Shown one piece after another: positions 1 through 64,000 of a stretch of DNA of 64,000 nucleotides. The first letter of the stretch is position 1. Each line of letters opens with the position of its first letter. Source of the stretch: Polaribacter marinaquae (GTDB lineage Bacteria > Bacteroidota > Bacteroidia > Flavobacteriales > Flavobacteriaceae); NCBI RefSeq assembly GCF_038019025.1, contig NZ_CP150496.1, forward strand, positions 2,930,001-2,994,000, read 5' to 3'. Position numbers and translations under genes: made by a program. The notes under the pieces were generated by a model. It did not search any database. It was given only the letters and a program-made list of their open reading frames with translations, and had not been told where the DNA came from.

Positions 1-953
1 TCTCTATCACAGAAAAAAGGGGTATTATCATCTAGTTCCATAAAACGAGCCCAAATTGGAGGAGCATTTTTATCTAAAACCATTTTTTTACTGATTACTT
101 TTCCTTTATCATTATAAATTCTATCTTCACGCAATCCAGTAATTTTTGTTTTTTTTAACCAAGAAACAGCACTTTTTATGGCTTGTTTTATCTCTTTGGT
201 TGGTTTCTCAATACGCATTAATAATAAAACAATATTTGCAGATTCAGCACCGCTTAAAGAAGGTAATTCATACGCTCTGGCTTTTACTGGTAGTAAGGTG
301 TTTCTATCATGTTGAGCACACCATGCTGTCAATACACCATTTTGTTTGTATTGGGTTTTTAAAATACATTCAATGCCTTTATTAAAGGCTATTTCAACTT
401 TTTTAATAATATCTTTGGATGGTTGAATCGAAAAATAATTAGTGCTGTCTTTTATTTCTTTTAATACATTAAGAATGTTTACCATAGAATCATCATTATA
501 GGTAATGTGTGTATAGTATCCTTTTTTTAAAGGATAAAATTGTGGCCAGCCTCCATTATTATATTGTGCTTTTAACAAATAGTTTAACCCTTTTAAAAAC
601 GCTTTTTTGTACCTTTCATCAGGTCGAAATCTATAGACCTTAGATAAGTATAGCATTTCTTGATAAGTAGCACCATTGTCTGTCGTTACATCCTTATTAC
701 TTTTTTTTAATAACAATAACTGCTCTTTTTTTTCTTTAGTAATTGGCTTTTGCATTTGTATATTTTTAGGCCAACCACCAATGTTTCTTTGATATATTAA
801 AACATTTTCTGCAATTACTTTAGCTTCTTTAGTTCCAAACCAGTTGCTTTCTTTTTGGTTCACAATTTTTTCCCAAGATTTATCCATAATCTGGCCTTGA
901 GTAGTGTTTTTTAAAAAAAAAAATAAAAATATAATTAAAAAAAGTCTCTTCAT
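1..953 (-). CDS. Pectate lyase, PL10 family (3' end cut by window edge)
   Basis: The reading frame starts at an ATG at 951-953 and stays open to base 1, so the C-terminus is missing. The N-terminus (MKRLFLIIFLFFFLKNTTQG) is a signal peptide. The family-typical motifs NIGGWPKNI, NNGGWPQFYP, the THITYNDD segment, WCAQHD and RAYELPSLSG identify polysaccharide lyase family 10, which cleaves polygalacturonate by calcium-dependent beta-elimination and releases unsaturated oligogalacturonates. It is exported, probably to the periplasm or cell surface. It diverges from kduI, and a near-perfect operator palindrome with a -7 element on this strand lies about 120 bases upstream, so it is probably co-controlled with the uronate operon. 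The family call comes from motifs and is strong. Confidence 0.9.
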   Translation of the reverse strand, partial: MKRLFLIIFLFFFLKNTTQGQIMDKSWEKIVNQKESNWFGTKEAKVIAENVLIYQRNIGGWPKNIQMQKPITKEKKEQLLLLKKSNKDVTTDNGATYQEMLYLSKVYRFRPDERYKKAFLKGLNYLLKAQYNNGGWPQFYPLKKGYYTHITYNDDSMVNILNVLKEIKDSTNYFSIQPSKDIIKKVEIAFNKGIECILKTQYKQNGVLTAWCAQHDRNTLLPVKARAYELPSLSGAESANIVLLLMRIEKPTKEIKQAIKSAVSWLKKTKITGLREDRIYNDKGKVISKKMVLDKNAPPIWARFMELDDNTPFFCDR

Positions 954-1074
954 TTGGTAGTTAGTTTTTAAATGTTGTAATTAAATTTTACAAGAAAAGG
1001 TAAATCATAATAAAAAACATTCTGTTTTTTCTAAATATTTTAAAACCTATTTCTAATAGTTTAGAATAATTGTA

Positions 1075-1104
1075 TATATTTGTGCAATCGATTACACAAA
1101 TATA
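1075..1104. promoter_or_regulatory. Divergent promoter with LacI-type operator palindrome
   Basis: A 30-base block is palindromic at 28 of 30 positions. Its core is TGCAATCGATTACA (1083-1096). It is flanked by TATATTTG (1075-1082) reading right and CAAATATA (1097-1104), which is TATATTTG reading left. Both match the Bacteroidota -7 consensus TAnnTTTG. For the left-reading promoter, a TTTTG (1128 to 1124 on the minus strand) lies exactly 19 bases upstream, the expected -33 spacing. No clear -33 is seen for the right-reading one. The core matches the sites at 11203 and 13070. A repressor bound here would cover both start sites. Operator function is inferred. Confidence 0.75.
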
Positions 1105-1112
1105 GAATATAT

Positions 1113-1952
1113 ATGTCAAATTACAAAACAAGATACGCGTCTAATCCGCAATCAGTAAAAAACTATAATACAGAAGAATTGCGAAGTGAATTCTTAATTG
1201 AAAATGTTCTAAAAGAAGACAATATAGAGTGGATATATTCTCATTACGATAGATTTATGGTGGCTGGTGTAGTACCAATTAAATCTACGGTAACATTAGA
1301 AACAATTGATCCTTTAAAGTCAACTTATTTTTTAGAAAGAAGAGAGTTGGGTATCATTAATATTGGTGGTACTGGTGCTGTTTATGTTGATGGAAAAAAA
1401 AACTCACTAGCTCATAAAGAAGCTTTATATGTAGGTCAAGGTAACAAAGAAATTGTTTTTGAGAGCGAAGATTCAAAAAAACCAGCTCAATTTTACTTAA
1501 ACTCAACACCTGCTCATAAAGCATTTCCTGTTAAAAAAATAGGAGCTGATGATGTAGAAGTAATAGAATTAGGGTCGCCAGAAACTGCAAACGCTAGAAC
1601 CTTAAGAAAATATATTGTAAATAGTGTTGTAGATGTTTGCCAATTACAAATGGGAATGACTACTATAAAAACAGGAAGTAGCTGGAACACTATGCCTGCT
1701 CACGTTCATGATAGACGTATGGAAGTTTATTTCTATTTTGAAGTGCCAAAAGACCAGGCAGTTTGTCATTTTATGGGGCAACCAAAAGAAACACGTCATA
1801 TTTGGATGGCAGATGGCGAAGCTGTTATTTCTCCACCTTGGTCTATTCATTCAGGATCAGGAACTTCTAGCTATTCATTTATTTGGGGAATGGCAGGAGA
1901 AAACTTAGATTATGGAGATATGGATGTATGTAAAATAAACGAATTAAGATAG
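1113..1952 (+). CDS. kduI: 5-dehydro-4-deoxy-D-glucuronate isomerase (4-deoxy-L-threo-5-hexulosuronate ketol-isomerase)
   Basis: KduI (EC 5.3.1.17) is a cytoplasmic cupin-fold isomerase. It converts 5-keto-4-deoxyuronate, the product of pectin lyases plus unsaturated glycuronyl hydrolase, into 2,5-diketo-3-deoxygluconate. The protein from this start is 279 residues, the usual family length. The metal-binding stretch is visible as PAHVHDRRMEVYFYF, with further conserved ends PPWSIHSG and SFIWGMAGENLDYGDMD. I chose the ATG at 1113 because the upstream in-frame TTG at 1080 falls inside the -7 element and operator. This is the first gene of the kduI-uxaA operon, followed by kduD after 8 bases. 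Confidence 0.95.
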   Translation: MSNYKTRYASNPQSVKNYNTEELRSEFLIENVLKEDNIEWIYSHYDRFMVAGVVPIKSTVTLETIDPLKSTYFLERRELGIINIGGTGAVYVDGKKNSLAHKEALYVGQGNKEIVFESEDSKKPAQFYLNSTPAHKAFPVKKIGADDVEVIELGSPETANARTLRKYIVNSVVDVCQLQMGMTTIKTGSSWNTMPAHVHDRRMEVYFYFEVPKDQAVCHFMGQPKETRHIWMADGEAVISPPWSIHSGSGTSSYSFIWGMAGENLDYGDMDVCKINELR

Positions 1953-1960
1953 ACTTAAAA

Positions 1961-2755
1961 ATGTCAATAGATTTATTTGATTTAAAAGGCAAAGTAGCGC
2001 TAATTACTGGGGCAACTCATGGTTTAGGTATGGCCATGGCTAAAGGTTTAGGTCATGCAGGAGCTATATTGATAATTAATGGTGCTTCTTCTCAAGAAAA
2101 GTTAGACAATGCTGTTGCAGCCTATAAAACTAAAGGTTTAAATGCTTTTGGTTATTTATTTGATGTTACAGATGAAGCTAAAGTAATTGAGAATATTAAA
2201 AAAATAGAAACTGAAGTTGGTGTTATTGATATTCTAGTGAATAATGCTGGAATTATTAAAAGAACACCTTTAGAAGAAATGGAAGTTGTAGATTTTGAAC
2301 AAGTATTAAAAGTAGATTTAGTGAGTCCTTTTATTGTGTCAAAACATGTTGTAAAAGGTATGATTGGCAGAAAAGCTGGTAAAATTATCAACATTTGCTC
2401 AATGATGAGTGAGTTAGGTAGAAATACTGTTGGTGCATATGCAGCAGCAAAAGGAGGCTTAAAAATGTTAACCAAAAACATGGCAACTGAATGGTCTAAA
2501 TACAACATACAAGTAAATGGTATTGGACCTGGTTATTTTGCAACATCGCAAACAGCACCAATTCGTGTTGATGGGCATCCTTTTAATGATTTTATAGTTA
2601 GTAGAACTCCTGCTGGAAGATGGGGGAATCCAGAAGACTTACAGGGAGCAACCATATTTTTAGCCTCTAAAGCAAGTGATTTTGTAAGCGGGCAAATAGT
2701 TTATGTAGATGGAGGCATTTTAGCAACCATAGGAAAACCATCAAATGAAGATTAA
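1961..2755 (+). CDS. kduD: 2-deoxy-D-gluconate 3-dehydrogenase / 2,5-diketo-3-deoxygluconate reductase (SDR)
   Basis: KduD reduces 2,5-diketo-3-deoxygluconate to 2-keto-3-deoxygluconate (KDG) with NAD(P)H, the step after KduI. The 264-residue protein is a classical short-chain dehydrogenase. It has the cofactor loop TGATHGLG (16-23), NNAG (94-97), catalytic Ser147 in NICSMMS, and Tyr160/Lys164 in AYAAAKGG. The C-terminus has the usual VSGQIVYVDGG. It is cytoplasmic and lies 8 bases after kduI and 15 bases before uxaC, so it is almost certainly co-transcribed with both. The SDR family is broad; the specific call rests on the pairing with kduI. Confidence 0.93.
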   Translation: MSIDLFDLKGKVALITGATHGLGMAMAKGLGHAGAILIINGASSQEKLDNAVAAYKTKGLNAFGYLFDVTDEAKVIENIKKIETEVGVIDILVNNAGIIKRTPLEEMEVVDFEQVLKVDLVSPFIVSKHVVKGMIGRKAGKIINICSMMSELGRNTVGAYAAAKGGLKMLTKNMATEWSKYNIQVNGIGPGYFATSQTAPIRVDGHPFNDFIVSRTPAGRWGNPEDLQGATIFLASKASDFVSGQIVYVDGGILATIGKPSNED

Positions 2756-2770
2756 ATTTTAAACCAATTT

Positions 2771-4174
2771 ATGAGTAAACATTTTATACACGATAATTTT
2801 CTACTAGAAAATAAATATGCTGAAGAGTTATATCATAATTACTCGAAGCAGCAACCTATTATAGATTATCACAATCACTTATCACCCCAATTAATTGCAG
2901 AAGATAAAGTGTTTGATAACTTAACCCAAGTATGGATCAATGGCGATCATTACAAATGGCGTGCAATGCGTACTTTAGGAATTAATGAAAAGTTTATTAC
3001 AGGTGATGCATCAGATAAAGATAAATTTTTAAGTTGGTCGAAAACAGTGCCTTATACCATGCGTAATCCATTGTATCATTGGACCCATTTAGAATTGGCA
3101 CGTTATTTTGGTGTATATGATTTATTAAATGAAAAATCAGCAGAAAAAATCTATGAAGAAGTTTCTGCAAAAGTAAAAACAAAAGCATACAGTACTCAAA
3201 ATTTACTTAGAAAAGTAAATGCAGAATATGTTTGTACAACTGAAGACCCAACTGACACATTAGAATTTCATCAACAAATAAAAAAAGATAAATCAGATAT
3301 TAAAGTTGGTACCTCTTTTAGACCTGATAAAGCCATTTTAATTTCTAATGATGGTTATAACGAGTATATTAATGAGCTTGGAAAAGTGGCAAATATCAGC
3401 ATAAATACCTTTGATGATTTATGTGGTGCTTTAAAAAATAGAATCGACTTTTTTGATAAAAATGGATGTAGCGTTTGCGACCATGGTTTAGATCAAATTT
3501 ATTTTGAAAAATTTACAGAGAATGAAGTAAAAGCTATCTTTAAAAAGAAAAGAGAAGGTAAGAATTTAACAAAAGAGGAAGCTTTAAAATTCCAAAGTGC
3601 TATTTTAATTTTCTTAGCAGAAACTTACCATCAATATGGCTGGGTACAACAATTTCATTTAGGCGCGTTAAGAAATAATAACAAAAGAATGTTAGATGTT
3701 TTAGGCCCTGATACAGGTTGGGATTCTATTGGAGATTACCCACAAGCCCATAAATTATCAGCATTTTTAAATGCATTAGATAGTAAAGATAAATTAACAA
3801 AAACAATTATATATAACCTAAATCCAGCTGATAATGAAGTAATGGCAACTATGATTGGTAACTTTAACGATGGTAGTGTAAGAGGTAAAGTACAATTTGG
3901 TTCTGGTTGGTGGTTTTTAGATCAAAAAGATGGAATGACCAAACAATTAAACGCCTTGTCTAACATGGGGTTAATTAGTTGTTTTATTGGAATGTTAACA
4001 GATTCTAGAAGTTTCTTATCTTTTCCAAGACATGAGTACTTTAGACGAATACTTTGTAACCTTTTAGGGGATGAAATTAAAAGAGGCGAATTGCCAAAAG
4101 AAGAAATGCAATGGATTGGTAATATGGTTGCAGATATAAGTTACAATAATGCCAAAGAGTATTTTAAAATATAA
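2771..4174 (+). CDS. uxaC: Glucuronate/galacturonate isomerase (uronate isomerase)
   Basis: UxaC (EC 5.3.1.12) isomerises D-galacturonate to D-tagaturonate, and D-glucuronate to D-fructuronate, in the cytoplasm. The 467-residue length fits the amidohydrolase-fold family. Visible markers are the metal-site motif DYHNHL (32-37), the MRNPLYHWTHLEL and GARYFGV-like region, TTEDPTDTLE, GTSFRPDKA, and near the C-terminus GMLTDSRSFLSFPRHEYFRR. It opens the saturated-galacturonate branch that UxaB and UxaA complete, so this operon covers both products of pectin breakdown. It lies 18 bases before dctP. Confidence 0.95.
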   Translation: MSKHFIHDNFLLENKYAEELYHNYSKQQPIIDYHNHLSPQLIAEDKVFDNLTQVWINGDHYKWRAMRTLGINEKFITGDASDKDKFLSWSKTVPYTMRNPLYHWTHLELARYFGVYDLLNEKSAEKIYEEVSAKVKTKAYSTQNLLRKVNAEYVCTTEDPTDTLEFHQQIKKDKSDIKVGTSFRPDKAILISNDGYNEYINELGKVANISINTFDDLCGALKNRIDFFDKNGCSVCDHGLDQIYFEKFTENEVKAIFKKKREGKNLTKEEALKFQSAILIFLAETYHQYGWVQQFHLGALRNNNKRMLDVLGPDTGWDSIGDYPQAHKLSAFLNALDSKDKLTKTIIYNLNPADNEVMATMIGNFNDGSVRGKVQFGSGWWFLDQKDGMTKQLNALSNMGLISCFIGMLTDSRSFLSFPRHEYFRRILCNLLGDEIKRGELPKEEMQWIGNMVADISYNNAKEYFKI

Positions 4175-4192
4175 ATCAATAAAACCATAATC

Positions 4193-5167
4193 ATGCGATT
4201 TAAAATTATTTTACTAGTAATTCTATTTGCAAGTTTTGTCTCTTGTAAAAAATCAACTGATACAAAAGTGCTTTATTTAGCACATACTCTACCACAAACA
4301 CATCCAGTTCATAAAGGGATTTTAGAATTTCAAAGGGTGTTGGAATTAAAATCAGATGGGAAATTAAAAGTTAAAATATTCCCAGATGGTCAGTTAGGGT
4401 CAGAAAGAGAAGCTTTAGAGTTGTTACAAATAGGAAGTGTTGCTGCCACAAAAGTTAGTGCAGCTATACTGTCTAATTTTGTGCCAGAATACAATGTTTT
4501 TGGAATTCCTTATTTATTTAAAGATAAAGAACATATGTTTAATGTTTTAGAAGGCCCAATAGGAAAATCAATTTTAGAGAAAGGATCTAAATTTTGGTTA
4601 CGAGGTTTGTGTTATTACGATGCAGGAAGCAGAAGTTTTTACACGAGTACTAAAGCCATAAGAACACCAGAAGATTTAAAGGGACTTAAAATTAGAGTGC
4701 AGAATAATCAAATGGCGATAAATATGGTAAACTCTATGGGTGGAGCAGCTACACCTTTAGCTTATGGAGAATTATATGCAGCCATTCAACAAGGTGTTGT
4801 AGATGGTGCAGAAAACAATCCACCTTCGTTTGTTTCTTCAAACCATTATGAAATTAGCAAATATTACACATTAGATGAACACTCTTCTGTACCCGATGTT
4901 TTACTTATAGGAACCAAATACTGGAATAAATTATCTGAACAAGAAAGAATTTGGGTACAAGAAGCCGCAGACGAATCTGCACAAGCAGAAAAAAAATATT
5001 GGAAAGCATCTGTAGATAAATCTATGAAAATTGTAAAAGATTGGGGTGTAGAAATTATTAGACCAGAAAAATCATTGTTTGCAGAAGAATCTAAAAATGT
5101 AGTTGTAGAATTTGTAAAAGATTTTCCAGAAATGGAGGCTTTGGTAAATAATATAAAAAAGGATTAA
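4193..5167 (+). CDS. dctP: TRAP transporter solute-binding lipoprotein, DctP family
   Basis: This is the substrate-binding subunit of a tripartite ATP-independent periplasmic (TRAP) transporter. It begins with a lipoprotein signal and lipobox ending FVSC (Cys18), so it should be lipid-anchored rather than free in the periplasm. Family features include HTLPQTHPVHKG, DGQLGSEREALELLQ, RGLCYYDAGSRSFYT, LKGLKIRVQNN and YGELYAAIQQGVVDGAENN. The conserved Arg in KIRVQ normally binds the substrate carboxylate. Its position between uxaC and uxaB argues for galacturonate or unsaturated uronate as ligand; this is inferred. It is separated from dctQ by one base. Confidence 0.92.
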   Translation: MRFKIILLVILFASFVSCKKSTDTKVLYLAHTLPQTHPVHKGILEFQRVLELKSDGKLKVKIFPDGQLGSEREALELLQIGSVAATKVSAAILSNFVPEYNVFGIPYLFKDKEHMFNVLEGPIGKSILEKGSKFWLRGLCYYDAGSRSFYTSTKAIRTPEDLKGLKIRVQNNQMAINMVNSMGGAATPLAYGELYAAIQQGVVDGAENNPPSFVSSNHYEISKYYTLDEHSSVPDVLLIGTKYWNKLSEQERIWVQEAADESAQAEKKYWKASVDKSMKIVKDWGVEIIRPEKSLFAEESKNVVVEFVKDFPEMEALVNNIKKD

Positions 5168-5168
5168 T

Positions 5169-5660
5169 ATGAGTACATCTAAACTTATTTTTGATAAAGT
5201 TAACAAGACGCTTGAATGGTTTATGATTATCATTTTTGCATTGCTAGTCTTAGATGTTTTATTTCAAGTGTTTTCAAGATATCTTTTAGGTACTTCTTTT
5301 ACTTGGACAGAAGAATTTGCAAGATTCTCTTTAATTTGGATGACCATTTTAGGAGCTGCTTATTTAAATGCAAAAAGAGAGCATCTCTCAATGGATTTTT
5401 TATACGATAAACTATCAATTTCAAATAAAAGAAAAGCCTCTATAGTTATAGAAGTTTTTATTTTTCTGTTTGCACTAATTGTAATGTTTTTGGGAGGTGC
5501 AAATTTGGTATATACAACCCTGCATTTAGATCAACTATCAGGCACATTACGCATCCCTTTAGGATACATTTATGCAGTATTACCTTTTAGCGGTTTTTTA
5601 ATTATGTGTTTTTCTATATATCATATAGTAAATATTTATACCAATAAAAACAATCTTTAA
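5169..5660 (+). CDS. dctQ: TRAP transporter small membrane subunit, DctQ family
   Basis: This 163-residue inner-membrane protein has four predicted transmembrane helices (about residues 17-37, 50-66, 89-110 and 128-150). It matches the small TRAP subunit in length and in the segments FTWTEEFARFSLIWM and GAAYLNAKREHLSMDF, both typical of DctQ. It forms the membrane complex with DctM and receives substrate from DctP, with uptake driven by an ion gradient. It lies one base after dctP and two bases before dctM, so the three are translated together. The family is weakly conserved, but the context makes the call safe. Confidence 0.92.
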   Translation: MSTSKLIFDKVNKTLEWFMIIIFALLVLDVLFQVFSRYLLGTSFTWTEEFARFSLIWMTILGAAYLNAKREHLSMDFLYDKLSISNKRKASIVIEVFIFLFALIVMFLGGANLVYTTLHLDQLSGTLRIPLGYIYAVLPFSGFLIMCFSIYHIVNIYTNKNNL

Positions 5661-5662
5661 TT

Positions 5663-6967
5663 ATGAGTATAGAAATTATAAGTATCATTGTTTTATTTGT
5701 AACCTTTTTTGCACTTTTATTAATGAAAGTGCCAGTAGCTTACAGTATTGGAATTTCCACAACCATTAGTTTACTATTAAATATTGATAAATTACCTGGC
5801 TTAACCACCATTGCTCAACGTATGACGACTGGTATAGATAGTTTTGCGTTGTTAGCCATTCCGTTTTTTGTCTTGGCAGGAGAAATTATGAAACAAGGAG
5901 GTATTGCTAACAGACTGATAAATTTTGCAAAGTCATTAGTAGCAAGTCTACCTGGTGGATTGGCCTACGTAAACGTTTTGGCATCCATGTTATTTGGTGC
6001 CATTTCAGGATCATCAGTAGCAGCAGCCTCAGCCATTGGTTCTATAATGACAGATAGAATGGAAGAAGAAGGCTACCCAAGAGCATTAAGTGCCTCTGTA
6101 AACATTACATCATCAACAACAGGCTTGTTAATTCCGCCAAGTAATATTTTAATTGTTTACGCATTAGCAAGTGGAGGTACAGCTTCAGTAGCAGCATTAT
6201 TTATTGCAGGTTATTTACCAGGAATCTTATTAGGTTTTGCTATTATGGGTTATGTAGCTTTTTTAGCAATTAGTAGAGGTTACCCAAAAGGAAAACGTGC
6301 CACATTTTCAGAAATTTGGACATATTTTAGAAAAGCTTTTTTTAGTTTATTACTCTTAGTAGTTGTAGTTGGAGGTATTGTAGCAGGAATTTTCACAGCC
6401 ACAGAAGCCTCTGTAATTGCAGTATTATATGCAACAGTATTGTCTTTAGTTTATGGCGATATGAAAGTAAAAAATTTCCCAAGTATTTTACTAACCAGTG
6501 CAAAAACAACCTCTGTAGTAATGTTTTTAATCTGTACATCTATGGCAATGTCTTGGTTGTTTTCTTTTGAAGGAATTCCAGAAATGATTAGTTCGTTTTT
6601 ATTAGATTCTTTAAACAATAAATTTGCCATCTTTTTAGCAATTAATATTATTTTATTAATTGTAGGTACGTTTATGGATATGACACCAGCAGTATTAATA
6701 TTTACTCCAATATTTTTACCAGTTGTAACAACATTAGGGATGCATCCTGTGCACTTTGGGATTATAATTGTACTGAATTTATGTATTGGAATTTGTACAC
6801 CACCAGTAGGAACTTTACTCTTTGTAGGTAGTGGTGTTGCTAAAGTCTCTGTTACAAAAGTTATAAAGTCTTTAGTTCCTTTTTTATTAATTATGATAGC
6901 TGTACTAATGTTAATTAGTTTTATTCCAGAAATATCAATGTTTTTACCAACCTTATTTGAATTATAA
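5663..6967 (+). CDS. dctM: TRAP transporter large permease subunit, DctM family
   Basis: This 434-residue polytopic membrane protein is the transport channel of the TRAP system. It is hydrophobic throughout. Conserved family segments are AIPFFVLAGEIMKQGG, the LFGAISGSSVAAASAIG loop, TTGLLIPPSNILIVYALASGG, and near the C-terminus LNLCIGICTPPVGTLLFVGSGVAK. With DctP and DctQ it should import uronates released from pectin. TRAP uptake instead of an MFS uronate carrier such as ExuT is a notable feature of this locus. It lies 10 bases before uxaB. Confidence 0.94.
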   Translation: MSIEIISIIVLFVTFFALLLMKVPVAYSIGISTTISLLLNIDKLPGLTTIAQRMTTGIDSFALLAIPFFVLAGEIMKQGGIANRLINFAKSLVASLPGGLAYVNVLASMLFGAISGSSVAAASAIGSIMTDRMEEEGYPRALSASVNITSSTTGLLIPPSNILIVYALASGGTASVAALFIAGYLPGILLGFAIMGYVAFLAISRGYPKGKRATFSEIWTYFRKAFFSLLLLVVVVGGIVAGIFTATEASVIAVLYATVLSLVYGDMKVKNFPSILLTSAKTTSVVMFLICTSMAMSWLFSFEGIPEMISSFLLDSLNNKFAIFLAINIILLIVGTFMDMTPAVLIFTPIFLPVVTTLGMHPVHFGIIIVLNLCIGICTPPVGTLLFVGSGVAKVSVTKVIKSLVPFLLIMIAVLMLISFIPEISMFLPTLFEL

Positions 6968-6977
6968 AATTTAAGAA

Positions 6978-8441
6978 ATGCAAGAATTAAAAGAAAAAAA
7001 AATATTAAATAGAGAAAACACAAACCTAAAAAGTGTTGCTCCGATAAAAGTTATACAATTTGGTGAGGGAAACTTTTTAAGAGCCTTTGTTGAATATGCA
7101 TTTCAAAAATTAAATCAAAAAGTAGATCTTAATGCAGGTATAGCAGTTGTACAGCCTATTGATCGCGGTATGGTAAGCATGCTTAATGATCAAGATGGAT
7201 TGTATAACTTATTTTTAAAAGGTGTTCAAAAAGGGAAAGAAATTCAGCACAAAGAATTAATTACAAACATCGTAAAAGGTGTAAACCCTTATACAGATTT
7301 TAATTCTTATATTAATTTAGCCAAAGAAGAACAACTAGAATTTATCATCTCTAATACTACAGAAGCAGGTATTGCTTATGTAGAAAGTGATACTTTAGAA
7401 ATGCAACCACCAAGTTCGTTTCCAGCAAAATTAACAGTATTACTAAACGAAAGATTCAAACATTTTAATGGTGATTCAAACAAAGGATTAACTATTATTC
7501 CTTGTGAATTAATCAATCATAATTCAGAACAATTAAAAGAAATCATTTTAAAATATGCTAACGATTGGAAGTTAGGTAACGGTTTTATCAATTGGATAAA
7601 TAATGATTGCTCATTCCATAGTACTTTAGTAGATAGAATTGTACCTGGATATCCAAAGGATGAAATTGAAGCTTATAACGCACAATTAGAATACAAAGAC
7701 AATCTAATTGTTGCAGCTGAGGTATTTTTACTTTGGGTGATTGAAGGTGGTGAAGAATTAAAGAAAAAATTACCATTTCATAAAACAGATCTAGACGTAA
7801 AAATAGTAGAAGATATGCAACCTTATCGAACAAGAAAAGTACGTATTTTAAATGGTGCTCACACTTCTATGGTTCCATTTTCTTTGTTATATGGTAATGA
7901 AACAGTAAAGGAAACAGTTGATAATACTTTTACAGGAGCATTTGTAAACAAAGCTATTTTTGATGAAATCAATGATGTACTTCCTATGGATAAAAGTGAG
8001 CTAAACAGCTTTGCTGAAGAAATCTTAGATCGTTTTAGAAATCCATTTATCAAACACAGGTTGGCTGATATTGCTTTAAATTCTATCTCAAAATTTAAAG
8101 TACGTGTGTTACCAAGTTTGTTAGAATATGCAGAAAAAAACAGCAAATTACCAACCAATTTAACGTTTGCATTTGCATGTTTAATCCGTTTTTATAAAGG
8201 AACTTGGAAAGGACAAATACTACCAATTAAAGACAGTCAAGATATTGTAGATACTTTTAATAAAATTTGGGCAAAAAATGACACAAAATTAGTAGCAGAA
8301 TCTGTTTTGTCTTATATATTATTTTGGGGGGAAGATTTAACAAAAGTCAATCAATTAACAGAAGCAATAATATTTGCTTTAGATCAAATTGAAGTTAACG
8401 GAATTGAACAAGGATTTGCTAATTTTAGCAATAAATATTAA
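6978..8441 (+). CDS. uxaB: Tagaturonate reductase (altronate oxidoreductase)
   Basis: UxaB (EC 1.1.1.58) reduces D-tagaturonate to D-altronate with NADH in the cytoplasm, the second step of the galacturonate branch. The 487 residues match the polyol-specific long-chain dehydrogenase family. Visible motifs are IKVIQFGEGNFLRAFVEYA at the nucleotide-binding N-terminus, NTTEAGIAY, CELINHN, FHSTLVDRIVPGYP, and the catalytic-region KVRILNGAHTSMVP, which carries the family Lys/Asn/His set. It sits between dctM (10-base gap) and uxaA (21-base gap), as expected for sequential pathway steps. Confidence 0.94.
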   Translation: MQELKEKKILNRENTNLKSVAPIKVIQFGEGNFLRAFVEYAFQKLNQKVDLNAGIAVVQPIDRGMVSMLNDQDGLYNLFLKGVQKGKEIQHKELITNIVKGVNPYTDFNSYINLAKEEQLEFIISNTTEAGIAYVESDTLEMQPPSSFPAKLTVLLNERFKHFNGDSNKGLTIIPCELINHNSEQLKEIILKYANDWKLGNGFINWINNDCSFHSTLVDRIVPGYPKDEIEAYNAQLEYKDNLIVAAEVFLLWVIEGGEELKKKLPFHKTDLDVKIVEDMQPYRTRKVRILNGAHTSMVPFSLLYGNETVKETVDNTFTGAFVNKAIFDEINDVLPMDKSELNSFAEEILDRFRNPFIKHRLADIALNSISKFKVRVLPSLLEYAEKNSKLPTNLTFAFACLIRFYKGTWKGQILPIKDSQDIVDTFNKIWAKNDTKLVAESVLSYILFWGEDLTKVNQLTEAIIFALDQIEVNGIEQGFANFSNKY

Positions 8442-8462
8442 GTAAGAAACACGCATTATATC

Positions 8463-10070
8463 ATGCAAAAAAAAATAATAAAAGTACATGCAACTGATAA
8501 CGTTTTAGTTGCGTTAGTAAATCTAACAGCAAATGAAGTTATCTCTTTTGAAAATCAAGACATCAAAGTTATTTCAGATGTAAAAGCTAAACATAAAATT
8601 GCTTTACAGACTTTAGAAATTGGTGATGAGATTTTTATGTACGGAGTTTTAGTAGGAAAAGCAAGTTTTAAGATTGAAAAAGGAGGTGTTTTAACTACAG
8701 AAAATGTAAAACATCAAAGTGCTAAAGTAAGTAAAAAAACAGGTACTATTGATTGGACTCCACCAAATGTAGATCAGTGGAAAGATAAAACTTTTATGGG
8801 TTATCATAGAAAAGATGGGCAAGTAGGAACTGCTAATGTTTGGTTATTTTTTCCTTTGGTATTTTGTGAAAATAAAAATATTGAAAAATTAAAAAGTATT
8901 TTTGAGAAAGAGTTGTTAACACAAAAATCAAACTCTCATCAAATGTTATTAAGATCATTAGTTAATGATAATGTTGGCGAATTAGAACAAGCAGAAACCA
9001 CAAAAGTTTTTGAAAACATTGATGTTAAATTTATTACGCATCCGGGAGGATGTGGAGGAATTAGACAAGATTCTGAAAGTTTAGCAAGATTATTAGCTGG
9101 CTATGTTAAAAACCCAAATGTTGCAGGAGCAACTGTTTTAAGTTTAGGATGCCAAAATCTTCAAATAGATATTTTTAATAAAGCATTAGAAGCTATTAGT
9201 CCAGATAATAAAAAACCAGTGTTGATGTATGAACAACAACAAATGGGAACTGTAGATGACATGCTAACAGCAATCATTAAAAGTTCTTATGCAGCTATAA
9301 AAGAAGCTAATGAAATTGAAAGAAAACCAGCACCTCTATCAAAACTAAAAGTAGGTTTAGAGTGTGGTGGGTCTGATGGTTTTTCTGGTATTTCTGCAAA
9401 CCCAACTTTAGGATTTACTTCAGATATGCTAGTAGCACTAGGTGCAACAGCAATATTATCTGAATTTCCAGAACTTTGTGGTGTAGAGCAAGAGTTGGTA
9501 AATAGATGTGTAGAAGAAGAAAATGCAAACAAGTTTTTAAGCTTAATGCAAGCTTTTGAAAAATCTGTTATAGATGCTGGTTCTGGTTTTGATATGAATC
9601 CTTCACCAGGAAATATCAAAGACGGTTTAATTACAGATGCAATGAAATCTGCTGGAGCTGCTAAAAAAGGAGGAACATCTCCAGTTGTAGATGTTTTAGA
9701 CTATGGAGAATATATTACAAAACCAGGTCTAAATTTACTTTGTACTCCTGGAAATGATGTTGAGAGTACTACAGCAATGGTTGGCTCTGGAGCAAATATT
9801 GTTTTATTTACAACTGGCTTAGGAACTCCTACAGGAAATCCGATTACGCCTGTAATTAAAGTGTCTTCAAACTCAGACTTAGCAAAAAGAATGAGTGATA
9901 TTATTGATATTGATACAGGGGAAGTTATAAGAGGCGAAAAAACAATCGAAGAAATGGCTGAAACAATGTTAGAATACATTGTTAATGTAGCTAGTGGTAA
10001 TATTTCATCAAAAGCAAGTTTGTTAAATCAAGATGATTTTATTCCTTGGAAAAGAGGCGTTTCTTTATAA
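8463..10070 (+). CDS. uxaA: Altronate dehydratase
   Basis: UxaA (EC 4.2.1.7) dehydrates D-altronate to 2-keto-3-deoxygluconate, so both operon branches meet at this product. The 535-residue protein has an N-terminal SAF-type domain (about 1-85; ALQTLEIGDEIFMYG), then the large UxaA domain. Motifs include FMGYHRKDGQVGTANVW, HPGGCGGIRQDSE, LGCQNLQID, VGLECGGSDGFSGISANP and SPGNIKDGLITDAMKSAGA. It is the last gene of the operon and converges with the LacI regulator, the two stop codons being 24 bases apart. Enzymes for the next steps (KDG kinase, KDPG aldolase) are not in the window. Confidence 0.95.
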   Translation: MQKKIIKVHATDNVLVALVNLTANEVISFENQDIKVISDVKAKHKIALQTLEIGDEIFMYGVLVGKASFKIEKGGVLTTENVKHQSAKVSKKTGTIDWTPPNVDQWKDKTFMGYHRKDGQVGTANVWLFFPLVFCENKNIEKLKSIFEKELLTQKSNSHQMLLRSLVNDNVGELEQAETTKVFENIDVKFITHPGGCGGIRQDSESLARLLAGYVKNPNVAGATVLSLGCQNLQIDIFNKALEAISPDNKKPVLMYEQQQMGTVDDMLTAIIKSSYAAIKEANEIERKPAPLSKLKVGLECGGSDGFSGISANPTLGFTSDMLVALGATAILSEFPELCGVEQELVNRCVEEENANKFLSLMQAFEKSVIDAGSGFDMNPSPGNIKDGLITDAMKSAGAAKKGGTSPVVDVLDYGEYITKPGLNLLCTPGNDVESTTAMVGSGANIVLFTTGLGTPTGNPITPVIKVSSNSDLAKRMSDIIDIDTGEVIRGEKTIEEMAETMLEYIVNVASGNISSKASLLNQDDFIPWKRGVSL

Positions 10071-10093
10071 GTTTTTCAATAAATTTTTATCAA

Positions 10094-11119
10094 TTATAAA
10101 TTAGTTTTTAAAGAAGATTTTCTAATAATTAATTCTGGTTGTAGCACAATTTGTTGAGCTTTCTTTGTCTTTAAACTTTTATCTACTTCTTCTAAAAATA
10201 CTAAAGCAGCTTTTCTTCCCATCTCTATTGGGGACTGATCTACAGAAGTGATAGATAATTCCATGAAACGCGTAAAAGGTTCATTACTAAAACCTACAAC
10301 GCTTATATCTTCTGGTATTCTTAATCCTTGAGATTTAATTTCTTGAATAGCACCAAGAGCTGAAAAATCACTAGTAGAAAAAATAGCATCAGGAGGATTT
10401 TCTAAACTTAACAATCGTTTTGTTGATGCTCTTCCTGCTAAAACTTTACTATGAGTTTCAATAATTAAACTTTCATCATACTCTAAACCACTATCCAATA
10501 TAGCCTGCTTATAACCTAAAAATCTATTTTTAAAAATTTCAAGCCTTCTATCATTAGATAGATGAGCAATTCTCTTATATCCTTGTTTTATAAGATGTTT
10601 TGTAGCTTGGTATGCTCCATCAAAGTCATCTATAGTTATAGAACTAACATTTGCAATATCTTTTTTTCTATCAAAAAATATTAGTGGTACATTTTTTTTA
10701 GAAATGCTTTCAAATATATTACTCTTAGTTTGGGCATTGGTAATAGACATTAAAATTCCATCTACTTGGGCACTTAATAAAGAATTAATATTCCCAATTT
10801 CTTGTTCTTCTTGGTCATGGGTTTGGCAAATAATTACATGGTAACCTTTTGGGTATAATTCTTCTTCTATTCCTCTAATTACAGATGCAAAAAAGTTACT
10901 GTCAATACGAGGTACAATTACTCCAACATTATAACTCTTTCCGCTTTTTAAGGCTTTTGCTAAAGTATTCTGCTCATAATTCATAAGTAAAGCAGTTTTT
11001 TGAACTAGTTTTCTAGTTTTTTCACTAATTTTTGGATTGTTGTTGAGAGCCCTAGATACTGTAGCAGCTGTTAAACCTAAATTTTCGGCAATATCGTAGA
11101 TTGTCGTTTTCTTTACCAT
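10094..11119 (-). CDS. LacI-family transcriptional regulator of the pectin locus
   Basis: This 341-residue repressor has an N-terminal helix-turn-helix (about 3-28; TIYDIAENLGLTAATVSRAL) whose LTAATVSRAL segment is the usual LacI recognition helix region. A periplasmic-binding-protein-like sensor domain follows (about 60-330; NVGVIVPRIDSNFFASVIRG, PEDISVVGFSNEPF). The ligand is probably KDG or a related uronate; this is inferred. Three copies of a CG-centred palindrome that suits a LacI protein occur at 1083, 11203 and 13070, all at promoters of this locus. The 11203 copy lies in its own divergent promoter region, so autoregulation is likely. Confidence 0.9.
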   Translation of the reverse strand: MVKKTTIYDIAENLGLTAATVSRALNNNPKISEKTRKLVQKTALLMNYEQNTLAKALKSGKSYNVGVIVPRIDSNFFASVIRGIEEELYPKGYHVIICQTHDQEEQEIGNINSLLSAQVDGILMSITNAQTKSNIFESISKKNVPLIFFDRKKDIANVSSITIDDFDGAYQATKHLIKQGYKRIAHLSNDRRLEIFKNRFLGYKQAILDSGLEYDESLIIETHSKVLAGRASTKRLLSLENPPDAIFSTSDFSALGAIQEIKSQGLRIPEDISVVGFSNEPFTRFMELSITSVDQSPIEMGRKAALVFLEEVDKSLKTKKAQQIVLQPELIIRKSSLKTNL

Positions 11120-11172
11120 CTTGCTAATTAATGATTTTTTTTTGAATTAAATATATTTTTAATTAATAAATT

Positions 11173-11216
11173 TTGATAATTCAAAGTTTATTAATATCAT
11201 TGTGTAATCGATTACA
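11173..11216 (+). promoter_or_regulatory. Promoter with LacI-type operator upstream of PL9
   Basis: The perfect 14-base palindrome TGTAATCGATTACA occupies 11203-11216. Immediately before it is TATCATTG (11195-11202), a seven-of-eight match to the TAnnTTTG -7 element. A TTG at 11173-11175 stands 19 bases further upstream as a -33. The operator therefore overlaps the expected transcription start, giving simple repression of PL9. It also lies between PL9 and the regulator gene. The layout is seen in sequence; binding is inferred. Confidence 0.75.
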
Positions 11217-11247
11217 TTTATTATAATTCCTTTTAAATAAATAAATC

Positions 11248-12966
11248 ATGAAAAATATATTTAAATATTCGTTTTATATTCTGTTTGTAGTGCTTTTTTC
11301 TTGTAATAGCAATGATGATGATTTTACAGAAACTGCTGTAAGTAGTATTATTATTGATGGCGATCATATTAATGATGGAACTTCTTCTCAAATGCGAGCC
11401 GAAATATTTCCTATAACTGCTTTAAATAAATCTATAATTTGGAGTGTTTCTAATGAAACAATTGCTACCATTTCTTCAAGTGGGTTAGTAAAAGCAATAA
11501 CAAACGGATCTCTAACTGTTTTTGCAACTTCTAAAGATAATCCAGAAGTTAGTTCATCTAAAGATATTTTAGTATCTGGAGTTGTTGTACCAGACGTTTT
11601 AGTATCAAGTTTAACAATCTATGGTTCTGATATTATAAACGGGCAACCGCAAAACTTTACTGTAGAGGTGTTTCCTGCAAATGCAACAAATCAAGATGTA
11701 AGTTGGTCAGTATCCGATAATACTATAGCGACTATTAATTCAGAAGGTTTATTAACACCCATAAATAATGGAGTTGTAAAAGTTATTGCAACTTCTAAAG
11801 ATCCAAATGCGGTATCAGCAGAATTAGAAATTAGCATATCAGGTTTTTCAAATATTCAAGGTGTAAGCACTAGTACAGAGCTATTAAATGCCATTCAAAA
11901 TGCTATTTCTGGTGATGTTATTTATGTAAAAGAAGGTGTTTTTACTTTTAGTACTACTATTAAAATCACACAAAGTGGAACATCAACAAACCAAATATCC
12001 ATTATCACGCACCCAAATAATTCTCAAAGACCAATTTTTGATTTCTCTTTAATGTCAGAAAATTCATCCAATAGAGGTATTGAATTATCTGGTAATTATT
12101 GGCATATAAAAGGAATTAAAATTACAAAAGCCGGAGACAATGGAGTGTGGATTAATGGTAATAATAATTTAGTAGAATATTGCGAATTTAGCGAGAATTC
12201 AGATACTGGATTGCAGATTAGCAGTGGTGGTAGTAATAATACAATTCTTAATTGCGATTCTTTTTTTAATGCCGATTCTACTTTAGAAAATGCAGATGGT
12301 TTTGCAAGTAAGTTAGATGCAGGAGATGGAAATAAATTTATAGGTTGTAGAGCATGGCAAAATTTAGATGATGGTTGGGATGGTTATTTAAAAGGTACTG
12401 ATAATATAACCACAACTTATGAAAACTGTTGGGCAATTAAAAATGGATATTTAAAAGATGGTAGCAAAGGTGTTGGAGACGGAAATGGTTTTAAAACAGG
12501 TGGTAGTGATGACAAAACATTAAAACATAATGCTATTTTTAAAAACTGTTTGGCTGTGGGCAATGTTGTTGACGGATTTGACCATAATAGCAATAGAGGT
12601 AATGTAGAAATTTATAATTCTGGAGCCTATAATAATAGTAGAAACATCAATTTCGGAAGCTCTAATATTGCGAATGCATTAACTATAAAAAATACCGTAA
12701 GTTTTTCTGGTGATAATAATGATAGTTACAATGCAACAAATATAGATATTAGCAATAATGGTTGGCAAAATGGAATCCTAACAAATACGAGTGATTATGT
12801 TAGTTTAGACATAGATTTATTAACCAGTGCTAGACAGTTAGATGGTAGTTTACCAGAATTAGATTTTATGAAATTGGTAGATGGCAGCGATCTTGTAAAT
12901 GCTGGTATAAATGTTGGATTATCCTTTAACGGATCTGCACCAGATATTGGTCCTTTTGAAAAATAA
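11248..12966 (+). CDS. Pectate lyase, PL9 family, with two Big_2-type Ig-like domains; lipoprotein
   Basis: A lipoprotein signal (VVLFSCNSND, Cys about residue 19) is followed by two bacterial Ig-like repeats (about 30-105 and 115-195), each with the NxxVSWSVS and ATIxxxGL signature. A right-handed parallel beta-helix follows (about 205-572). The helix carries the PL9 hallmark: ENADGFASKLDAGDGNKFIGC, then AWQNLDDGWDGY and GDGNGFKTGG. PL9 enzymes cleave polygalacturonate endolytically by calcium-assisted beta-elimination, using a lysine in place of arginine. It is probably displayed on the cell surface. It has its own operator-bearing promoter and lies just upstream of SusC. Confidence 0.88.
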   Translation: MKNIFKYSFYILFVVLFSCNSNDDDFTETAVSSIIIDGDHINDGTSSQMRAEIFPITALNKSIIWSVSNETIATISSSGLVKAITNGSLTVFATSKDNPEVSSSKDILVSGVVVPDVLVSSLTIYGSDIINGQPQNFTVEVFPANATNQDVSWSVSDNTIATINSEGLLTPINNGVVKVIATSKDPNAVSAELEISISGFSNIQGVSTSTELLNAIQNAISGDVIYVKEGVFTFSTTIKITQSGTSTNQISIITHPNNSQRPIFDFSLMSENSSNRGIELSGNYWHIKGIKITKAGDNGVWINGNNNLVEYCEFSENSDTGLQISSGGSNNTILNCDSFFNADSTLENADGFASKLDAGDGNKFIGCRAWQNLDDGWDGYLKGTDNITTTYENCWAIKNGYLKDGSKGVGDGNGFKTGGSDDKTLKHNAIFKNCLAVGNVVDGFDHNSNRGNVEIYNSGAYNNSRNINFGSSNIANALTIKNTVSFSGDNNDSYNATNIDISNNGWQNGILTNTSDYVSLDIDLLTSARQLDGSLPELDFMKLVDGSDLVNAGINVGLSFNGSAPDIGPFEK

Positions 12967-13061
12967 CCAAATTTTAAGTTTAGAAATTAATTTTTTAGCA
13001 AAAAAAGCATAAAAAAACTATTGTTATAGTAAAAATGTCTAGTTTAAATCTAAAAAATAAT

Positions 13062-13083
13062 TATATTTGTGTAATCGATTACA
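13062..13083 (+). promoter_or_regulatory. Promoter with LacI-type operator upstream of susC
   Basis: TATATTTG (13062-13069) is an exact TAnnTTTG -7 element. The perfect palindrome TGTAATCGATTACA (13070-13083) abuts it directly, so the operator covers the transcription start about 40 bases before the susC start codon. This is the third copy of the site in the window, arranged as at 1075 and 11195. No convincing -33 element is seen. Confidence 0.78.
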
Positions 13084-13121
13084 ATTAACTAAAAAAATGA
13101 ATTAATACTTAAATTAATTTT

Positions 13122-16100
13122 ATGACAAACAATAAAACAGTATTTTGGAAACTAAGATCCAAAATAAAAGACAGAAAAGTTTCTTCACTTAGTTTTTCTA
13201 AAAGCTTTAAAGCTTTACTTTTTACATTTTTATTCTTTGCTTATACAAACATTCAAGCACAAGATAATATTATTGTAAATGGAGTAGTTACAGAACTAGA
13301 TACAGGTGTTCCTTTGCCAGGAGTATCTGTAATGATAAAAGGCACAACAAGAGGAATGTCTACAGATTTTGATGGTAATTTTAAACTTGCTAACGTTTCA
13401 TCAAATGCAGTGTTGGTTATCTCTTATTTAGGGTATGCAACAAAAGAAGTAAAAATAGAAGGTAAAACAAATATTAAAGTTGAACTCTCACCAAGTACTG
13501 AATCTTTAGACGAAATTGTTGTTGTTGGTTATGGAACATCAAGGAAGTCAGATTTAACAGGTTCAGTTGTTGCCATTTCTGGTTCAGATATAGCAAAACA
13601 ACCGATTTCTAATGTTGGAGAGGCCTTAACTGGTCGTTTACCAGGTGTTCAAATTGTTTCTTCAGAAGGGTCTCCAGATTCTGAAATGAATATTAAAATT
13701 CGTGGGGGTGGTTCAATAACACAAAACAGTTCTCCTTTAGTTATTGTAGATGGTTTTCCTGTAAATAGTCTTAGTGATATTGCATCTTCTGATATAGAAA
13801 ACATATCTATATTAAAAGACGCTTCTTCAACTGCAATTTATGGTTCTAGAGGTGCAAATGGTGTAATAATTGTAACTACGAAGAGTGGTAAAAACGGAAA
13901 AGTCACAGCAAATTTTAATACCTTTTATGGTTTTAGTAGTATTGCAAAAACTATAGATGTATTAGAGGTGCAAGATTTTGTAAAATGGCAATATGAGTAT
14001 GCACTGCTTAGAAATGATGGTAGTGATAGACCAGAAGAATCTTATGAAAGATATTTTGGTTTGTGGCAAGATTATGATCAATATTTAGGTCAGAAAGGAA
14101 CAAATTGGCAAAAACAAATCTATGGAAATCTAGGTACAGTTGAAAGCCGAGATTTATCTGTAAGAGGTGGTTCAGAAAAATTTAATTTTAATTTAAACTA
14201 TGCTTTATACGATCAAAAAGCCATAATGTTAGGTTCTAAATTTAGAAGAGATAACCTTTCTGTTTCTTTAAAAAGTAAAGCAAGTGAAAAAGTAGACTTA
14301 TCTTTTACATTCCGTTATTCTAATACTGAAGTTAATGGTGGTGGAGCAAATGAACAAAACGAAGTTTCATCAGCAGATTCGCGTCTAAAACACAGTGTTG
14401 GTTATTCACCAATTCCATTACCTGGTTTAACAACAGATGAAACAGATGAAGCTTTACAGAGTTATTTGGTAGATCCTTTTCTTGCTGTAGATGATAATCA
14501 ACGTCAAAAAACAAGAAAAAACTTTAATATGGTAGGTAGTTTTTCTTGGGAGGTTTTAGAGAATCTAAAATATAGAATGGATATTGGTTTAGATAACAGA
14601 GAAGACGGAGATAACCGTTTTTATGGTAGATCAACTTATTATGCTAATAACAGACCATCAGCAAACAACCAAGGTTTGCCAGCTTTTGTTACAACAGACA
14701 GAAAACAAACTCGTTTTAGAAATGCCAATACTTTAAATTACGATTTTAAAGAATTATTACATAGTGATGATCATGAACTTAAGTTACTTTTAGGTGAAGA
14801 AATGCTTATTACAAAATCTAATACTCTAACTCAAGAAATTCATGGTTTTCCTAAGTTTTTTGATTTTAATACTTCAAAAAATCTTTTTTCACAAGGAACC
14901 CCTCAAACTGTAGATAATTTTTACAGTCCAGATGATAAATTACTTTCTTTCTTTGGTAGAGTAAACTATAGTTTTAAAAACAGATATTTATTAACAGCTA
15001 CTTACAGAGCAGATGGTTCTAGTAAATTTTTAGGAGATAATGCTTGGGGTTATTTTCCTTCAGCTGCTTTAGCTTGGAAAATAACTGAAGAAGAATTTTT
15101 AGAAGATTCAAGTTGGATAGATATGTTAAAACTTAGAATTAGTTATGGTGAATCAGGAAATAATAATATACCAACAGGTCAAACAGCTAGAAATTTTCAA
15201 TCAAGCACAACTACTTACATAAACGATGTTACAAATTATTGGGCACCATCAACGGTACTTATTAATCCAGATTTAAAATGGGAAACCACCGTTACTCAAA
15301 ATATAGGTTTAGATTTTGGTTTATTCGATAGCAAAGTTACTGGTAGTTTAGAGGCGTATAAAAATGTTACAGAAGACTTGTTGTTTAGGTTTAATATACC
15401 AAATGATACAGGTTATGCCAGCCAATATAGAAATGTTGGTGAGGTGCAAAACTCAGGAGTTGAAGCTTCTTTAAATTTCACAATTTTAGAAAAATCAGAT
15501 TATGCTTTAAATCTTTCTGTAAATACAAGTATCAATAGAAATAAAATTCTTTCCATGGGCGCTTTAGAAAATTTTGGAGAAAATACTAATTGGGCATCAT
15601 CTCAAATTGGAGACGACTATTTAGTAACAGTTGGTCAACCTTTAGGTGTAATGTATGGGTATAGAAATACAGGAAGGTACGAAGTTTCAGATTTTAATTA
15701 TAATCCTGACAATCAAGAATACACGTTAAAGTCTGGTGTGGCCGATAATTTAGTTATTGGTAATGTAAGGCCAGGTTCAATGAAGTTAAAAGATATTAGT
15801 GGCCCAGAAGGTGTACCTGACGGTGTAGTTGATGCAAACGATCAAGAAATTATCGGTAATTCTAATCCAGATTTTATCGGTGGTTTTGTACTTTCTGGAC
15901 GTGCATATGGATTTGATTTATCTGCAGCGTTTAATTTTAGCGTAGGTCAAGATGTTTACAACGCAAATAAAATTGAATTTACCACATCAAACGAAAATGG
16001 ACAGTACAGAAATCTAAGCACTATAATGGCTGATGGTAATAGATGGACAAATCTAGATTCATCAACTGGTCAATTAGTAACAGATCCAAATCAATTAGAG

Positions 16101-16421
16101 GCTTTAAATAAAAATACAACCATGTGGTCTCCATATATGTCTAGATATGTTTTTAGTGATTGGGCTGTAGAAGACGCTTCTTTTTTAAGATTAAATACTT
16201 TAACATTAGGATATACTCTTCCTGAAACCGTAGTTGAAAAATTATTGGTATCCAACTTAAGGTTTTACGTAACTGCAAATAATGTGTTTGTGTTAACCAA
16301 TTATTCAGGCCCAGATCCAGAGGTATCAACAAGAAGAAAAACTCCATTAACACCAGGTGTAGATTACTCTGCATATCCTAGAAGTAGACAGTTTGTTTTT
16401 GGATTAAACTTAAATTTTTAA
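13122..16421 (+). CDS. SusC-family TonB-dependent outer-membrane oligosaccharide transporter
   Basis: This 1099-residue protein has an extended N-terminus and a signal segment ending YTNIQAQDN (near residue 47). A carboxypeptidase-regulatory-like domain follows (about 55-125; GVVTELDTGVPLPGVSVMIKG), then the TonB box and plug (EIVVVGYGTSRKSDLTGSV, RIRGGGSI, VDGFPVNSL, GSRGANGVIIVTTK). The rest is a 22-strand-type barrel ending SRQFVFGLNLNF. It forms the energised outer-membrane channel for pectin oligosaccharides together with SusD. Transcription should start at the operator-controlled promoter at 13062. The substrate is inferred from neighbours. Confidence 0.93.
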   Translation: MTNNKTVFWKLRSKIKDRKVSSLSFSKSFKALLFTFLFFAYTNIQAQDNIIVNGVVTELDTGVPLPGVSVMIKGTTRGMSTDFDGNFKLANVSSNAVLVISYLGYATKEVKIEGKTNIKVELSPSTESLDEIVVVGYGTSRKSDLTGSVVAISGSDIAKQPISNVGEALTGRLPGVQIVSSEGSPDSEMNIKIRGGGSITQNSSPLVIVDGFPVNSLSDIASSDIENISILKDASSTAIYGSRGANGVIIVTTKSGKNGKVTANFNTFYGFSSIAKTIDVLEVQDFVKWQYEYALLRNDGSDRPEESYERYFGLWQDYDQYLGQKGTNWQKQIYGNLGTVESRDLSVRGGSEKFNFNLNYALYDQKAIMLGSKFRRDNLSVSLKSKASEKVDLSFTFRYSNTEVNGGGANEQNEVSSADSRLKHSVGYSPIPLPGLTTDETDEALQSYLVDPFLAVDDNQRQKTRKNFNMVGSFSWEVLENLKYRMDIGLDNREDGDNRFYGRSTYYANNRPSANNQGLPAFVTTDRKQTRFRNANTLNYDFKELLHSDDHELKLLLGEEMLITKSNTLTQEIHGFPKFFDFNTSKNLFSQGTPQTVDNFYSPDDKLLSFFGRVNYSFKNRYLLTATYRADGSSKFLGDNAWGYFPSAALAWKITEEEFLEDSSWIDMLKLRISYGESGNNNIPTGQTARNFQSSTTTYINDVTNYWAPSTVLINPDLKWETTVTQNIGLDFGLFDSKVTGSLEAYKNVTEDLLFRFNIPNDTGYASQYRNVGEVQNSGVEASLNFTILEKSDYALNLSVNTSINRNKILSMGALENFGENTNWASSQIGDDYLVTVGQPLGVMYGYRNTGRYEVSDFNYNPDNQEYTLKSGVADNLVIGNVRPGSMKLKDISGPEGVPDGVVDANDQEIIGNSNPDFIGGFVLSGRAYGFDLSAAFNFSVGQDVYNANKIEFTTSNENGQYRNLSTIMADGNRWTNLDSSTGQLVTDPNQLEALNKNTTMWSPYMSRYVFSDWAVEDASFLRLNTLTLGYTLPETVVEKLLVSNLRFYVTANNVFVLTNYSGPDPEVSTRRKTPLTPGVDYSAYPRSRQFVFGLNLNF

Positions 16422-16439
16422 CAATATATTTTTTAGAAT

Positions 16440-18236
16440 ATGAAAAAAATAAAATCAATATTAATTTTAGGAGTACTTACACTTACTCTTTTCAATTCTT
16501 GTAGAGAATTTGAAAGTGATTTTTTAGATGCTCCAGTAAAATCTTCATTAGAAGAGTCTTTGATTTTTTCTAATGCAGGTTTAGCAAGAGGTGCTGTAGA
16601 TGGTATTTTAGAGCCAATGGGACAAACAAATTCTTATAGAGGTAGACACATTCCTAACTATGGTTTTAATACAGACGTAGAATGGCATTACAATTCTGCT
16701 TCTGTGGGTAATGCTACTGGAGAACTAGCAATCTATGATGCTAAGCCAAATAACACTTCAATGAATAGAGATAATAGCTCTTGGGCAATGATTTATAGAG
16801 GTATTGAAAGAGCAAATATTTGTATAGTAGGTATCCGAGAATATGGTAATCCAGAGCCTGGTAATGAATTAGGTCAATTGTTAGGAGAAGCTTTAACATT
16901 AAGAGCCTTGTATTATAGCGATTTACTAAAAACTTGGGGAGATGTACTTGCGCGTTTTGAACCTATTACTTCAGAAACTGTATATATCGAAAAATCTAGC
17001 AGAGATGTTATTTATAAACAAATAATTGCAGACTTAGGAGAAGCAGCTGAGTTAGTTGCATGGCCAAATGAATCATCAGCAACAACTACAGTAGAAAAAG
17101 TAAATAAAGCTTTTGTTAAAGGATTAAGAGCACGTGTAGCATTAGCTGCAAGTGGTTTTCAACAATACCCAGTTGATGGAGTTCGTAGAAGTAATGATCC
17201 AGATTTATCTGTAGATAAAATGTACAGATTAGCTTTAGACGAGTGTATAGACGTAATTAATAGTGGTACAGCTTCGTTAGAAACATCTTTTGAAACACTA
17301 TGGAGAAAATTAAATGAAGAAAATATTTCTGCAGGAGGAGAATCTCTTTGGGAAATTCCGTTTGCAGATGGTCGTGGTCGTGTAAACTTCTCATTTGCAA
17401 TTCGTCACAGAAGTGTAGACCAATACACAGGACAAGCAAGAGGAGGTACTGCAGGTCCATTACCAACAGTTTTTTACGATTATGATGAAAAAGATATAAG
17501 AAGAGATATTACCTGTATACCTTATCAATGGGGTACTGCTGTAGATGGTGTTTCACAACAAGAATTGGTAGACTTAAATACGTGGTATTTTGGTAAATAT
17601 CGTTACGAGTGGATGAATAGGTATGTTACTTCTTCTAACGATGATGGTGTTAATAAAATTTATATGCGTTATGCAGAAATTCTTTTAATGGCAGCCGAAA
17701 CTGCAAATGAATTAGAAGGGGTTGCTGCAGCTGCACCATATTTAAAACAAATTAGAAGAAGAGCTTTTGATTCTAGTGATCATCCAACAAAAGTAGAGAA
17801 CTATGTAAATAATATTAGCAGTAAAGAAGAAATGTTTCAAGCTATTGTAAATGAACATGGGTACGAATTTACAGGAGAAATGGAACGTAAGCAAGCACTT
17901 ATACGTTGGAATTTGTTAGGTGAAAATTTAAGAAAAGCAAAAGAGAAAATGGCTAATTTAAAAAATCGTACAGGAGAATACACTGACGTACCAGTAACCT
18001 TATATTACAAATATGAAGAAGATGAAGAAACATTAAACATCTATGGATTAAATAGAGGAGAAACAGAAAATCCTGGTGTAGAGTATTCTGCTAAAGATTG
18101 GACAAATTTACAAGACGACAGAATAAACGCTTTGTTTAAGGAAGGTGTAGATCCAGATACAAGACAATTTTGGCCAATTTGGCAAGTATTTATAGATAAT
18201 AGTAATGGTAAATTATATAACGATTACGGATACTAA
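16440..18236 (+). CDS. SusD/RagB-family surface glycan-binding lipoprotein
   Basis: The 598-residue protein begins with a lipoprotein signal (LTLFNSCREF, Cys about 21) and has the SusD-like helical TPR fold signatures: EALTLRALYYSDLLKTWGDV, KAFVKGLRARVALAASGF, MRYAEILLMAAETANEL and RKQALIRWNLLGENLRKAK. It forms the lid over the SusC channel and binds oligosaccharides, presumably pectin-derived. It follows susC after 18 bases and precedes the next lipoprotein gene after 21, as expected for one operon. Confidence 0.92.
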   Translation: MKKIKSILILGVLTLTLFNSCREFESDFLDAPVKSSLEESLIFSNAGLARGAVDGILEPMGQTNSYRGRHIPNYGFNTDVEWHYNSASVGNATGELAIYDAKPNNTSMNRDNSSWAMIYRGIERANICIVGIREYGNPEPGNELGQLLGEALTLRALYYSDLLKTWGDVLARFEPITSETVYIEKSSRDVIYKQIIADLGEAAELVAWPNESSATTTVEKVNKAFVKGLRARVALAASGFQQYPVDGVRRSNDPDLSVDKMYRLALDECIDVINSGTASLETSFETLWRKLNEENISAGGESLWEIPFADGRGRVNFSFAIRHRSVDQYTGQARGGTAGPLPTVFYDYDEKDIRRDITCIPYQWGTAVDGVSQQELVDLNTWYFGKYRYEWMNRYVTSSNDDGVNKIYMRYAEILLMAAETANELEGVAAAAPYLKQIRRRAFDSSDHPTKVENYVNNISSKEEMFQAIVNEHGYEFTGEMERKQALIRWNLLGENLRKAKEKMANLKNRTGEYTDVPVTLYYKYEEDEETLNIYGLNRGETENPGVEYSAKDWTNLQDDRINALFKEGVDPDTRQFWPIWQVFIDNSNGKLYNDYGY

Positions 18237-18257
18237 TAAACTTAATAACAATTTATT

Positions 18258-19817
18258 ATGAAACTAAACAATATAATAAAAGTACTATTTTTAGCTGTAT
18301 TATGCATCAGTTTTTCTAGTTGTATAACTAGTTATGATGAAGATGTTATAGAAGAGCTTTCTATTAAAAGAGAATTTGCGCCAGTAGACTTAACAGCAAG
18401 AGTTAGAAATCAAACAAATGTAGAGTTAAATTGGGCTTTAAGAGATCAGGTTACAAATTTTGTGGTAGAATTTAGTGCAGATGATCCAACTTTTTCTACA
18501 ATATTTTTATCACAAGAAGTATCTGCAGAAGATTTACCAGTGCAAATAAGGTTAGAAGGAGAAACTGTTTATTCAATAAGAGTAAAAGCTGTAAGTTCTA
18601 GAGGTTTAGAAGATTCTACTTGGGCATTGGGTGAAGCAAGAACCTTAACAGAACAAATTATTTTACCTTCAGAAGCTGGAGATATTCAAGCATTATCTGC
18701 AACTTTAAGATGGGAAGCTGGTTTAAATGTAACTCATTTTATATTAGAACCTGGTAGTATAATATATGATATAACCACACAAGATAAAACAGCTGGTATT
18801 GCTACAATAACAGATTTAACTTCAGAAACAGAGTATACTGCAACACTTTACAATAATGATAAAGTTAGAGGAACCGCTTCTTTTACCACTGGTATAGATG
18901 TAGGAAATAACACATTAGCGCTTCCAACTGATGATATTTTTAAAATAATTGCAGATGCTGCTCCAGGAGATATAATACTTTTTGAGCAAGGAGATTATAC
19001 AGATCAGGTAGGTAGAATAACTTTAGATAAATCAATAACTCTAAGAGGTTTAAGACCAGATTTTAAACCCCAATTAAAAGTTAGTTTCGCTCTAGAAAGT
19101 GGAGCAACTGATGTTAATTTAATCGATTTAGATTTAACTGGAGATTTACCATTAGAATTAACAGATATGATAAGGTATAGTGGTGTTGGAAATTATAATT
19201 CTCTTTTAGTAAGTGGTTGTAATGTACACGATTATGATCGTTCTTTTATAGCAGGTAATGTAACAGATGCAATTATTCAGTCTATAACTGTAGAAAATTC
19301 TATAGTAACAAATGTATTGACTAATGGAGGTGATTTTATCGACTTTAGGTCTTCTGATGTTTTTAATGTAAATGTTAATACAAGTACATTTAATAATTGT
19401 GCTCCAGGTCGTGATTTCTTTAGAATTGATGATTCAGGTACGTCAACTCGAAGTGGTTTAACATGTAATATTATATTAGATAGCTCTACCATTTATGCTT
19501 GTTCAAATTCTTCGAGTAAAAGGTTGATGTACGTTAGATTTCAGGACAATAAAATTACCGTAAAAAATACTTTAATTACAGATACAGATTCAGAAGGATA
19601 TTCAGATCAAAGTAGAACAGATCCAAATCCAACATTTTTAAACAATAATTATTGGAATGCAGATGGCTTTTTTAATAGTAGTCAAAAAATATCAGATCAA
19701 TCAGGCACAAATACTGTTTTAGACCCTGGTTATGTAGATGCAGCCAATGGAGATTTTACAATAACAAACCAAACTTTATTAGATAATGCTGTTGGAGACC
19801 CACGTTGGAGACAATAG
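18258..19817 (+). CDS. Surface lipoprotein with fibronectin-III-like and beta-helix (DUF4957/DUF5123-like) regions
   Basis: In the SusE position after SusD. A lipoprotein signal (LCISFSSCITS, Cys about 22) is followed by two fibronectin-type-III-like segments (about 35-130 and 135-215; NVELNWALRDQ, ETEYTATLYNNDKVRG). A repetitive beta-helical region then follows (about 220-519) with GDIILFEQGDYTDQVGRITLDK, an ITLRGLRPD turn, and late segments NNNYWNADGFFN and FTITNQTLLDNAVGDPRW. This pattern fits DUF4957/DUF5123 proteins found in pectin loci. The likely job is binding of pectin at the surface or weak lyase activity; no catalytic set is evident. Homology to the named families is from memory and moderate. 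Confidence 0.7.
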   Translation: MKLNNIIKVLFLAVLCISFSSCITSYDEDVIEELSIKREFAPVDLTARVRNQTNVELNWALRDQVTNFVVEFSADDPTFSTIFLSQEVSAEDLPVQIRLEGETVYSIRVKAVSSRGLEDSTWALGEARTLTEQIILPSEAGDIQALSATLRWEAGLNVTHFILEPGSIIYDITTQDKTAGIATITDLTSETEYTATLYNNDKVRGTASFTTGIDVGNNTLALPTDDIFKIIADAAPGDIILFEQGDYTDQVGRITLDKSITLRGLRPDFKPQLKVSFALESGATDVNLIDLDLTGDLPLELTDMIRYSGVGNYNSLLVSGCNVHDYDRSFIAGNVTDAIIQSITVENSIVTNVLTNGGDFIDFRSSDVFNVNVNTSTFNNCAPGRDFFRIDDSGTSTRSGLTCNIILDSSTIYACSNSSSKRLMYVRFQDNKITVKNTLITDTDSEGYSDQSRTDPNPTFLNNNYWNADGFFNSSQKISDQSGTNTVLDPGYVDAANGDFTITNQTLLDNAVGDPRWRQ

Positions 19818-19840
19818 TAGTTTTAATTGATTTATAACAT

Positions 19841-19878
19841 GCCAAATAGCAATAGTTATTTGGCTTGTTTGGTTTTTT
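19841..19878 (+). terminator. Hairpin after the SusC/SusD operon, possible terminator
   Basis: GCCAAATA (19841-19848) pairs with TATTTGGC (19857-19864), and a T-rich run ending in six Ts reaches 19878. It sits 24 bases after the lipoprotein stop codon. The T run begins a few bases away from the stem, so termination may be partial. That would matter for expression of the downstream lyase and hydrolase genes, for which I see no operator-type promoter. Confidence 0.5.
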
Positions 19879-19997
19879 AAGTTGTTTAATGTTTAAGGAT
19901 GATATTGCCTTTAATGAGTTTATAATAAAGTAATTATCTAAATAAAATTCATGTATCTACAATCAAATACATTAATAGTTTTAATACTTAAAATGTT

Positions 19998-21969
19998 ATG
20001 AAAATAGCATTTTCTTGTTGGTTTGTACTTTTTTATTCATTAACTATTTTTTCTCAAGAAGTTAGTTTTAGAAAATATGGAGGTTGGTTAGAATCTGCTT
20101 ATATAGAATGGCAACCTGTTGATGAAACAACAAGTTATAATGTGTATTACAGTGGTCAAGGAACCGTAAATCGTAAAATTGATAACCAATTAATAAGATG
20201 TTATAAACATGGATCTTACAGGGCAGATATTCTCGGTTTAAAACCAGGTAATTATACAACTTTAGTAGCTCCTATTATTCAAAATTCTGAACAAATCAAA
20301 ACAACAAATTCAATTGATGTTATTGCTAATGATAGAGGCGGTTTTGCATTTTTTAACAATCGGATAGTTGGGGGGTATAACTTAGATGGTACACCTAAAT
20401 CTGGTGCCGTAATTTTATACATTACATAAGAAACTAAAAATACAACTCAATTAAATGTAACAGGCGCCAATTCTAATCCATATATTGATTTACAAGCTAT
20501 TCTAAATGGTTTTAAAAAAGGAAAAGACAATAGACCTTTAATTGTTAGATTAATTGGTCAAATAACAGATCCTTTAGAATTGTTAAATGGAGATATTGTT
20601 ATCGAAAATAAACAAAATTCAAATAGCTCTGTAAATCTAGAGGGTGTAGGCGAAGATGCAGTGATAGATGTTTTGGGTATTCGTTTAAAAAATGCTTCGA
20701 ACATAGAGATTAGAAATATTGGTATTATCAATGTGAATAGTGGAGAAGGAGATAACATTGGTTTACAGCAAGAAAACGATCATATATGGGGTCATAATGT
20801 AAATTTCTTTTATGGTGATGCAGGTAGCGATGCAGATCAAGTAAAAGGTGATGGGGCATTAGATTGTAAAAGATCTAAATATGTAACATTCTCTTACAAT
20901 CATTTTTGGGATACAGGTAAAACAATTTTTTTTGGGTTAAGTGAAACACAGGAGGATCCTGATTTATTGATTACATATCATCATAATTGTTACAATCATT
21001 CAGATTCACGCCATCCTAGAGCACGTTATTATACAGCACATGTTTACAATAATTATTATGATTGTAATTCGAAATATGATGTAGGTTTTACCAAAGGCTC
21101 ATCGGTATTTGTAGAAAATAATTATTTTGAAAATTGTAAATACCCAATATTAACTTCTTTGCAAGGAAGAGATATTGCCTATGGAAATGGAATATTTTCA
21201 GGAGAAGATGGAGGTACAGTAAAAGCTTTTGAAAACACAATTATTGGAGAAAGTAGATTTGATCCTTATGGAGCCGTTGGTCCAACCAATTCTACTACTA
21301 CTACTACTACTACTAATTTTGATGCTATTGTTACAGAAACTAGAAACGAAACCATATCAAATACAATAACTTCAAAAGCGGGTAGTAATATTTATAATAA
21401 TTTTGATACTAATGAAGTTCTTTGGTATACCTATAATGTAGATTCAGCTGAGGATGCTAAAACAAAAGTGATGCAATTTTCGGGTAGATTAAATGGAGGT
21501 GATTTTAATCAACCTGCAGATGATACATCATCTACTGTAAATCAACCCTTAAAAACTGCACTACTAAATTACACCACAAATTTAGCATGTATTCAAGGTA
21601 TTAGTCTACCACCCAATGATCAAATATTAGTGATAACTAAAGACAATACAGATAAAGATATAATAGAGGGTAATAGCTTGCAAAATATTGTATTTACTTG
21701 GGTAGGAAAAGCAATCGATGCAAATGTTACTGGTTTACCAGCATCAGGAATTATAAAATACAGTTGTATCCAAATCCTGTTAAAAACCGATTATTTATAA
21801 ATTTTAATGAAAAAACAGAAAAAATTCAAGTTTATAATACATTTGGTAGGGTAATTAAAAGTAATACCAATCTCAATAATATCGATTTAAGTGATTTAAA
21901 AAATCAGCTTATATAGTTAGAGTATATACCAAAAAAGGAATCGCAAAAAAGGTGATAATTAAAAATTAG
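19998..21969 (+). pseudogene. Pectate lyase, PL1 family with T9SS C-terminal domain, disrupted by one stop and two frameshifts
   Basis: An N-terminal part begins with a signal peptide (FYSLTIFSQEVSF) and an FN3-like segment, then meets TAA at 20427-20429 in the middle of the conserved YIT-x-ETKNT strand. The same frame continues to the PL1 catalytic core: DHIWGHNVNFFYGD, DADQVKGDGALDCKRSKYV, NHSDSRHPRARYYTAHVYNNY and VENNYFENCKYP. Near 21760 the frame shifts before a T9SS sorting domain (LYPNPVKNRLFINF). A second shift in the A-run near 21898 precedes SAYIVRVYTKKG and the final TAG at 21967-21969. All pieces align to one ancestral gene of about 656 codons. Three lesions make sequencing error unlikely. 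Confidence 0.85.
21292..21315 (+). repeat. (CTA)8 trinucleotide repeat inside the PL1 pseudogene
   Basis: Eight uninterrupted CTA units encode a short threonine run (ACT frame) between the catalytic beta-helix and the C-terminal part, at a position where a linker would be expected. The same triplet forms the 18-copy tract at 30566. Confidence 0.9.
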
Positions 21970-22011
21970 GTTTAAAATGATGAATTTTAAATGTAAAAAA
22001 GAAAAAATATA

Positions 22012-23334
22012 ATGCCCAAAAAAGGAATTTTAATTTTATTTATTTTAATAGTTGTTCAAACAAATTATAGCCAAGAACTTGCATTTCCTAATGCAGAAGG
22101 TTTTGGAAAATATGCTACTGGTGGTCGTGGAGGTTTAACTTATGTAGTTACCAATTTAAATGATGATGGAGAAGGTAGTTTAAGAAAAGGAATTGTAAAA
22201 AAAGGAGCAAGAACCATTGTTTTTGCAGTTTCTGGTACTATTGAATTAAAATCAAAATTAGACGTAAACAAAAACAAAGGGAATCTTACCATTTTAGGGC
22301 AAACAGCTCCTGGAGAAGGCATCACTCTAAGAGGTTATCCATTTACAATAAAAGCAAATAATGTTATTGTAAGGTATTTACGATTTAGAATGGGAGATGA
22401 AAACAGTGTTCAAGGAGATGCCTTAGGTGTTAATAATGCAAAAAATGTTATTATAGATCATTGTTCAATTAGTTGGGGTACAGATGAAAATGCTTCTTTT
22501 TACAATAATAAAAATTTTACTTTGCAATGGAGCATTATTTCAGAAGCTTTAAATAAATCAGTTCATAAAAAAGGAGCTCATGGTTATGGAGGTATTTGGG
22601 GAGGCGTAAACGTTTCATTTCATCATAATTTAATAGCCAATAATAATAGTAGAAATCCAAGATTTAGCGGTTCTAAAACAACTCAAAATTCAGAAAATGA
22701 GTTTGTAGATTTTAGAAATAATGTAATCTATAATTGGGGATCCAATAGCATTTACGGAGGTGAAAAAGGAACTTATAATTTGGTAAATAATTATTTTAAG
22801 CATGGTCCTGCAACTACTTCTTCAAAATTAGATAGAATTGTAAGTCCTTCTAAACCTTATGGTAAATTTTATGTAGATGGCAACTATGTTTACGGGTATA
22901 AAGAAATTTCTAAGAATAATTGGAAAGGTGGTGTACAATGTGATAATCCTCTTGCAACCAAGTTAGATAATGAAATCAATATTTCTGGAAACACAAAGAC
23001 CGACAAAACGCAAAAAGCTTACAAAAGAGTTTTAAAAGATGCTGGTGCTAGTTTCTTTAGAGATCCTGTTGATCAGAGAATCATCAAATATGTGAAAAAA
23101 GAAAACGCCATGGTTAAAAACGGCATTATTGATTCTCAAAAGGAAGTTGGTGGATGGCCACTAATAATAGAAAATAAAGTAGGCAAAGACACAGATAAAG
23201 ATGGAATTCCAGATAAATGGGAGCAAAAAAACAAATTAGATCATCTCAAAATCGATGCTAATTTAAAAACCTTAAGTAAAACGTATACAAACATAGAAAT
23301 GTATAGTTTCTCTCTTGTTAAAGAATGTATTTAA
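22012..23334 (+). CDS. Pectate lyase, PL1-like (Pectate_lyase_C type)
   Basis: This secreted 440-residue beta-helix protein has a signal peptide ending NYSQE. The N-terminus AFPNAEGFGKYATGGRGG and VTNLNDDGEGSLR are typical of PL1 lyases of this subgroup. LGQTAPGEGITLRG, VIIDHCSISWGTDEN, and NNNSRNPRFSG with the likely catalytic arginine follow. It cleaves polygalacturonate by beta-elimination. A calcium-binding-like DTDKDGIPDKWE lies near the C-terminus, and there is no T9SS domain. It is intact and could compensate for the broken PL1 gene 42 bases upstream. It precedes GH28 after 18 bases. Confidence 0.87.
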   Translation: MPKKGILILFILIVVQTNYSQELAFPNAEGFGKYATGGRGGLTYVVTNLNDDGEGSLRKGIVKKGARTIVFAVSGTIELKSKLDVNKNKGNLTILGQTAPGEGITLRGYPFTIKANNVIVRYLRFRMGDENSVQGDALGVNNAKNVIIDHCSISWGTDENASFYNNKNFTLQWSIISEALNKSVHKKGAHGYGGIWGGVNVSFHHNLIANNNSRNPRFSGSKTTQNSENEFVDFRNNVIYNWGSNSIYGGEKGTYNLVNNYFKHGPATTSSKLDRIVSPSKPYGKFYVDGNYVYGYKEISKNNWKGGVQCDNPLATKLDNEINISGNTKTDKTQKAYKRVLKDAGASFFRDPVDQRIIKYVKKENAMVKNGIIDSQKEVGGWPLIIENKVGKDTDKDGIPDKWEQKNKLDHLKIDANLKTLSKTYTNIEMYSFSLVKECI

Positions 23335-23352
23335 TTATAACAAAACAAAATT

Positions 23353-24759
23353 ATGAACATTAACAAAACAATTTTAGCGCTTTCAATATTTTTGACGACT
23401 TTAATTTCTTGTAAAGAACAAACTGCAAAAAAGGCAAATTTTTTTGACGAAGCTGATAAAATAATCGAAAGCATCAACATAAAACAGTTTAATAATCTTA
23501 CTTTAAATATAAAAGATTTAGGTGCTGTAGCAGATGCTAAAACTCTAAATACATCCATTATTAATGCAGCAATAGATTCTTGTAATGCTGCTGGTGGAGG
23601 AAAAGTAATTATTCCTCCAGGAGACTTTTTAACAGGGCCAATTGTTTTAAAAAGTAATGTGAATTTACACTTAGAAGAGGGCGCGAATGTCCTTTTTTCT
23701 AAAAATTATAAAGAATATTTGCCTGTTGTACATACTTCTTACGAAGGTCAAGAATTAATGAATTATTCTCCATTAATTTATGCTTACAAACAAAAAAATA
23801 TAGCCATTACTGGTAAAGGTGTTTTTAACGGCCAAGCGAGTAATAAAAACTGGTGGCCATGGGCAGGTAAAGATACCTATGGATATATTAAAGGAACTCC
23901 TAATCAGAAAGACAGCATAAACTTACCAAGATTATGGGAAATGTCTAATAATAATACACCCGTTTCTGAGCGAATTTTTGGAGAAGGCTATCAACTTCGT
24001 CCAACATTTATTGAACCTTTTGAGTGCGAAAATGTATTAATTCAAGGGGTAACAATTACAAACGCTCCTTTTTGGGTAATACATCCTATAAAATCAAATT
24101 ATGTTAGAGTTGATGGAGTAACAGTAAATAGCCATGGGCCAAATAATGATGGTTGTGACCCAGAATACAGCAAAAATGTTCATATTACAAATTGCACTTT
24201 TAATACAGGTGATGATTGTATTGCCATAAAGTCTGGTAGAAATAATGATGGAAGAGTGGTTAATATTCCTAGTGAAAATATTGTAGTAGAAAATTGTGAA
24301 ATGAAAGATGGTCATGGAGGAGTGGTTTTAGGTAGTGAAATTTCTGCAGGTGTAAGAAACGTATACGTTAGAAATTGTAATATGGATAGCCCCAATTTAG
24401 ATAGAGCAATTAGAATAAAAACGAATACTTTAAGAGGAGGCTTTGTAGAAAATGTTTTTGTAAAAAACATTAAAGTTGGGCAAGTAAAAGAGGCGCTTTT
24501 AAGAATTAACACATACTATGGAACCTATGCAAACCAAGAAGGAAAATTTATACCAACTATTAAGAATATTTATTTAGAAGATATTACTGTAGAAAATAGT
24601 GGTAAGTATGGTATTTTAATTAAGGGTAGAAAACAAAGCCCTGTAGAAAATGTGTCGTTAACCAATGTACACATCAAAAATGCAAAAACGCCAATATCAG
24701 TAGAGAATTCAGAACCTCTTGTCTTCAAAAATTCATCAATAAACGGAAAAAAATATTAA
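23353..24759 (+). CDS. Polygalacturonase-type glycoside hydrolase, GH28
   Basis: GH28 enzymes hydrolyse alpha-1,4-galacturonosyl linkages of pectin. The 468-residue protein has a lipoprotein signal (TLISC, Cys20) and a parallel beta-helix. Catalytic signatures are NNDG (264-267), GDDCIAIKSG with the Asp pair at 287-288, GHGG (320-323) and RIKTNTLRGG. The extended loops near 160-215 are typical of exo-acting or lyase-product-trimming GH28s, so exo-activity is plausible but inferred. It should act in the periplasm or on the outer surface upstream of GH105. DUF4861 follows after 10 bases. Confidence 0.92.
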   Translation: MNINKTILALSIFLTTLISCKEQTAKKANFFDEADKIIESINIKQFNNLTLNIKDLGAVADAKTLNTSIINAAIDSCNAAGGGKVIIPPGDFLTGPIVLKSNVNLHLEEGANVLFSKNYKEYLPVVHTSYEGQELMNYSPLIYAYKQKNIAITGKGVFNGQASNKNWWPWAGKDTYGYIKGTPNQKDSINLPRLWEMSNNNTPVSERIFGEGYQLRPTFIEPFECENVLIQGVTITNAPFWVIHPIKSNYVRVDGVTVNSHGPNNDGCDPEYSKNVHITNCTFNTGDDCIAIKSGRNNDGRVVNIPSENIVVENCEMKDGHGGVVLGSEISAGVRNVYVRNCNMDSPNLDRAIRIKTNTLRGGFVENVFVKNIKVGQVKEALLRINTYYGTYANQEGKFIPTIKNIYLEDITVENSGKYGILIKGRKQSPVENVSLTNVHIKNAKTPISVENSEPLVFKNSSINGKKY

Positions 24760-24769
24760 AAAATTAATT

Positions 24770-25765
24770 ATGAAAAAATTAGCCATTCTTTCAATCTTAT
24801 TTTTCGCTTTTTACGCATGTAAAAAAAATAGCGAAACACCAAAAACTAGCTCAAATTCTTCAACAAAAACTTATGCTGAAATTTCAATGGCACAAGGAGG
24901 AGAATGGGTAGATGGCCCAAGAAATCATAAAGAATATAAAAATGGTAAATTTTTTAAAAATGTAAATAAAGTAAATGTTCCCCAACAGCATACAGACCAT
25001 ACCTGGTACCTTCGTTACGAAGGTCCAGGTTGGGAAAATAACAAAGTGGGATATCGTTTGTATTTAGATTGGAGAAATGCAATTGATGTTTTTGGTAAAA
25101 AAGTAGACTCTTTGGTTTTGCCTTATGTTGGTCAAGATGGTTTTGATTCATATCACGAACCTTCAGCTTGGGGCCAAGATATTTTAAAAGCAGGAAAATC
25201 TATGGGAATTGGTGGTTTTGGAAGATTAGTTTTAGATACCATAGTCCATTTTCAAAAAGTAGAAAAAACAATAGCAACTATAGAAAATACAGAAAAAAGT
25301 TCAGCTATAAATATCCATTATAAAAATTGGAAATCTGGTAATGATAGTATCGATTTAAAAGCAAAATTAGCTATTTTTTCGGAAGATCGTTTTACAAAAG
25401 CAAGCTTAACTCCTTCAAAAGAAATCTCTGGATTATCAACAGGAATTGTAATTGCGAAAAACATTCCAGTAATTAAAAAAGAAGGTGCAAAATGGGCATA
25501 TATTGCTACCTATGGCAAACAAACTTTGGCAAATCCACCAGACAATTTAGGAATGGCATTATTTTATAATTTAGATGATGTAGATTCTCAAACTTTAGGT
25601 CAACACGATCATTTGGTAACTTTTAAACCAACAACTAAAACAATTACATATTACTTCTTAGCTGCTTGGGAACAAGAATTAAATGGTATAAAAACTGAAG
25701 AAGAATTCTTAAAAGACATCAATAAAAAATTAGCTTCTTTAGAAGCCACAAACAATATTAATTAA
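24770..25765 (+). CDS. DUF4861-family lipoprotein of the pectin locus
   Basis: A lipoprotein signal (LFFAFYACKKN, Cys about 17) leads a 331-residue protein rich in beta-strand and aromatic residues. The segments HTWYLRYEGPGWENNKVGYRLYLDWRN and DGFDSYHEPSAWGQDIL fit DUF4861, a family repeatedly found in pectin and ulvan loci. A carbohydrate-active role is likely given GH28 upstream and GH105 nine codons or fewer downstream, but the reaction is unknown to me. No catalytic set can be assigned from sequence alone. Confidence 0.75.
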   Translation: MKKLAILSILFFAFYACKKNSETPKTSSNSSTKTYAEISMAQGGEWVDGPRNHKEYKNGKFFKNVNKVNVPQQHTDHTWYLRYEGPGWENNKVGYRLYLDWRNAIDVFGKKVDSLVLPYVGQDGFDSYHEPSAWGQDILKAGKSMGIGGFGRLVLDTIVHFQKVEKTIATIENTEKSSAINIHYKNWKSGNDSIDLKAKLAIFSEDRFTKASLTPSKEISGLSTGIVIAKNIPVIKKEGAKWAYIATYGKQTLANPPDNLGMALFYNLDDVDSQTLGQHDHLVTFKPTTKTITYYFLAAWEQELNGIKTEEEFLKDINKKLASLEATNNIN

Positions 25766-25776
25766 AAATATTTTTG

Positions 25777-27015
25777 ATGAAAACAATCAGATTTTACAGC
25801 ATACTTTTTTCTTTAACTTTTATTTGTATAGTTAGCTCTTGCAAAAAAAACACAAAAGAAAAAATCAATAAAACAGTAACAGAAAAAGTTGTTCCTGAAA
25901 ATTTAAAATGGTCAGAGAGAATGGTGCTTTCAGAAATAGAGCGTTTTCCAGATCCTACCTTGTTAGATTTTAGGAAAAAACCAAAATGGAGCTATACTCC
26001 AGGTTTGGTTTTAAGTGCTTGTGCCAAGGTTTATGAGCAAACAAAAAACAAAAAATACTACGATTATGTCTATGCGTATGCAGACCAAATGATTGATAGT
26101 TCAGGAACTATAGATACTTATAAATTATCAAATCAAAATTTAGATATGATAAAATCTGGGGATGTTTTATTATACCTATATCCAAAAACTAAAGAAGAGC
26201 GTTTTTTAATTGCGATGGAAACTTTAAACGGTCAATTAGAATCGCAACCAAAAACGTCAGATGGAGGTTATTGGCATAAGAAAATTTACACAAATCAAAT
26301 GTGGTTAGATGGTTTATATATGGCAGAACCTTTTCATACACGTTATGCAAAAGAATACATAAATGATAAAGCTAAACAACAAAAAATCTATAATGATGTA
26401 GTACATCAATTTGATTTAATTCAAAAACACAGTCGTGATCAAAAAACAGGATTACTATACCATGGTTGGGATGAAAGTAAAGAACAACGTTGGGCAAATA
26501 AAAAAACGGGAAACTCAGAGAATTTTTGGTCTAGAGGAATGGGATGGTATGGAATGGCATTGGTAGATGTGTTAGATTTTTTACCAGAAAATCATCCTAG
26601 AAGAGAAAAAATTATTAGATATTTAAATCAATATTCAGAAGCTGTTGTTAAAGTTCAAGATGAGTCTGGTTTGTGGTGGCAAGTTTTAGATCAACCAAAT
26701 AAAAAAGGCAATTATTTAGAGGCTACAGGTACTGCAATGTTTGTGTATACCTTAGCAAAAGGAGTAAATAAAGGGTATTTACCCAAATCTTATTTAAACT
26801 TTGCAAATAAAGGGTATGATGGTTTAATTAACAATTTAATTACTGTTGAAGATAATGGAATTGTAAACCTAAACAAATGTTGTGGAGTTGCAGGTTTAGG
26901 TGGTAAACCTTACAGAGATGGATCATATGAATATTATATTAACGAATTAATACGTTCTAATGATCCCAAAGGAACAGGTCCATTTATTTTAGCAAGTTTA
27001 GAGTTAAATAGATAG
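25777..27015 (+). CDS. Unsaturated glycuronyl/rhamnogalacturonyl hydrolase, GH105
   Basis: GH105 enzymes remove the terminal 4,5-unsaturated uronic acid from lyase-generated oligosaccharides, delivering the substrate that spontaneously opens to the KduI substrate. The 412-residue protein has a lipoprotein signal (CIVSSCKKN) and alpha/alpha-barrel signatures: KPKWSYTPGLVLSACAKVYE, KKIYTNQMWLDGLYMAEPFH, GWDESKEQRWANKKTG, FWSRGMGWYGMALVDVLDF, and CCGVAGLGG near the C-terminus. The Asp in MWLDGLYM is a likely catalytic residue. I prefer the ATG at 25777 over a TTG one codon earlier. Confidence 0.92.
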   Translation: MKTIRFYSILFSLTFICIVSSCKKNTKEKINKTVTEKVVPENLKWSERMVLSEIERFPDPTLLDFRKKPKWSYTPGLVLSACAKVYEQTKNKKYYDYVYAYADQMIDSSGTIDTYKLSNQNLDMIKSGDVLLYLYPKTKEERFLIAMETLNGQLESQPKTSDGGYWHKKIYTNQMWLDGLYMAEPFHTRYAKEYINDKAKQQKIYNDVVHQFDLIQKHSRDQKTGLLYHGWDESKEQRWANKKTGNSENFWSRGMGWYGMALVDVLDFLPENHPRREKIIRYLNQYSEAVVKVQDESGLWWQVLDQPNKKGNYLEATGTAMFVYTLAKGVNKGYLPKSYLNFANKGYDGLINNLITVEDNGIVNLNKCCGVAGLGGKPYRDGSYEYYINELIRSNDPKGTGPFILASLELNR

Positions 27016-27017
27016 AA

Positions 27018-28640
27018 ATGAGGTGTTTAATAAATTTAGTAGTTTTATTTTTTACAATATTTGTTTTTGCTCAAAAACCCTATGTTTCTGAGGTTTGGGT
27101 TGCAGATAATGGAGATGGAACTTATAAAAATCCAATAATTTATGCAGATTATTCAGACCCTGATGTGGTTAGAATTGGTGATGATTATTTTATGACAGCA
27201 TCAAGTTTTAATGCAGCTCCAGGTTTACCAATATTACATTCTAAAGACATGATAAGCTGGAAATTAGTTAACTATGCATTAAAAGAGCAAGTTCCTAAAG
27301 ATGTTTTTAACATTCCACAACATGGTAATGGCGTTTGGGCTCCAAGTATTCGCTATCATAATAATGAAGTATATATTTATTGGGGAGATCCAGATTTTGG
27401 AATTTATATGGTAAAAACCAAAGATCCATTTTCTGATTGGGAAAAACCAGTTTTAGTAATGGCAGGTAAAGGACTTATAGATCCTTCTCCTCTTTGGGAT
27501 GATAATGGTGATGCATACTTAGTTCATGCTTACGCAGGTAGTAGAAGAGGTGTAAAAAGTTTATTAACGGTAAATAAAATGAATCCTGAAGGAACCAAAG
27601 TTTTAGATGCTGGAATTCATGTTTTTGATGGTCACGAAAATCATTCCACTGTTGAAGGTTCAAAATTCTATAAGAGAAATGGATATTATTATATTTTTGC
27701 TCCAGCAGGAGGCGTTGCTACAGGTTGGCAATTGGTATTAAGGTCTAAAAACATTTATGGCCCTTATGAAGAAAAAGTTGTGTTAGAACAAGGATCTACA
27801 AAAATTAATGGGCCTCATCAAGGTGCCTATGTAGAAACTCCAAATGGAGAATCTTGGTTTTATCATTTTCAAGATGTAGATGCGTATGGTAGAATTGTAC
27901 ATTTACAACCCATGACTTGGAAAAATGATTGGCCTGTAATGGGTAAAGATTTTGATGGTAATGGAATTGGAGAGCCTGTTGCATCACATAAAAAACCTAA
28001 AATCGATAAAACCTACTCAATAGAAACACCTGTAGAAACAGACAATTTTGAGGATTTTAATATTGGTTTGCAATGGCAATGGCAAGCAAATCCAGATGTG
28101 GTTTGGCATGCAAAATTACCAGGTAATAATTTTTTAAGATTATTCTCTATTAAAGTACCAAAAGTAGCTCCAAACCTTTGGAATACACCTAATTTGTTAT
28201 TGCAAAAATTTCCAGCACCAAATTTTACAGCAACAACTCAAGTAAAATTAGTTCCTGAAGAGGTTACTGAAGGTAAATCTGCAGGAATCATTGTAATGGG
28301 AATGGATTATGCTAGTTTAGTAATTACACATGATGCAAACGGATTTTATGTTCAGCAAAAAGAAGCCATCAACGCCATAGAAGGAGCAAAAGAAGTTATA
28401 AATGAGCAAAAACGCTTGGCATCTAACACTGTATATTTTAAAGTAAAAGTAACTGCTCCAGATGCAATGTGTCAATTCTTATATTCAGAAAATGGCAAAA
28501 AATTTAAAAAAATAGGAAAACCCTTTAAAGCTAAAGAAGGAAAATGGATTGGTGCTAAAATCGGTTTATTTTCAATTAGTACAGAAGAAGCAAAAAGAGG
28601 AAGTTATGCCGATTTTCCTTTTTTTAAAATTTCTAAATAA
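27018..28640 (+). CDS. Glycoside hydrolase family 43 with C-terminal beta-sandwich
   Basis: A signal peptide (FFTIFVFAQKP) precedes a five-bladed propeller (about 30-320). It has the GH43 motifs NPIIYADYSDPDVVRIGDDYF (general base Asp in the YSDPD region), GVWAPSIRYHNN, LIDPSPLWDDNGDAYLVHA and TVEGSKFYKRNGYYY (acid Glu in VEGSK). A concanavalin-like C-terminal domain (about 340-540) resembles that of beta-xylosidase/arabinosidase subfamilies. It likely trims arabinose, xylose or galactose side chains from pectin; the linkage cannot be fixed here. It follows GH105 after two bases. Confidence 0.88.
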   Translation: MRCLINLVVLFFTIFVFAQKPYVSEVWVADNGDGTYKNPIIYADYSDPDVVRIGDDYFMTASSFNAAPGLPILHSKDMISWKLVNYALKEQVPKDVFNIPQHGNGVWAPSIRYHNNEVYIYWGDPDFGIYMVKTKDPFSDWEKPVLVMAGKGLIDPSPLWDDNGDAYLVHAYAGSRRGVKSLLTVNKMNPEGTKVLDAGIHVFDGHENHSTVEGSKFYKRNGYYYIFAPAGGVATGWQLVLRSKNIYGPYEEKVVLEQGSTKINGPHQGAYVETPNGESWFYHFQDVDAYGRIVHLQPMTWKNDWPVMGKDFDGNGIGEPVASHKKPKIDKTYSIETPVETDNFEDFNIGLQWQWQANPDVVWHAKLPGNNFLRLFSIKVPKVAPNLWNTPNLLLQKFPAPNFTATTQVKLVPEEVTEGKSAGIIVMGMDYASLVITHDANGFYVQQKEAINAIEGAKEVINEQKRLASNTVYFKVKVTAPDAMCQFLYSENGKKFKKIGKPFKAKEGKWIGAKIGLFSISTEEAKRGSYADFPFFKISK

Positions 28641-28756
28641 TCTTTAAAATACTTTTTCAATAAAGAGACTAAAAAATAGATTTTATCTTTTTTTTTTGAT
28701 TTTTAGAACTTTAAATCTAAGTTAAAATAATAGATTGTATATACATCATATAAAAA

Positions 28757-29605
28757 ATGAAAAAAAATAATGATAAAGTTTTAATCTTTTGTTTGGCTTT
28801 AATTTCATGCTTAAGCTTTGTTTCATGTAAATACAATAAAGAACAAGAAATTAAAGAGGAAACAGCTTCTAAAATTACTACCATATATTTAATTGGAGAT
28901 TCTACTATGGCAGATTATGCAAATAATTATGAATTAGGAAAAGACTATCTAAAAACTAGATATCCTATTACAGGATGGGGTCAAGTTTTTCAACCTTTTA
29001 TGATTACTGATAGTATAAAAAAAATACAACCATTAATTAAAACAGATAGTGTTTTGGTAGACGACAGAGCAAGAGGAGGAAGAAGTACAAGAACTTTTTT
29101 TCAAGAAGGAAGATGGAGAGCAGTTTATGAAAATTTAGAAAAAAATGATGTTGTAATTATGCAATTTGGTCATAATGATGCATCAGTAAAGAAACAAGAA
29201 CGTTATGTAAATATAGAAGGCTATAAAGAGTTTTTAAGATTATTTGTTAGTCAAACTAGAGCAAAAGGAGCTACTCCAATTATTTTAACACCTGTGGCAA
29301 GAAACTATCCTTGGAAAGATGGTAAATTAGGAAACGTTCATGGAGAATATGACACAGCTCCAAAAGACATTGCAAAAGAAATGGATGTTTTATTCATAGA
29401 TTTAAATAAAAAGTCTAGAGATTTTTTTACCAAAAAAGGGCGTGAATTTGTAACTACTAACTATTTTATGAATTTACCAGCAAATACTTATAAAGCTTAT
29501 CCTGATGGACAGAAAGATAATACACATTTTCAACCAGAAGGTGCTGTAGAAGTAGCTAGGTTAGTTTTTGATGGTTTACAAGAGTTGAATAAAACAAAAT
29601 ACTAA
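28757..29605 (+). CDS. Rhamnogalacturonan acetylesterase-like SGNH hydrolase, CE12
   Basis: CE12 esterases remove acetyl groups from rhamnogalacturonan, opening it to lyases and hydrolases. The 282-residue protein has a lipoprotein signal (LSFVSCKYN, Cys about 25). The SGNH blocks are complete: IGDSTMADY (Ser), RARGGRSTRTFF (Gly), FGHNDAS (Asn) and the C-terminal DNTHFQPEGA (Asp/His). It is separated from GH43 by 116 bases with an AT-rich gap and no clear terminator. The next esterase gene begins directly after its stop codon. Confidence 0.9.
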   Translation: MKKNNDKVLIFCLALISCLSFVSCKYNKEQEIKEETASKITTIYLIGDSTMADYANNYELGKDYLKTRYPITGWGQVFQPFMITDSIKKIQPLIKTDSVLVDDRARGGRSTRTFFQEGRWRAVYENLEKNDVVIMQFGHNDASVKKQERYVNIEGYKEFLRLFVSQTRAKGATPIILTPVARNYPWKDGKLGNVHGEYDTAPKDIAKEMDVLFIDLNKKSRDFFTKKGREFVTTNYFMNLPANTYKAYPDGQKDNTHFQPEGAVEVARLVFDGLQELNKTKY

Positions 29606-30559
29606 ATGAAAATTTTTAGAAAAGTATTTTTTATTATTTTCTTCAGTGCTTTTGTGGTATCTGGTCAAGAAAAATCAAATTTTAAACCCTATACAGTAAC
29701 AACAACTTTTAAAAAATTAAAAAAGAAATATCCATTTATAACTCCAATAAAACCAATTTTTTCCAATAATATTATTTCTGAAGAAAATGTAGTTTACAAA
29801 AAGGTTGATAAAACAAAATTAATGCTAGATATTTATTATCCTTCAGAAAATAAGAACACTTCTTTTCCTGCAGTTTTATTAATTCATGGTGGTGGTTGGT
29901 TAACTGGTAGCAGAGATAATCAACAAATTATGGCACAGCATTTAGCTTTAAAAGGCTATGTTGCTATTACTGTTTCTTACAGATTGGGTTTAGAAGCCAA
30001 ATATCCAGCTGCTGTAAATGACATTAAAGATGCAATAGTCTGGCTAAAACAAAAAGCAAATAAATATCACATTAATAAAGATAAAATAGCTGTTTTAGGA
30101 GCTTCTGCAGGAGCACAATTAGCAACTTTGGTTGGTGTAACTGCTGATAATGTTTTGTATACAACAGATAAAAAAACATCAAATAAAATACAAGCTATTG
30201 TAAATATAGATGGTATTGTTTCTTTTATACATCCAGAAGCAGCAGAATCTAAAAAAGGAAAAGCATCTATGGCTGGTATTTGGTTGGATGGTGAAAAAGA
30301 AGAAAATTATAAAAACTGGAAAGAAGCATCACCCTTAGAATATGTTGGTAAAAACACACCACCTATCTTATTTGTAAATAGTTCTTACGACAGATTTCAC
30401 GCTGGTAGAGATGATATGATTTCTATTTTAAATCGACACAAAATTTATAATCAAACCTTTATGTTGCCTAAAAGTCCGCATTCTTTTTGGTTGGTAAATC
30501 CATGGTTTAAAGAAATCTTACACTATGTTGTTTGTTTCTTAGATAATACCTTAAAATAA
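29606..30559 (+). CDS. Secreted alpha/beta-hydrolase esterase
   Basis: A 317-residue protein with a signal peptide (FFSAFVVSGQE). It shows the oxyanion motif HGGGW (94-97 plus Trp98), the nucleophile elbow GASAG with Ser167, and a C-terminal PKSPHSFW with the likely catalytic His. This fits carboxylesterases of the BD-FAE/HSL-like group. Placed immediately after CE12 with no intergenic base, it is probably a second pectin esterase (acetyl, methyl or feruloyl); the ester type is not determinable from sequence. It is the last intact gene of the pectin locus. Confidence 0.8.
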   Translation: MKIFRKVFFIIFFSAFVVSGQEKSNFKPYTVTTTFKKLKKKYPFITPIKPIFSNNIISEENVVYKKVDKTKLMLDIYYPSENKNTSFPAVLLIHGGGWLTGSRDNQQIMAQHLALKGYVAITVSYRLGLEAKYPAAVNDIKDAIVWLKQKANKYHINKDKIAVLGASAGAQLATLVGVTADNVLYTTDKKTSNKIQAIVNIDGIVSFIHPEAAESKKGKASMAGIWLDGEKEENYKNWKEASPLEYVGKNTPPILFVNSSYDRFHAGRDDMISILNRHKIYNQTFMLPKSPHSFWLVNPWFKEILHYVVCFLDNTLK

Positions 30560-30565
30560 ATTATT

Positions 30566-30621
<56 letters not shown>

Positions 30622-31071
30622 GAAAAATAATTTTCACTTTAAAATTTAGGTATTATTACTTTATTTCTCTTGCAATATTGTACTTATAAATTCATAATGT
30701 ATTGTATTAAAATAGGCTGACCTTATTATTTGTTTTTTGTATCTTAAAGAATTAAAAAAAATAGAAAGAAGTAATTCTTTCTGTTTTTTCTGCTTTAATA
30801 AAAAATGTCAAATCTGGTGGAGTTAGTCTACTCTCTATAAGTAGTTGAAAGTTCCCCCAGATTTAACATAAGGTAAGTTGTATGAATGATATTTTTTAAA
30901 AATACAGATATGCTTATTAACTATTATATACCCCTGTTGGTAAAGGTGGTAAACCTCAATATTGATAAGGGTTTAGAGTGGTTTTTATAGCGGTAAGGTT
31001 GGTGAAGCGCATAAAAAAACCACCTATTCAATCTGAATAATTAAGTATGCGGCTAGTTTTAAAAAGCTTTT
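30622..31071. other. Gene-free stretch at the right edge of the pectin locus
   Basis: No gene is recognised here on either strand. An imperfect inverted repeat lies at 30810-30864: AAATCTGGTGG (30810-30820) against CCCCCAGATTT (30854-30864), with further pairing toward a loop near 30832-30840. It could be an RNA hairpin or the end of a lost insertion sequence. The rest is AT-rich with scattered stop codons and no clear promoter. Confidence 0.5.
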
Positions 31072-31443
31072 TTATTTAAACTTTTCCTGGTAATTACCTA
31101 TACTATCAACTCTTTTAAATAAATCCTTTTTATTTAAAAACCCAGCTAAAGAACCTCCACTAATTCCATGCTTTTTAAATAATTCAGCTTGATCACTTTT
31201 TTTTAATTCCATTCCTAATTCCTTAAAGAGTTTTTGTTTGTTGTCAGAAAAGTTATCTAATGGATTTATTGAGGACAACTTGTTGTATAAACGTAAAGCA
31301 TTTTCTCTAAAATATTCTACTAAGATTATAGCATCATTAAAAGTGTTTTTTGGGGTTTGCTCTATCATCTCTAGAATTAAAGCAAGTCTCCAAACGTAGG
31401 TTTTTAACTTAGATTGGATTAATGTTTTTAAATCATCATGATG
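31072..31443 (-). pseudogene. C-terminal fragment of a DUF3987-like mobile-element protein
   Basis: The open segment encodes about 123 residues with no credible start. The N-terminal part KLKTYVWRLALILEMIEQ and the following IILVEYFRENALRLYNK resemble the C-terminal region of DUF3987/primase-type proteins of Bacteroidota mobile elements (the R-L-A-I-L and E-Y-F-R-A pattern). The last third (HGISGGSLAGFLNKKDLFKRV) looks like the terminal winged-helix seen there. An in-frame TAA at 31444-31446 cuts it from anything upstream. The family call is from pattern memory and tentative. Confidence 0.5.
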
Positions 31444-31446
31444 TTA

Positions 31447-31640
31447 TTTCTCAACTTTTTCTTTCAACAATTTTCTTAATTTTTATTTTTCAATATATTT
31501 TAAAGATGATTTTTCATTAGCATCTGTCTCTAAGCCTAATTTATAGGCCATTATTTTTGTCTCTAAAGAACGATCAATATCTATTATAATGTTAATTCAA
31601 GTATTGGATATTATTTTATCAACGGGTAAATCCATTTTAA
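31447..31640 (-). pseudogene. Decayed coding remnant, unidentified
   Basis: Reading leftward, short open pieces are visible: DIDRSLETKIMAYKLGLETD and KSSLKYIEK, ending at a stop at 31483-31485, then KLRKLLKEKVEK before another stop. A further piece KAFKMDLPVDKIISNT lies upstream and ends in a stop. The residue composition is protein-like, but stops interrupt it every 10-40 codons. I do not recognise the parent gene. It probably belonged to the same lost element as the DUF3987-like fragment. Confidence 0.4.
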
Positions 31641-31690
31641 ATGCTTTGTGATATTAAGTTTATTGTAAAAAAAATGTTCATCTCACTAAA

Positions 31691-31716
31691 TATATGTTTT
31701 TAACTAAAAACATATA
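31691..31716. repeat. Perfect 12-bp inverted repeat with 2-base spacer
   Basis: TATATGTTTTTA (31691-31702) and TAAAAACATATA (31705-31716) are exact reverse complements around AC. It lies in the decayed region between mobile-element remnants and ssrA. It could be a protein-binding palindrome or a relic of an element end. Confidence 0.85.
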
Positions 31717-32208
31717 GAAAAAATAACATAAATATAAATTAAAAAATAATTTCTGAAATTTTAAGAAATCTAAAACAGAAATGTGTTTATCAATGATATT
31801 ATTCCAAATTGATTGATTTTTACTTTAGTTTTGATAATTCTAGAGTAGAATTATTTTTAATTGCTTTCATAATTGGATTTCTTTTTCTATCAGCTTTTCA
31901 AGATCTCTTTTTTTATGGAATAAGTTTGTTTGTTCTTTAGTGAGTTTTAAATTTGTTTAGTCTTAATCGTTTATATAATGAACTTGATCGATTTTAAATG
32001 GAATGGTTTGAATTGAACGTGATTAAAGAAGTATCAATTTTTGATTTAGTTATTTGTTGCAAAAGATTATCTAAAAGGTTTGGATTATTTCTTTAGATAA
32101 AAATTACTTTAAATAATGTAAATTTTTATATTGGTCAGTAAAACTTTTGAAGGATGGTGTCTGTTTGCTTAAAAAGAGAATGGACACAAATACGTTAATT
32201 TCATTAAT
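31717..32208. other. Gene-free AT-rich stretch, probably decayed DNA
   Basis: No intact gene is visible. On the minus strand a short coding-like piece (LKLTKEQTNLFHKKRDLEKL, near 31880-31955) ends at a stop, and nothing recognisable continues it. I see no RNA gene, promoter or terminator before 32209. Confidence 0.4.
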
Positions 32209-32253
32209 TAAAAAACCTCAAATAATTGAAAATCAATTTATTGAGGTTTTTTT
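32209..32253 (-). terminator. Rho-independent terminator after ssrA
   Basis: AACCTCAA near 32214-32222 pairs with TTGAGGTT (32241-32248), flanked by an A run on the left and a T run on the right, so it can act in both directions. It begins 8 bases past the 3' end of the tmRNA gene, as expected for its terminator. Confidence 0.8.
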
Positions 32254-32260
32254 AATTTTG

Positions 32261-32651
32261 TGGAGACGCCGAGAATCGAACTCGGGTCCAAACAAGCAGC
32301 CAAAAAGCTTTCTACATATTTAGTTCTTTCTTAATTTTCGATTTAAAGCTGATTAAGAACAATCCACTTTAAACTTAACTTTTTTAGTTTCAAAAACCTG
32401 GCAAAGTTACAGGTTTTCTATGTTTATTTTTACGATGCCCAAAAGTGAAACGCCATAAACCAAGGCTTTTCGTGGACATAAAGCTTGCACACCTTGTGTG
32501 CCGAGGCTAATTCTACTATGATTCGAATTATGCAGCTAAAGCGTAGTTATCTTCGCCGTTTAAAAAGTTGAAATTAGGTTTTACGAGTGTTATTTCATAA
32601 CTCGATATGCTTACAAATTCACTGACCTTGCTGTCAAAACCAGTCGTCCCC
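32261..32651 (-). ncRNA. ssrA: Transfer-messenger RNA (tmRNA)
   Basis: On the minus strand the RNA starts GGGGACGACTGG and ends in the T-arm GAGTTCGATTCTCG followed by GCGTCTCCA, so the acceptor stem pairs GGGGACG with CGTCTCC. CCA is not encoded. The tag reading frame gives GGC GAA GAT AAC TAC GCT TTA GCT GCA TAA, i.e. GEDNYALAA, near 32540-32570. tmRNA rescues stalled ribosomes and marks incomplete proteins for degradation. The length of about 391 bases fits. The decayed mobile-element DNA lies just beyond its 3' end, a common integration position. Confidence 0.95.
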
Positions 32652-32838
32652 AAAATTTCAAAGAACTGTAATAAGATTGCAAATATTAAGCCAATTTAAT
32701 TTTAAAATTTCATTTTTTAATACTGATGAAACTTTGTAACTTGTCTTAGTAATTAATATTACAAGTTTGCAAAAATACAAAAACTTATAATTGTAGCATA
32801 AATTAGTTTTAATAATAGTAAATAAATTAATAAATCTT

Positions 32839-33050
32839 ATGATAAGAAAAGGAACAAACGTTACTTGGAAATGGGAAAAGGTACAGCAGAAGGTAAAGTT
32901 GTAGAAACGTATTCTAAAAAAGTATCAAAAACTATAGATAACACAGAAATTGTTAGAAAAGGAGAAGCTAGCAATAAAGCATTGTATATTAAGCAAAAAG
33001 ACGGTAGTGCTGTCTTAAAATTAGAGAGTGAAGTCGAAAGAGTAAACTAA
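32839..33050 (+). pseudogene. DUF2945-family (TUDOR-like) small protein, frameshifted near its start
   Basis: An ATG at 32839 opens MIRKGTNVTWKW, which matches the N-terminus of DUF2945 proteins. That frame then goes astray after TGGAAATGGG (about 32866-32875). The remainder of the domain lies in the next frame: GKGTAEGKVVETYSKKVSK, EIVRKGEASNKALYIKQKDG and AVLKLESEVERVN, ending at 33050. One missing base near 32873-32879 (GGG followed by AAAA) explains both halves. It may be a true mutation, a phase-variable run or a sequencing error. A weak TTG start at 32865 is the only alternative. Function of the family is unknown. Confidence 0.7.
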
Positions 33051-33100
33051 CTTTTTGTAGGTTCATTTAAATAAAATATCTTCGAACAAAACTAAAACAT

Positions 33101-34306
33101 ATGAAATTCGGTATCATTAAAGAACGAAAAAATCCACCAGATAGAAGAGTTGTTTTTTCACCTTCTAAATTAAAGCAGTTTAAAAATGAATATCCCGAAG
33201 CAGAAATTGTAGTAGAAAGTTCTGATATTCGTGTTTTTAGCAATCAGAATTATAAAGATTCTGGTTTTGATGTACTAGAAGATATGTCTACTTGCGATGT
33301 ATTATTGGGTGTAAAAGAAGTGCCAATTAATGCTTTAATTCCTAATAAAAAATATTTCTTTTTTAGTCATACAATTAAGAAACAACCATATAATAGAGAT
33401 TTATTATTAGCTATTTTAGATAAAAATATAGAGTTATACGACCACGAAACAATTATTAAAGAAAATGGTGCTCGTTTAATTGGTTTTGGTAGATATGCCG
33501 GTATTGTAGGCGCATATAATGGTTTTAGAGCAATTGGTTTAAAAAACAAAACATTTAATTTGCCTAAAGCAGAAACATTAGATAGCCAACAAGAATTAAT
33601 ATCAGAATTAAAAAAAATAGCATTACCAAAAATAAAAATTTTATTAACTGGTAATGGTAAAGTTGCTTATGGTGCAAAAGAAATGCTAGATGCAATGCAA
33701 ATTAGAGAAGTTTCTGTAAACCAATATTTAAATGAAACTTTTGATGAAACTGTTTATTGTTTAGCAGATGTTTTAGATTATAATAAGCGAAAAGATGGTA
33801 AAGTTTTAGATAATTTTGATTTTTACAATCATCCAGAAAATTATGAATCTAATTTTATGCGTTTTGCAAAAGTTTCAGATTTTTTTATTGCGGGTCACTT
33901 TTACGGAAACGGTGCGCCATACTTGTTTACTAGAGAAGATGCAAAATCTAAAGATTTTAATATAAAGTTTGTAGCAGATATTTCTTGTGATGTCGATGGT
34001 CCGGTGGCTTCAACAATAAAAGCATCTACTATTGCAGAACCTATTTACGGATACGATTCAACAACAGAAAAAGAAGTAGATTATCAAGATAAAAATGCTA
34101 TTGTTGTGATGGCTGTAGATAATTTACCATGCGAATTACCAAAAGATGCAAGTGAAGGTTTCGGAGAAATGTTTTTAGAAAACGTAATTCCTGCATTTTT
34201 TAATAATGATGAAAATGGAGTATTAGCACGTGCTAAAATGACAGAAAACGGAAAACTGACTGAAAGATTTTCATATTTACAAGATTACGTAGACGGTAAA
34301 GAATGA
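33101..34306 (+). CDS. NAD(P)-dependent oxidoreductase of the alanine dehydrogenase/saccharopine dehydrogenase type
   Basis: The 401-residue protein has an AlaDH/PNT-like N-terminal domain (about 1-135; MKFGIIKERKNPPDRRVVFSP, CDVLLGVKEVP) and a Rossmann domain (about 165-340; KILLTGNGKVAYGAKEML, FVADISCDVDGPVAST). The arrangement resembles lysine-forming saccharopine dehydrogenases. It is cytoplasmic. I cannot fix the substrate: a saccharopine- or alanine-dehydrogenase-like reaction is likely. Its stop codon overlaps the next start by four bases (ATGA), so translation is coupled. Confidence 0.75.
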   Translation: MKFGIIKERKNPPDRRVVFSPSKLKQFKNEYPEAEIVVESSDIRVFSNQNYKDSGFDVLEDMSTCDVLLGVKEVPINALIPNKKYFFFSHTIKKQPYNRDLLLAILDKNIELYDHETIIKENGARLIGFGRYAGIVGAYNGFRAIGLKNKTFNLPKAETLDSQQELISELKKIALPKIKILLTGNGKVAYGAKEMLDAMQIREVSVNQYLNETFDETVYCLADVLDYNKRKDGKVLDNFDFYNHPENYESNFMRFAKVSDFFIAGHFYGNGAPYLFTREDAKSKDFNIKFVADISCDVDGPVASTIKASTIAEPIYGYDSTTEKEVDYQDKNAIVVMAVDNLPCELPKDASEGFGEMFLENVIPAFFNNDENGVLARAKMTENGKLTERFSYLQDYVDGKE

Positions 34307-34527
34307 TAAACGACAGACAATTTCTAATTGATTTAGCTAAAATGCGAATGCCATTTGGCAAATTTAAAGGTAGGTTTTTAATAGATTTACCAGAACATTA
34401 TATAGTTTGGTATAAAACCAAAGGGTTTCCGCAAGGTAAATTGGGTAAACAAATGGCACTGGTATATGAACTTCAATTAAATGGTTTAGAAGATATTGTT
34501 AGGAAAATTCAGAAAGAATATTCTTAG
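34303..34527 (+). CDS. DUF3820-family small protein
   Basis: A 74-residue protein matching DUF3820 across its length: KMRMPFGKFKGRFLIDLPEHY, VWYKTKGFPQGKLGKQMAL and LNGLEDIVRKI. It has no signal or membrane segment. The start overlaps the preceding stop in an ATGA junction, so it is translationally coupled to the oxidoreductase. Function is unknown; some relatives have been named after quorum-regulated virulence factors in other phyla, which says little here. Confidence 0.85.
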   Translation: MINDRQFLIDLAKMRMPFGKFKGRFLIDLPEHYIVWYKTKGFPQGKLGKQMALVYELQLNGLEDIVRKIQKEYS

Positions 34528-34561
34528 TAATACATTAATATTATTAAATTAATTGGTTATT

Positions 34562-35773
34562 ATGACTTTAAAGTATATTTATTTTGGATTTGCAATTCTA
34601 GGAATTTTCCTTTTCTTCTTTCTTTTAAAGAAGTTTTTTAGATGGTTACAAACCAAATTAGATTCTTTAGATAGAAATGTGTTATTTAAGAAAAAAGAGC
34701 TTTTAAACATCTTTAAATTTATAACACCAAGAAGAGAAAAACATATTTTAAAGTTTTCGGTAAGAGCATTAAGAATAGCTATTAGTATTTTTTTCTTAGT
34801 GGTTTATTTGCCTTTTGTTTTTAGTTTTATACCAGAAACAAAAGAGGTGGCATCTACAGTTTTCGATTATGTAATGAAACCAGTACAGTTTGTAATAAGT
34901 GGTTTTTTACAATTTATACCGGGCTTATTTTTTATTCTAGTAATTGTTTTTATTACTAAATATCTACTTAAATTTTTAAAGTATGTAACTGGCGAATTAG
35001 AAAGAGAAGCGGTAAGGTTAGATGGTTTTCATGCAGATTGGGCAAAACCAACTTTTAATTTAATTAGAGTTGTAATTATAGCTTTTGCAGCAGTTATTTG
35101 TTTTCCTTACATACCAGGTTCACAATCAGATGCTTTTAAAGGAGTTTCAATATTTTTTGGTGTATTATTTTCTTTAGGTTCTACAGCAGCAATATCTAAT
35201 ATTGTTGCGGGTGTTGTAATTACTTACATGAGACCTTTTAAAGTTGGTGATCGTGTAGAAATAGGAAATACAGTTGGAGATGTTACCGAAAGAAGTTTAT
35301 TAGTAACTCGAGTTAGAACTATTAAAAACTTAGATGTTACAGTTCCAAATTCTACTATTTTAGGAAATCATATAATCAATTTTAGTAAAAATGCTGCAGA
35401 AGAAGTTGGTGTTATTTTACATACTTCTGTAACTATTGGTTATGATGTGCCGAGTGGAGAAGTTATTAAAGCTTTGGTAAAAGGAGCAAAAAATACCAAA
35501 ATGATTTTAGAATCTCCAGAACCATTTGTTTTGGTAAAAAGTTTAGATGATTTTTATATAAATTATGAAATCAACTGCCACACAAAAAATCCAGAAAAAG
35601 GAGCTTTAATTTATTCTTTATTGCACGAAAGTATTAAAAATGAATTGCATAATGCAGGCATAGAAATTTTATCACCGCATTACAATGCTGTTAGAGATGG
35701 GAGTGTTTTAACCGTTCCGCCAGAAAATGTGCCTAAAGGATATGTAAAACCTGGTTTTAAAGTTGAAAATTAA
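34562..35773 (+). CDS. Mechanosensitive ion channel, MscS family
   Basis: A 403-residue inner-membrane channel that opens under membrane tension and protects cells from osmotic downshift. Four to five membrane segments are visible (about 3-22, 70-90, 110-135, 165-185 and 190-220). Then comes the MscS core: FFGVLFSLGSTAAISNIVAG, VVITYMRPFKVGDRVEIG, VRTIKNLDVTVPNSTILGNH and the cytoplasmic beta/alpha-beta domain. I prefer the ATG at 34562; an in-frame TTG at 34553 is possible. The 3' end overlaps the stop of the convergent membrane protein gene by four bases. Confidence 0.9.
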   Translation: MTLKYIYFGFAILGIFLFFFLLKKFFRWLQTKLDSLDRNVLFKKKELLNIFKFITPRREKHILKFSVRALRIAISIFFLVVYLPFVFSFIPETKEVASTVFDYVMKPVQFVISGFLQFIPGLFFILVIVFITKYLLKFLKYVTGELEREAVRLDGFHADWAKPTFNLIRVVIIAFAAVICFPYIPGSQSDAFKGVSIFFGVLFSLGSTAAISNIVAGVVITYMRPFKVGDRVEIGNTVGDVTERSLLVTRVRTIKNLDVTVPNSTILGNHIINFSKNAAEEVGVILHTSVTIGYDVPSGEVIKALVKGAKNTKMILESPEPFVLVKSLDDFYINYEINCHTKNPEKGALIYSLLHESIKNELHNAGIEILSPHYNAVRDGSVLTVPPENVPKGYVKPGFKVEN

Positions 35774-36333
35774 TTTTTTTCTACCAAGCCAAAAGCTGCA
35801 TGCGCAATAGCCATAATTGTAAATGATGAATACCAATAACTTGGTATCATAAAGCAATACAAAGCTAATAGAATAGCCAAACCAATTAAAACATACAATT
35901 TATTGTTATCCTTACTCTTTAATAGAAATAATAAAGTAGCATAACAACATAGAAATATAGGAGTTAAAAGGTTAATATATCCGTAGTTTTTTAGAATCAA
36001 TAAAATACCAAACCCTATAATTATTGTTAAAAAATATTTTTTAAGAGCACTTTTACTTTGCTTATTCCATAATAAATAATCTTCTTTTTTAGCCTTTCTT
36101 TTTGCTCTAAAAAAAATAGCGAAAGAAGAAAATACTATAAATATAACAGCCAAAACAATACAAAGAATTTCTAGTATTTGTGGACTTATAACACCTAAAG
36201 GATGATTATCTATTAAAAAACCATCTAATAGATATTTATAAGCATAAGCGAGTAAAAAAAAATAAAATCCTATTAATATACTTGCGAATCCTTTTAAAGA
36301 AAAGTTGTTTTTAAAATTATCTTGCAATTGCAT
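35770..36333 (-). CDS. Integral membrane protein of unknown function
   Basis: I do not recognise this 187-residue protein. Five membrane segments are apparent (about 15-35, 50-73, 98-113, 118-135 and 147-180), separated by a basic loop with RAKRKAKKEDYLLWNK. There is no signal peptide or catalytic motif. It converges with the MscS gene, sharing four bases at the stops, and its start lies close to the divergent DUF1801-like gene, so a short shared promoter region is expected. Confidence 0.7.
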   Translation of the reverse strand: MQLQDNFKNNFSLKGFASILIGFYFFLLAYAYKYLLDGFLIDNHPLGVISPQILEILCIVLAVIFIVFSSFAIFFRAKRKAKKEDYLLWNKQSKSALKKYFLTIIIGFGILLILKNYGYINLLTPIFLCCYATLLFLLKSKDNNKLYVLIGLAILLALYCFMIPSYWYSSFTIMAIAHAAFGLVEKN

Positions 36334-36400
36334 GGTTTTTCTTGTAAATTTTATAACTTTCGTAAAGATACAAAAAGAGGCGTATTGTTTATCTTTATTT

Positions 36401-36772
36401 ATGAAACCAGCAGAAGAATATATATTAAATCAACCAGAACCTTTTAAGTCTATTTTACTGCACTTGCAAATATTAATAGAGGCTAATTTTTCTGAAGTTG
36501 ATTTACAATTTAAATGGAAAATTCCTTTTTATTATTTAAATGAAAAACCTTTTTGTTATTTAAATCCATCTAAAAAGAAAGGATATGTTGATGTCGCTTT
36601 TTGGGTTTCTGCACATTTAACAAAATATAAAGAACATTTAATTTCAGAGAATAGAAAAGTGGTTAAATCTCTTAGATATTTTAAAATTGAAGATATAAAT
36701 GAAGAAATTCTGCTGTCTGTTTTAAAAGAAGCACATTCACTTAAAGACAAAGGTTTTTATAAGAGAAACTAA
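36401..36772 (+). CDS. DUF1801-like small cytoplasmic protein
   Basis: From the ATG at 36401 the protein has 123 residues: MKPAEEYILNQPEPFKSILLHL, then FKWKIPFYYLNEKPFCYLNPSKK and a C-terminal SLRYFKIEDINEEIL. This agrees with DUF1801/YdhG-like proteins, a small alpha-beta family of unknown function. The frame is open upstream to 36305, but that part overlaps the divergent membrane gene and gives a poor N-terminus, so I chose the inner start. Its stop is one base from the stop of the convergent transglutaminase-like gene. Confidence 0.78.
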   Translation: MKPAEEYILNQPEPFKSILLHLQILIEANFSEVDLQFKWKIPFYYLNEKPFCYLNPSKKKGYVDVAFWVSAHLTKYKEHLISENRKVVKSLRYFKIEDINEEILLSVLKEAHSLKDKGFYKRN

Positions 36773-36773
36773 A

Positions 36774-37727
36774 CTATAAAACTTTAAATTGAAGTGCAGT
36801 TTTATTATTTAAAAATAAATATAATTCAGAGTTTCTTATCGGATTTAAAATTGTTAAAGTTGTGATATTATTTTCTGATTTTAAAATTGGTCTCTTTGCA
36901 TATTTGTAATTTTTAAAGTGATACAACAAAGAAGCTTTTTCTGATAAATTCTTAAATTTTAAAACAATATTTTTACCTTTTTTTATACTGATAAAACCGC
37001 TCTTTGGAGATAACAATTCAATAGCAGAATCTAAAAATTCTTGTCCGTAAATTGGTTGATTATAAAACTCACTTTTTGTAATTCTGCCAAATCTTAAAAT
37101 CCATATGCTATCTTCTGGTAAATGTGTTTTAAAAATTTTGTCTTTTGGTATGTCATAAAAATAAGAGTTAAATTTACGTGTCCATTTTCCATTCATTAAA
37201 TATCCTGCAGCCCAAGTAGCGTCTAAAATGATCCATTTATTATTAAGTTTTACTGCGTTCCATGCATGGTTTGTTTCAGAAACTACTTTACCAATATCAT
37301 CTGCAGAATTTCTAGTATATCCTTTTATTACTGCAGCTTCTATATTTAATAAAGTACATATTTTCTTAAAAGATTGTGCATATTCTTCACACAAACCTTT
37401 TTTAGTTTTAAAAGTATTACTAATAATTTTATTTTTAGCAGCTTCTATTTTTTGTTCTTTTTCAAGTTGATTTCTGTAACTAAATTTAAAACTTCTTCCT
37501 GTAGGATTGTAATACTGCTTTAAGTCGTATCTTATGTTTTTTGCCAACCAAAAAAATGCAGCTCTAACCTTTTCCTCATCCGAAGAGAAATCAGCATCTA
37601 TTTTAGAAGCTAAATTTTCAATTTTAGAGAATTTAGGATATTCTAAAACGATTCTATCAACTCTATCAAAACTCTGAGAAAAAGTTGAGTAAGAAATTAT
37701 TAAAAAGAAAAAAATAAATTGTTTCAT
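36774..37727 (-). CDS. Secreted transglutaminase-like (cysteine protease fold) protein
   Basis: A signal peptide (MKQFIFFFLIISYSTFSQS) leads a protein of 317 residues. The transglutaminase core is complete: catalytic Cys in TKKGLCEEYAQSFKKICTLL, His in ETNHAWNAVKLNNKW and Asp in ILDATWAAG. Bacterial members usually act as peptidases or amidases rather than crosslinkers; the substrate is unknown. The C-terminal third looks like a beta-sandwich. I start at the ATG at 37727, because ten upstream codons would precede and weaken the signal peptide. Confidence 0.82.
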   Translation of the reverse strand: MKQFIFFFLIISYSTFSQSFDRVDRIVLEYPKFSKIENLASKIDADFSSDEEKVRAAFFWLAKNIRYDLKQYYNPTGRSFKFSYRNQLEKEQKIEAAKNKIISNTFKTKKGLCEEYAQSFKKICTLLNIEAAVIKGYTRNSADDIGKVVSETNHAWNAVKLNNKWIILDATWAAGYLMNGKWTRKFNSYFYDIPKDKIFKTHLPEDSIWILRFGRITKSEFYNQPIYGQEFLDSAIELLSPKSGFISIKKGKNIVLKFKNLSEKASLLYHFKNYKYAKRPILKSENNITTLTILNPIRNSELYLFLNNKTALQFKVL

Positions 37728-37783
37728 ATAATACGTGTTAACAATTAAGCTAAACAATTATTGTGCCTTTATATTTTATTCAT

Positions 37784-37816
37784 AAAAAAACCATTCAAAT
37801 TAAAATCTGAATGGTT
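37784..37816 (-). terminator. Rho-independent terminator after kdsA
   Basis: On the minus strand AACCATTCA and TGAATGGTT form a nine-base-pair stem (37808-37816 with 37789-37797) with a ten-base loop, followed by a run of Ts (37788-37784). It lies 25 bases past the kdsA stop codon and upstream of the transglutaminase-like gene. Confidence 0.85.
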
Positions 37817-37841
37817 GAAATAAGTACTAATAACTTATATT

Positions 37842-38660
37842 TTACAAGTTATTTATTGTTTTTCTGATGGCTACTAAATTACTTAATAAACTTTCTAGAT
37901 TATCTAAATGTAGCATGTTTGCACCGTCAGATTTTGCGTTTTTAGGATCAAAATGAGTTTCAATAAATAAACCGTCAACGTTGTTTACAATTCCGGCTCT
38001 AGCAATAGTTTCAATCATTTCTGGTCTTCCGCCTGTAACACCAGCAGTTTGATTAGGTTGCTGTAAAGAGTGTGTAACATCTAAAATTGTTGGAGCAAAT
38101 TCTCTCATTTCTGGAATTCCTCTAAAATCTACAATCATGTCTTGATAACCAAACATTGTTCCTCTATCTGTTACCCAAGCTTTATTAGAACCCGCATCTT
38201 TTACTTTTTGAACAGCGTGTTTCATAGCACCAGGACTCATAAACTGTCCTTTTTTTAAGTTTACAACTTTACCAGTTTTTGCAGCTGCAACTACTAAATC
38301 TGTTTGACGTACTAAAAAAGCAGGAATTTGCAAAACATCTACGTATGCTGCTGCTTTTTCTGCATCAGAAACTTCATGAATATCTGTAACTGTTGGTACA
38401 TTAAATGTCTCTGAAACTTTACGTAAAATTTTTAATGCTTTTTCATCTCCAATTCCTGTAAAACTATCAATTCTACTTCTATTTGCTTTTTTAAAACTTC
38501 CTTTAAATATGTAAGGAATTTCTAATTTGTCTGTAATAGTAACTACTTTTTCAGCAATTCTTAATGCCATTTCTTCACTTTCTATAGCACATGGTCCTGC
38601 TAATAAGAAAAAGTTATTTGCATCTGTGTTTTTTATATTCGGAATTTCAGATAAAATCAT
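37842..38660 (-). CDS. kdsA: 3-deoxy-8-phosphooctulonate synthase (KDO-8-phosphate synthase)
   Basis: KdsA (EC 2.5.1.55) condenses phosphoenolpyruvate with arabinose-5-phosphate to make KDO-8-phosphate for lipopolysaccharide. The protein from this ATG has 272 residues, the usual length. Motifs: FFLLAGPCAIESEE, IFKGSFKKANRSRIDSFTG, VTDIHEVSDAEKAA, QIPAFLVRQTDLVVAAAKTG, DVTHSLQQPN and FIETHFDPKNAKSDG. It is a single-gene unit with its own terminator. The longer frame with start at 38678 adds six residues that do not fit the family. Confidence 0.95.
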   Translation of the reverse strand: MILSEIPNIKNTDANNFFLLAGPCAIESEEMALRIAEKVVTITDKLEIPYIFKGSFKKANRSRIDSFTGIGDEKALKILRKVSETFNVPTVTDIHEVSDAEKAAAYVDVLQIPAFLVRQTDLVVAAAKTGKVVNLKKGQFMSPGAMKHAVQKVKDAGSNKAWVTDRGTMFGYQDMIVDFRGIPEMREFAPTILDVTHSLQQPNQTAGVTGGRPEMIETIARAGIVNNVDGLFIETHFDPKNAKSDGANMLHLDNLESLLSNLVAIRKTINNL

Positions 38661-38780
38661 TTGTAAAATTTTCAACAAAAATACATAAAATTTTAACGCT
38701 TATTTATAGAGTTATAATCGAATTTTATAAGAGAACCTTCAATTTAAAATAGTTATATTTAGCCTCTAAATAAATATTAT

Positions 38781-39827
38781 ATGAGAAAAATTATTGGCGC
38801 TTTTTTAGCCATGAGCTTAATGCTTAGTTGTGCTATTGTTACAAAAGGAAAAGATGGAAAAGCAGGAACAGCTGGAGAACCAGGTCTAAATGGAAAAAAA
38901 GGAGCCGATGGTATTTCTGGAAAACTTGTAAAACCAGAAAAAACTTTTTTTATAGATTCTAATTTGGTTAGAAAACATTTATACACTTTAGCTGCAGATG
39001 ATATGGAAGGTAGAAAATCTGGAACACCAGGTATCGAAAAAGCTGCGGTTTATATAGAAAATGAATACAAAAAAATAGGACTTACCACGTTTAAAGGTTT
39101 AAAAGATTATAGACAAACGTTTACTTTTAAAAATAGAAGAACGAAAGAAGACATTACTTCTAGCAATATTATTGGTGTTTTAGAAGGGAAAAGCAAAAAA
39201 AACGAATATGTAATTATTTCTGCGCATTACGATCATTTAGGAATGAAAAAGAGTGGAGAAGGAGACTTAATTTACAATGGCGCAAATGATGATGCTTCTG
39301 GTGTTACAGGATTATTAGTTTTGGCAAAATATTTTAAAGAAATGGGGAATGAAAGAACAATTGTTTTTGCATCATTTACTGCAGAAGAAATGGGCTTAAT
39401 TGGTTCTACACATTTTGGTAAAGGTATAGATGCAGATAAATTTGTTGCAGGAATTAATTTAGAAATGATTGGTAAAACACCAAGTTTTGGCCCAAATACA
39501 GCTTGGTTAACTGGTTTTGATCGTTCTGATTTTGGAAAGATTATTCAGAAGAATTTAGAAGGTACAGGTTATCAGTTATTTCCAGATCCCTATAAAAAAT
39601 TTAATTTATTTTTTAGATCAGACAACGCTTCATTGGCAAGATTAGGTGTGCCATCGCATACGTTTTCAACAACACCAATAGATGTAGATCCAGATTATCA
39701 TAAATTAACTGATGAGGCTGAAACTTTAAACATGACTGTTATAACACAAACAATTCAGGCAGTTGCAAAAGGTACAGAAAGTATTATAAACGGTACAGAT
39801 ACACCAACAAGAGTAATTATTAAATAA
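38781..39827 (+). CDS. M28-family metallopeptidase lipoprotein with collagen-like N-terminus
   Basis: A lipoprotein signal (SLMLSC, Cys17) is followed by eight consecutive Gly-X-Y triplets (residues 23-46: GKD GKA GTA GEP GLN GKK and so on), a short linker and an M28 peptidase domain (about 60-335). Zinc-site residues are visible in SAHYDHLG, GANDDASGV, FTAEEMGLIGS and INLEMIGKTP, with a later histidine in VPSHTFSTT. It should cleave N-terminal amino acids from peptides outside the inner membrane. The collagen-like stretch between lipid anchor and enzyme is unusual. The DUF4136 gene follows after 8 bases. Confidence 0.9.
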   Translation: MRKIIGAFLAMSLMLSCAIVTKGKDGKAGTAGEPGLNGKKGADGISGKLVKPEKTFFIDSNLVRKHLYTLAADDMEGRKSGTPGIEKAAVYIENEYKKIGLTTFKGLKDYRQTFTFKNRRTKEDITSSNIIGVLEGKSKKNEYVIISAHYDHLGMKKSGEGDLIYNGANDDASGVTGLLVLAKYFKEMGNERTIVFASFTAEEMGLIGSTHFGKGIDADKFVAGINLEMIGKTPSFGPNTAWLTGFDRSDFGKIIQKNLEGTGYQLFPDPYKKFNLFFRSDNASLARLGVPSHTFSTTPIDVDPDYHKLTDEAETLNMTVITQTIQAVAKGTESIINGTDTPTRVIIK

Positions 39828-39835
39828 ATTGCAAA

Positions 39836-40342
39836 ATGAAAGCTGTTAAGTTTATTTTATTGTTCTTAGTTTTTGGTTGTTCTAGTTCGAAAGTAGTGTC
39901 AGATTATGATTCAAATACAACGTACTCTAAATATAAAACATTCAATTTTTATGAAGATAACGGAGATAATTTGAATGATTTTGACATAACCAGAATTACA
40001 AATTATATAACGTTAGTATTAAAAGACAATTTTTTAGAACAAGATAAATTACCAGACTTTTTTATTTATTTTGATACACAAACAGCTTCTGTAAGAAATA
40101 ATAAGTCGATTTCTATAGGATTAGGAAATAGAAATGTGGGTGTTTCTGGTGGAATACCAATTGGGAATCATAAAATAAATGAGAAACTAATTATAAAATT
40201 TATTGATGCAGATACCAATGATTTAGTTTGGGAAGGTTCTTTAGAAAGTAAGATTTCAAAAAACAGAACTCCAGAACAAAGAGAGGCTCATTTAAAGGAG
40301 GTTATTTCTAAAATTTTACAAAAATATCCACCAAAAAATTAA
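39836..40342 (+). CDS. DUF4136-family lipoprotein
   Basis: A 168-residue lipoprotein (LVFGCSSSK, Cys15). The N-terminal pattern SDYDSNTTYSKYKTFNFYED and the C-terminal DLVWEGSLESKISKNRTPEQR, ending in a helix before KILQKYPPKN, are typical of DUF4136. The family has no established function. It lies 8 bases after the M28 peptidase gene, so the two probably share a transcript that ends at the terminator at 40380-40413. Confidence 0.85.
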   Translation: MKAVKFILLFLVFGCSSSKVVSDYDSNTTYSKYKTFNFYEDNGDNLNDFDITRITNYITLVLKDNFLEQDKLPDFFIYFDTQTASVRNNKSISIGLGNRNVGVSGGIPIGNHKINEKLIIKFIDADTNDLVWEGSLESKISKNRTPEQREAHLKEVISKILQKYPPKN

Positions 40343-40379
40343 TGAATTGAGTTCAGAATTTTCAAATTTAAAAAATAAA

Positions 40380-40413
40380 AAATCCTCTAAAAATTAATTT
40401 AGAGGATTTTTTT
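40380..40413. terminator. Bidirectional rho-independent terminator
   Basis: AAATCCTCTAAA and TTTAGAGGATTT form a twelve-base-pair stem around AATTAA, with A and T runs on either side. It stands between the convergent DUF4136 and beta-barrel genes and can serve both. Confidence 0.88.
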
Positions 40414-40428
40414 ATATGTTTCTAGTTT

Positions 40429-40908
40429 CTAGAATTGGTATCTAATACTAAATGCGATATCATTATCGTAATCATTAAAATTATCACCAAAACCAAACTC
40501 TGGTCTTAAATCTAAAGAAAGTAAAATTGGAGCAGAATCGAAGTTGTATTCAATACCAATATCACCAGCAGCAAAAATAAAAGTTTCAGAAAAATTATCA
40601 TTTCCGTTACCATTGTAATTTGCTAATCCACCACCAACACCAGCGTACCAGTTAAAGTTGTTTTCGATGTTCCAAACCCACTGATAAATACCTGTAGCTT
40701 TAAAACCATCGTAATTAGAATTATCTCTTAATCCTAAATCTATTTCTAATCTATTGTTATTGTTTAATGCTCTTTGGTAAGAAATTTCTCCTCCAAAACC
40801 ATCATTATCACCTAAACGCAAACCAATTGCGTTTTTAGAAATACTTTGTGCATTTGCAGAAAAAGCTCCTGCTACTAAAAGACCTATAATTAAAAATGTT
40901 TTTTTCAT
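40429..40908 (-). CDS. Small outer-membrane beta-barrel protein
   Basis: A signal peptide (LLVAGAFSANAQS) precedes about 138 residues of alternating beta-strands (NAIGLRLGDNDGFGGEISYQ, NRLEIDLGLRDN, FNWYAGVGGGLANYNG) and a terminal DIAFSIRYQF ending in Phe, as in eight-stranded barrels. It is likely an OmpA/OmpW-size porin-like or structural barrel; the ligand is unknown. CAAAATTA at 40932-40939 is a TAnnTTTG -7 element on this strand about 24 bases upstream, so it probably has its own promoter. Confidence 0.82.
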   Translation of the reverse strand: MKKTFLIIGLLVAGAFSANAQSISKNAIGLRLGDNDGFGGEISYQRALNNNNRLEIDLGLRDNSNYDGFKATGIYQWVWNIENNFNWYAGVGGGLANYNGNGNDNFSETFIFAAGDIGIEYNFDSAPILLSLDLRPEFGFGDNFNDYDNDIAFSIRYQF

Positions 40909-40996
40909 GATTGTTTATATTTATTTAATAGCAAAATTAGTTGTAAACTACTTTTAAAATTAACTCATATGCATTAAAAATTACACCAAATAAACT

Positions 40997-43900
40997 TTAT
41001 TTTACATTTAATCTTACACCTTTAGAATGGCTAGTAAACTCTGGTGCATACATGCTTTCTATGGTTGTAATTCCGTTACTAAAACTACCAGCATTGTTAA
41101 CTCTTAAGTCATATTCAAAAACAAAAACCCCTTTAGGTAAATAATCAAAAAAGAAGTTTGTGGCCGCATCTTTAGTGCTTTCATAATAACTTAAATTATC
41201 TTGATATTTGTAACTAGAAATTACATTTATTGGTTCTAAACCAGCAGCTCTCATATCTTTCATGTGAATAAATTCCATATTTCTATCAGAAGATAATTCT
41301 ATTCTAACAGTAATTAAATCACCAACTTTTAATTGACTATTATCTGTAATTTCAATTAACTCTTTTCCTGTGTCAGAATTCACTTTCAAAAATAATTTCT
41401 TAGACAATTTAAGAGGAGTGTTTGCTGCGCTAATTTTATCTAAGTCTTCAAAATACTGCCAATACAAACCAGCCCAAGCAATACCTTTATTCTTTTTACT
41501 AATAGTTACAGTACCCATTTCTTTTGTAATTTCTTTACCAGCCCAAGAAGTTTTAAAGTAACCTGTGCCAGCTTCTATTTTTGCGTTCTCTAACTTTGTT
41601 GGTTCAATTTTATGTTCACCAATTTTAATAGTAACTAACTCTTCGTTATTGTAAGCCCAATCGTTTCCGTTTAAAAGTAAAGCGTAAATTGCTTCGGATG
41701 TTGCCTTGGTTGTTTTCCAGCTATTGGTTTGCTTATTTTTTAACAGCCAAACTTTTAATTTGTCAATTGTTTTGGTGTTATTTTCTAATTCGGAAAAAAC
41801 TTCTACCATTAAAGCTTGTGTTTCAACAGGTGCTTGATAAAAATAATAACCGCTATTATTAGATTTCCAATACATACCTAATTCATCTGAAGTAATAGCA
41901 TTTTCTTTTAATGAATTTAAAATTTTAATTGCTGATGTTTTTTCATTTGTTCTAAATAGATTTAATGCAATTTGCCCTTTAGCATATAAATTAAACTCTG
42001 TCCAATATTTTTTTGATTGTTCTTGATAGTAATTAACAGCTTCTTTTAAAGATGTATTTTTAGCTAAATTTTGATAAAAACTTCGCATGTACAAATACTG
42101 AATTGTAGTATAATCTAGATGATTTTTTTCTAAATAATTTTTATATGCTTTTTCACCTGCAGATTTATTTTTAGATTCTCTCTTTAATTTATCGGCATTT
42201 TCTAAAAGTGTTTTGTGTTTCTTTACAACTTGCCTGTCTAAATAATTAACAGCAGCGTTAATCATTTTTTTTGTATCTGTGTTAAATTGAGCTACACCTA
42301 GTTTTTCTAAATGCCCAAAACCAGTTGCAATATGAAGTGTAATGTAATTATTCTCATATTCTCCGCCTTTAAACCAAGGAAAACCACCAGAACTCTTTTG
42401 CATATCTTTAAGTTTTGCAATGGCTCTTTCTTGCTCGTTTTTCATTTTATTCAAATCGAATAACAATGCAATCCTTTTTTTCTGTTCAGACTCAGATTGT
42501 GCATCTCTTAACCAAGGTGTTTCTTGAATAATTAATGATTTTAATTCTTCATTCTTCTCTAAGTTGCTAAGCAACGCATCAGAAGATTTCCATAGATTAA
42601 ACACTTCTTGAATTCTAGGATTTGAATTCGCAATAAAACTAGCCAAAGTATTTGCATAAAATCTAGAGAAAGTTTGCTCTGAACACTCATACGGATATTC
42701 CATTAAATATGGCAGAGATTGAATTGCATACCAAACTGGGTTAGAGGTTACTTCTAATGTTAATTTATGATTTTTTAAAGTTGTAGAATTATTTTCTCTT
42801 AATTTCTTTAAGGTAAACGTTTTGTTTTCATTAGAATTTACCCAAATTGGTAATGTTTCTGTAACCAGTTTTCTGTTAGATAAAACTGGCAATACTTGTA
42901 GTTCTCCGTCTGAAAAAGAACCGGCTTTCGCTACAATTTTATACTGAACCGCCTGTACAGTTTCCGGAATAAAAATTTTCCAAGAGACATTTGTGTTACC
43001 ATCTTTAGCAACTGTAAAGTTTTTATTTGCACCAATGTTTTGCATTAAAACATCTATTTTTTTATTGGTAATAGCATCTGATAGCTCAAGTTGTGCAATT
43101 CCGTTTAAGGTATTATTTGTTAGGTTGGTAATTTTAGCACTTAAAGTAATTGTGTCCTTTTGTCTTAAAAATCTTGGTGCATTTGGTATTACCATTACTT
43201 CTTTTTGAGTAACAGTTTGCATACTTTTTACAGCATATTTTAAGTCTTTTGTATGTGCTAACAATTGCAATTTCCATCGAGTTAATGCTTCTGGCATTGT
43301 AAAGGTAAAACTTACTTTTCCCTCTTTATCAGTTTTTAACTGTGGATAAAAAAATGCAGTTTCTTTAAAATTCTTACGCGCTTTAATTTGAGATAAATCT
43401 GCAACAGCATTTGTAGTTATAATTATAACACCATTATTTCCTTTCGAGCCATACAAAGCAACTGCTTCAGAATCTTTTAAAACTTGATAACTACTGATGT
43501 TTTCAGTTTTTAATGACTCTAAAACATCTAAAGTACTGATCTTACCGTCAATTACAATTAATGGTTTTTCATTCGAGTTTAAAGAAGAATTTCCTCTAAT
43601 TCTTATTGTTTTATTATCATCAGCAATATTTATTCCTGCGGCTTTTCCGCTTAAAACAGTTGTTATTTCGGCTTCTTCTTGTGGTACGCTTATCGAACCT
43701 GTTCTATCGGATGCTTTTCTTTTTTGAGTACCATAACCTGTAACAACTATTTCATCTAATAATGCTAAATCTGGAATTAACTGAACATTTAATCTAGAAA
43801 AATCTTCTACTTTAACCTCTACACTTTGATAACCAATATATCTGATAGATATGATATCATTTTTTTTAACATCAATTGTAAAGTTACCTTCAAAACCTGT

Positions 43901-46900
43901 GTTTACGCCTTTTGTTTTATTTTTATTAAGAATTGAAACTCCTGGTAAAGGTTCGTTATTTTCATCAGTAATAAAACCAGAAATTGTACCATTAAACGAG
44001 CCAGACTTTGTTATTTTAATCTTTTTTGAATTTAGCTTTTGTCTAATTGTTCTTAGATAACTGTTGTTTAGCCAAGAATTATTATTCAAACTAAACCCAA
44101 ACCAGTTATAGGTAATGTTCTTTATAGTCGGAAAATTTAAATACCTGTTTCTATTATTTGTTACGTTAAAATTATTTACACCAAAGCTTAAGTTTGCATT
44201 ACTAGATTTATACGAGTAATATTTTTTAGTAGCTTTTACTGGATAAAAATACCAATTGTGTGTTTTAAATTCGTCTAAAGAAGCATCGTACATAGAGGCT
44301 AATAATTCTGCAGCAACTTTATCGTTTTTATCATTTTTGATGGTAAAACTCCATGTTTCTTCTTGTCCGGGTCTTAGTTTATCTCTAAAAACATTTGTTT
44401 CAATTTCAATATTACTTTTAGGTTTATCTAAAACATTTACAAGAATACTTCCGCTTTTAAAGTAATTAAAGTTTACAAAATGATATTTAATAGCAAAACC
44501 ACCAATGTCTTCTTTATTTACAGGGATTTTAACCGTTTTAGTAGTGTTTTTTAGATGGATTAGTCTCGTATCTACAATTTTGTAATTTTTTTCTATTTGC
44601 ACAATAATTGTGATGTCTTTAGAAGCAGAACCAATTTTTAAGTTTACTGTTTCACCTTCTTTATACGAGTTTTTATCGGTATTAATTACAAACAACTTAT
44701 TGTCTGCAACTTGTTTTTCTGATGTCGAAAACACCGAAAAGTTAACTTCATCTTTTACTTTTTTACCAAACTTATCTTTGGTTTCTAATAGAGCAATGTA
44801 TTTACCAGATTCCCATTTTTTAAGATTTGATATTTTTATTTTTTTAGAATTTTTAGTGTTAAATTTTTTAGAAAAAGTTAATGCTCCTTTTTGCCAATTG
44901 GCAACATCATCTTCTTTATTTGAGTAAGGATCATTCGGGAACAATCTTTTAAATTCTTCTTTAGAAATTTGCTGATAATCTGGTTCTTGCCAAGGTCTAT
45001 TTCTTAAAGGAGCTTTTGGTGCTTGTAATTTGTATATTTTTAAAGTTCCTTGAGCAGCAGTAAACTGATTGTTTAAGTTATTGGTTTCAATATTAATTAT
45101 TGTTTTCTGCTGATTCTTATCAATATTACTATCCATAGAAATAGAAGCCAATAAACTATGATAACCAACTTTTACAGTGGTTGTGGCACTTCTAGTTTCT
45201 CCATTAATATCAGTTACATCTGCAGTAATTTGATACGTAAAAATTGGTAAATTTTCTTCAGAAGTACTTTTATCTGGTATTGCTTTAAATTTGATAGAGA
45301 AATCTCCAGAACTATCTGTAACAACTTCTCCGTTAGTGATTTCTCGTGATTCTGAGCTGAAGTAAGGTCTTCTCCAAGAATACCAAGACGGAAATTGTGT
45401 TTTTCTTAGTACTCTATAAACAACATTTGCATCGGTAATATTTGCGCCAGAAAAAGCTTTTGCAAAACCATTAACCACAATCGAATCATTAATTTTAAAA
45501 CTTTCTGTTATTAGCTTAAACTCAGTTTTAAATTTTGGTCTTTTGTATTCTTCTACTGCAATATTTGTGTATGCACCATTAAAACGTACGTTTTTAGTGA
45601 TGATTGAATTTGCCTTAACATGAATTTTATAGTTACCTGTTAAACCGTTATTTGGCAATAGAAATTCACCAGCAACACTGCCAAAATCATTTAATTCTAA
45701 AGTTTGAGTTTTTACAATTTGGTTATTTACATCTTTTAAACTTATTTCTACCGTTTTATTATTTACAACCTTTGAAATTTCATTTTCATTCTGAGTTAAA
45801 ATAGTTTTAAAATAAACAACTTGTCCGGGTCTGTAAATACTTCTATCCGTAAAAATAAAAGCCTTAATATCAACATAATCATTCTTATTGTTTACATTAT
45901 TATTTGCTCTATTGTATAAATATGAAGAACCAAAAGTTGCAGCATCATTTTTGGTTTGAACTTTAATTTGAACGTTATTATATCTGCTGTTGCTTTTAAA
46001 AGTTGCAAATCCTTGTTTATCTGTAACTAAGGTTTTGTTGATATATGAACCGTAATTACGTCTAGTATTTTGTAAGTTTATTTTTGCATTTTCAATAGGT
46101 TTTCCAGTATTTCGATCTAAAACTTGATAATTATAAGAGTTATTAAAAGTATTGCTTACCAAAGTTAAATCAGTAACTTGTATCACAGTAGAAGCGTGAA
46201 TAAAATTGGTTTCTATGTCTCTTTTTTCTGATGCAATAATTAAATATTTACCACCATCAAACTTAGGAACAATAGTTTCTGTGGTGTGTTGTAAAAAGTC
46301 AGATTCATTTTTTAAATTACTTATCCACGTTTTTACTTTTGATAGTTTTGAAAGAAAGTTTTTTTTCTTTTGAATATCATAAATATCATTAAATGAGCTT
46401 AACTCACTTTCAGAGACTTTGTAAGCCGAAAAGTAAAGTTTATTTAGGTTTTTGTATAATACTAGAAATCTAGAATTAGACTGAATTGGAATAAATTCTT
46501 CGGAAGTTATGTTTAAAGATGAGTTTAAAATATTTGCTTTTAATACTTTGCATTTTTTTGCAGCTAAACTTTCTGGAAACTTTAAAATAGTTTGGTTACA
46601 CAACTCTAAAGCTTCTTTATTTTTAAAGTGATTTTCTTTTTTTTGAGTATCCTTATAATGCAATGCTTTTTCATTAAAAATCTGTGCTATTTCAAAAGCA
46701 TATAAACCACTAGATTCGTGTAAACTATTATTTTGTTTACTAGTTTGAAGTGTTTTTAAAAGTTCAGCTTTACTGTTTTTAAAAGTTCCGTTGCTCTCTA
46801 CAAATTTTAATCTTTCGATATCAATATGCGCTAGTGCATTTTTTTGATTTTTTTCTGTATGTAATTGTATCAATTTTTGATACAATTTTAAAGCATGAAA

Positions 46901-47629
46901 TTGATTTGAAATACTATCTTTTGATATGATTTCTAAAGAAGAGAAAATTTTTGAATTTTTAATAAAATCGGGATTGTTTATTTCGAATTTATAGGAAGGT
47001 TTATGAATTGAATTTTCGCTTGTATTATAAAATTTTAGTGCAGAATTCGCTAAAAAATCGAATAGAGATGGTTTAAATTGAATAGTTTCATCATCTATAT
47101 TTAAGATATCATTATAATCTGTGATTTTTATTTCTAAAAGTTGCTTATCATTTTGTAAAGAATTATCAAAATGAAATTGTATTTCTTTAAAAATTGAAGC
47201 TAAATCCCAAGTTCTAAAGTCTTTTAAATTGGTTTTTTCTTTAGTAGCAGTTCTATTGTAAAATTTATATCTATTTTGTTTAAAATATTGCCAATATAAA
47301 TTCCCTAAAATATTTTCTAGAATGTTTTTTGTAGGAAATGTTTGATGTGCAATTTGTGCTTTAAATTGATTGATAACCTTTAGCTGTTCATTTTCTTCTA
47401 AAGTAAGAGAAAATTTACTTTTGTAAAACAGCGATTTAATTAATTGCGGTGAATTATTTTCTTTTGCAGCTTTGTTATATATTTTGTCGACAATTTTTAA
47501 GGCTGATTTAGGTAAATCATCCAACTCAAATTTTTCGACATTTAACCATAATTCGTTAAAATTATCTTGAGAATTAACGGTCGTAGAAATCAAAAATATT
47601 GAAAATAAAGTTGTTATAATTTTTTTCAT
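40997..47629 (-). CDS. Alpha-2-macroglobulin family protein with internal SusC-type CarboxypepD_reg and TonB plug domains
   Basis: A 2210-residue exported protein (signal FLISTTVNSQD). The N-terminal ~480 residues are helical. Macroglobulin-type domains follow (about 490-1200; MG2-like FIFTDRSIYRPGQVVYFKT, bait-region neighbourhood). An insertion then has a carboxypeptidase-regulatory domain (about 1213-1290; SGFITDENNEPLPGVSIL) and a TonB-plug-like domain (about 1288-1405; LLDEIVVTGYGTQKRK, RIRGNSSLNSNEKPLIVIDG, GSKGNNGVIIITT). The macroglobulin then resumes (FPEALTRWKLQLLAHT-type region), with the thioester motif CSEQ at Cys1649 and a helical thioester domain to about 1960. Such proteins trap proteases covalently. 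No barrel follows the plug, so it cannot be a transporter. Confidence 0.88.
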   Translation of the reverse strand: MKKIITTLFSIFLISTTVNSQDNFNELWLNVEKFELDDLPKSALKIVDKIYNKAAKENNSPQLIKSLFYKSKFSLTLEENEQLKVINQFKAQIAHQTFPTKNILENILGNLYWQYFKQNRYKFYNRTATKEKTNLKDFRTWDLASIFKEIQFHFDNSLQNDKQLLEIKITDYNDILNIDDETIQFKPSLFDFLANSALKFYNTSENSIHKPSYKFEINNPDFIKNSKIFSSLEIISKDSISNQFHALKLYQKLIQLHTEKNQKNALAHIDIERLKFVESNGTFKNSKAELLKTLQTSKQNNSLHESSGLYAFEIAQIFNEKALHYKDTQKKENHFKNKEALELCNQTILKFPESLAAKKCKVLKANILNSSLNITSEEFIPIQSNSRFLVLYKNLNKLYFSAYKVSESELSSFNDIYDIQKKKNFLSKLSKVKTWISNLKNESDFLQHTTETIVPKFDGGKYLIIASEKRDIETNFIHASTVIQVTDLTLVSNTFNNSYNYQVLDRNTGKPIENAKINLQNTRRNYGSYINKTLVTDKQGFATFKSNSRYNNVQIKVQTKNDAATFGSSYLYNRANNNVNNKNDYVDIKAFIFTDRSIYRPGQVVYFKTILTQNENEISKVVNNKTVEISLKDVNNQIVKTQTLELNDFGSVAGEFLLPNNGLTGNYKIHVKANSIITKNVRFNGAYTNIAVEEYKRPKFKTEFKLITESFKINDSIVVNGFAKAFSGANITDANVVYRVLRKTQFPSWYSWRRPYFSSESREITNGEVVTDSSGDFSIKFKAIPDKSTSEENLPIFTYQITADVTDINGETRSATTTVKVGYHSLLASISMDSNIDKNQQKTIINIETNNLNNQFTAAQGTLKIYKLQAPKAPLRNRPWQEPDYQQISKEEFKRLFPNDPYSNKEDDVANWQKGALTFSKKFNTKNSKKIKISNLKKWESGKYIALLETKDKFGKKVKDEVNFSVFSTSEKQVADNKLFVINTDKNSYKEGETVNLKIGSASKDITIIVQIEKNYKIVDTRLIHLKNTTKTVKIPVNKEDIGGFAIKYHFVNFNYFKSGSILVNVLDKPKSNIEIETNVFRDKLRPGQEETWSFTIKNDKNDKVAAELLASMYDASLDEFKTHNWYFYPVKATKKYYSYKSSNANLSFGVNNFNVTNNRNRYLNFPTIKNITYNWFGFSLNNNSWLNNSYLRTIRQKLNSKKIKITKSGSFNGTISGFITDENNEPLPGVSILNKNKTKGVNTGFEGNFTIDVKKNDIISIRYIGYQSVEVKVEDFSRLNVQLIPDLALLDEIVVTGYGTQKRKASDRTGSISVPQEEAEITTVLSGKAAGINIADDNKTIRIRGNSSLNSNEKPLIVIDGKISTLDVLESLKTENISSYQVLKDSEAVALYGSKGNNGVIIITTNAVADLSQIKARKNFKETAFFYPQLKTDKEGKVSFTFTMPEALTRWKLQLLAHTKDLKYAVKSMQTVTQKEVMVIPNAPRFLRQKDTITLSAKITNLTNNTLNGIAQLELSDAITNKKIDVLMQNIGANKNFTVAKDGNTNVSWKIFIPETVQAVQYKIVAKAGSFSDGELQVLPVLSNRKLVTETLPIWVNSNENKTFTLKKLRENNSTTLKNHKLTLEVTSNPVWYAIQSLPYLMEYPYECSEQTFSRFYANTLASFIANSNPRIQEVFNLWKSSDALLSNLEKNEELKSLIIQETPWLRDAQSESEQKKRIALLFDLNKMKNEQERAIAKLKDMQKSSGGFPWFKGGEYENNYITLHIATGFGHLEKLGVAQFNTDTKKMINAAVNYLDRQVVKKHKTLLENADKLKRESKNKSAGEKAYKNYLEKNHLDYTTIQYLYMRSFYQNLAKNTSLKEAVNYYQEQSKKYWTEFNLYAKGQIALNLFRTNEKTSAIKILNSLKENAITSDELGMYWKSNNSGYYFYQAPVETQALMVEVFSELENNTKTIDKLKVWLLKNKQTNSWKTTKATSEAIYALLLNGNDWAYNNEELVTIKIGEHKIEPTKLENAKIEAGTGYFKTSWAGKEITKEMGTVTISKKNKGIAWAGLYWQYFEDLDKISAANTPLKLSKKLFLKVNSDTGKELIEITDNSQLKVGDLITVRIELSSDRNMEFIHMKDMRAAGLEPINVISSYKYQDNLSYYESTKDAATNFFFDYLPKGVFVFEYDLRVNNAGSFSNGITTIESMYAPEFTSHSKGVRLNVK

Positions 47630-47797
47630 AGTTAAATTGTTTGCACCTAAAATAAGTGTAAATTTTACTGAAACTAAAACGTATTTTACTAAAGTGGTAC
47701 TTTTTGCAAGTAAAAGTAACTTTTCGATTAGTTTCGTGATAAATATAATTAATAATGTAAAGAGCTTTTGTACTTTTACTTTTTAAAATTTTGTTAA

Positions 47798-49150
47798 ATG
47801 AATATTCATTTTATTGCCATCGGTGGTAGCGCAATGCACAATCTTGCAATAGCATTATACCAAAAAGGATACCAAGTTTCTGGAAGTGATGATACAATTC
47901 ACGATCCGTCTAAATCTAGGTTAGAAAAATATGGTCTATTGCCAAAAGAATTTGGTTGGTTTCCAGAAAAAATAACAAATGAATTAGATGTTATTATTCT
48001 AGGGATGCATGCTAAAAAAGATAATTTAGAATTATTAAAAGCCCAAGAATTAGGGTTAAAAATTTATTCTTATCCAGAATTTTTATATGAGCAATCTAAA
48101 AATAAAACAAGGGTTGTTATTGGTGGATCTCATGGTAAAACAACCATAACTTCTATGATTTTACATGTTTTAAATTATCATGAAAGACAAGTAGATTATA
48201 TGGTTGGTGCACAATTAGAAGGATTTGAAACAATGGTGCATTTAACAGAAGAAAATGATTTTATTGTTTTAGAGGGAGACGAATATTTAAGTTCTCCTAT
48301 AGATATGCGTCCTAAATTTCATTTATACAAGCCTAATATTGCGTTGTTAAGTGGTATTGCTTGGGATCATATTAATGTATTTCCAACTTTTGAAAATTAT
48401 AAAGATCAGTTTCAAATTTTTACTGATTCTATGGTTAATGGAGGAAGTATGGTATACAATATTGAAGATGATAACGTAAAAGATGTTGTAGAATCTTCTG
48501 AAAATCATATAAAAAAATATCCATATGAAACTCCGAAACATTTTATAGAAAACGGTATTACTTTTTTAGAGACAGAAGAAGGAGATTTGCCTTTAGAAAT
48601 TTTCGGAAATCATAATTTACAAAATTTAGCAGGTGCAAAATGGATTTGCCAACACATGGGTGTTGATGAAGATGATTTTTATGAAGCAATTGCTAGTTTT
48701 AAAGGAGCAAGTAAGCGTTTAGAAAAAATTGCAGAAAATAATTCTTCTGTAATCTTTAAAGATTTTGCTCATAGTCCTAGTAAAGTTGCTGCAACTACAA
48801 AAGCTGTTAAAGAGCAATATTCTAACAGAACAGTTTTAGCATGTTTAGAATTGCATACATATTCGAGTTTAAATGCTGAGTTTTTGTCTGAATATAAAGG
48901 AGCATTAGATGCTGCTGATAAAGCAGTTGTATTTTACTCACCAAATGCAGTAAAAATTAAACAGTTAGAAGAAGTAACTTCTGCGCAAATAGCAAATGCC
49001 TTCGAAAGGGAAGATTTAGTTATTTACACTAATCCTTCAGCTTTTAAAGAGTTTTTGTTTAATCAGAATTTAGAAAAAACAGCAGTGGTGTTAATGAGTT
49101 CTGGCAATTATGGTGGCTTAGATTTTGATGAAGTTAAGAATTTGATTTAG
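47798..49150 (+). CDS. mpl: UDP-N-acetylmuramate:L-alanyl-gamma-D-glutamyl-meso-diaminopimelate ligase
   Basis: Mpl (EC 6.3.2.45) reattaches the recycled tripeptide to UDP-MurNAc in peptidoglycan recycling. The 450-residue protein is a Mur ligase: N-terminal Rossmann domain with IHFIAIGGSAMHNLAIAL (MurC-like, but lacking the usual MurC GxGGxGM form), ATP loop GGSHGKTT (109-116), EGDEYLSSPID, and a C-terminal domain with FKDFAHSPSKVAATT. The GDEY...P pattern separates Mpl from MurC. It converges with the nucleotidyltransferase gene; the 3' ends overlap by 17 bases. Confidence 0.92.
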   Translation: MNIHFIAIGGSAMHNLAIALYQKGYQVSGSDDTIHDPSKSRLEKYGLLPKEFGWFPEKITNELDVIILGMHAKKDNLELLKAQELGLKIYSYPEFLYEQSKNKTRVVIGGSHGKTTITSMILHVLNYHERQVDYMVGAQLEGFETMVHLTEENDFIVLEGDEYLSSPIDMRPKFHLYKPNIALLSGIAWDHINVFPTFENYKDQFQIFTDSMVNGGSMVYNIEDDNVKDVVESSENHIKKYPYETPKHFIENGITFLETEEGDLPLEIFGNHNLQNLAGAKWICQHMGVDEDDFYEAIASFKGASKRLEKIAENNSSVIFKDFAHSPSKVAATTKAVKEQYSNRTVLACLELHTYSSLNAEFLSEYKGALDAADKAVVFYSPNAVKIKQLEEVTSAQIANAFEREDLVIYTNPSAFKEFLFNQNLEKTAVVLMSSGNYGGLDFDEVKNLI

Positions 49151-50252
49151 ATTTTGTAATGTTTAGTTGCCTAAGCTTTTCTTTTTGCCAGTTTTTATCT
49201 CGTATTCTATTAAATACCCATTTTCTAAATTCCTTATTTACAATTGATTTTAAAATAATATTTAATCTATTTTTAACGAATAAATAAAATCCAATGTTTT
49301 TATGAACACGTTTTGTATTCACCCTATTTGATATTTGGTTATTAAAAACTTGTAAATACTTTTCAGTTTCCACTGTGTTTTCATACTCTAAGGAAGAAAC
49401 TTTATTAAAGGTAATATAAGTTGAAGCTAAAAAAGAATTTAAAGGGTTCTTTAAATTTTTGAAGTTTTTAAATGCCTCTTTTGCTGTTGTTTTTTTTGAC
49501 AATAGAAATACATCATATGCATTTCTTAGAGCAATGTCTTTAAAATATATTCCATCATCATTTATTTGCTTCGCAATTATAGAAAGAGAAATTTGATCAT
49601 CATAACTTAAAACTGTTATTTCATTTATTTTTAAGAGGTTTTTTTTAACGCTATCATAATTAAACTCACTTGCATATTTTTCAATTAAAAGTTCTTTATG
49701 TATTTCGATTGCAGCTATTCTTTTTTCTTTATGCAATCTTGCATAATGCTTAAATTGTGGGAAATCATAACTTTCTTTACTAACTCGATTATAACCAAAA
49801 CCTTTAATAAGTTTAATTGTATTAATGTAATCGTTTTTTGAAACAATAAAATCAATATCACCAACCATTCTTTCTGCAATGTCGGCATACAAACCTTCTA
49901 GTAAATTACCGGTTCCTTTTAAGAAAATTGGCGTAATATCATTTGCAAGTAAAAGACTATTAATTTCTTTTGCTTGTTTTATAATTTGTTTGTTTCTTTC
50001 CCTGTTTAAATCGGTTATATGAACCATATAATTTACCAATTCTTCAGGTAAATATTGTAATAGATTCACTCTTTTTAGATTGCAATACAATGCAGGGAAA
50101 ACAAAATGTTGCGTACTTACTTTAACAACAGAATCCCAATCTATTTCAGTGTTTTTTAATGAATCCTCAATTTCGATTCGGTTCTTTTTTTCTAATGTTA
50201 TTGTTAAACATTTGGCTATAAAAAAGACTGTTTCTTTATAATTCATTTTCAA
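49134..50252 (-). CDS. Nucleotidyltransferase-fold protein (PF14907-like) of the peptide cluster
   Basis: The 372-residue protein contains LKGTGNLLEGLY (111-122) followed by RMVGDIDFIV (128-137), the K-G and G-D-x-D signature of the uncharacterised nucleotidyltransferase family found in several peptide-biosynthesis and exopolysaccharide clusters. Asp132 and Asp134 are the likely metal ligands. No signal or membrane segment. Its start overlaps the 3' end of the kinase gene by 17 bases, so the two are translated together. A role in modifying the small peptide encoded upstream, or in using its phosphate, is inferred. Confidence 0.75.
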   Translation of the reverse strand: MKMNYKETVFFIAKCLTITLEKKNRIEIEDSLKNTEIDWDSVVKVSTQHFVFPALYCNLKRVNLLQYLPEELVNYMVHITDLNRERNKQIIKQAKEINSLLLANDITPIFLKGTGNLLEGLYADIAERMVGDIDFIVSKNDYINTIKLIKGFGYNRVSKESYDFPQFKHYARLHKEKRIAAIEIHKELLIEKYASEFNYDSVKKNLLKINEITVLSYDDQISLSIIAKQINDDGIYFKDIALRNAYDVFLLSKKTTAKEAFKNFKNLKNPLNSFLASTYITFNKVSSLEYENTVETEKYLQVFNNQISNRVNTKRVHKNIGFYLFVKNRLNIILKSIVNKEFRKWVFNRIRDKNWQKEKLRQLNITKSKSNS

Positions 50253-51375
50253 AAATTTTAGAAACTTTATTTATCATTTTTTTATTATCAGAATATGTAA
50301 TTTGATAACAATTTAAGTTCGAAAACCAATCTAAAAATAATTTAGAGTTTTCTTTTATTGGCGAAAGCCAAGAATCTGGCACTAATTGCTGAAAAGCTTC
50401 AATCTTAGAAATTTTACTAAAAGAGATATCACTATCTTTTTCATATTTAATAAATACTAAATCTTTACATGGTAAATGTGCTAAAAAGTTACTATTCTTT
50501 GGCTCTAAGTAGCGAACTATTTTATTTAGTCTTTTAAAATGATATTCTGCAGAGTTTTCTAATTCCGGATAAAAAGGGAGTAGTGTTTTTAAGCTGTTTT
50601 TTTTGATTGAAATTGATGCAGGAAAACTAAAAACTTCATTTTTTTCTATATCGATCGGCACAAAATCATCAGCTAAACAAGTATACCCGTTTGCTTGTAA
50701 TAAAGCTAAAGAAGTACTTTTACCGTTACCTGAGTCTCCTAAAAACAAAATAGTTTTTTTACCGTTAGAAACAGCAGAGGCGTGAAAAACACCCATCCAT
50801 TCATTTTCTTTTTTCTGATGGATTTTTTGAATTAATTCCATTGAAAATTTTCCTTGAAAATAATGAACCTCTTTTTTGTTCCAAGCACCAATAAAGTTGT
50901 TGTCAACATAAAAAAAGATAAAACTATTATTTAGAAAGACTGTAAATGTAGTGTGTATTTTATCTGAGATGGTAGTTTCTAAATGCGCAAATTTAGGATG
51001 AACTAAATACAGTTCATATTCTGAGTTGAATTCAACTTTATAAACTTCATTATTTATTTTGTAATACTTTGTGAACTCGAAAGAAGTTGGTTTCGTAACA
51101 TCTCTATAGTCGTTAACAATTGTATTATTAATAATAGATTTATTGGCATAAATTTTCTTTTCAAGGTCTAAAATAAAATCTATTGTTTTATCCAAAGGCA
51201 CCTGTAGTTTTTTAGCTAATGGAGTTGCTATTTCTTTCACAGAAATTCCTTTACTTAATCGTTTTAAAATATCTGCTGTTGTATTCTCTAATACTAGATA
51301 TTCGTTACTATTTTTAAACCAAACAATTGTTTTGTCTTCTATGGTTTTAAGTAATAATTCAGATTGATTTTTCAT
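50236..51375 (-). CDS. PqqD-like domain fused to HPr-kinase/phosphorylase-like kinase
   Basis: The first ~80 residues (WFKNSNEYLVLENTTADILK, GISVKEIATPLAKKL) have the pattern of PqqD domains, which bind leader peptides of ribosomal peptides. The C-terminal part has the HprK core: HASAV (His198), Walker A GDSGNGKST (213-221) and LADDF (Asp236/Asp237). Similar kinases phosphorylate the precursor of some lasso peptides; that function is known for relatives, not for this one. No phosphorylase-specific region is obvious. A fused recognition domain with a kinase, next to a 52-residue peptide gene, suggests peptide phosphorylation. Confidence 0.78.
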   Translation of the reverse strand: MKNQSELLLKTIEDKTIVWFKNSNEYLVLENTTADILKRLSKGISVKEIATPLAKKLQVPLDKTIDFILDLEKKIYANKSIINNTIVNDYRDVTKPTSFEFTKYYKINNEVYKVEFNSEYELYLVHPKFAHLETTISDKIHTTFTVFLNNSFIFFYVDNNFIGAWNKKEVHYFQGKFSMELIQKIHQKKENEWMGVFHASAVSNGKKTILFLGDSGNGKSTSLALLQANGYTCLADDFVPIDIEKNEVFSFPASISIKKNSLKTLLPFYPELENSAEYHFKRLNKIVRYLEPKNSNFLAHLPCKDLVFIKYEKDSDISFSKISKIEAFQQLVPDSWLSPIKENSKLFLDWFSNLNCYQITYSDNKKMINKVSKIFENEL

Positions 51376-51413
51376 GAAAAATAAATGTAGGTAATTTCTA
51401 AATGATATTCAAT

Positions 51414-51441
51414 AAAAAACGCCTCAATAAAATTGAAGCGT
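51414..51441 (-). terminator. Terminator between the small peptide gene and the kinase gene
   Basis: Read on the minus strand, ACGCTTCAAT and ATTGAGGCGT form a ten-base-pair stem (one G-U pair) around a three-base loop, followed by five Ts. It stands 24 bases past the peptide stop codon and 39 bases before the kinase start. It would let the peptide be made in excess over the kinase and nucleotidyltransferase, with these expressed by read-through. The hairpin is perfect only in the minus-strand RNA, which supports the direction. Confidence 0.8.
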
Positions 51442-51464
51442 TTTAATTGTTTTAAAATTTCAGT

Positions 51465-51623
51465 TTAAAATCCTACTCCAGGTTTTTCTGGACTTTGTGC
51501 TTGCGCTTTTTGAGGATTTAAAATCATGTAAGTTCCCAAGGCAGTTAAAGCAGTATATTTACCATAATTACCTATTTTTTTAATAGCTTCTTTACGAGTA
51601 ATTTTTGTTTCGTTTTTTTTCAT
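51465..51623 (-). CDS. Candidate 52-residue precursor peptide
   Basis: ATG at 51623 to TAA at 51465-51467. The N-terminal part is basic (MKKNETKITRKEAIKK), then comes a hydrophobic stretch (YTALTALGTYMIL), an Ala-Gln-Ala site, and a tail QSPEKPGVGF. The layout is signal-peptide-like with a ten-residue mature product, or a leader plus core. The tail has one Ser (residue 44) and one Glu. The gene lies 25 bases after the T9SS protein gene on the same strand and is followed by a terminator and the PqqD-kinase gene. I know of no named family. It is coding-like and well placed, but its product is not proven. Confidence 0.72.
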   Translation of the reverse strand: MKKNETKITRKEAIKKIGNYGKYTALTALGTYMILNPQKAQAQSPEKPGVGF

Positions 51624-51648
51624 GGTTTAATGTTTTATCTCTAAAGAA

Positions 51649-54015
51649 TTATTCTAAAATTATCTTTTTATTAATGCTATTAGAAAGTGTTTCTAATTTT
51701 ACAATATATACACCACTCGTTAAATTTGGTAGTGCAACATTTTTTGTGTCAACAATGTTTAGCTCTTTCTTTAAAACATTTTTACCTAAGATATTAAAAA
51801 TTGAAATGTTTACTTTTTCATTATTAAACCCTGTTAATTTTAAGTTAGTATTGCTTGTTTGAAAAATTGAAATATTACTAACCAATACATTTTCTACATT
51901 TAGAGCTTCGTTTGTCTTTGTATGAATAAAAAAACGATCATCAGTATTATTAGTTTTAACAGTAGCAATATAATTAGAAGAAGTATCTAGTAGCGTAAAT
52001 GTGCCTGTTAATCTATCTTCTAAATAAATGTTATGTTCTTTTGGTAAATTAATTCCGTTTGCAGAAAATGTAATTTCTGAATCAGCAGGTGCATTAACAC
52101 CAACAGGAATAACCATGGAATCAAAATTGGATTTTGGTAAAGTTTGAATTGCTAATTTTTGATTGCTTTCTTCTGATACTAATTTAGTGTATATTGTAAA
52201 AGAATCACCGGCACCTGTAAAAATTGAACTATCATAACCGTTGTCAAAACCTGTTGTTTTTTCAGCATAATAATAGATAGAAGTATTTGAGGTTCTGCCA
52301 TTGTTTGTAATACTTAAATTAATCTCTGGTCTTAAATTTTCTAATTTATTAAATGTTCCTGTTGTTTGATGACTTTGATCTGCTTGTTTAAACTTAAAAT
52401 CACCACCAGTATTGCTAGATTTTACAAAGAAACTTTGTGCCGGAGCTATGTATAGAGATGGTCTTTGATTTGTTCCGGTTCCTACAGTTGTAGTTTGGTT
52501 AACTGTAATATAAGAAGCAGTAGTTTTATCCCAAATCCAAAGTGTTTCCTCTTCTAATACTCCAGAATTTTCTGATAATAAATTAGTCGAATTTGCAGCA
52601 GTATTAAAAGGTAAATACGCAGGATAAGGATTTCCTACCAAGTTAAAAGCATTTCCTGAAGTGGCTGTTTTGTCGGTAATTGTAATTGAAACATCAGAAG
52701 TAGGTGCATCACCTTTAAACCCTAAGTTTCCTTTCGCAGTATCAGAATTTAAAGCAGAATTTGGTAAAACACTGTATCCTTTACCTTGTTCCATTGTTAG
52801 AACTGCGCTTGTATTGACAACATCAACTTCAGCTTTAGAATAATAATCCCAACGAAGATTAGAATCAGATTGAGAATTATCGTAAAATGCGATTCCGTAG
52901 TTTGTTGCACTTTGTTGCAAAGCATTAAAAACAGCAAAATTTCCATCTCCGGTGTTACCATCTATTAATTCTCCAACGGTAGGAGAAGAGATTAAACTCC
53001 ATTCAGATGTATCGTCAATAAAAGTTTCTGTAAAATAGAAAAAAGAATTATCATCAACAGAAGTATAACTTCCATTTAAAATTAGGGTTGCAGCATCTAA
53101 AGTTTTTGATGCAGTTACTTTAGATTCTAAATACAAAGAGCTTCCTGCATTAACTGTAACATTTCCATATACAGTTAAACTTCCAGATAATACAGATAAT
53201 CCATCAGCTTCAGAAATTGATAAATTACCAACTTCTGCATTAGTAGATGTGCTAATTTCAGGTGCATTCGGCATTAAATCCGGAATTATAACTAAAGAAC
53301 TAGAATTAGGAACGCCATTATCCCAATTTAAAGGGTCAGTCCATGAAGAACTTATAGCACCTAACCAATTTGTGGTTAATATTGTAAAAGATTCTTTAGA
53401 AATAGGTAAAGTAGCTTCTCCATCTCCAGTGTTGTGTGTCCAATTATTTTTATCTATCATAAGATTAAAATAATTTGAATACAATGCTTCTGTAGATCTT
53501 GAACCATTATAAAATCCTCCGTCAGGACTACTAACAGGATTAAATTCCATAAAATTAACTCCAGCAGTTAAACCAGTACCAGTTAATTCTCCACTTAAAT
53601 TTCCATTTTTTAAACCTGTTAAATAAGTAGTTGGTGTATCTTTATCAGTCCCTAAATAAACAAAAACTGCTTCACCGCTTGCAGACCAATTAAAAGCTCC
53701 ACTTTTTTCTATAGTTCCTTTCGAAACCCCTAATAAAGGGTTTAATGTGGCATCAACATCTGTAAATACTGTGATACTTCCAGATTTTATAACATTGCTT
53801 CCAGTGTTCCAAGTTATAAAACCAGAGCCATCTTTTATATATATTATTGTATTTGGAGAAAGATCTACTAAGTTAACTAAAGAAAAATCTGTATCTCCGT
53901 CTGCATTAAATGCTGTGAAAGCAATATCACCAGTAGTTTGAGAATTTACAGAATTAACTGTAAATACTGTTAAAATAAAAAGGCAGAAAACCTTTAAAAA
54001 GTACTTTTGTTTCAT
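51649..54015 (-). CDS. T9SS-secreted surface protein with C-terminal sorting domain
   Basis: A 788-residue exported protein (signal FILTVFTVNSVNSQT). The N-terminal ~200 residues are a beta-rich domain (AFTAFNADGDTDFSLVNLVD), followed by a G8-like/repetitive region (WNTGSNVI, WTDPLNWDNGVPNSSS, LSGSLTVYGNVTVNAGSSL) and beta-sandwich segments. The C-terminus has the type A sorting signature: NVLVSNISIFQTSNTNLKL, VNISIFNILGKNVLKKEL and LTSGVYIVKLETLSNSINKKII. It is secreted through the type IX system and anchored at the surface. Function is unknown. It is 25 bases upstream of the small peptide gene, so both are probably on one transcript. Confidence 0.85.
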   Translation of the reverse strand: MKQKYFLKVFCLFILTVFTVNSVNSQTTGDIAFTAFNADGDTDFSLVNLVDLSPNTIIYIKDGSGFITWNTGSNVIKSGSITVFTDVDATLNPLLGVSKGTIEKSGAFNWSASGEAVFVYLGTDKDTPTTYLTGLKNGNLSGELTGTGLTAGVNFMEFNPVSSPDGGFYNGSRSTEALYSNYFNLMIDKNNWTHNTGDGEATLPISKESFTILTTNWLGAISSSWTDPLNWDNGVPNSSSLVIIPDLMPNAPEISTSTNAEVGNLSISEADGLSVLSGSLTVYGNVTVNAGSSLYLESKVTASKTLDAATLILNGSYTSVDDNSFFYFTETFIDDTSEWSLISSPTVGELIDGNTGDGNFAVFNALQQSATNYGIAFYDNSQSDSNLRWDYYSKAEVDVVNTSAVLTMEQGKGYSVLPNSALNSDTAKGNLGFKGDAPTSDVSITITDKTATSGNAFNLVGNPYPAYLPFNTAANSTNLLSENSGVLEEETLWIWDKTTASYITVNQTTTVGTGTNQRPSLYIAPAQSFFVKSSNTGGDFKFKQADQSHQTTGTFNKLENLRPEINLSITNNGRTSNTSIYYYAEKTTGFDNGYDSSIFTGAGDSFTIYTKLVSEESNQKLAIQTLPKSNFDSMVIPVGVNAPADSEITFSANGINLPKEHNIYLEDRLTGTFTLLDTSSNYIATVKTNNTDDRFFIHTKTNEALNVENVLVSNISIFQTSNTNLKLTGFNNEKVNISIFNILGKNVLKKELNIVDTKNVALPNLTSGVYIVKLETLSNSINKKIILE

Positions 54016-54116
54016 ATCGTTAGTTTTTAGGTAGTCTAAGATACAAAAAAAATAAAGCTATTACTAGTGTTTAGTATTTGTTAACAATATGTTAAAATTA
54101 GAAAGATTGTAGTTTT

Positions 54117-55616
54117 CTAGTTTTTACGCCAAAAGAAAGGTGTAAATAGTATTAAAACAGTAAACAATTCTAACCTACCAATTAACATTAAAAAAGAACA
54201 AAACCATTTTGCAGAGTTGGTTAAATGAGCAAAATTATCTACAGGACTTACAGAACCTATTGCAGGCCCAATATTTCCTAGAGAAGATGCTGCAGCACCA
54301 ATTGCAGACATAAAATCTAAACCTAATAATGTTAAGATTACAGAAGATATGATAAAAATTAACATATAAATTATAAAGAAAGATAGTATGTTAAAAACAA
54401 TGGTTTGGTTTACTGTTTTGCCATCGTATCTTACTGGTATAATGGCATTAGGATGTAATGCTTTTTTAAATTCTAAAAAGCTATTTTTAAGCATGACAAT
54501 ATGTCTTACAACTTTTACACCACCACTAGTAGAACCAGCAGAACCACCTGTAAAAAATAGTGCAAAAAAGATTCCGGTTGCAAAAAAGTTCCACATTGTA
54601 AAATCAGCAGAAACAAAACCTGTTGTAGTTACTACGGATATAACCATAAATAAAGAATGTCTAATAGCACTTTCTGTTTCTCCTAAAACTTTTGGATGCG
54701 CTAATACAGATTCTAAATTAGGGTCTTGAAAGAATATAATAATGATTGCAATTATTGCAGAAACACCTAAAGATCCAAATAAATAATACTTAAATTCTTC
54801 ACTTTTAAATACACGTTGCATTTTTCCTTTTAAAGCGAAATAAGTCAATACAAAATTTGTACCTGCAACAAACATAAAAAAGATGATAATGTATTGTATT
54901 AAAGGTTTTCCGTTATAAAATGCGATGCTATCAGATTTTGTAGAAAAACCACCAGTACTCATTGTTGCCATTGCATGGTTAATTGCATCAAACCATGTCA
55001 TGCCAGCAAATTTTAATAAAAAGAATTCTAATAATGTTAATATTACATAGATTAAATATAATCTTTTAGCTGTATCTGTAATTCTTGGATGTAATTTATC
55101 TGCTGATGGGCCTGGAGCTTCTGCCATAAATAATTGCATACCACCAATACCCAAGAGAGGTAAAATAGCTATTGTTAAAACAATAATTCCCATTCCGCCA
55201 ATCCAATGTGTAGCACTTCGCCAAAAAAGAATTCCTTTTGGCATGTTATCAATATCGGTTAATATTGAAGAACCAGTTGTAGAATATCCAGAAATTGTTT
55301 CAAAAAAAGCATCAGAAATACTTGGTATTGCTCCGGAAAGTAAATATGGTAACATTCCTGTAAAAGATAGAATTAGCCATCCAAGTGTTACAATTAAATA
55401 ACCTTCTTTTTTCTGAATATTAGTGTTTATGGGTTTGTTAAAAAAGTAAAGTAAACTACCAATAAAGGTTGTTATAATACCTGCATTTAAAATTCCCCAT
55501 TTTTCTATTTCATCATTAAAAATACTAAACGGAACCGTTAAAAACATAAACAGACCATTAAGTATTGCTGTAATACCTAAAAAACGATAAATTATTTTTG
55601 TGTTTAAATTTCCCAT
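54117..55616 (-). CDS. trkH: Potassium uptake protein, TrkH family
   Basis: The ion-conducting subunit of the Trk potassium uptake system, 499 residues with about ten membrane segments. The four selectivity-filter loops are visible: TISGYSTTGSSILTD, ATMSTGGFSTKSDS, VVTTTGFVSADF and ASSLGNIGPAIGSV. It lies directly before trkA in the transcript order trkA then trkH; the stop of trkA and the start of trkH are adjacent at 55616/55617. Cytoplasmic TrkA gates it with nucleotides. Confidence 0.93.
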   Translation of the reverse strand: MGNLNTKIIYRFLGITAILNGLFMFLTVPFSIFNDEIEKWGILNAGIITTFIGSLLYFFNKPINTNIQKKEGYLIVTLGWLILSFTGMLPYLLSGAIPSISDAFFETISGYSTTGSSILTDIDNMPKGILFWRSATHWIGGMGIIVLTIAILPLLGIGGMQLFMAEAPGPSADKLHPRITDTAKRLYLIYVILTLLEFFLLKFAGMTWFDAINHAMATMSTGGFSTKSDSIAFYNGKPLIQYIIIFFMFVAGTNFVLTYFALKGKMQRVFKSEEFKYYLFGSLGVSAIIAIIIIFFQDPNLESVLAHPKVLGETESAIRHSLFMVISVVTTTGFVSADFTMWNFFATGIFFALFFTGGSAGSTSGGVKVVRHIVMLKNSFLEFKKALHPNAIIPVRYDGKTVNQTIVFNILSFFIIYMLIFIISSVILTLLGLDFMSAIGAAASSLGNIGPAIGSVSPVDNFAHLTNSAKWFCSFLMLIGRLELFTVLILFTPFFWRKN

Positions 55617-56963
55617 TTATCTAAATAGGCTTTCTACAGTGTTAATTGCTTCTGGCAAACAGAAAACAATCACTTTATCTCCGCTTTGAATTTGCATTTC
55701 ACCAAAAGACATATATGGCTTACCATTTCTAATTAAGCCACCAAAAACTGCATCTCTAGGAAAATTTAAATCCTTAATAGGTTTTTCTGTAACTTTAGCA
55801 TTCGGCTGAACTTCAAACTCAAAAATTTCAGCATCTATATTATGTAAATTTGCAGATGCAAGTATTTCTCCTTTTCTAATATGTCTAAAAATATTACTTG
55901 CAGCAATTAGTTTTTTATTGATTAAAGATTCGATACCAATGGTTTGAGAAATCTCGATATAATCCATGTTTTCTACCAAAGCAATGGTTTTTTTAACACC
56001 TTTAGACTTTGCTACTAAACAAGACATAATATTGGTTTCAGAATTACCTGTTACTGCAATAAAAGCATCGGTTTCTCTAATATTTTCTTCTTCTAGTAAT
56101 TCTAAATCTCTACCATCACCATGAATTACTAAGACGTTTTCTAATTCTTCAGCTAAATTTTCTGCTTTTTCTCTGCTTTCTTCAATTAGTTTGATGTTAA
56201 AACTATCTTGACAAAGATTCCTTGCGGTTTTTTGACCAATACTACTTCCTCCAAGAATAATAACATTTTTAATATCGAATTTTTTCTTTCCTATAATCGG
56301 ATATAAATCCTTCATATTATAACTTGGTACAGAAAAATAAACTTGATCGTTAAGTTGATATTTTGTATCTCCTCTAGGGATAATAGTTTGTGCAACATTA
56401 TCTCTTTTAATAGCAATAGTTATAAAATCGATATTGTTAAATTTCTGTTTAGCTTCTTTTACAGTTAAATCTACCAATGGAGATTTGTAAGATAAAGAAG
56501 TACCCATTACATTAAATAAACCACTTTCAAACTCTACTGTATCGTTAAAAGAAGATTGTTTAAGCAACATTTTTATTTCATTTGCTGCTAATTCTTGTGG
56601 CGAAATCATAAAATCTAAACCAAACTCTTTAAAGTTTACTTCGCATTCATTTAAAAATTCTGGGTTGTCTATTCTAGCAATAGTTTTTTTAACACCTAAA
56701 GATTTACCGATTACAGAAATTGTAAAATTGGTATTCTGACTTTCTGTAACAGCAATTAACAAATCAGCAGAATTTATACCAATTTCTTTTAAAAGTTTTA
56801 TAGAAGTGGCATCACCTTTTTTGGTAATTACGTCTAAATGATTGTTAATATAATTTAGTTTTTCTCCATCAAAATCTATGATATAAGTATCTTGAGATTC
56901 GTAAGAAAGTAATTTTGCTAAATGAAAGCCAACATCTCCAGCTCCAGCTATAATAATCTTCAT
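55617..56963 (-). CDS. trkA: Trk system potassium uptake regulatory protein TrkA
   Basis: The 448-residue cytoplasmic gating subunit has two tandem RCK modules: Rossmann motif IIIAGAGDVGFHLAKLL (about 2-18) with acidic IDFDGEKL, and a second one at GGSSIGQKTARNL (about 235-247) with HGDGRDLELLEEENI. Each is followed by a TrkA_C domain (about 140-215 and 365-448). Nucleotide binding controls TrkH. I start at the ATG at 56963: ten upstream codons give hydrophobic residues unlike this family. trkH follows without a gap. Confidence 0.94.
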   Translation of the reverse strand: MKIIIAGAGDVGFHLAKLLSYESQDTYIIDFDGEKLNYINNHLDVITKKGDATSIKLLKEIGINSADLLIAVTESQNTNFTISVIGKSLGVKKTIARIDNPEFLNECEVNFKEFGLDFMISPQELAANEIKMLLKQSSFNDTVEFESGLFNVMGTSLSYKSPLVDLTVKEAKQKFNNIDFITIAIKRDNVAQTIIPRGDTKYQLNDQVYFSVPSYNMKDLYPIIGKKKFDIKNVIILGGSSIGQKTARNLCQDSFNIKLIEESREKAENLAEELENVLVIHGDGRDLELLEEENIRETDAFIAVTGNSETNIMSCLVAKSKGVKKTIALVENMDYIEISQTIGIESLINKKLIAASNIFRHIRKGEILASANLHNIDAEIFEFEVQPNAKVTEKPIKDLNFPRDAVFGGLIRNGKPYMSFGEMQIQSGDKVIVFCLPEAINTVESLFR

Positions 56964-57114
56964 ATGTAAAAATAGATAGAATATAAGTTGCAAAGATACG
57001 AAAGTCTGTAAATTGTTTTTTTAAAATTGAATTTTCTTTTCAACCATTTAAAAAGCGGTACTAAATCGGTTAAACCTAACTTAAATCTGATTTTGTATTT
57101 TTATAAAAAAAAGC

Positions 57115-57801
57115 GTGGAAAAATTGACTATTAAATCTTGGGCATTAGACGATAGACCAAGAGAAAAATTGATTGCTAAAGGCAAAACATCATTATCTGA
57201 TGCTGAACTTATAGCTATTTTAATAGGTTCTGGAAACAGAAACGAAAGTGCTGTGGCTTTATCTAAAAGAATTTTAAAATCGATAGATGGTAACATAAAC
57301 CAACTAGCGAAACTTTCTTTAGAAAAATTAATGGAATTTAAAGGTATCGGAGAAGCAAAAGCAATTAGTATAATTACAGCTTTAGAATTGGGCAAAAGAA
57401 GACAATTAGAAGTTGCCTTAGAAAAGCCAAAAATAACTAGTAGTAAAGATGCTTCTTTAGTTTTACAAAGTATTATTGGCGATCTAGAACATGAAGAATT
57501 TTGGGTGCTGTTTTTAAATAATTCTAACAAAGTTATTGCAAAAACGCAAGTAAGTAAAGGTGGTTTAACGGCAACAGTTGTAGATGTTCGGTTGTTATTT
57601 AAAAGAGCTTTAGAATTGGCTTGTGTGGCAATTATTGTGGCACATAATCATCCATCAGGTAAATTACAACCAAGTAACGCAGATAAACAACTTACTAAAA
57701 AGATTAAAGATGCAGGTTTTACTTTAGATATTAAACTTTTAGATCATTTGATAATTACCCAAAAAGATTATTTTAGCTTTGCAGACGAAGGAATTTTATA
57801 G
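57115..57801 (+). CDS. radC: RadC-family DNA repair-associated protein (JAMM fold)
   Basis: The 228-residue protein has an N-terminal helix-hairpin-helix (ALDDRPREKLIAKG, LMEFKGIGEAKAISIITALE) and a C-terminal RadC/MPN+ domain with zinc motif HNHPSGKLQPSNADKQLT and upstream catalytic Glu in EHEEFWVLFLN. It starts at GTG (57115), which begins the family N-terminus EKLTIKSWALDDRPREKL. Its exact role is unsettled: the family is linked to repair and mobile-element defence by association. It stands alone between trkA (divergent) and the glycan genes. Confidence 0.9.
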   Translation: MEKLTIKSWALDDRPREKLIAKGKTSLSDAELIAILIGSGNRNESAVALSKRILKSIDGNINQLAKLSLEKLMEFKGIGEAKAISIITALELGKRRQLEVALEKPKITSSKDASLVLQSIIGDLEHEEFWVLFLNNSNKVIAKTQVSKGGLTATVVDVRLLFKRALELACVAIIVAHNHPSGKLQPSNADKQLTKKIKDAGFTLDIKLLDHLIITQKDYFSFADEGIL

Positions 57802-57835
57802 AATTTACAATTAATTAAAACTTCTATACCCATAA

Positions 57836-59140
57836 ATGATATTAGTTTACACACATAAAATAACACCAAGAGTTCGTTACATTTTTAAGCATGTTTTAAC
57901 CAGAACGCTTTTAATTTCTGTTGATTTTACAACAAAAGTAGAAGAATTTGTGGCACATAGTGGACCCAAATTAACATACACAAAAACGCCTTTAGGAAAC
58001 GAATTTTTTATAAAAAGTAACGATTTGTTGTTTGAACAAGGTGTAAACGATTTAGATATTAATATTCAAAAATGGGACAATACTCCGTGTTTTTTTGGTG
58101 CCGGAAGTAAATCAGCAATTCCTTTTGATATTTTTGCGGCAAGTTTTTATTTAATATCGCGTTACGAAGAATATTTACCGCACGTAAAAGACATGCATGG
58201 TCGTTATACAGCAACAGAAAGTTTAGCATACAAAAACGGATTTTTAGAAAAACCGGTTGTAGATATTTGGGCATACAAGTTGTTAGAAAAGTTAAAAGAA
58301 AAATTTCCAGATTACGATTACAAAACAAGATCTTACAAATATTTATCTACTATAGATATTGATAATGCATTTGCCTATAAACATAAAAATTTTGTTAGAA
58401 CCTTTGGTGGCTTTTTTAATGATTTATTTAAACTTCGTTTGATAAATGTTTGGTACAGATTTGCAGTTTCTTTAAATATTAAGAAAGATCCTTTTGATAA
58501 TTTTCAAAAGATTTTAGATATTAAAAAAGCATCGGATATTAGAACCATCTTTTTTTGTTCTATAGGAGATTATACAACGTTTGATACCAATGTATCTGCA
58601 TCTAAAAACAAATACAGATTGCTTATAAAAGATTTAGTAGATTATGCTAGAGTTGGTTTGCATCCATCTTATTTTACAATGCAAAATCCTGGGTTGCTAA
58701 AAAAAGAAAAAGAAAGATTAGAATCTATAACCAACATGCCGGTTATAAGATCTAGACAGCATTATTTACGTTTTAATTTACCAGAAACGTATCAGCAATT
58801 GATAGATTTAGAAGTTCAAGAAGATTATTCTATGGGATATGCTAGTAATGTTGGTTTTAGAGCGAGTACCTGCACACCATATTATTTTTACGATTTAGAT
58901 TTCGAAATTCAAACTCCTTTAAAGATATTTCCTTTTGCTTTGATGGATACAACTTTAAACGACTATTTAAAAATAACACCTAAACAATCTCTTGGAAAAA
59001 TTAGAGATTTAAGAAATGAAGTAAAAGCTGTAAACGGAACCTTTATAACCTTATTTCATAATGAAAGTTTAAGCAATCATTTAAGATGGAAAGGTTGGAA
59101 AAGATTGTACGAGTCTATGGTTAAAATAGCAACTTCTTAG
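57836..59140 (+). CDS. Polysaccharide deacetylase-like protein (DUF7033-type)
   Basis: The 434-residue protein lacks a signal peptide. The N-terminal ~130 residues (KITPRVRYIFKHVL, FGAGSKSAIPFDIFAASFYL, ISRYEEYLPHVKDMHGRY) and the catalytic-fold part (YLSTIDIDNAFAYKHKN, GLHPSYFT, RQHYLRF, LFHNESLS) match the polysaccharide deacetylase-like proteins often seen in Bacteroidota surface-glycan clusters. The TIDIDNA acid pair and the GLHPS histidine are candidate metal ligands. The start of the next gene is one base beyond its stop, so they form an operon. Substrate unknown. Confidence 0.78.
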   Translation: MILVYTHKITPRVRYIFKHVLTRTLLISVDFTTKVEEFVAHSGPKLTYTKTPLGNEFFIKSNDLLFEQGVNDLDINIQKWDNTPCFFGAGSKSAIPFDIFAASFYLISRYEEYLPHVKDMHGRYTATESLAYKNGFLEKPVVDIWAYKLLEKLKEKFPDYDYKTRSYKYLSTIDIDNAFAYKHKNFVRTFGGFFNDLFKLRLINVWYRFAVSLNIKKDPFDNFQKILDIKKASDIRTIFFCSIGDYTTFDTNVSASKNKYRLLIKDLVDYARVGLHPSYFTMQNPGLLKKEKERLESITNMPVIRSRQHYLRFNLPETYQQLIDLEVQEDYSMGYASNVGFRASTCTPYYFYDLDFEIQTPLKIFPFALMDTTLNDYLKITPKQSLGKIRDLRNEVKAVNGTFITLFHNESLSNHLRWKGWKRLYESMVKIATS

Positions 59141-59141
59141 G

Positions 59142-59996
59142 ATGATTAAGCTTATCTCAAGAAAAAATATCAACATTGATAAATATGATGATTGTATTAA
59201 AAATTCAATTCAGTCTAGAATTTATGCGTTTTCTTGGTACTTAGATACTGTTTCTAAAAATTGGAGTGTTTTAGTCTTAAACGATTATGAAGCAGTTTTA
59301 CCAATTTCTTGGCAGCGTAAATTGTTCTTTAAACTTGGTAACCAACCTTATTTTAGTCAGCAATTAGGAGTTTTTTCTAAGGATTTAATTTCAAAAGAAT
59401 TACAAAAAGAATTTTTAAGTCAAATTCCGATTCATTTTTTTAAAGTTGTTATTCATTTTAATTCTCAGAATTATTCTACAGAAAACACAATTACATTAAA
59501 AAATTACAAACTAATCTTAAATACTGATTATGTTTCTTTTAAAAAGAATTTTTCTAAAGGAAGAAAACACGCAATTAAAGTAGGAGAGAAGGCGTCACTT
59601 TATGTAAAAGAAACAACTATATCTGAGTTGATTAAAATATACAAAGATAATTATTCATATAAAATTCCGTATAAAGTATTAACTGCATTGTCTAATGCTA
59701 TTTTACGAAATCGAAAAGGATTTTTAATAGGTGTTTTTAAGGACGAGCAACTTTTAGGAGGTGCACTTTTTACAGATCATAATAACAGAATTACCTATTT
59801 ATTTGCCGCTTTTACAGTAAAAGGAAAAACGTTACAAGCATCTAGTTTTTTACTTTCAGAGGTTATTAAAAAATATCAAAATAGCAATCTAACACTAGAT
59901 TTTGAAGGTGGTAATATGCCAAGTATTGCCAAATTCTATCGAAGTTTTGGCGCGGAAGAAGAAAACTATTTTGCTTTTAAAAGAACTCTCTTATAA
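59142..59996 (+). CDS. FemAB/GNAT-like acyltransferase
   Basis: The 284-residue protein has the split GNAT fold of FemAB/CelD-like proteins. The N-terminal half has SWYLDTVSKNWSVLVLNDYEAVLPI, which is typical; the second half has KNFSKGRKHAIKVGEKASLYV and FLIGVFKDEQLLGGALFTDHNNR, and it ends TLDFEGGNMPSIAKFYRSFGAE. These enzymes add amino-acyl or acyl groups to peptidoglycan precursors or surface polysaccharides. Acceptor and donor are unknown. It follows the deacetylase-like gene with one base between, and its 3' end overlaps the convergent flippase gene by 31 bases. Confidence 0.78.
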   Translation: MIKLISRKNINIDKYDDCIKNSIQSRIYAFSWYLDTVSKNWSVLVLNDYEAVLPISWQRKLFFKLGNQPYFSQQLGVFSKDLISKELQKEFLSQIPIHFFKVVIHFNSQNYSTENTITLKNYKLILNTDYVSFKKNFSKGRKHAIKVGEKASLYVKETTISELIKIYKDNYSYKIPYKVLTALSNAILRNRKGFLIGVFKDEQLLGGALFTDHNNRITYLFAAFTVKGKTLQASSFLLSEVIKKYQNSNLTLDFEGGNMPSIAKFYRSFGAEEENYFAFKRTLL

Positions 59997-61177
59997 AGTT
60001 TTTTAAAGCAAATAAAAGAGAATAAACCTGTTAACCACATTAAAATAGCAGAAGTTATTGCAGCACCTTTAATGCCGTATTTTGGTATCAAATAATAATT
60101 ACTAATTATATTTATTATAAGCGCAATACTAGCAATATAATAGTTAATGTGTGCTTTTCCAATAGACGAAAGTAGGTTGCCAAATAAACCTCTTAAAATA
60201 AATATACCAGAAATTCCAAGCATTAAAATAAAGAAAGTTGTTTGGTATTTGATAAAGCTTTCATCTAAAAGACTTAGTAAAAAACTACCAAAAAAATAAC
60301 TAAACATAATTAATAAGAAACTTAATATAGTAAACATTTGTATATAGCTTTTTATATACGTTTTTATATAATTTTTGTCTAATATTTTTTCTGTAAAAGC
60401 AACAAAATCAGTATTGATGAAAACTCTAGGTAGAAATAATAAACTAAAAGGTATAATAGAAACATATCTATAATTTGTTACCATTTCTGCATCGTTTATT
60501 AAGTAACCAATTAATAAAATATCAATGGCAAAAAGTAATTGTGTAACAACGTTAGATAAACTAGCAAAGAAACCGTATCGCCAGAATTGAAAATTTAATT
60601 CTGAAACTATTTTTATTTTAGTTGCTTTAATTTTTATCTTTTTGATAAAAAATAAAGACACCAAAACAGGTGCCAACAATAAAGAAATTACATAACCATT
60701 TTCTTGATAATAAAAGGTTAAAACGGTAATTAAAATTAAGAAGATTAGACTGTATAAAAACTCGGAATATGCATAGTTTTTATTGTCGTGATTTATTCTT
60801 AACTGAGTTTTAATAATTTCAAAAAGAAAAGCCGGAATTAATAAAAACGATAAAATAATTATGAAAAATTGTGCTTTTTCAAATTGAAAAGAAATAAAAA
60901 AACTAGTACTTATAATAATACTTATTAAAACAAGACACGAAATTAATCCGTATTTTAAAACATATAAAAAAATATGATTTTTATCTTCTGCATTATTGTT
61001 TAATGCACTAAATCTTAGTAAACTTTGATGTAAGCCTAAACCACTAATTGGTAAAATAAATACAATAACATTATAAGAAAAAAGTAATATACCTAAATCT
61101 TGATTATCTATAAATTGTAAAGCTACCCAAGATGCAGCTAAAGATAAAATCTTAGCAAAAATTGTTGCCAAAAACAC
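59966..61177 (-). CDS. Oligosaccharide flippase (Wzx/MATE-like polysaccharide biosynthesis protein)
   Basis: A 403-residue, twelve-to-fourteen-helix membrane protein. LASWVALQFIDNQDLGILLFSYN is the amphipathic first segment, and GLHQSLLRFSALNN is the usual loop of the family. The later segment ILRGLFGNLLSSIGKAHINYY and the C-terminal NIISNYYLIPKYGIKGAAIT are typical of Wzx proteins. It moves lipid-linked glycan units across the inner membrane. It is read toward the FemAB-like gene, 60 bases after the glycosyltransferase gene on the same strand, so these two are probably one operon. Confidence 0.85.
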   Translation of the reverse strand: MFLATIFAKILSLAASWVALQFIDNQDLGILLFSYNVIVFILPISGLGLHQSLLRFSALNNNAEDKNHIFLYVLKYGLISCLVLISIIISTSFFISFQFEKAQFFIIILSFLLIPAFLFEIIKTQLRINHDNKNYAYSEFLYSLIFLILITVLTFYYQENGYVISLLLAPVLVSLFFIKKIKIKATKIKIVSELNFQFWRYGFFASLSNVVTQLLFAIDILLIGYLINDAEMVTNYRYVSIIPFSLLFLPRVFINTDFVAFTEKILDKNYIKTYIKSYIQMFTILSFLLIMFSYFFGSFLLSLLDESFIKYQTTFFILMLGISGIFILRGLFGNLLSSIGKAHINYYIASIALIINIISNYYLIPKYGIKGAAITSAILMWLTGLFSFICFKKLYKRVLLKAK

Positions 61178-61237
61178 ATAACTGCCAGAGCGTTTTAAAA
61201 AGTTTAATATGTACGTTTTAATTAAGTTCAGTGTAAT

Positions 61238-62374
61238 TTATTTTAATGCTTTAAAATATAATTTTTCAAACTCTAGCGCAATTTTATTTTCAGAGAAATT
61301 ATCGATAACAAAATTGTGCATTTTTTGTTTATTAAGTGTTTTGGTTTTAAAACTTTTTTCAAAAAGTAAAATACTTTTTAATAATTCTTCTTGATCATTT
61401 TTTTTAATTAGTTTACCAAAATCTTCTGGAAAATATTCTTTTATTCCGCCAACATTGGTAGAGATTACAGGTACACCACAAGAAAAAGATTCTAAAATTA
61501 CACATGGTAGATTTTCATAATTACTAAACAAAACAAACAAATCACTGTTCTGTAATCTATTTGCAATTTCTTTATGAGGAATTTGATCAATAAATGTTAC
61601 ATTATTTAGATTGATATCAATTTTATTAGCAAAAGATATATAATTGCTAGAATTTTCACCAATTATTTCAACCTTAAAATTTGCTAATTTAGTTTCTAGT
61701 TTTTTGATAACTTTTAGTAAACCTTCAATGTTTTTATGTCGATTAACCATATTAGAAATATGCGAGATTGTAAAAACCGAATTTTTAGATTCTGAAGGAA
61801 CAAACAAATTTGTATCAACAACATTGGGTACTCTTTTGTAATTTCCATCAAACCCCAACTGTTGCATTGCTTCTTTTAAATTGTTAGAAACTGGGCAAAT
61901 AAATGCTGCATTTTTAGCAATTTTTTTACTGATAAACTTCTCAATAAAAGAAATGTTTTTTGATAAAGGTAAATGATAACCTGTAAAATGTTCAGAAATA
62001 ATAAATGGTTTCTTTTGAGTTTTTTTTAGATACAAACTAAAAATACCAAAAGGATATAATTTATTTAAATGTACAACGTCAAAATCACCAATATTTTTTA
62101 ATAAAGAAAGAAAAGCTTTTCTATATAAAAGTAGCTTATTTAAAGGGTTTTTCGTCTTTTTTATATAGGCAATATGTATATCTAATTCGTCTTTTTGTTC
62201 TGAAACTATTTCTATTTTTTGTATACAATTTTCATCAGAAATTATATGTAAAACTGTTACTTTATGTTTTTTTGAAACAGCTTTAGCATGTCTTTCTATA
62301 AAATCGCCATTAGTTGGCAAGACTCTAGAAGGAAACCAGCCGCAAAGAAATAATATATGTAGTTTTTTACTCAA
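61238..62374 (-). CDS. Glycosyltransferase family 4
   Basis: A 378-residue GT-B fold enzyme. N-terminal GWFPSRVLPTNGDFIERHAKAVS is typical of GT4, with the donor-side motif LFVLFSNYENLPCVILESFSCGVPVISTNVGGIKEYFPEDFG, in which the conserved Glu of the EX7E-type motif is present. It transfers a sugar from a nucleotide donor to a surface-glycan lipid intermediate; donor and acceptor are unknown. No signal peptide, one possible membrane-association region. It is the first gene of the two-gene minus-strand unit with the flippase. Confidence 0.88.
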   Translation of the reverse strand: MSKKLHILFLCGWFPSRVLPTNGDFIERHAKAVSKKHKVTVLHIISDENCIQKIEIVSEQKDELDIHIAYIKKTKNPLNKLLLYRKAFLSLLKNIGDFDVVHLNKLYPFGIFSLYLKKTQKKPFIISEHFTGYHLPLSKNISFIEKFISKKIAKNAAFICPVSNNLKEAMQQLGFDGNYKRVPNVVDTNLFVPSESKNSVFTISHISNMVNRHKNIEGLLKVIKKLETKLANFKVEIIGENSSNYISFANKIDINLNNVTFIDQIPHKEIANRLQNSDLFVLFSNYENLPCVILESFSCGVPVISTNVGGIKEYFPEDFGKLIKKNDQEELLKSILLFEKSFKTKTLNKQKMHNFVIDNFSENKIALEFEKLYFKALK

Positions 62375-62448
62375 AAAAAATAATTTATTATTACAAATAT
62401 AACAACTTAATGTGCTTATAGTTTATTTATAATCTTTACTTTTAAAGG

Positions 62449-63132
62449 ATGAAAATAGAACACGTATTTTTCGACTTAGACCACACGCTTTGGGATTTTG
62501 ATAAAAACTCTGGTTTAACCTTTGAGAAAATTTTTAAATTAAACAATGTAAATATAGAAATTGATGATTTTTTAAGAATCTATATGCCTATTAATTTAGA
62601 ATATTGGCGACTTTACAGAGATGAAAAAGTAACCAAAGAAGCACTTAGATACAATAGGTTAAAAAAGTCTTTTGATAAATTGAATTTTGAAATTTCTGAT
62701 GTATTGATTGATAAATTAGCGATCGATTACATAGATAATTTATCAAGTTTTAATTACTTATTCGAAGGAACTTTTGAAATTTTAGACTATTTAAAAAGTA
62801 AATATCAATTGCATATCATTACAAACGGATTTGACGAAGTTCAAATGAAGAAAATGACAAGTTCAAAAATTATTGATTATTTTGATGCGATTATTACTTC
62901 TGATTCTGTTGGCGTAAAAAAACCGAATCCGAAAGTATTTAATTTTGCATTAAAGAAAGCCAACGCAACTGCAGAAAACTCGGTTATGATTGGCGATAGT
63001 TTAGAAGCAGATATTAACGGTGCTTTAAATGTAGGTTTTAACGTAATTCATTGTGTTTTTAATGATGAAACAGCAACAGACAACAATGTAACTTCTGTGG
63101 CTAATTTACTTGAGATTAAGCAATATTTATAA
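62449..63132 (+). CDS. YjjG-type HAD-family phosphatase (5'-nucleotidase-like)
   Basis: The 227-residue cytoplasmic HAD hydrolase has motif I FFDLDHTLWDFDKNS (nucleophile Asp in DLDHT), motif II HIITNGFDE, motif III lysine in SVGVKKPNPKVF and motif IV MIGDSLEADINGAL. The cap region fits the YjjG/YfnB subgroup, whose members act on nucleoside monophosphates. Neighbours give no hint of a specific substrate. It is separated by 74 bases from the divergent glycosyltransferase gene. Confidence 0.9.
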   Translation: MKIEHVFFDLDHTLWDFDKNSGLTFEKIFKLNNVNIEIDDFLRIYMPINLEYWRLYRDEKVTKEALRYNRLKKSFDKLNFEISDVLIDKLAIDYIDNLSSFNYLFEGTFEILDYLKSKYQLHIITNGFDEVQMKKMTSSKIIDYFDAIITSDSVGVKKPNPKVFNFALKKANATAENSVMIGDSLEADINGALNVGFNVIHCVFNDETATDNNVTSVANLLEIKQYL

Positions 63133-63167
63133 GGATTTAAGCGTTTGTAATTTGTAAAATATTTAAG

Positions 63168-63716
63168 ATGAAAAAAAATATAATAATAAATATGCTTTTG
63201 TGTTTTGTTTTAATATTTGGGTGCTCAGAAGCTGTGGATTTCGACCAGATAGAAGATTATACATTAAAACCTTCTTATGCTTTATCATTAACCTATTTTA
63301 CAATATCGCCAAATAATTTTGTGCCATTTCCTGGAGCTCCTCCAATTACAGAAATTTCAGAAAAATCTGACGTTAAAATATTTGAAACAAGTTTTATAAG
63401 ACAAAATTTAGTACAATTAGATTTCGATTTTGAAATTACGAATAGATTCAACAGAGATTTTACGGTAGAAATTTCGTTGTTAGATGAAAATGACAATCTT
63501 ATTTATCAGTTAAACGATTTAAATGTAGCTGCAAATAATTTAGAATTCAAACAAACAGAAATTTTAAATATAGAATCAAATCCAACGGTTAGAAATTTTA
63601 CTAGAGTAGAGGTAAAGTTAAGTTTAGATGATAAAACAACGCCTATAATTGCATCTGATGTTGGTGAAATCATATTTAATTCTGCAGCAACAATACATTT
63701 AGAAGCGCCTTTATAA
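63168..63716 (+). CDS. Hypothetical lipoprotein
   Basis: I do not recognise this 182-residue protein. It has a lipoprotein signal (CFVLIFGCSEA, Cys19) and beta-sandwich-like strands (SDVKIFETSFIRQNLVQLDF, DFTVEISLLDENDNLIYQLND). The following gene begins one base after its stop, so they are co-transcribed. The pair looks like a flavobacterial envelope unit in which a small lipoprotein accompanies a DUF5723-type protein. Confidence 0.75.
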   Translation: MKKNIIINMLLCFVLIFGCSEAVDFDQIEDYTLKPSYALSLTYFTISPNNFVPFPGAPPITEISEKSDVKIFETSFIRQNLVQLDFDFEITNRFNRDFTVEISLLDENDNLIYQLNDLNVAANNLEFKQTEILNIESNPTVRNFTRVEVKLSLDDKTTPIIASDVGEIIFNSAATIHLEAPL

Positions 63717-63717
63717 A

Positions 63718-64000
63718 ATGAAAACAAAACTATTTTACTTAGTATTTATCTTTTGCATTGGTGTTTACGGTCAAAATAAACAAGTATTGTATGACTTTGC
63801 AGGTTTACCGCAAACACTACTCTTAAATCCTGGTTTAGAAACTAATTATAAATACCATATTGGTGTACCTATGCTTTCTGGGTTTTCATCAGAAATAGGA
63901 TCAACTGGTTTTACAGTTTCAGATTTATTTGCTGCTGATAATAGAGATATTACAGATAAAGTTACAGCCGTTTTAGCGAATATATCTACTAGTGATTTTT
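63718..64000 (+). CDS. DUF5723-like exported protein (3' end cut by window edge)
   Basis: The frame opens with a signal peptide (MKTKLFYLVFIFCIGVYGQN) and stays open to the window edge (94 codons). ALPQTLLLNPGLETNYKYH-type strands and the IGVPMLSGFSSEIGSTGF segment resemble DUF5723 beta-barrel-like outer membrane proteins. The call is from memory of the family N-terminus and cannot be confirmed on this fragment. It is one base after the lipoprotein gene. Confidence 0.62.
   Translation, partial: MKTKLFYLVFIFCIGVYGQNKQVLYDFAGLPQTLLLNPGLETNYKYHIGVPMLSGFSSEIGSTGFTVSDLFAADNRDITDKVTAVLANISTSDF

Follow-up and report, generated by a model that had tools for sequence, protein, structure and literature searches.

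Among the described systems, those closest to the locus studied here are the tailoring of lasso peptides and the sorting of T9SS cargo. As described in PMC10368454, the kinase BsfK targets Ser3 in the core of its substrate peptide, phosphorylation is accelerated by the RRE BsfB1, and the catalytic residues of BsfK are H148, G163, G166, G168, K169, S170, D186 and D187. According to a review (PMC8498205), pseudomycoidin carries a phosphoglycosylated Ser that is produced by a kinase together with a nucleotidyltransferase. In type B T9SS cargo, as reported in PMC12618676, a PorP/SprF-like shuttle gene is located directly downstream of the cargo gene, and this arrangement is repeated in a genome. 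For attachment by the PorU sortase, it is stated in PMC10202324 that short peptides can serve as the nucleophile.

The locus is located in a window of 64,000 nucleotides of the Polaribacter marinaquae genome (GCF_038019025.1, NZ_CP150496.1, positions 2,930,001 to 2,994,000). Its enzymes are of the same kinds as those of lasso peptide tailoring (BsfK/BsfB1/bsfN, paeninodin and pseudomycoidin), and one conserved core Ser and a PqqD-type domain are common to both. However, here the PqqD-like domain and the kinase are a single protein, neither a cyclase nor a protease was seen beside it, the leader resembles a secretion signal, and the precursors are dispersed and paired with T9SS cargo. The HprK_rel_A kinases (TIGR04352) have a similar catalytic domain, but the model does not extend over the N-terminal domain of the present kinase, and the window kinase scored 55.6 bits, under the 200-bit cut-off. 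As in the account of type B cargo, the partner gene is located directly behind the cargo gene and the arrangement is repeated; here, however, the cargo is of type A, and the partner is a short peptide rather than a beta-barrel. The peptide could act during the PorU attachment of type A cargo, which depends on the CTD, although an encoded peptide is absent from the available part of the account in PMC10202324. Text searches of the literature returned no description of this system.

Organization of the locus

Four genes on the same strand had been predicted, and all four ORFs were found, with the following features:

49134..50252, minus strand: NTP_transf_5 nucleotidyltransferase; ATG start probably at 50246
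50236..51375, minus strand: PqqD-HprK kinase, 379 aa
50239..50808, minus strand: HprK-type catalytic domain, approximately residues 190-379, with H198, G213xSGxGKST and D236 D237, matching HprK structures
51118..51375, minus strand: PqqD-like (RRE) domain at the kinase N-terminus, approximately residues 1-86, assigned by profile comparison
51416..51444, minus strand: hairpin and T run, probable terminator between the peptide and the kinase
51465..51623, minus strand: precursor-like peptide, 52 aa, with leader ITRKEAIKK...NPQKAQA, then QSPEKPGVGF
51492..51494, minus strand: Ser44 codon, proposed modification site, invariant in 123/123 distinct aligned copies
51649..54015, minus strand: T9SS type A cargo protein, 788 aa
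51649..53088, minus strand: C-terminal module of approximately 480 aa common to paired cargo (approximate border)
51652..51978, minus strand: peptide-paired subtype of sorting domain (CTD), 107.8 bits to paired-CTD profile A7

All four are genuine, conserved genes. They do not form the single compact cluster of the original prediction, since pairs of cargo and peptide genes occur dispersed and a hairpin lies between the two halves. This hairpin (-16.2 kcal/mol, z -7.1) is followed by the T run; a consensus terminator scan did not flag it. Because a strong hairpin with a T run separates the peptide and the kinase, there are probably two transcripts, one comprising the T9SS gene and the peptide and the other comprising the kinase and the nucleotidyltransferase. 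The proposed overlap of 17 bases between the two enzyme genes holds with a TTG start of the nucleotidyltransferase; the consensus start of its homologs (MxYKET) suggests that the ATG at 50246 is used instead, which gives an overlap of 11 bases.

As had been predicted, no lasso-type machinery was found nearby: neither an asparagine-synthetase-like cyclase nor a B2-type leader protease was present among the ORFs neighbouring the locus or among the recurrent neighbours. No transporter or immunity gene recurred beside the loci of the same genus or of other genera, except for a small barrel in 12/25.

Kinase and nucleotidyltransferase

The Walker A motif GDSGNGKST of the kinase was confirmed. The catalytic set H198, G213, G216, G218, K219, S220, D236 and D237 was found unchanged in the 43 aligned kinases, with the residues and spacing of BsfK, as expected for HprK-type peptide Ser kinases. 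The HprK_rel_A model matched the catalytic domain in all 43 aligned homologs with E 0.01 or better, and a PDB sequence search with the catalytic part matched HprK entries.

The PqqD-like nature of the N-terminus was supported by profile-profile comparison. Alignment with PqqD by hhalign gave 91.3 percent (P 9.6e-7), and other settings or the whole kinase gave 85.3 and 77.1, compared with 0.1 percent or less for six controls. Single-sequence PqqD HMM scores were weak, below the curated cut-offs, and a PDB sequence search with this domain gave nothing meaningful, the lasso RRE TfuB1 being matched only at E 0.87. By profile comparison, the putative modifying enzyme carries a domain of the leader-recognition type (RRE/PqqD), as expected in a RiPP system. 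PqqD-like domains normally bind peptide leaders. HprK-like loci of other Bacteroidia, judged from the starts of their sequences only, resemble lasso-type or other clusters.

The nucleotidyltransferase matched PF14907 (NTP_transf_5) with 122.2 bits against a gathering cut-off of 31.2, in agreement with its original assignment. Its DxD motif is intact, D131xD133 being invariant in 30 aligned sequences, and a PDB sequence search with this protein gave nothing meaningful. In one genome (G028), the kinase and the nucleotidyltransferase are fused in one 737-aa ORF. The nucleotidyltransferase was missing or broken beside the kinase, with a copy elsewhere, in G005, G006, G016, G041, G047, G050 and G054. 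No match to it was found in G030, G031 and G052 (completeness 53, 57 and 80 percent), in which the kinase and the peptide were present.

The peptide family

The basic start, the hydrophobic stretch, Ala-Gln-Ala and the QSPEKPGVGF tail of the peptide were found as claimed. Both leader and core are conserved, the leader being the most conserved part, and the pN/pS of the family (0.16) corresponds to purifying selection. Apart from a few decayed copies, the random substitutions and stops expected of a spurious ORF were not observed. The peptide thus has the properties of a short gene-encoded RiPP precursor under selection. Besides Ser44, three leader positions were invariant, each in 123/123 distinct aligned copies.

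The layout of the peptide (basic start, hydrophobic stretch, AxA) resembles that of a Sec signal, but the mean Kyte-Doolittle value of its most hydrophobic 13 residues is 1.25, which is low for such a signal. In the leader motif of the aligned copies, R was present in 120/121, and the next residue was K in 116, N in 4, T in 1 and never R. Since this motif is RK and the twin arginine is absent, the Tat route of export is disfavoured.

Up to 17 peptide copies were found per genome, and usually one PqqD-HprK kinase. If each genome had a single receptor, its cores would be expected to resemble one another. Homogenisation of this kind was not detected in four genomes (2.10 core differences within versus 2.00 between genomes, p 0.64). 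Among all 88 peptides of the same genus, the corresponding values were 2.09 and 3.43, with relatedness uncontrolled. A 2260-aa frame containing one peptide (G002) was rejected as a fusion; it resulted from read-through of a masked stretch.

Cargo proteins and the sorting-domain subtype

The protein encoded at 51649-54015 exceeded the cut-offs for type A T9SS cargo, with 33.2 bits for PF18962 (cut-off 27) and 35 bits for TIGR04183 (cut-off 23). Its variable N-terminal passenger had no Pfam match at 0.001. When 24 paired cargo proteins were compared, the passengers differed and the C-terminal module was common: pairwise coverage was 0.99 for the last 400 aa, 0.63 for 400-550 and 0.11-0.12 beyond. 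Por_Secre_tail alone was matched when the shared module was compared with Pfam.

The CTD of the window protein scored 105.5 bits against a paired-CTD profile built without sequences from its own genome. With the profile from other genomes, the 3 paired CTDs of this genome scored 105-127 bits, versus 64.5 bits or less for the 28 unpaired ones. All three peptides of this genome were paired with type A cargo. In four genomes, 36/38 peptides were located behind type A T9SS cargo genes, including copies far from the kinase, and overall 82/88 ORFs upstream of peptides matched TIGR04183. The proposed tie to T9SS surface proteins is supported. Pairing was also found in other genera, whose CTDs show low similarity. 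By sequence comparison, the tie is to the common C-terminal module and the sorting-domain subtype. In one genome (G001), 3/9 high-scoring CTDs had no peptide match behind them, and one peptide followed a CTD of only 46.5 bits. Another genome (G048), in which neither the kinase nor the peptide was matched, had one CTD of the paired subtype. Duplication of the CTD subtype together with the peptide could account for their spread.

Co-occurrence of the components

Recurrence, beside PqqD-HprK homologs, of short ORFs that end in a PGxGF-like sequence had been set beforehand as a test of the prediction, and such recurrence was observed. A peptide match was found in the stretch around the kinase at 35/55 loci of the same genus (a few of them decayed) and at 24/25 strong-kinase loci of other genera; 20/55 loci of the same genus had no peptide near the kinase, and one additional locus (L142) had no match (0/1). 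Among 299 Flavobacteriaceae genomes, the peptide was present in 28/28 with a strong kinase match versus 2/271 others. The Fisher p value was 2e-37, or 1e-33 when 3 weak kinase matches were counted, and kinship of the genomes makes these values too small. In the two peptide-only genomes, the match contained stops (G345) or the copy was frame-shifted (G363). The kinase without a peptide match was found in G019 and G032, and the peptide without a kinase match was found in G010 and G012. The peptide, the kinase and the nucleotidyltransferase mostly occur together. On the evidence of these genomes, the pairs of T9SS cargo and peptide are usually served by one kinase and one nucleotidyltransferase.

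Proposed function and alternatives

With a confidence somewhat above even, it is proposed that a RiPP-type peptide is modified on an invariant serine and acts with this class of T9SS cargo, with modification, export and role all being predictions. The precursor genes of this proposed system are scattered around the genome, and each follows the gene for a T9SS surface protein of a single class. The PqqD-like domain would bind the conserved peptide leader, and the HprK-type domain would quite likely phosphorylate the invariant serine. To that phosphate, the nucleotidyltransferase would add a hexose, most likely, as in pseudomycoidin, or else a nucleotide; this step is given slightly less than an even chance. 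The leader would also serve export and be cut after AxA, which is marginally favoured. More tentatively, the product of approximately 10 residues would work alongside its co-expressed cargo in the envelope, during a CTD-dependent attachment or assembly step. The enzyme pair probably decorates the peptide on the invariant serine in marine flavobacteria.

A more specific form of this proposal, which is considered unlikely, is that the modified and exported decapeptide would be an encoded attachment group that PorU joins to the C-terminus of special-CTD cargo, replacing lipopolysaccharide or bridging to it. The serine of the decapeptide would then be phosphoglycosylated before export.

The similarity of the enzyme set to lasso peptide tailoring, the mature part of approximately 10 residues and the constrained peptide sequence (pN/pS 0.16) would also suit a secreted modified RiPP with its own job as a signal or antimicrobial, with the T9SS genes merely on its transcript. 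However, the high copy number, the location of 36/38 copies behind CTD genes, the tie of the CTD subtype and common cargo module to the peptides, and the lack of a recurrent transporter or immunity gene, bar the small barrel, make this improbable. Somewhat less probable still is an unmodified peptide acting as a chaperone or secretion pilot of the cargo, with the two enzymes regulating or serving something else. Direct pairing with cargo would be in line with the PorP/SprF-like partners of type B cargo described in PMC12618676, but the tie between peptide and kinase is strict across the 299 genomes, and the invariant serine accompanies an enzyme of the serine-kinase type. In particular, a cargo-specific chaperone is disfavoured because the C-terminal part is constant behind unlike passengers.

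It is very unlikely that the kinase and the nucleotidyltransferase modify the T9SS cargo itself, with the peptide as a co-translated regulator or recognition adaptor. The cargo subtype and the system do go together, and phosphorylated T9SS cargo is reported for P. gingivalis in PMC10202324, but the usual ligands of PqqD-like domains are peptide leaders, and it is the leader that is most conserved in the peptide. Slightly less likely again is that cassette duplication spread the CTD subtype, the module and the peptide with no common step, the peptide being made and modified independently of the cargo. A common module and CTD would be the expected remnant of an ancestral duplication with passenger swapping, and the high-scoring G001 CTDs without a peptide are in line with this; however, pairing persists in other genera despite the low CTD similarity.

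Significance

In the account of PMC10202324, the choice of cargo for release or attachment by PorU is presented as unsolved, and the kinases that phosphorylate T9SS cargo in P. gingivalis as not identified. Because the kinase, the nucleotidyltransferase and the peptide family co-occur and go with a single subtype of sorting domain, a special finishing step of T9SS cargo can now be tested by mass spectrometry and simple deletions. If the decapeptide were indeed an attachment group, this would be RiPP tagging of surface proteins. The system may represent a new route by which surface proteins are finished or anchored, and it would extend RiPP-type modification from standalone products to secretion-system accessories, with as many as 17 precursors in a genome usually served by a single kinase.

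Gene organization

The original prediction had placed a T9SS cargo gene, a gene for a short precursor-like peptide, a PqqD-HprK kinase gene and a nucleotidyltransferase gene in one compact unit, and all four ORFs were confirmed at the predicted coordinates:

51649-54015, minus strand: T9SS cargo gene; a type A sorting domain (CTD) was found
51465-51623, minus strand: gene for the 52-aa peptide
50236-51375, minus strand: kinase gene, with an HprK-like catalytic domain
49134-50252, minus strand: nucleotidyltransferase gene, with a PF14907 domain

The window spans positions 2930001-2994000 of C1, the only contig of the 3.17 Mb genome G000. A hairpin followed by a T run lies between the peptide and kinase genes. 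A convergent Mur-ligase-type gene (47798-49150, plus strand) shares 17 bases (49134-49150) with the end of the nucleotidyltransferase gene. Farther along, a 2210-aa ORF (40997-47629, minus strand), which we take to be alpha-2-macroglobulin-like in appearance, carries an inserted stretch that by eye resembles a carboxypeptidase-regulatory and TonB-plug region.

Co-occurrence of the peptide and kinase genes

Among 299 genomes drawn from Flavobacteriaceae, the kinase was matched in 31, strongly in 28 and weakly in 3 (1e-8, 6e-4 and 7e-4). The peptide was present in all 28 genomes with a strong kinase match and in none of the 3 with a weak one. Only two of the 299 genomes had the peptide alone, and in these the match contained stops (G345) or the copy was frame-shifted (G363). 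Fisher's test for co-occurrence gave p = 2e-37, or 1e-33 if weak matches were counted as kinase, and both values are too small because the genomes are related.

In the genus itself (58 genomes, including the present one, G000), both genes were found in 50 genomes, the kinase without the peptide in G019 and G032, the peptide without the kinase in G010 and G012, and neither in 4. A search of 97 relatives gave 52 genomes with the kinase and 52 with the peptide, every one of the same genus. A peptide match lay within the fetched stretch around the kinase at 35 of 55 loci of this genus; at L142, one further such locus, none was found around the kinase. In other genera, a peptide match accompanied 24 of 25 strong-kinase loci (at one of these, L138, the kinase frame is split) and was absent from L140 and L141, where the kinase matches are weak.

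A class-wide draw (396 genomes, few of this family) gave full-length matches in 3 genomes, all of the same genus; the remaining matches were partial, mostly across the P-loop region. Scanning named genomes with the kinase alignment revealed 145 related loci, and the best 80 of these 145 came from Polaribacter, Tenacibaculum, Lutibacter, Aequorivita, Ulvibacter, Flavobacterium, other Flavobacteriaceae and one Bacteroidia bacterium.

Pairing of the peptide with T9SS cargo

Up to 17 peptide copies were found per genome, and usually one kinase (two in G023). The fetched loci contained 92 distinct peptide places. For 90 of them an upstream same-strand ORF was in view, and in 62 of these 90 it was separated by no more than 46 bases from the point where the profile match begins. 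TIGR04183 matched 82 of the 88 distinct upstream ORFs (E 0.01 or better), leaving 6 without a match. Because the fetched loci had been picked partly near kinases, every copy in four genomes was checked. A CTD gene directly preceded the peptide in 36 of 38 cases, as called with a profile from an alignment (A4) that contains a few of these sequences; the remaining two peptides followed a masked stretch and another ORF, respectively. Of the 31 CTDs over the cut-off in G000, three belong to genes followed by its three peptides.

The paired CTDs form a subtype. Against a profile of 49 paired CTDs, from which G000 and its sister were excluded, the paired CTDs of G000 scored 105, 115 and 127 bits; none of the 28 unpaired CTDs exceeded 64.5. 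A second search, with a profile containing G001 sequences, gave three CTDs of 108-129 in G000 and at most 62 for the others. In G001, nine CTDs scored at least 75; six precede a peptide and three had no peptide match, and a seventh peptide lies behind a CTD of 46.5 bits. Three CTDs of G010 exceeded 75, the highest subtype score in G019 was not above 56, and all CTD scores in two genomes of another family were at most 39.2. G017 was uninformative because it had no CTD matches at all. One CTD scored 141.5 in G048, a genome without kinase or peptide matches. This genome is 83 percent complete, and at G048:C20:1319-2859 a subtype CTD has a nucleotidyltransferase directly downstream.

Among 24 paired cargo proteins, pairwise coverage was 0.99 over the last 400 residues, 0.63 at 400-550 and 0.11-0.12 further in; a C-terminal module is shared, and the passengers vary. 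In 14 of 19 passengers, adhesin-like domains (lamin tail, Calx-beta, Ig-like, ricin-like and YDG) were matched with E of 0.001 or below, and in 9 of these 14 the score passed the curated cut-off; the same scan gave no such match in the passenger of the window cargo.

Conservation of the peptide

From 149 peptide matches of at least 55 bits, 123 distinct copies were aligned. One serine (Ser44) and three leader positions were invariant in all 123. The leader is arranged like a secretion signal, with AxA ahead of the core and a weak hydrophobic stretch (mean Kyte-Doolittle value of 1.25 over the best 13 residues), which in the aligned copies is preceded by an R-K motif and never by R-R. The pooled pN/pS was 0.16 over 1275 non-independent pairs (0.12 in the leader and 0.32 in the C-terminal part). 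Frame-shifted, truncated or stop-bearing copies were seen at L035, L050, L074, L083, L184 and L185. At L079, L178, L119, L121 and L123, the C-terminal tail is much longer, extending as far as about 50 residues past the serine, and in some cases is Gly/Pro/Lys-rich.

Kinase and nucleotidyltransferase

The window kinase shares 97 percent identity with its counterpart in Polaribacter sp. BM10. In an alignment of 43 of the 77 extracted kinases, H198, S200, G213, S215, G216, G218, K219, S220, T221, D236 and D237 were invariant. The eight residues of the conserved motif reported for lasso-peptide kinases are spaced as in this family; among those kinases, BsfK is reported to phosphorylate Ser3 of its core, and the RRE BsfB1 speeds the reaction (PMC10368454). 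The N-terminal domain aligned colinearly with a profile built from 20 PqqD proteins of Bacteroidia (probability 91.3, P 9.6e-7; 85.3 with other settings, 77.1 for the whole kinase, at most 0.1 for six controls). Single-sequence models (WgkC 16/37, lasso PqqD 11/37, Pfam PqqD 7/37) agreed on the kind of domain, at weaker strength. HprK-like kinases of about 300 aa at five loci of other Bacteroidia (L280, L283, L285, L286, L288) adjoin ORFs that, judged by their sequence starts, are sulfotransferase-like or asparagine-synthetase-like. At some of these loci the contig also carries a PqqD gene, and they are probably lasso-type or related clusters.

The nucleotidyltransferase was matched in 51 of the 97 relatives, and D131xD133, E182 and H184 were invariant in 30 aligned sequences. 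In G005, G006, G016, G041, G047, G050 and G054, the kinase-adjacent copy is missing or broken and another lies elsewhere; all copies retained in G019 and G010 contain stops. No match was found in G030, G031 and G052, which have kinase and peptide matches and are 53, 57 and 80 percent complete. In G028 (L066 4900-7104), both enzymes form a single 737-aa ORF.

At 12 of 25 kinase loci of other genera (L120-L135), a same-strand gene of about 190 aa, resembling an outer-membrane beta-barrel, lies directly behind the nucleotidyltransferase; at L134 a related ORF occurs on the opposite strand. With a threshold of 1e-37 set post hoc, it was matched in 20 genomes of the family draw, 18 with a strong kinase match, and not in G000, G020 and G368 of the present genus.

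Proposed mechanism

No description of this system, no co-mention of "type IX secretion" with "PqqD" and no paper under HprK-related kinase family terms was found in the literature searched (subscription papers and preprints lay outside its scope). The two papers there that mention both RRE and HPr kinase concern lasso peptides. HprK was absent among the matches listed in a related search, and a term search of a 2025 RRE paper (PMC12710340) returned neither kinase nor HprK.

Most likely, the conserved leader would be bound by the PqqD-like domain, the invariant serine would be phosphorylated by the kinase, and the nucleotidyltransferase would then add a group to the phosphate. For pseudomycoidin, a review describes phosphorylation of the C-terminal serine by a kinase and addition of one or two hexoses by a nucleotidyltransferase (PMC8498205). 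Export through the leader is marginally favored, its odds being lowered by the weak hydrophobic stretch.

The main non-functional alternative is that the tie between the peptide and the CTD subtype reflects joint duplication of the two. A bold reading is that the peptide itself may be attached to the cargo, which is permitted because short peptides are able to resolve the PorU intermediate (PMC10202324). In the envelope, the product would encounter the cargo expressed with it. The passengers vary and the tie is to the CTD subtype and the module, so the most economical guess is that the peptide may act at the CTD-dependent step.
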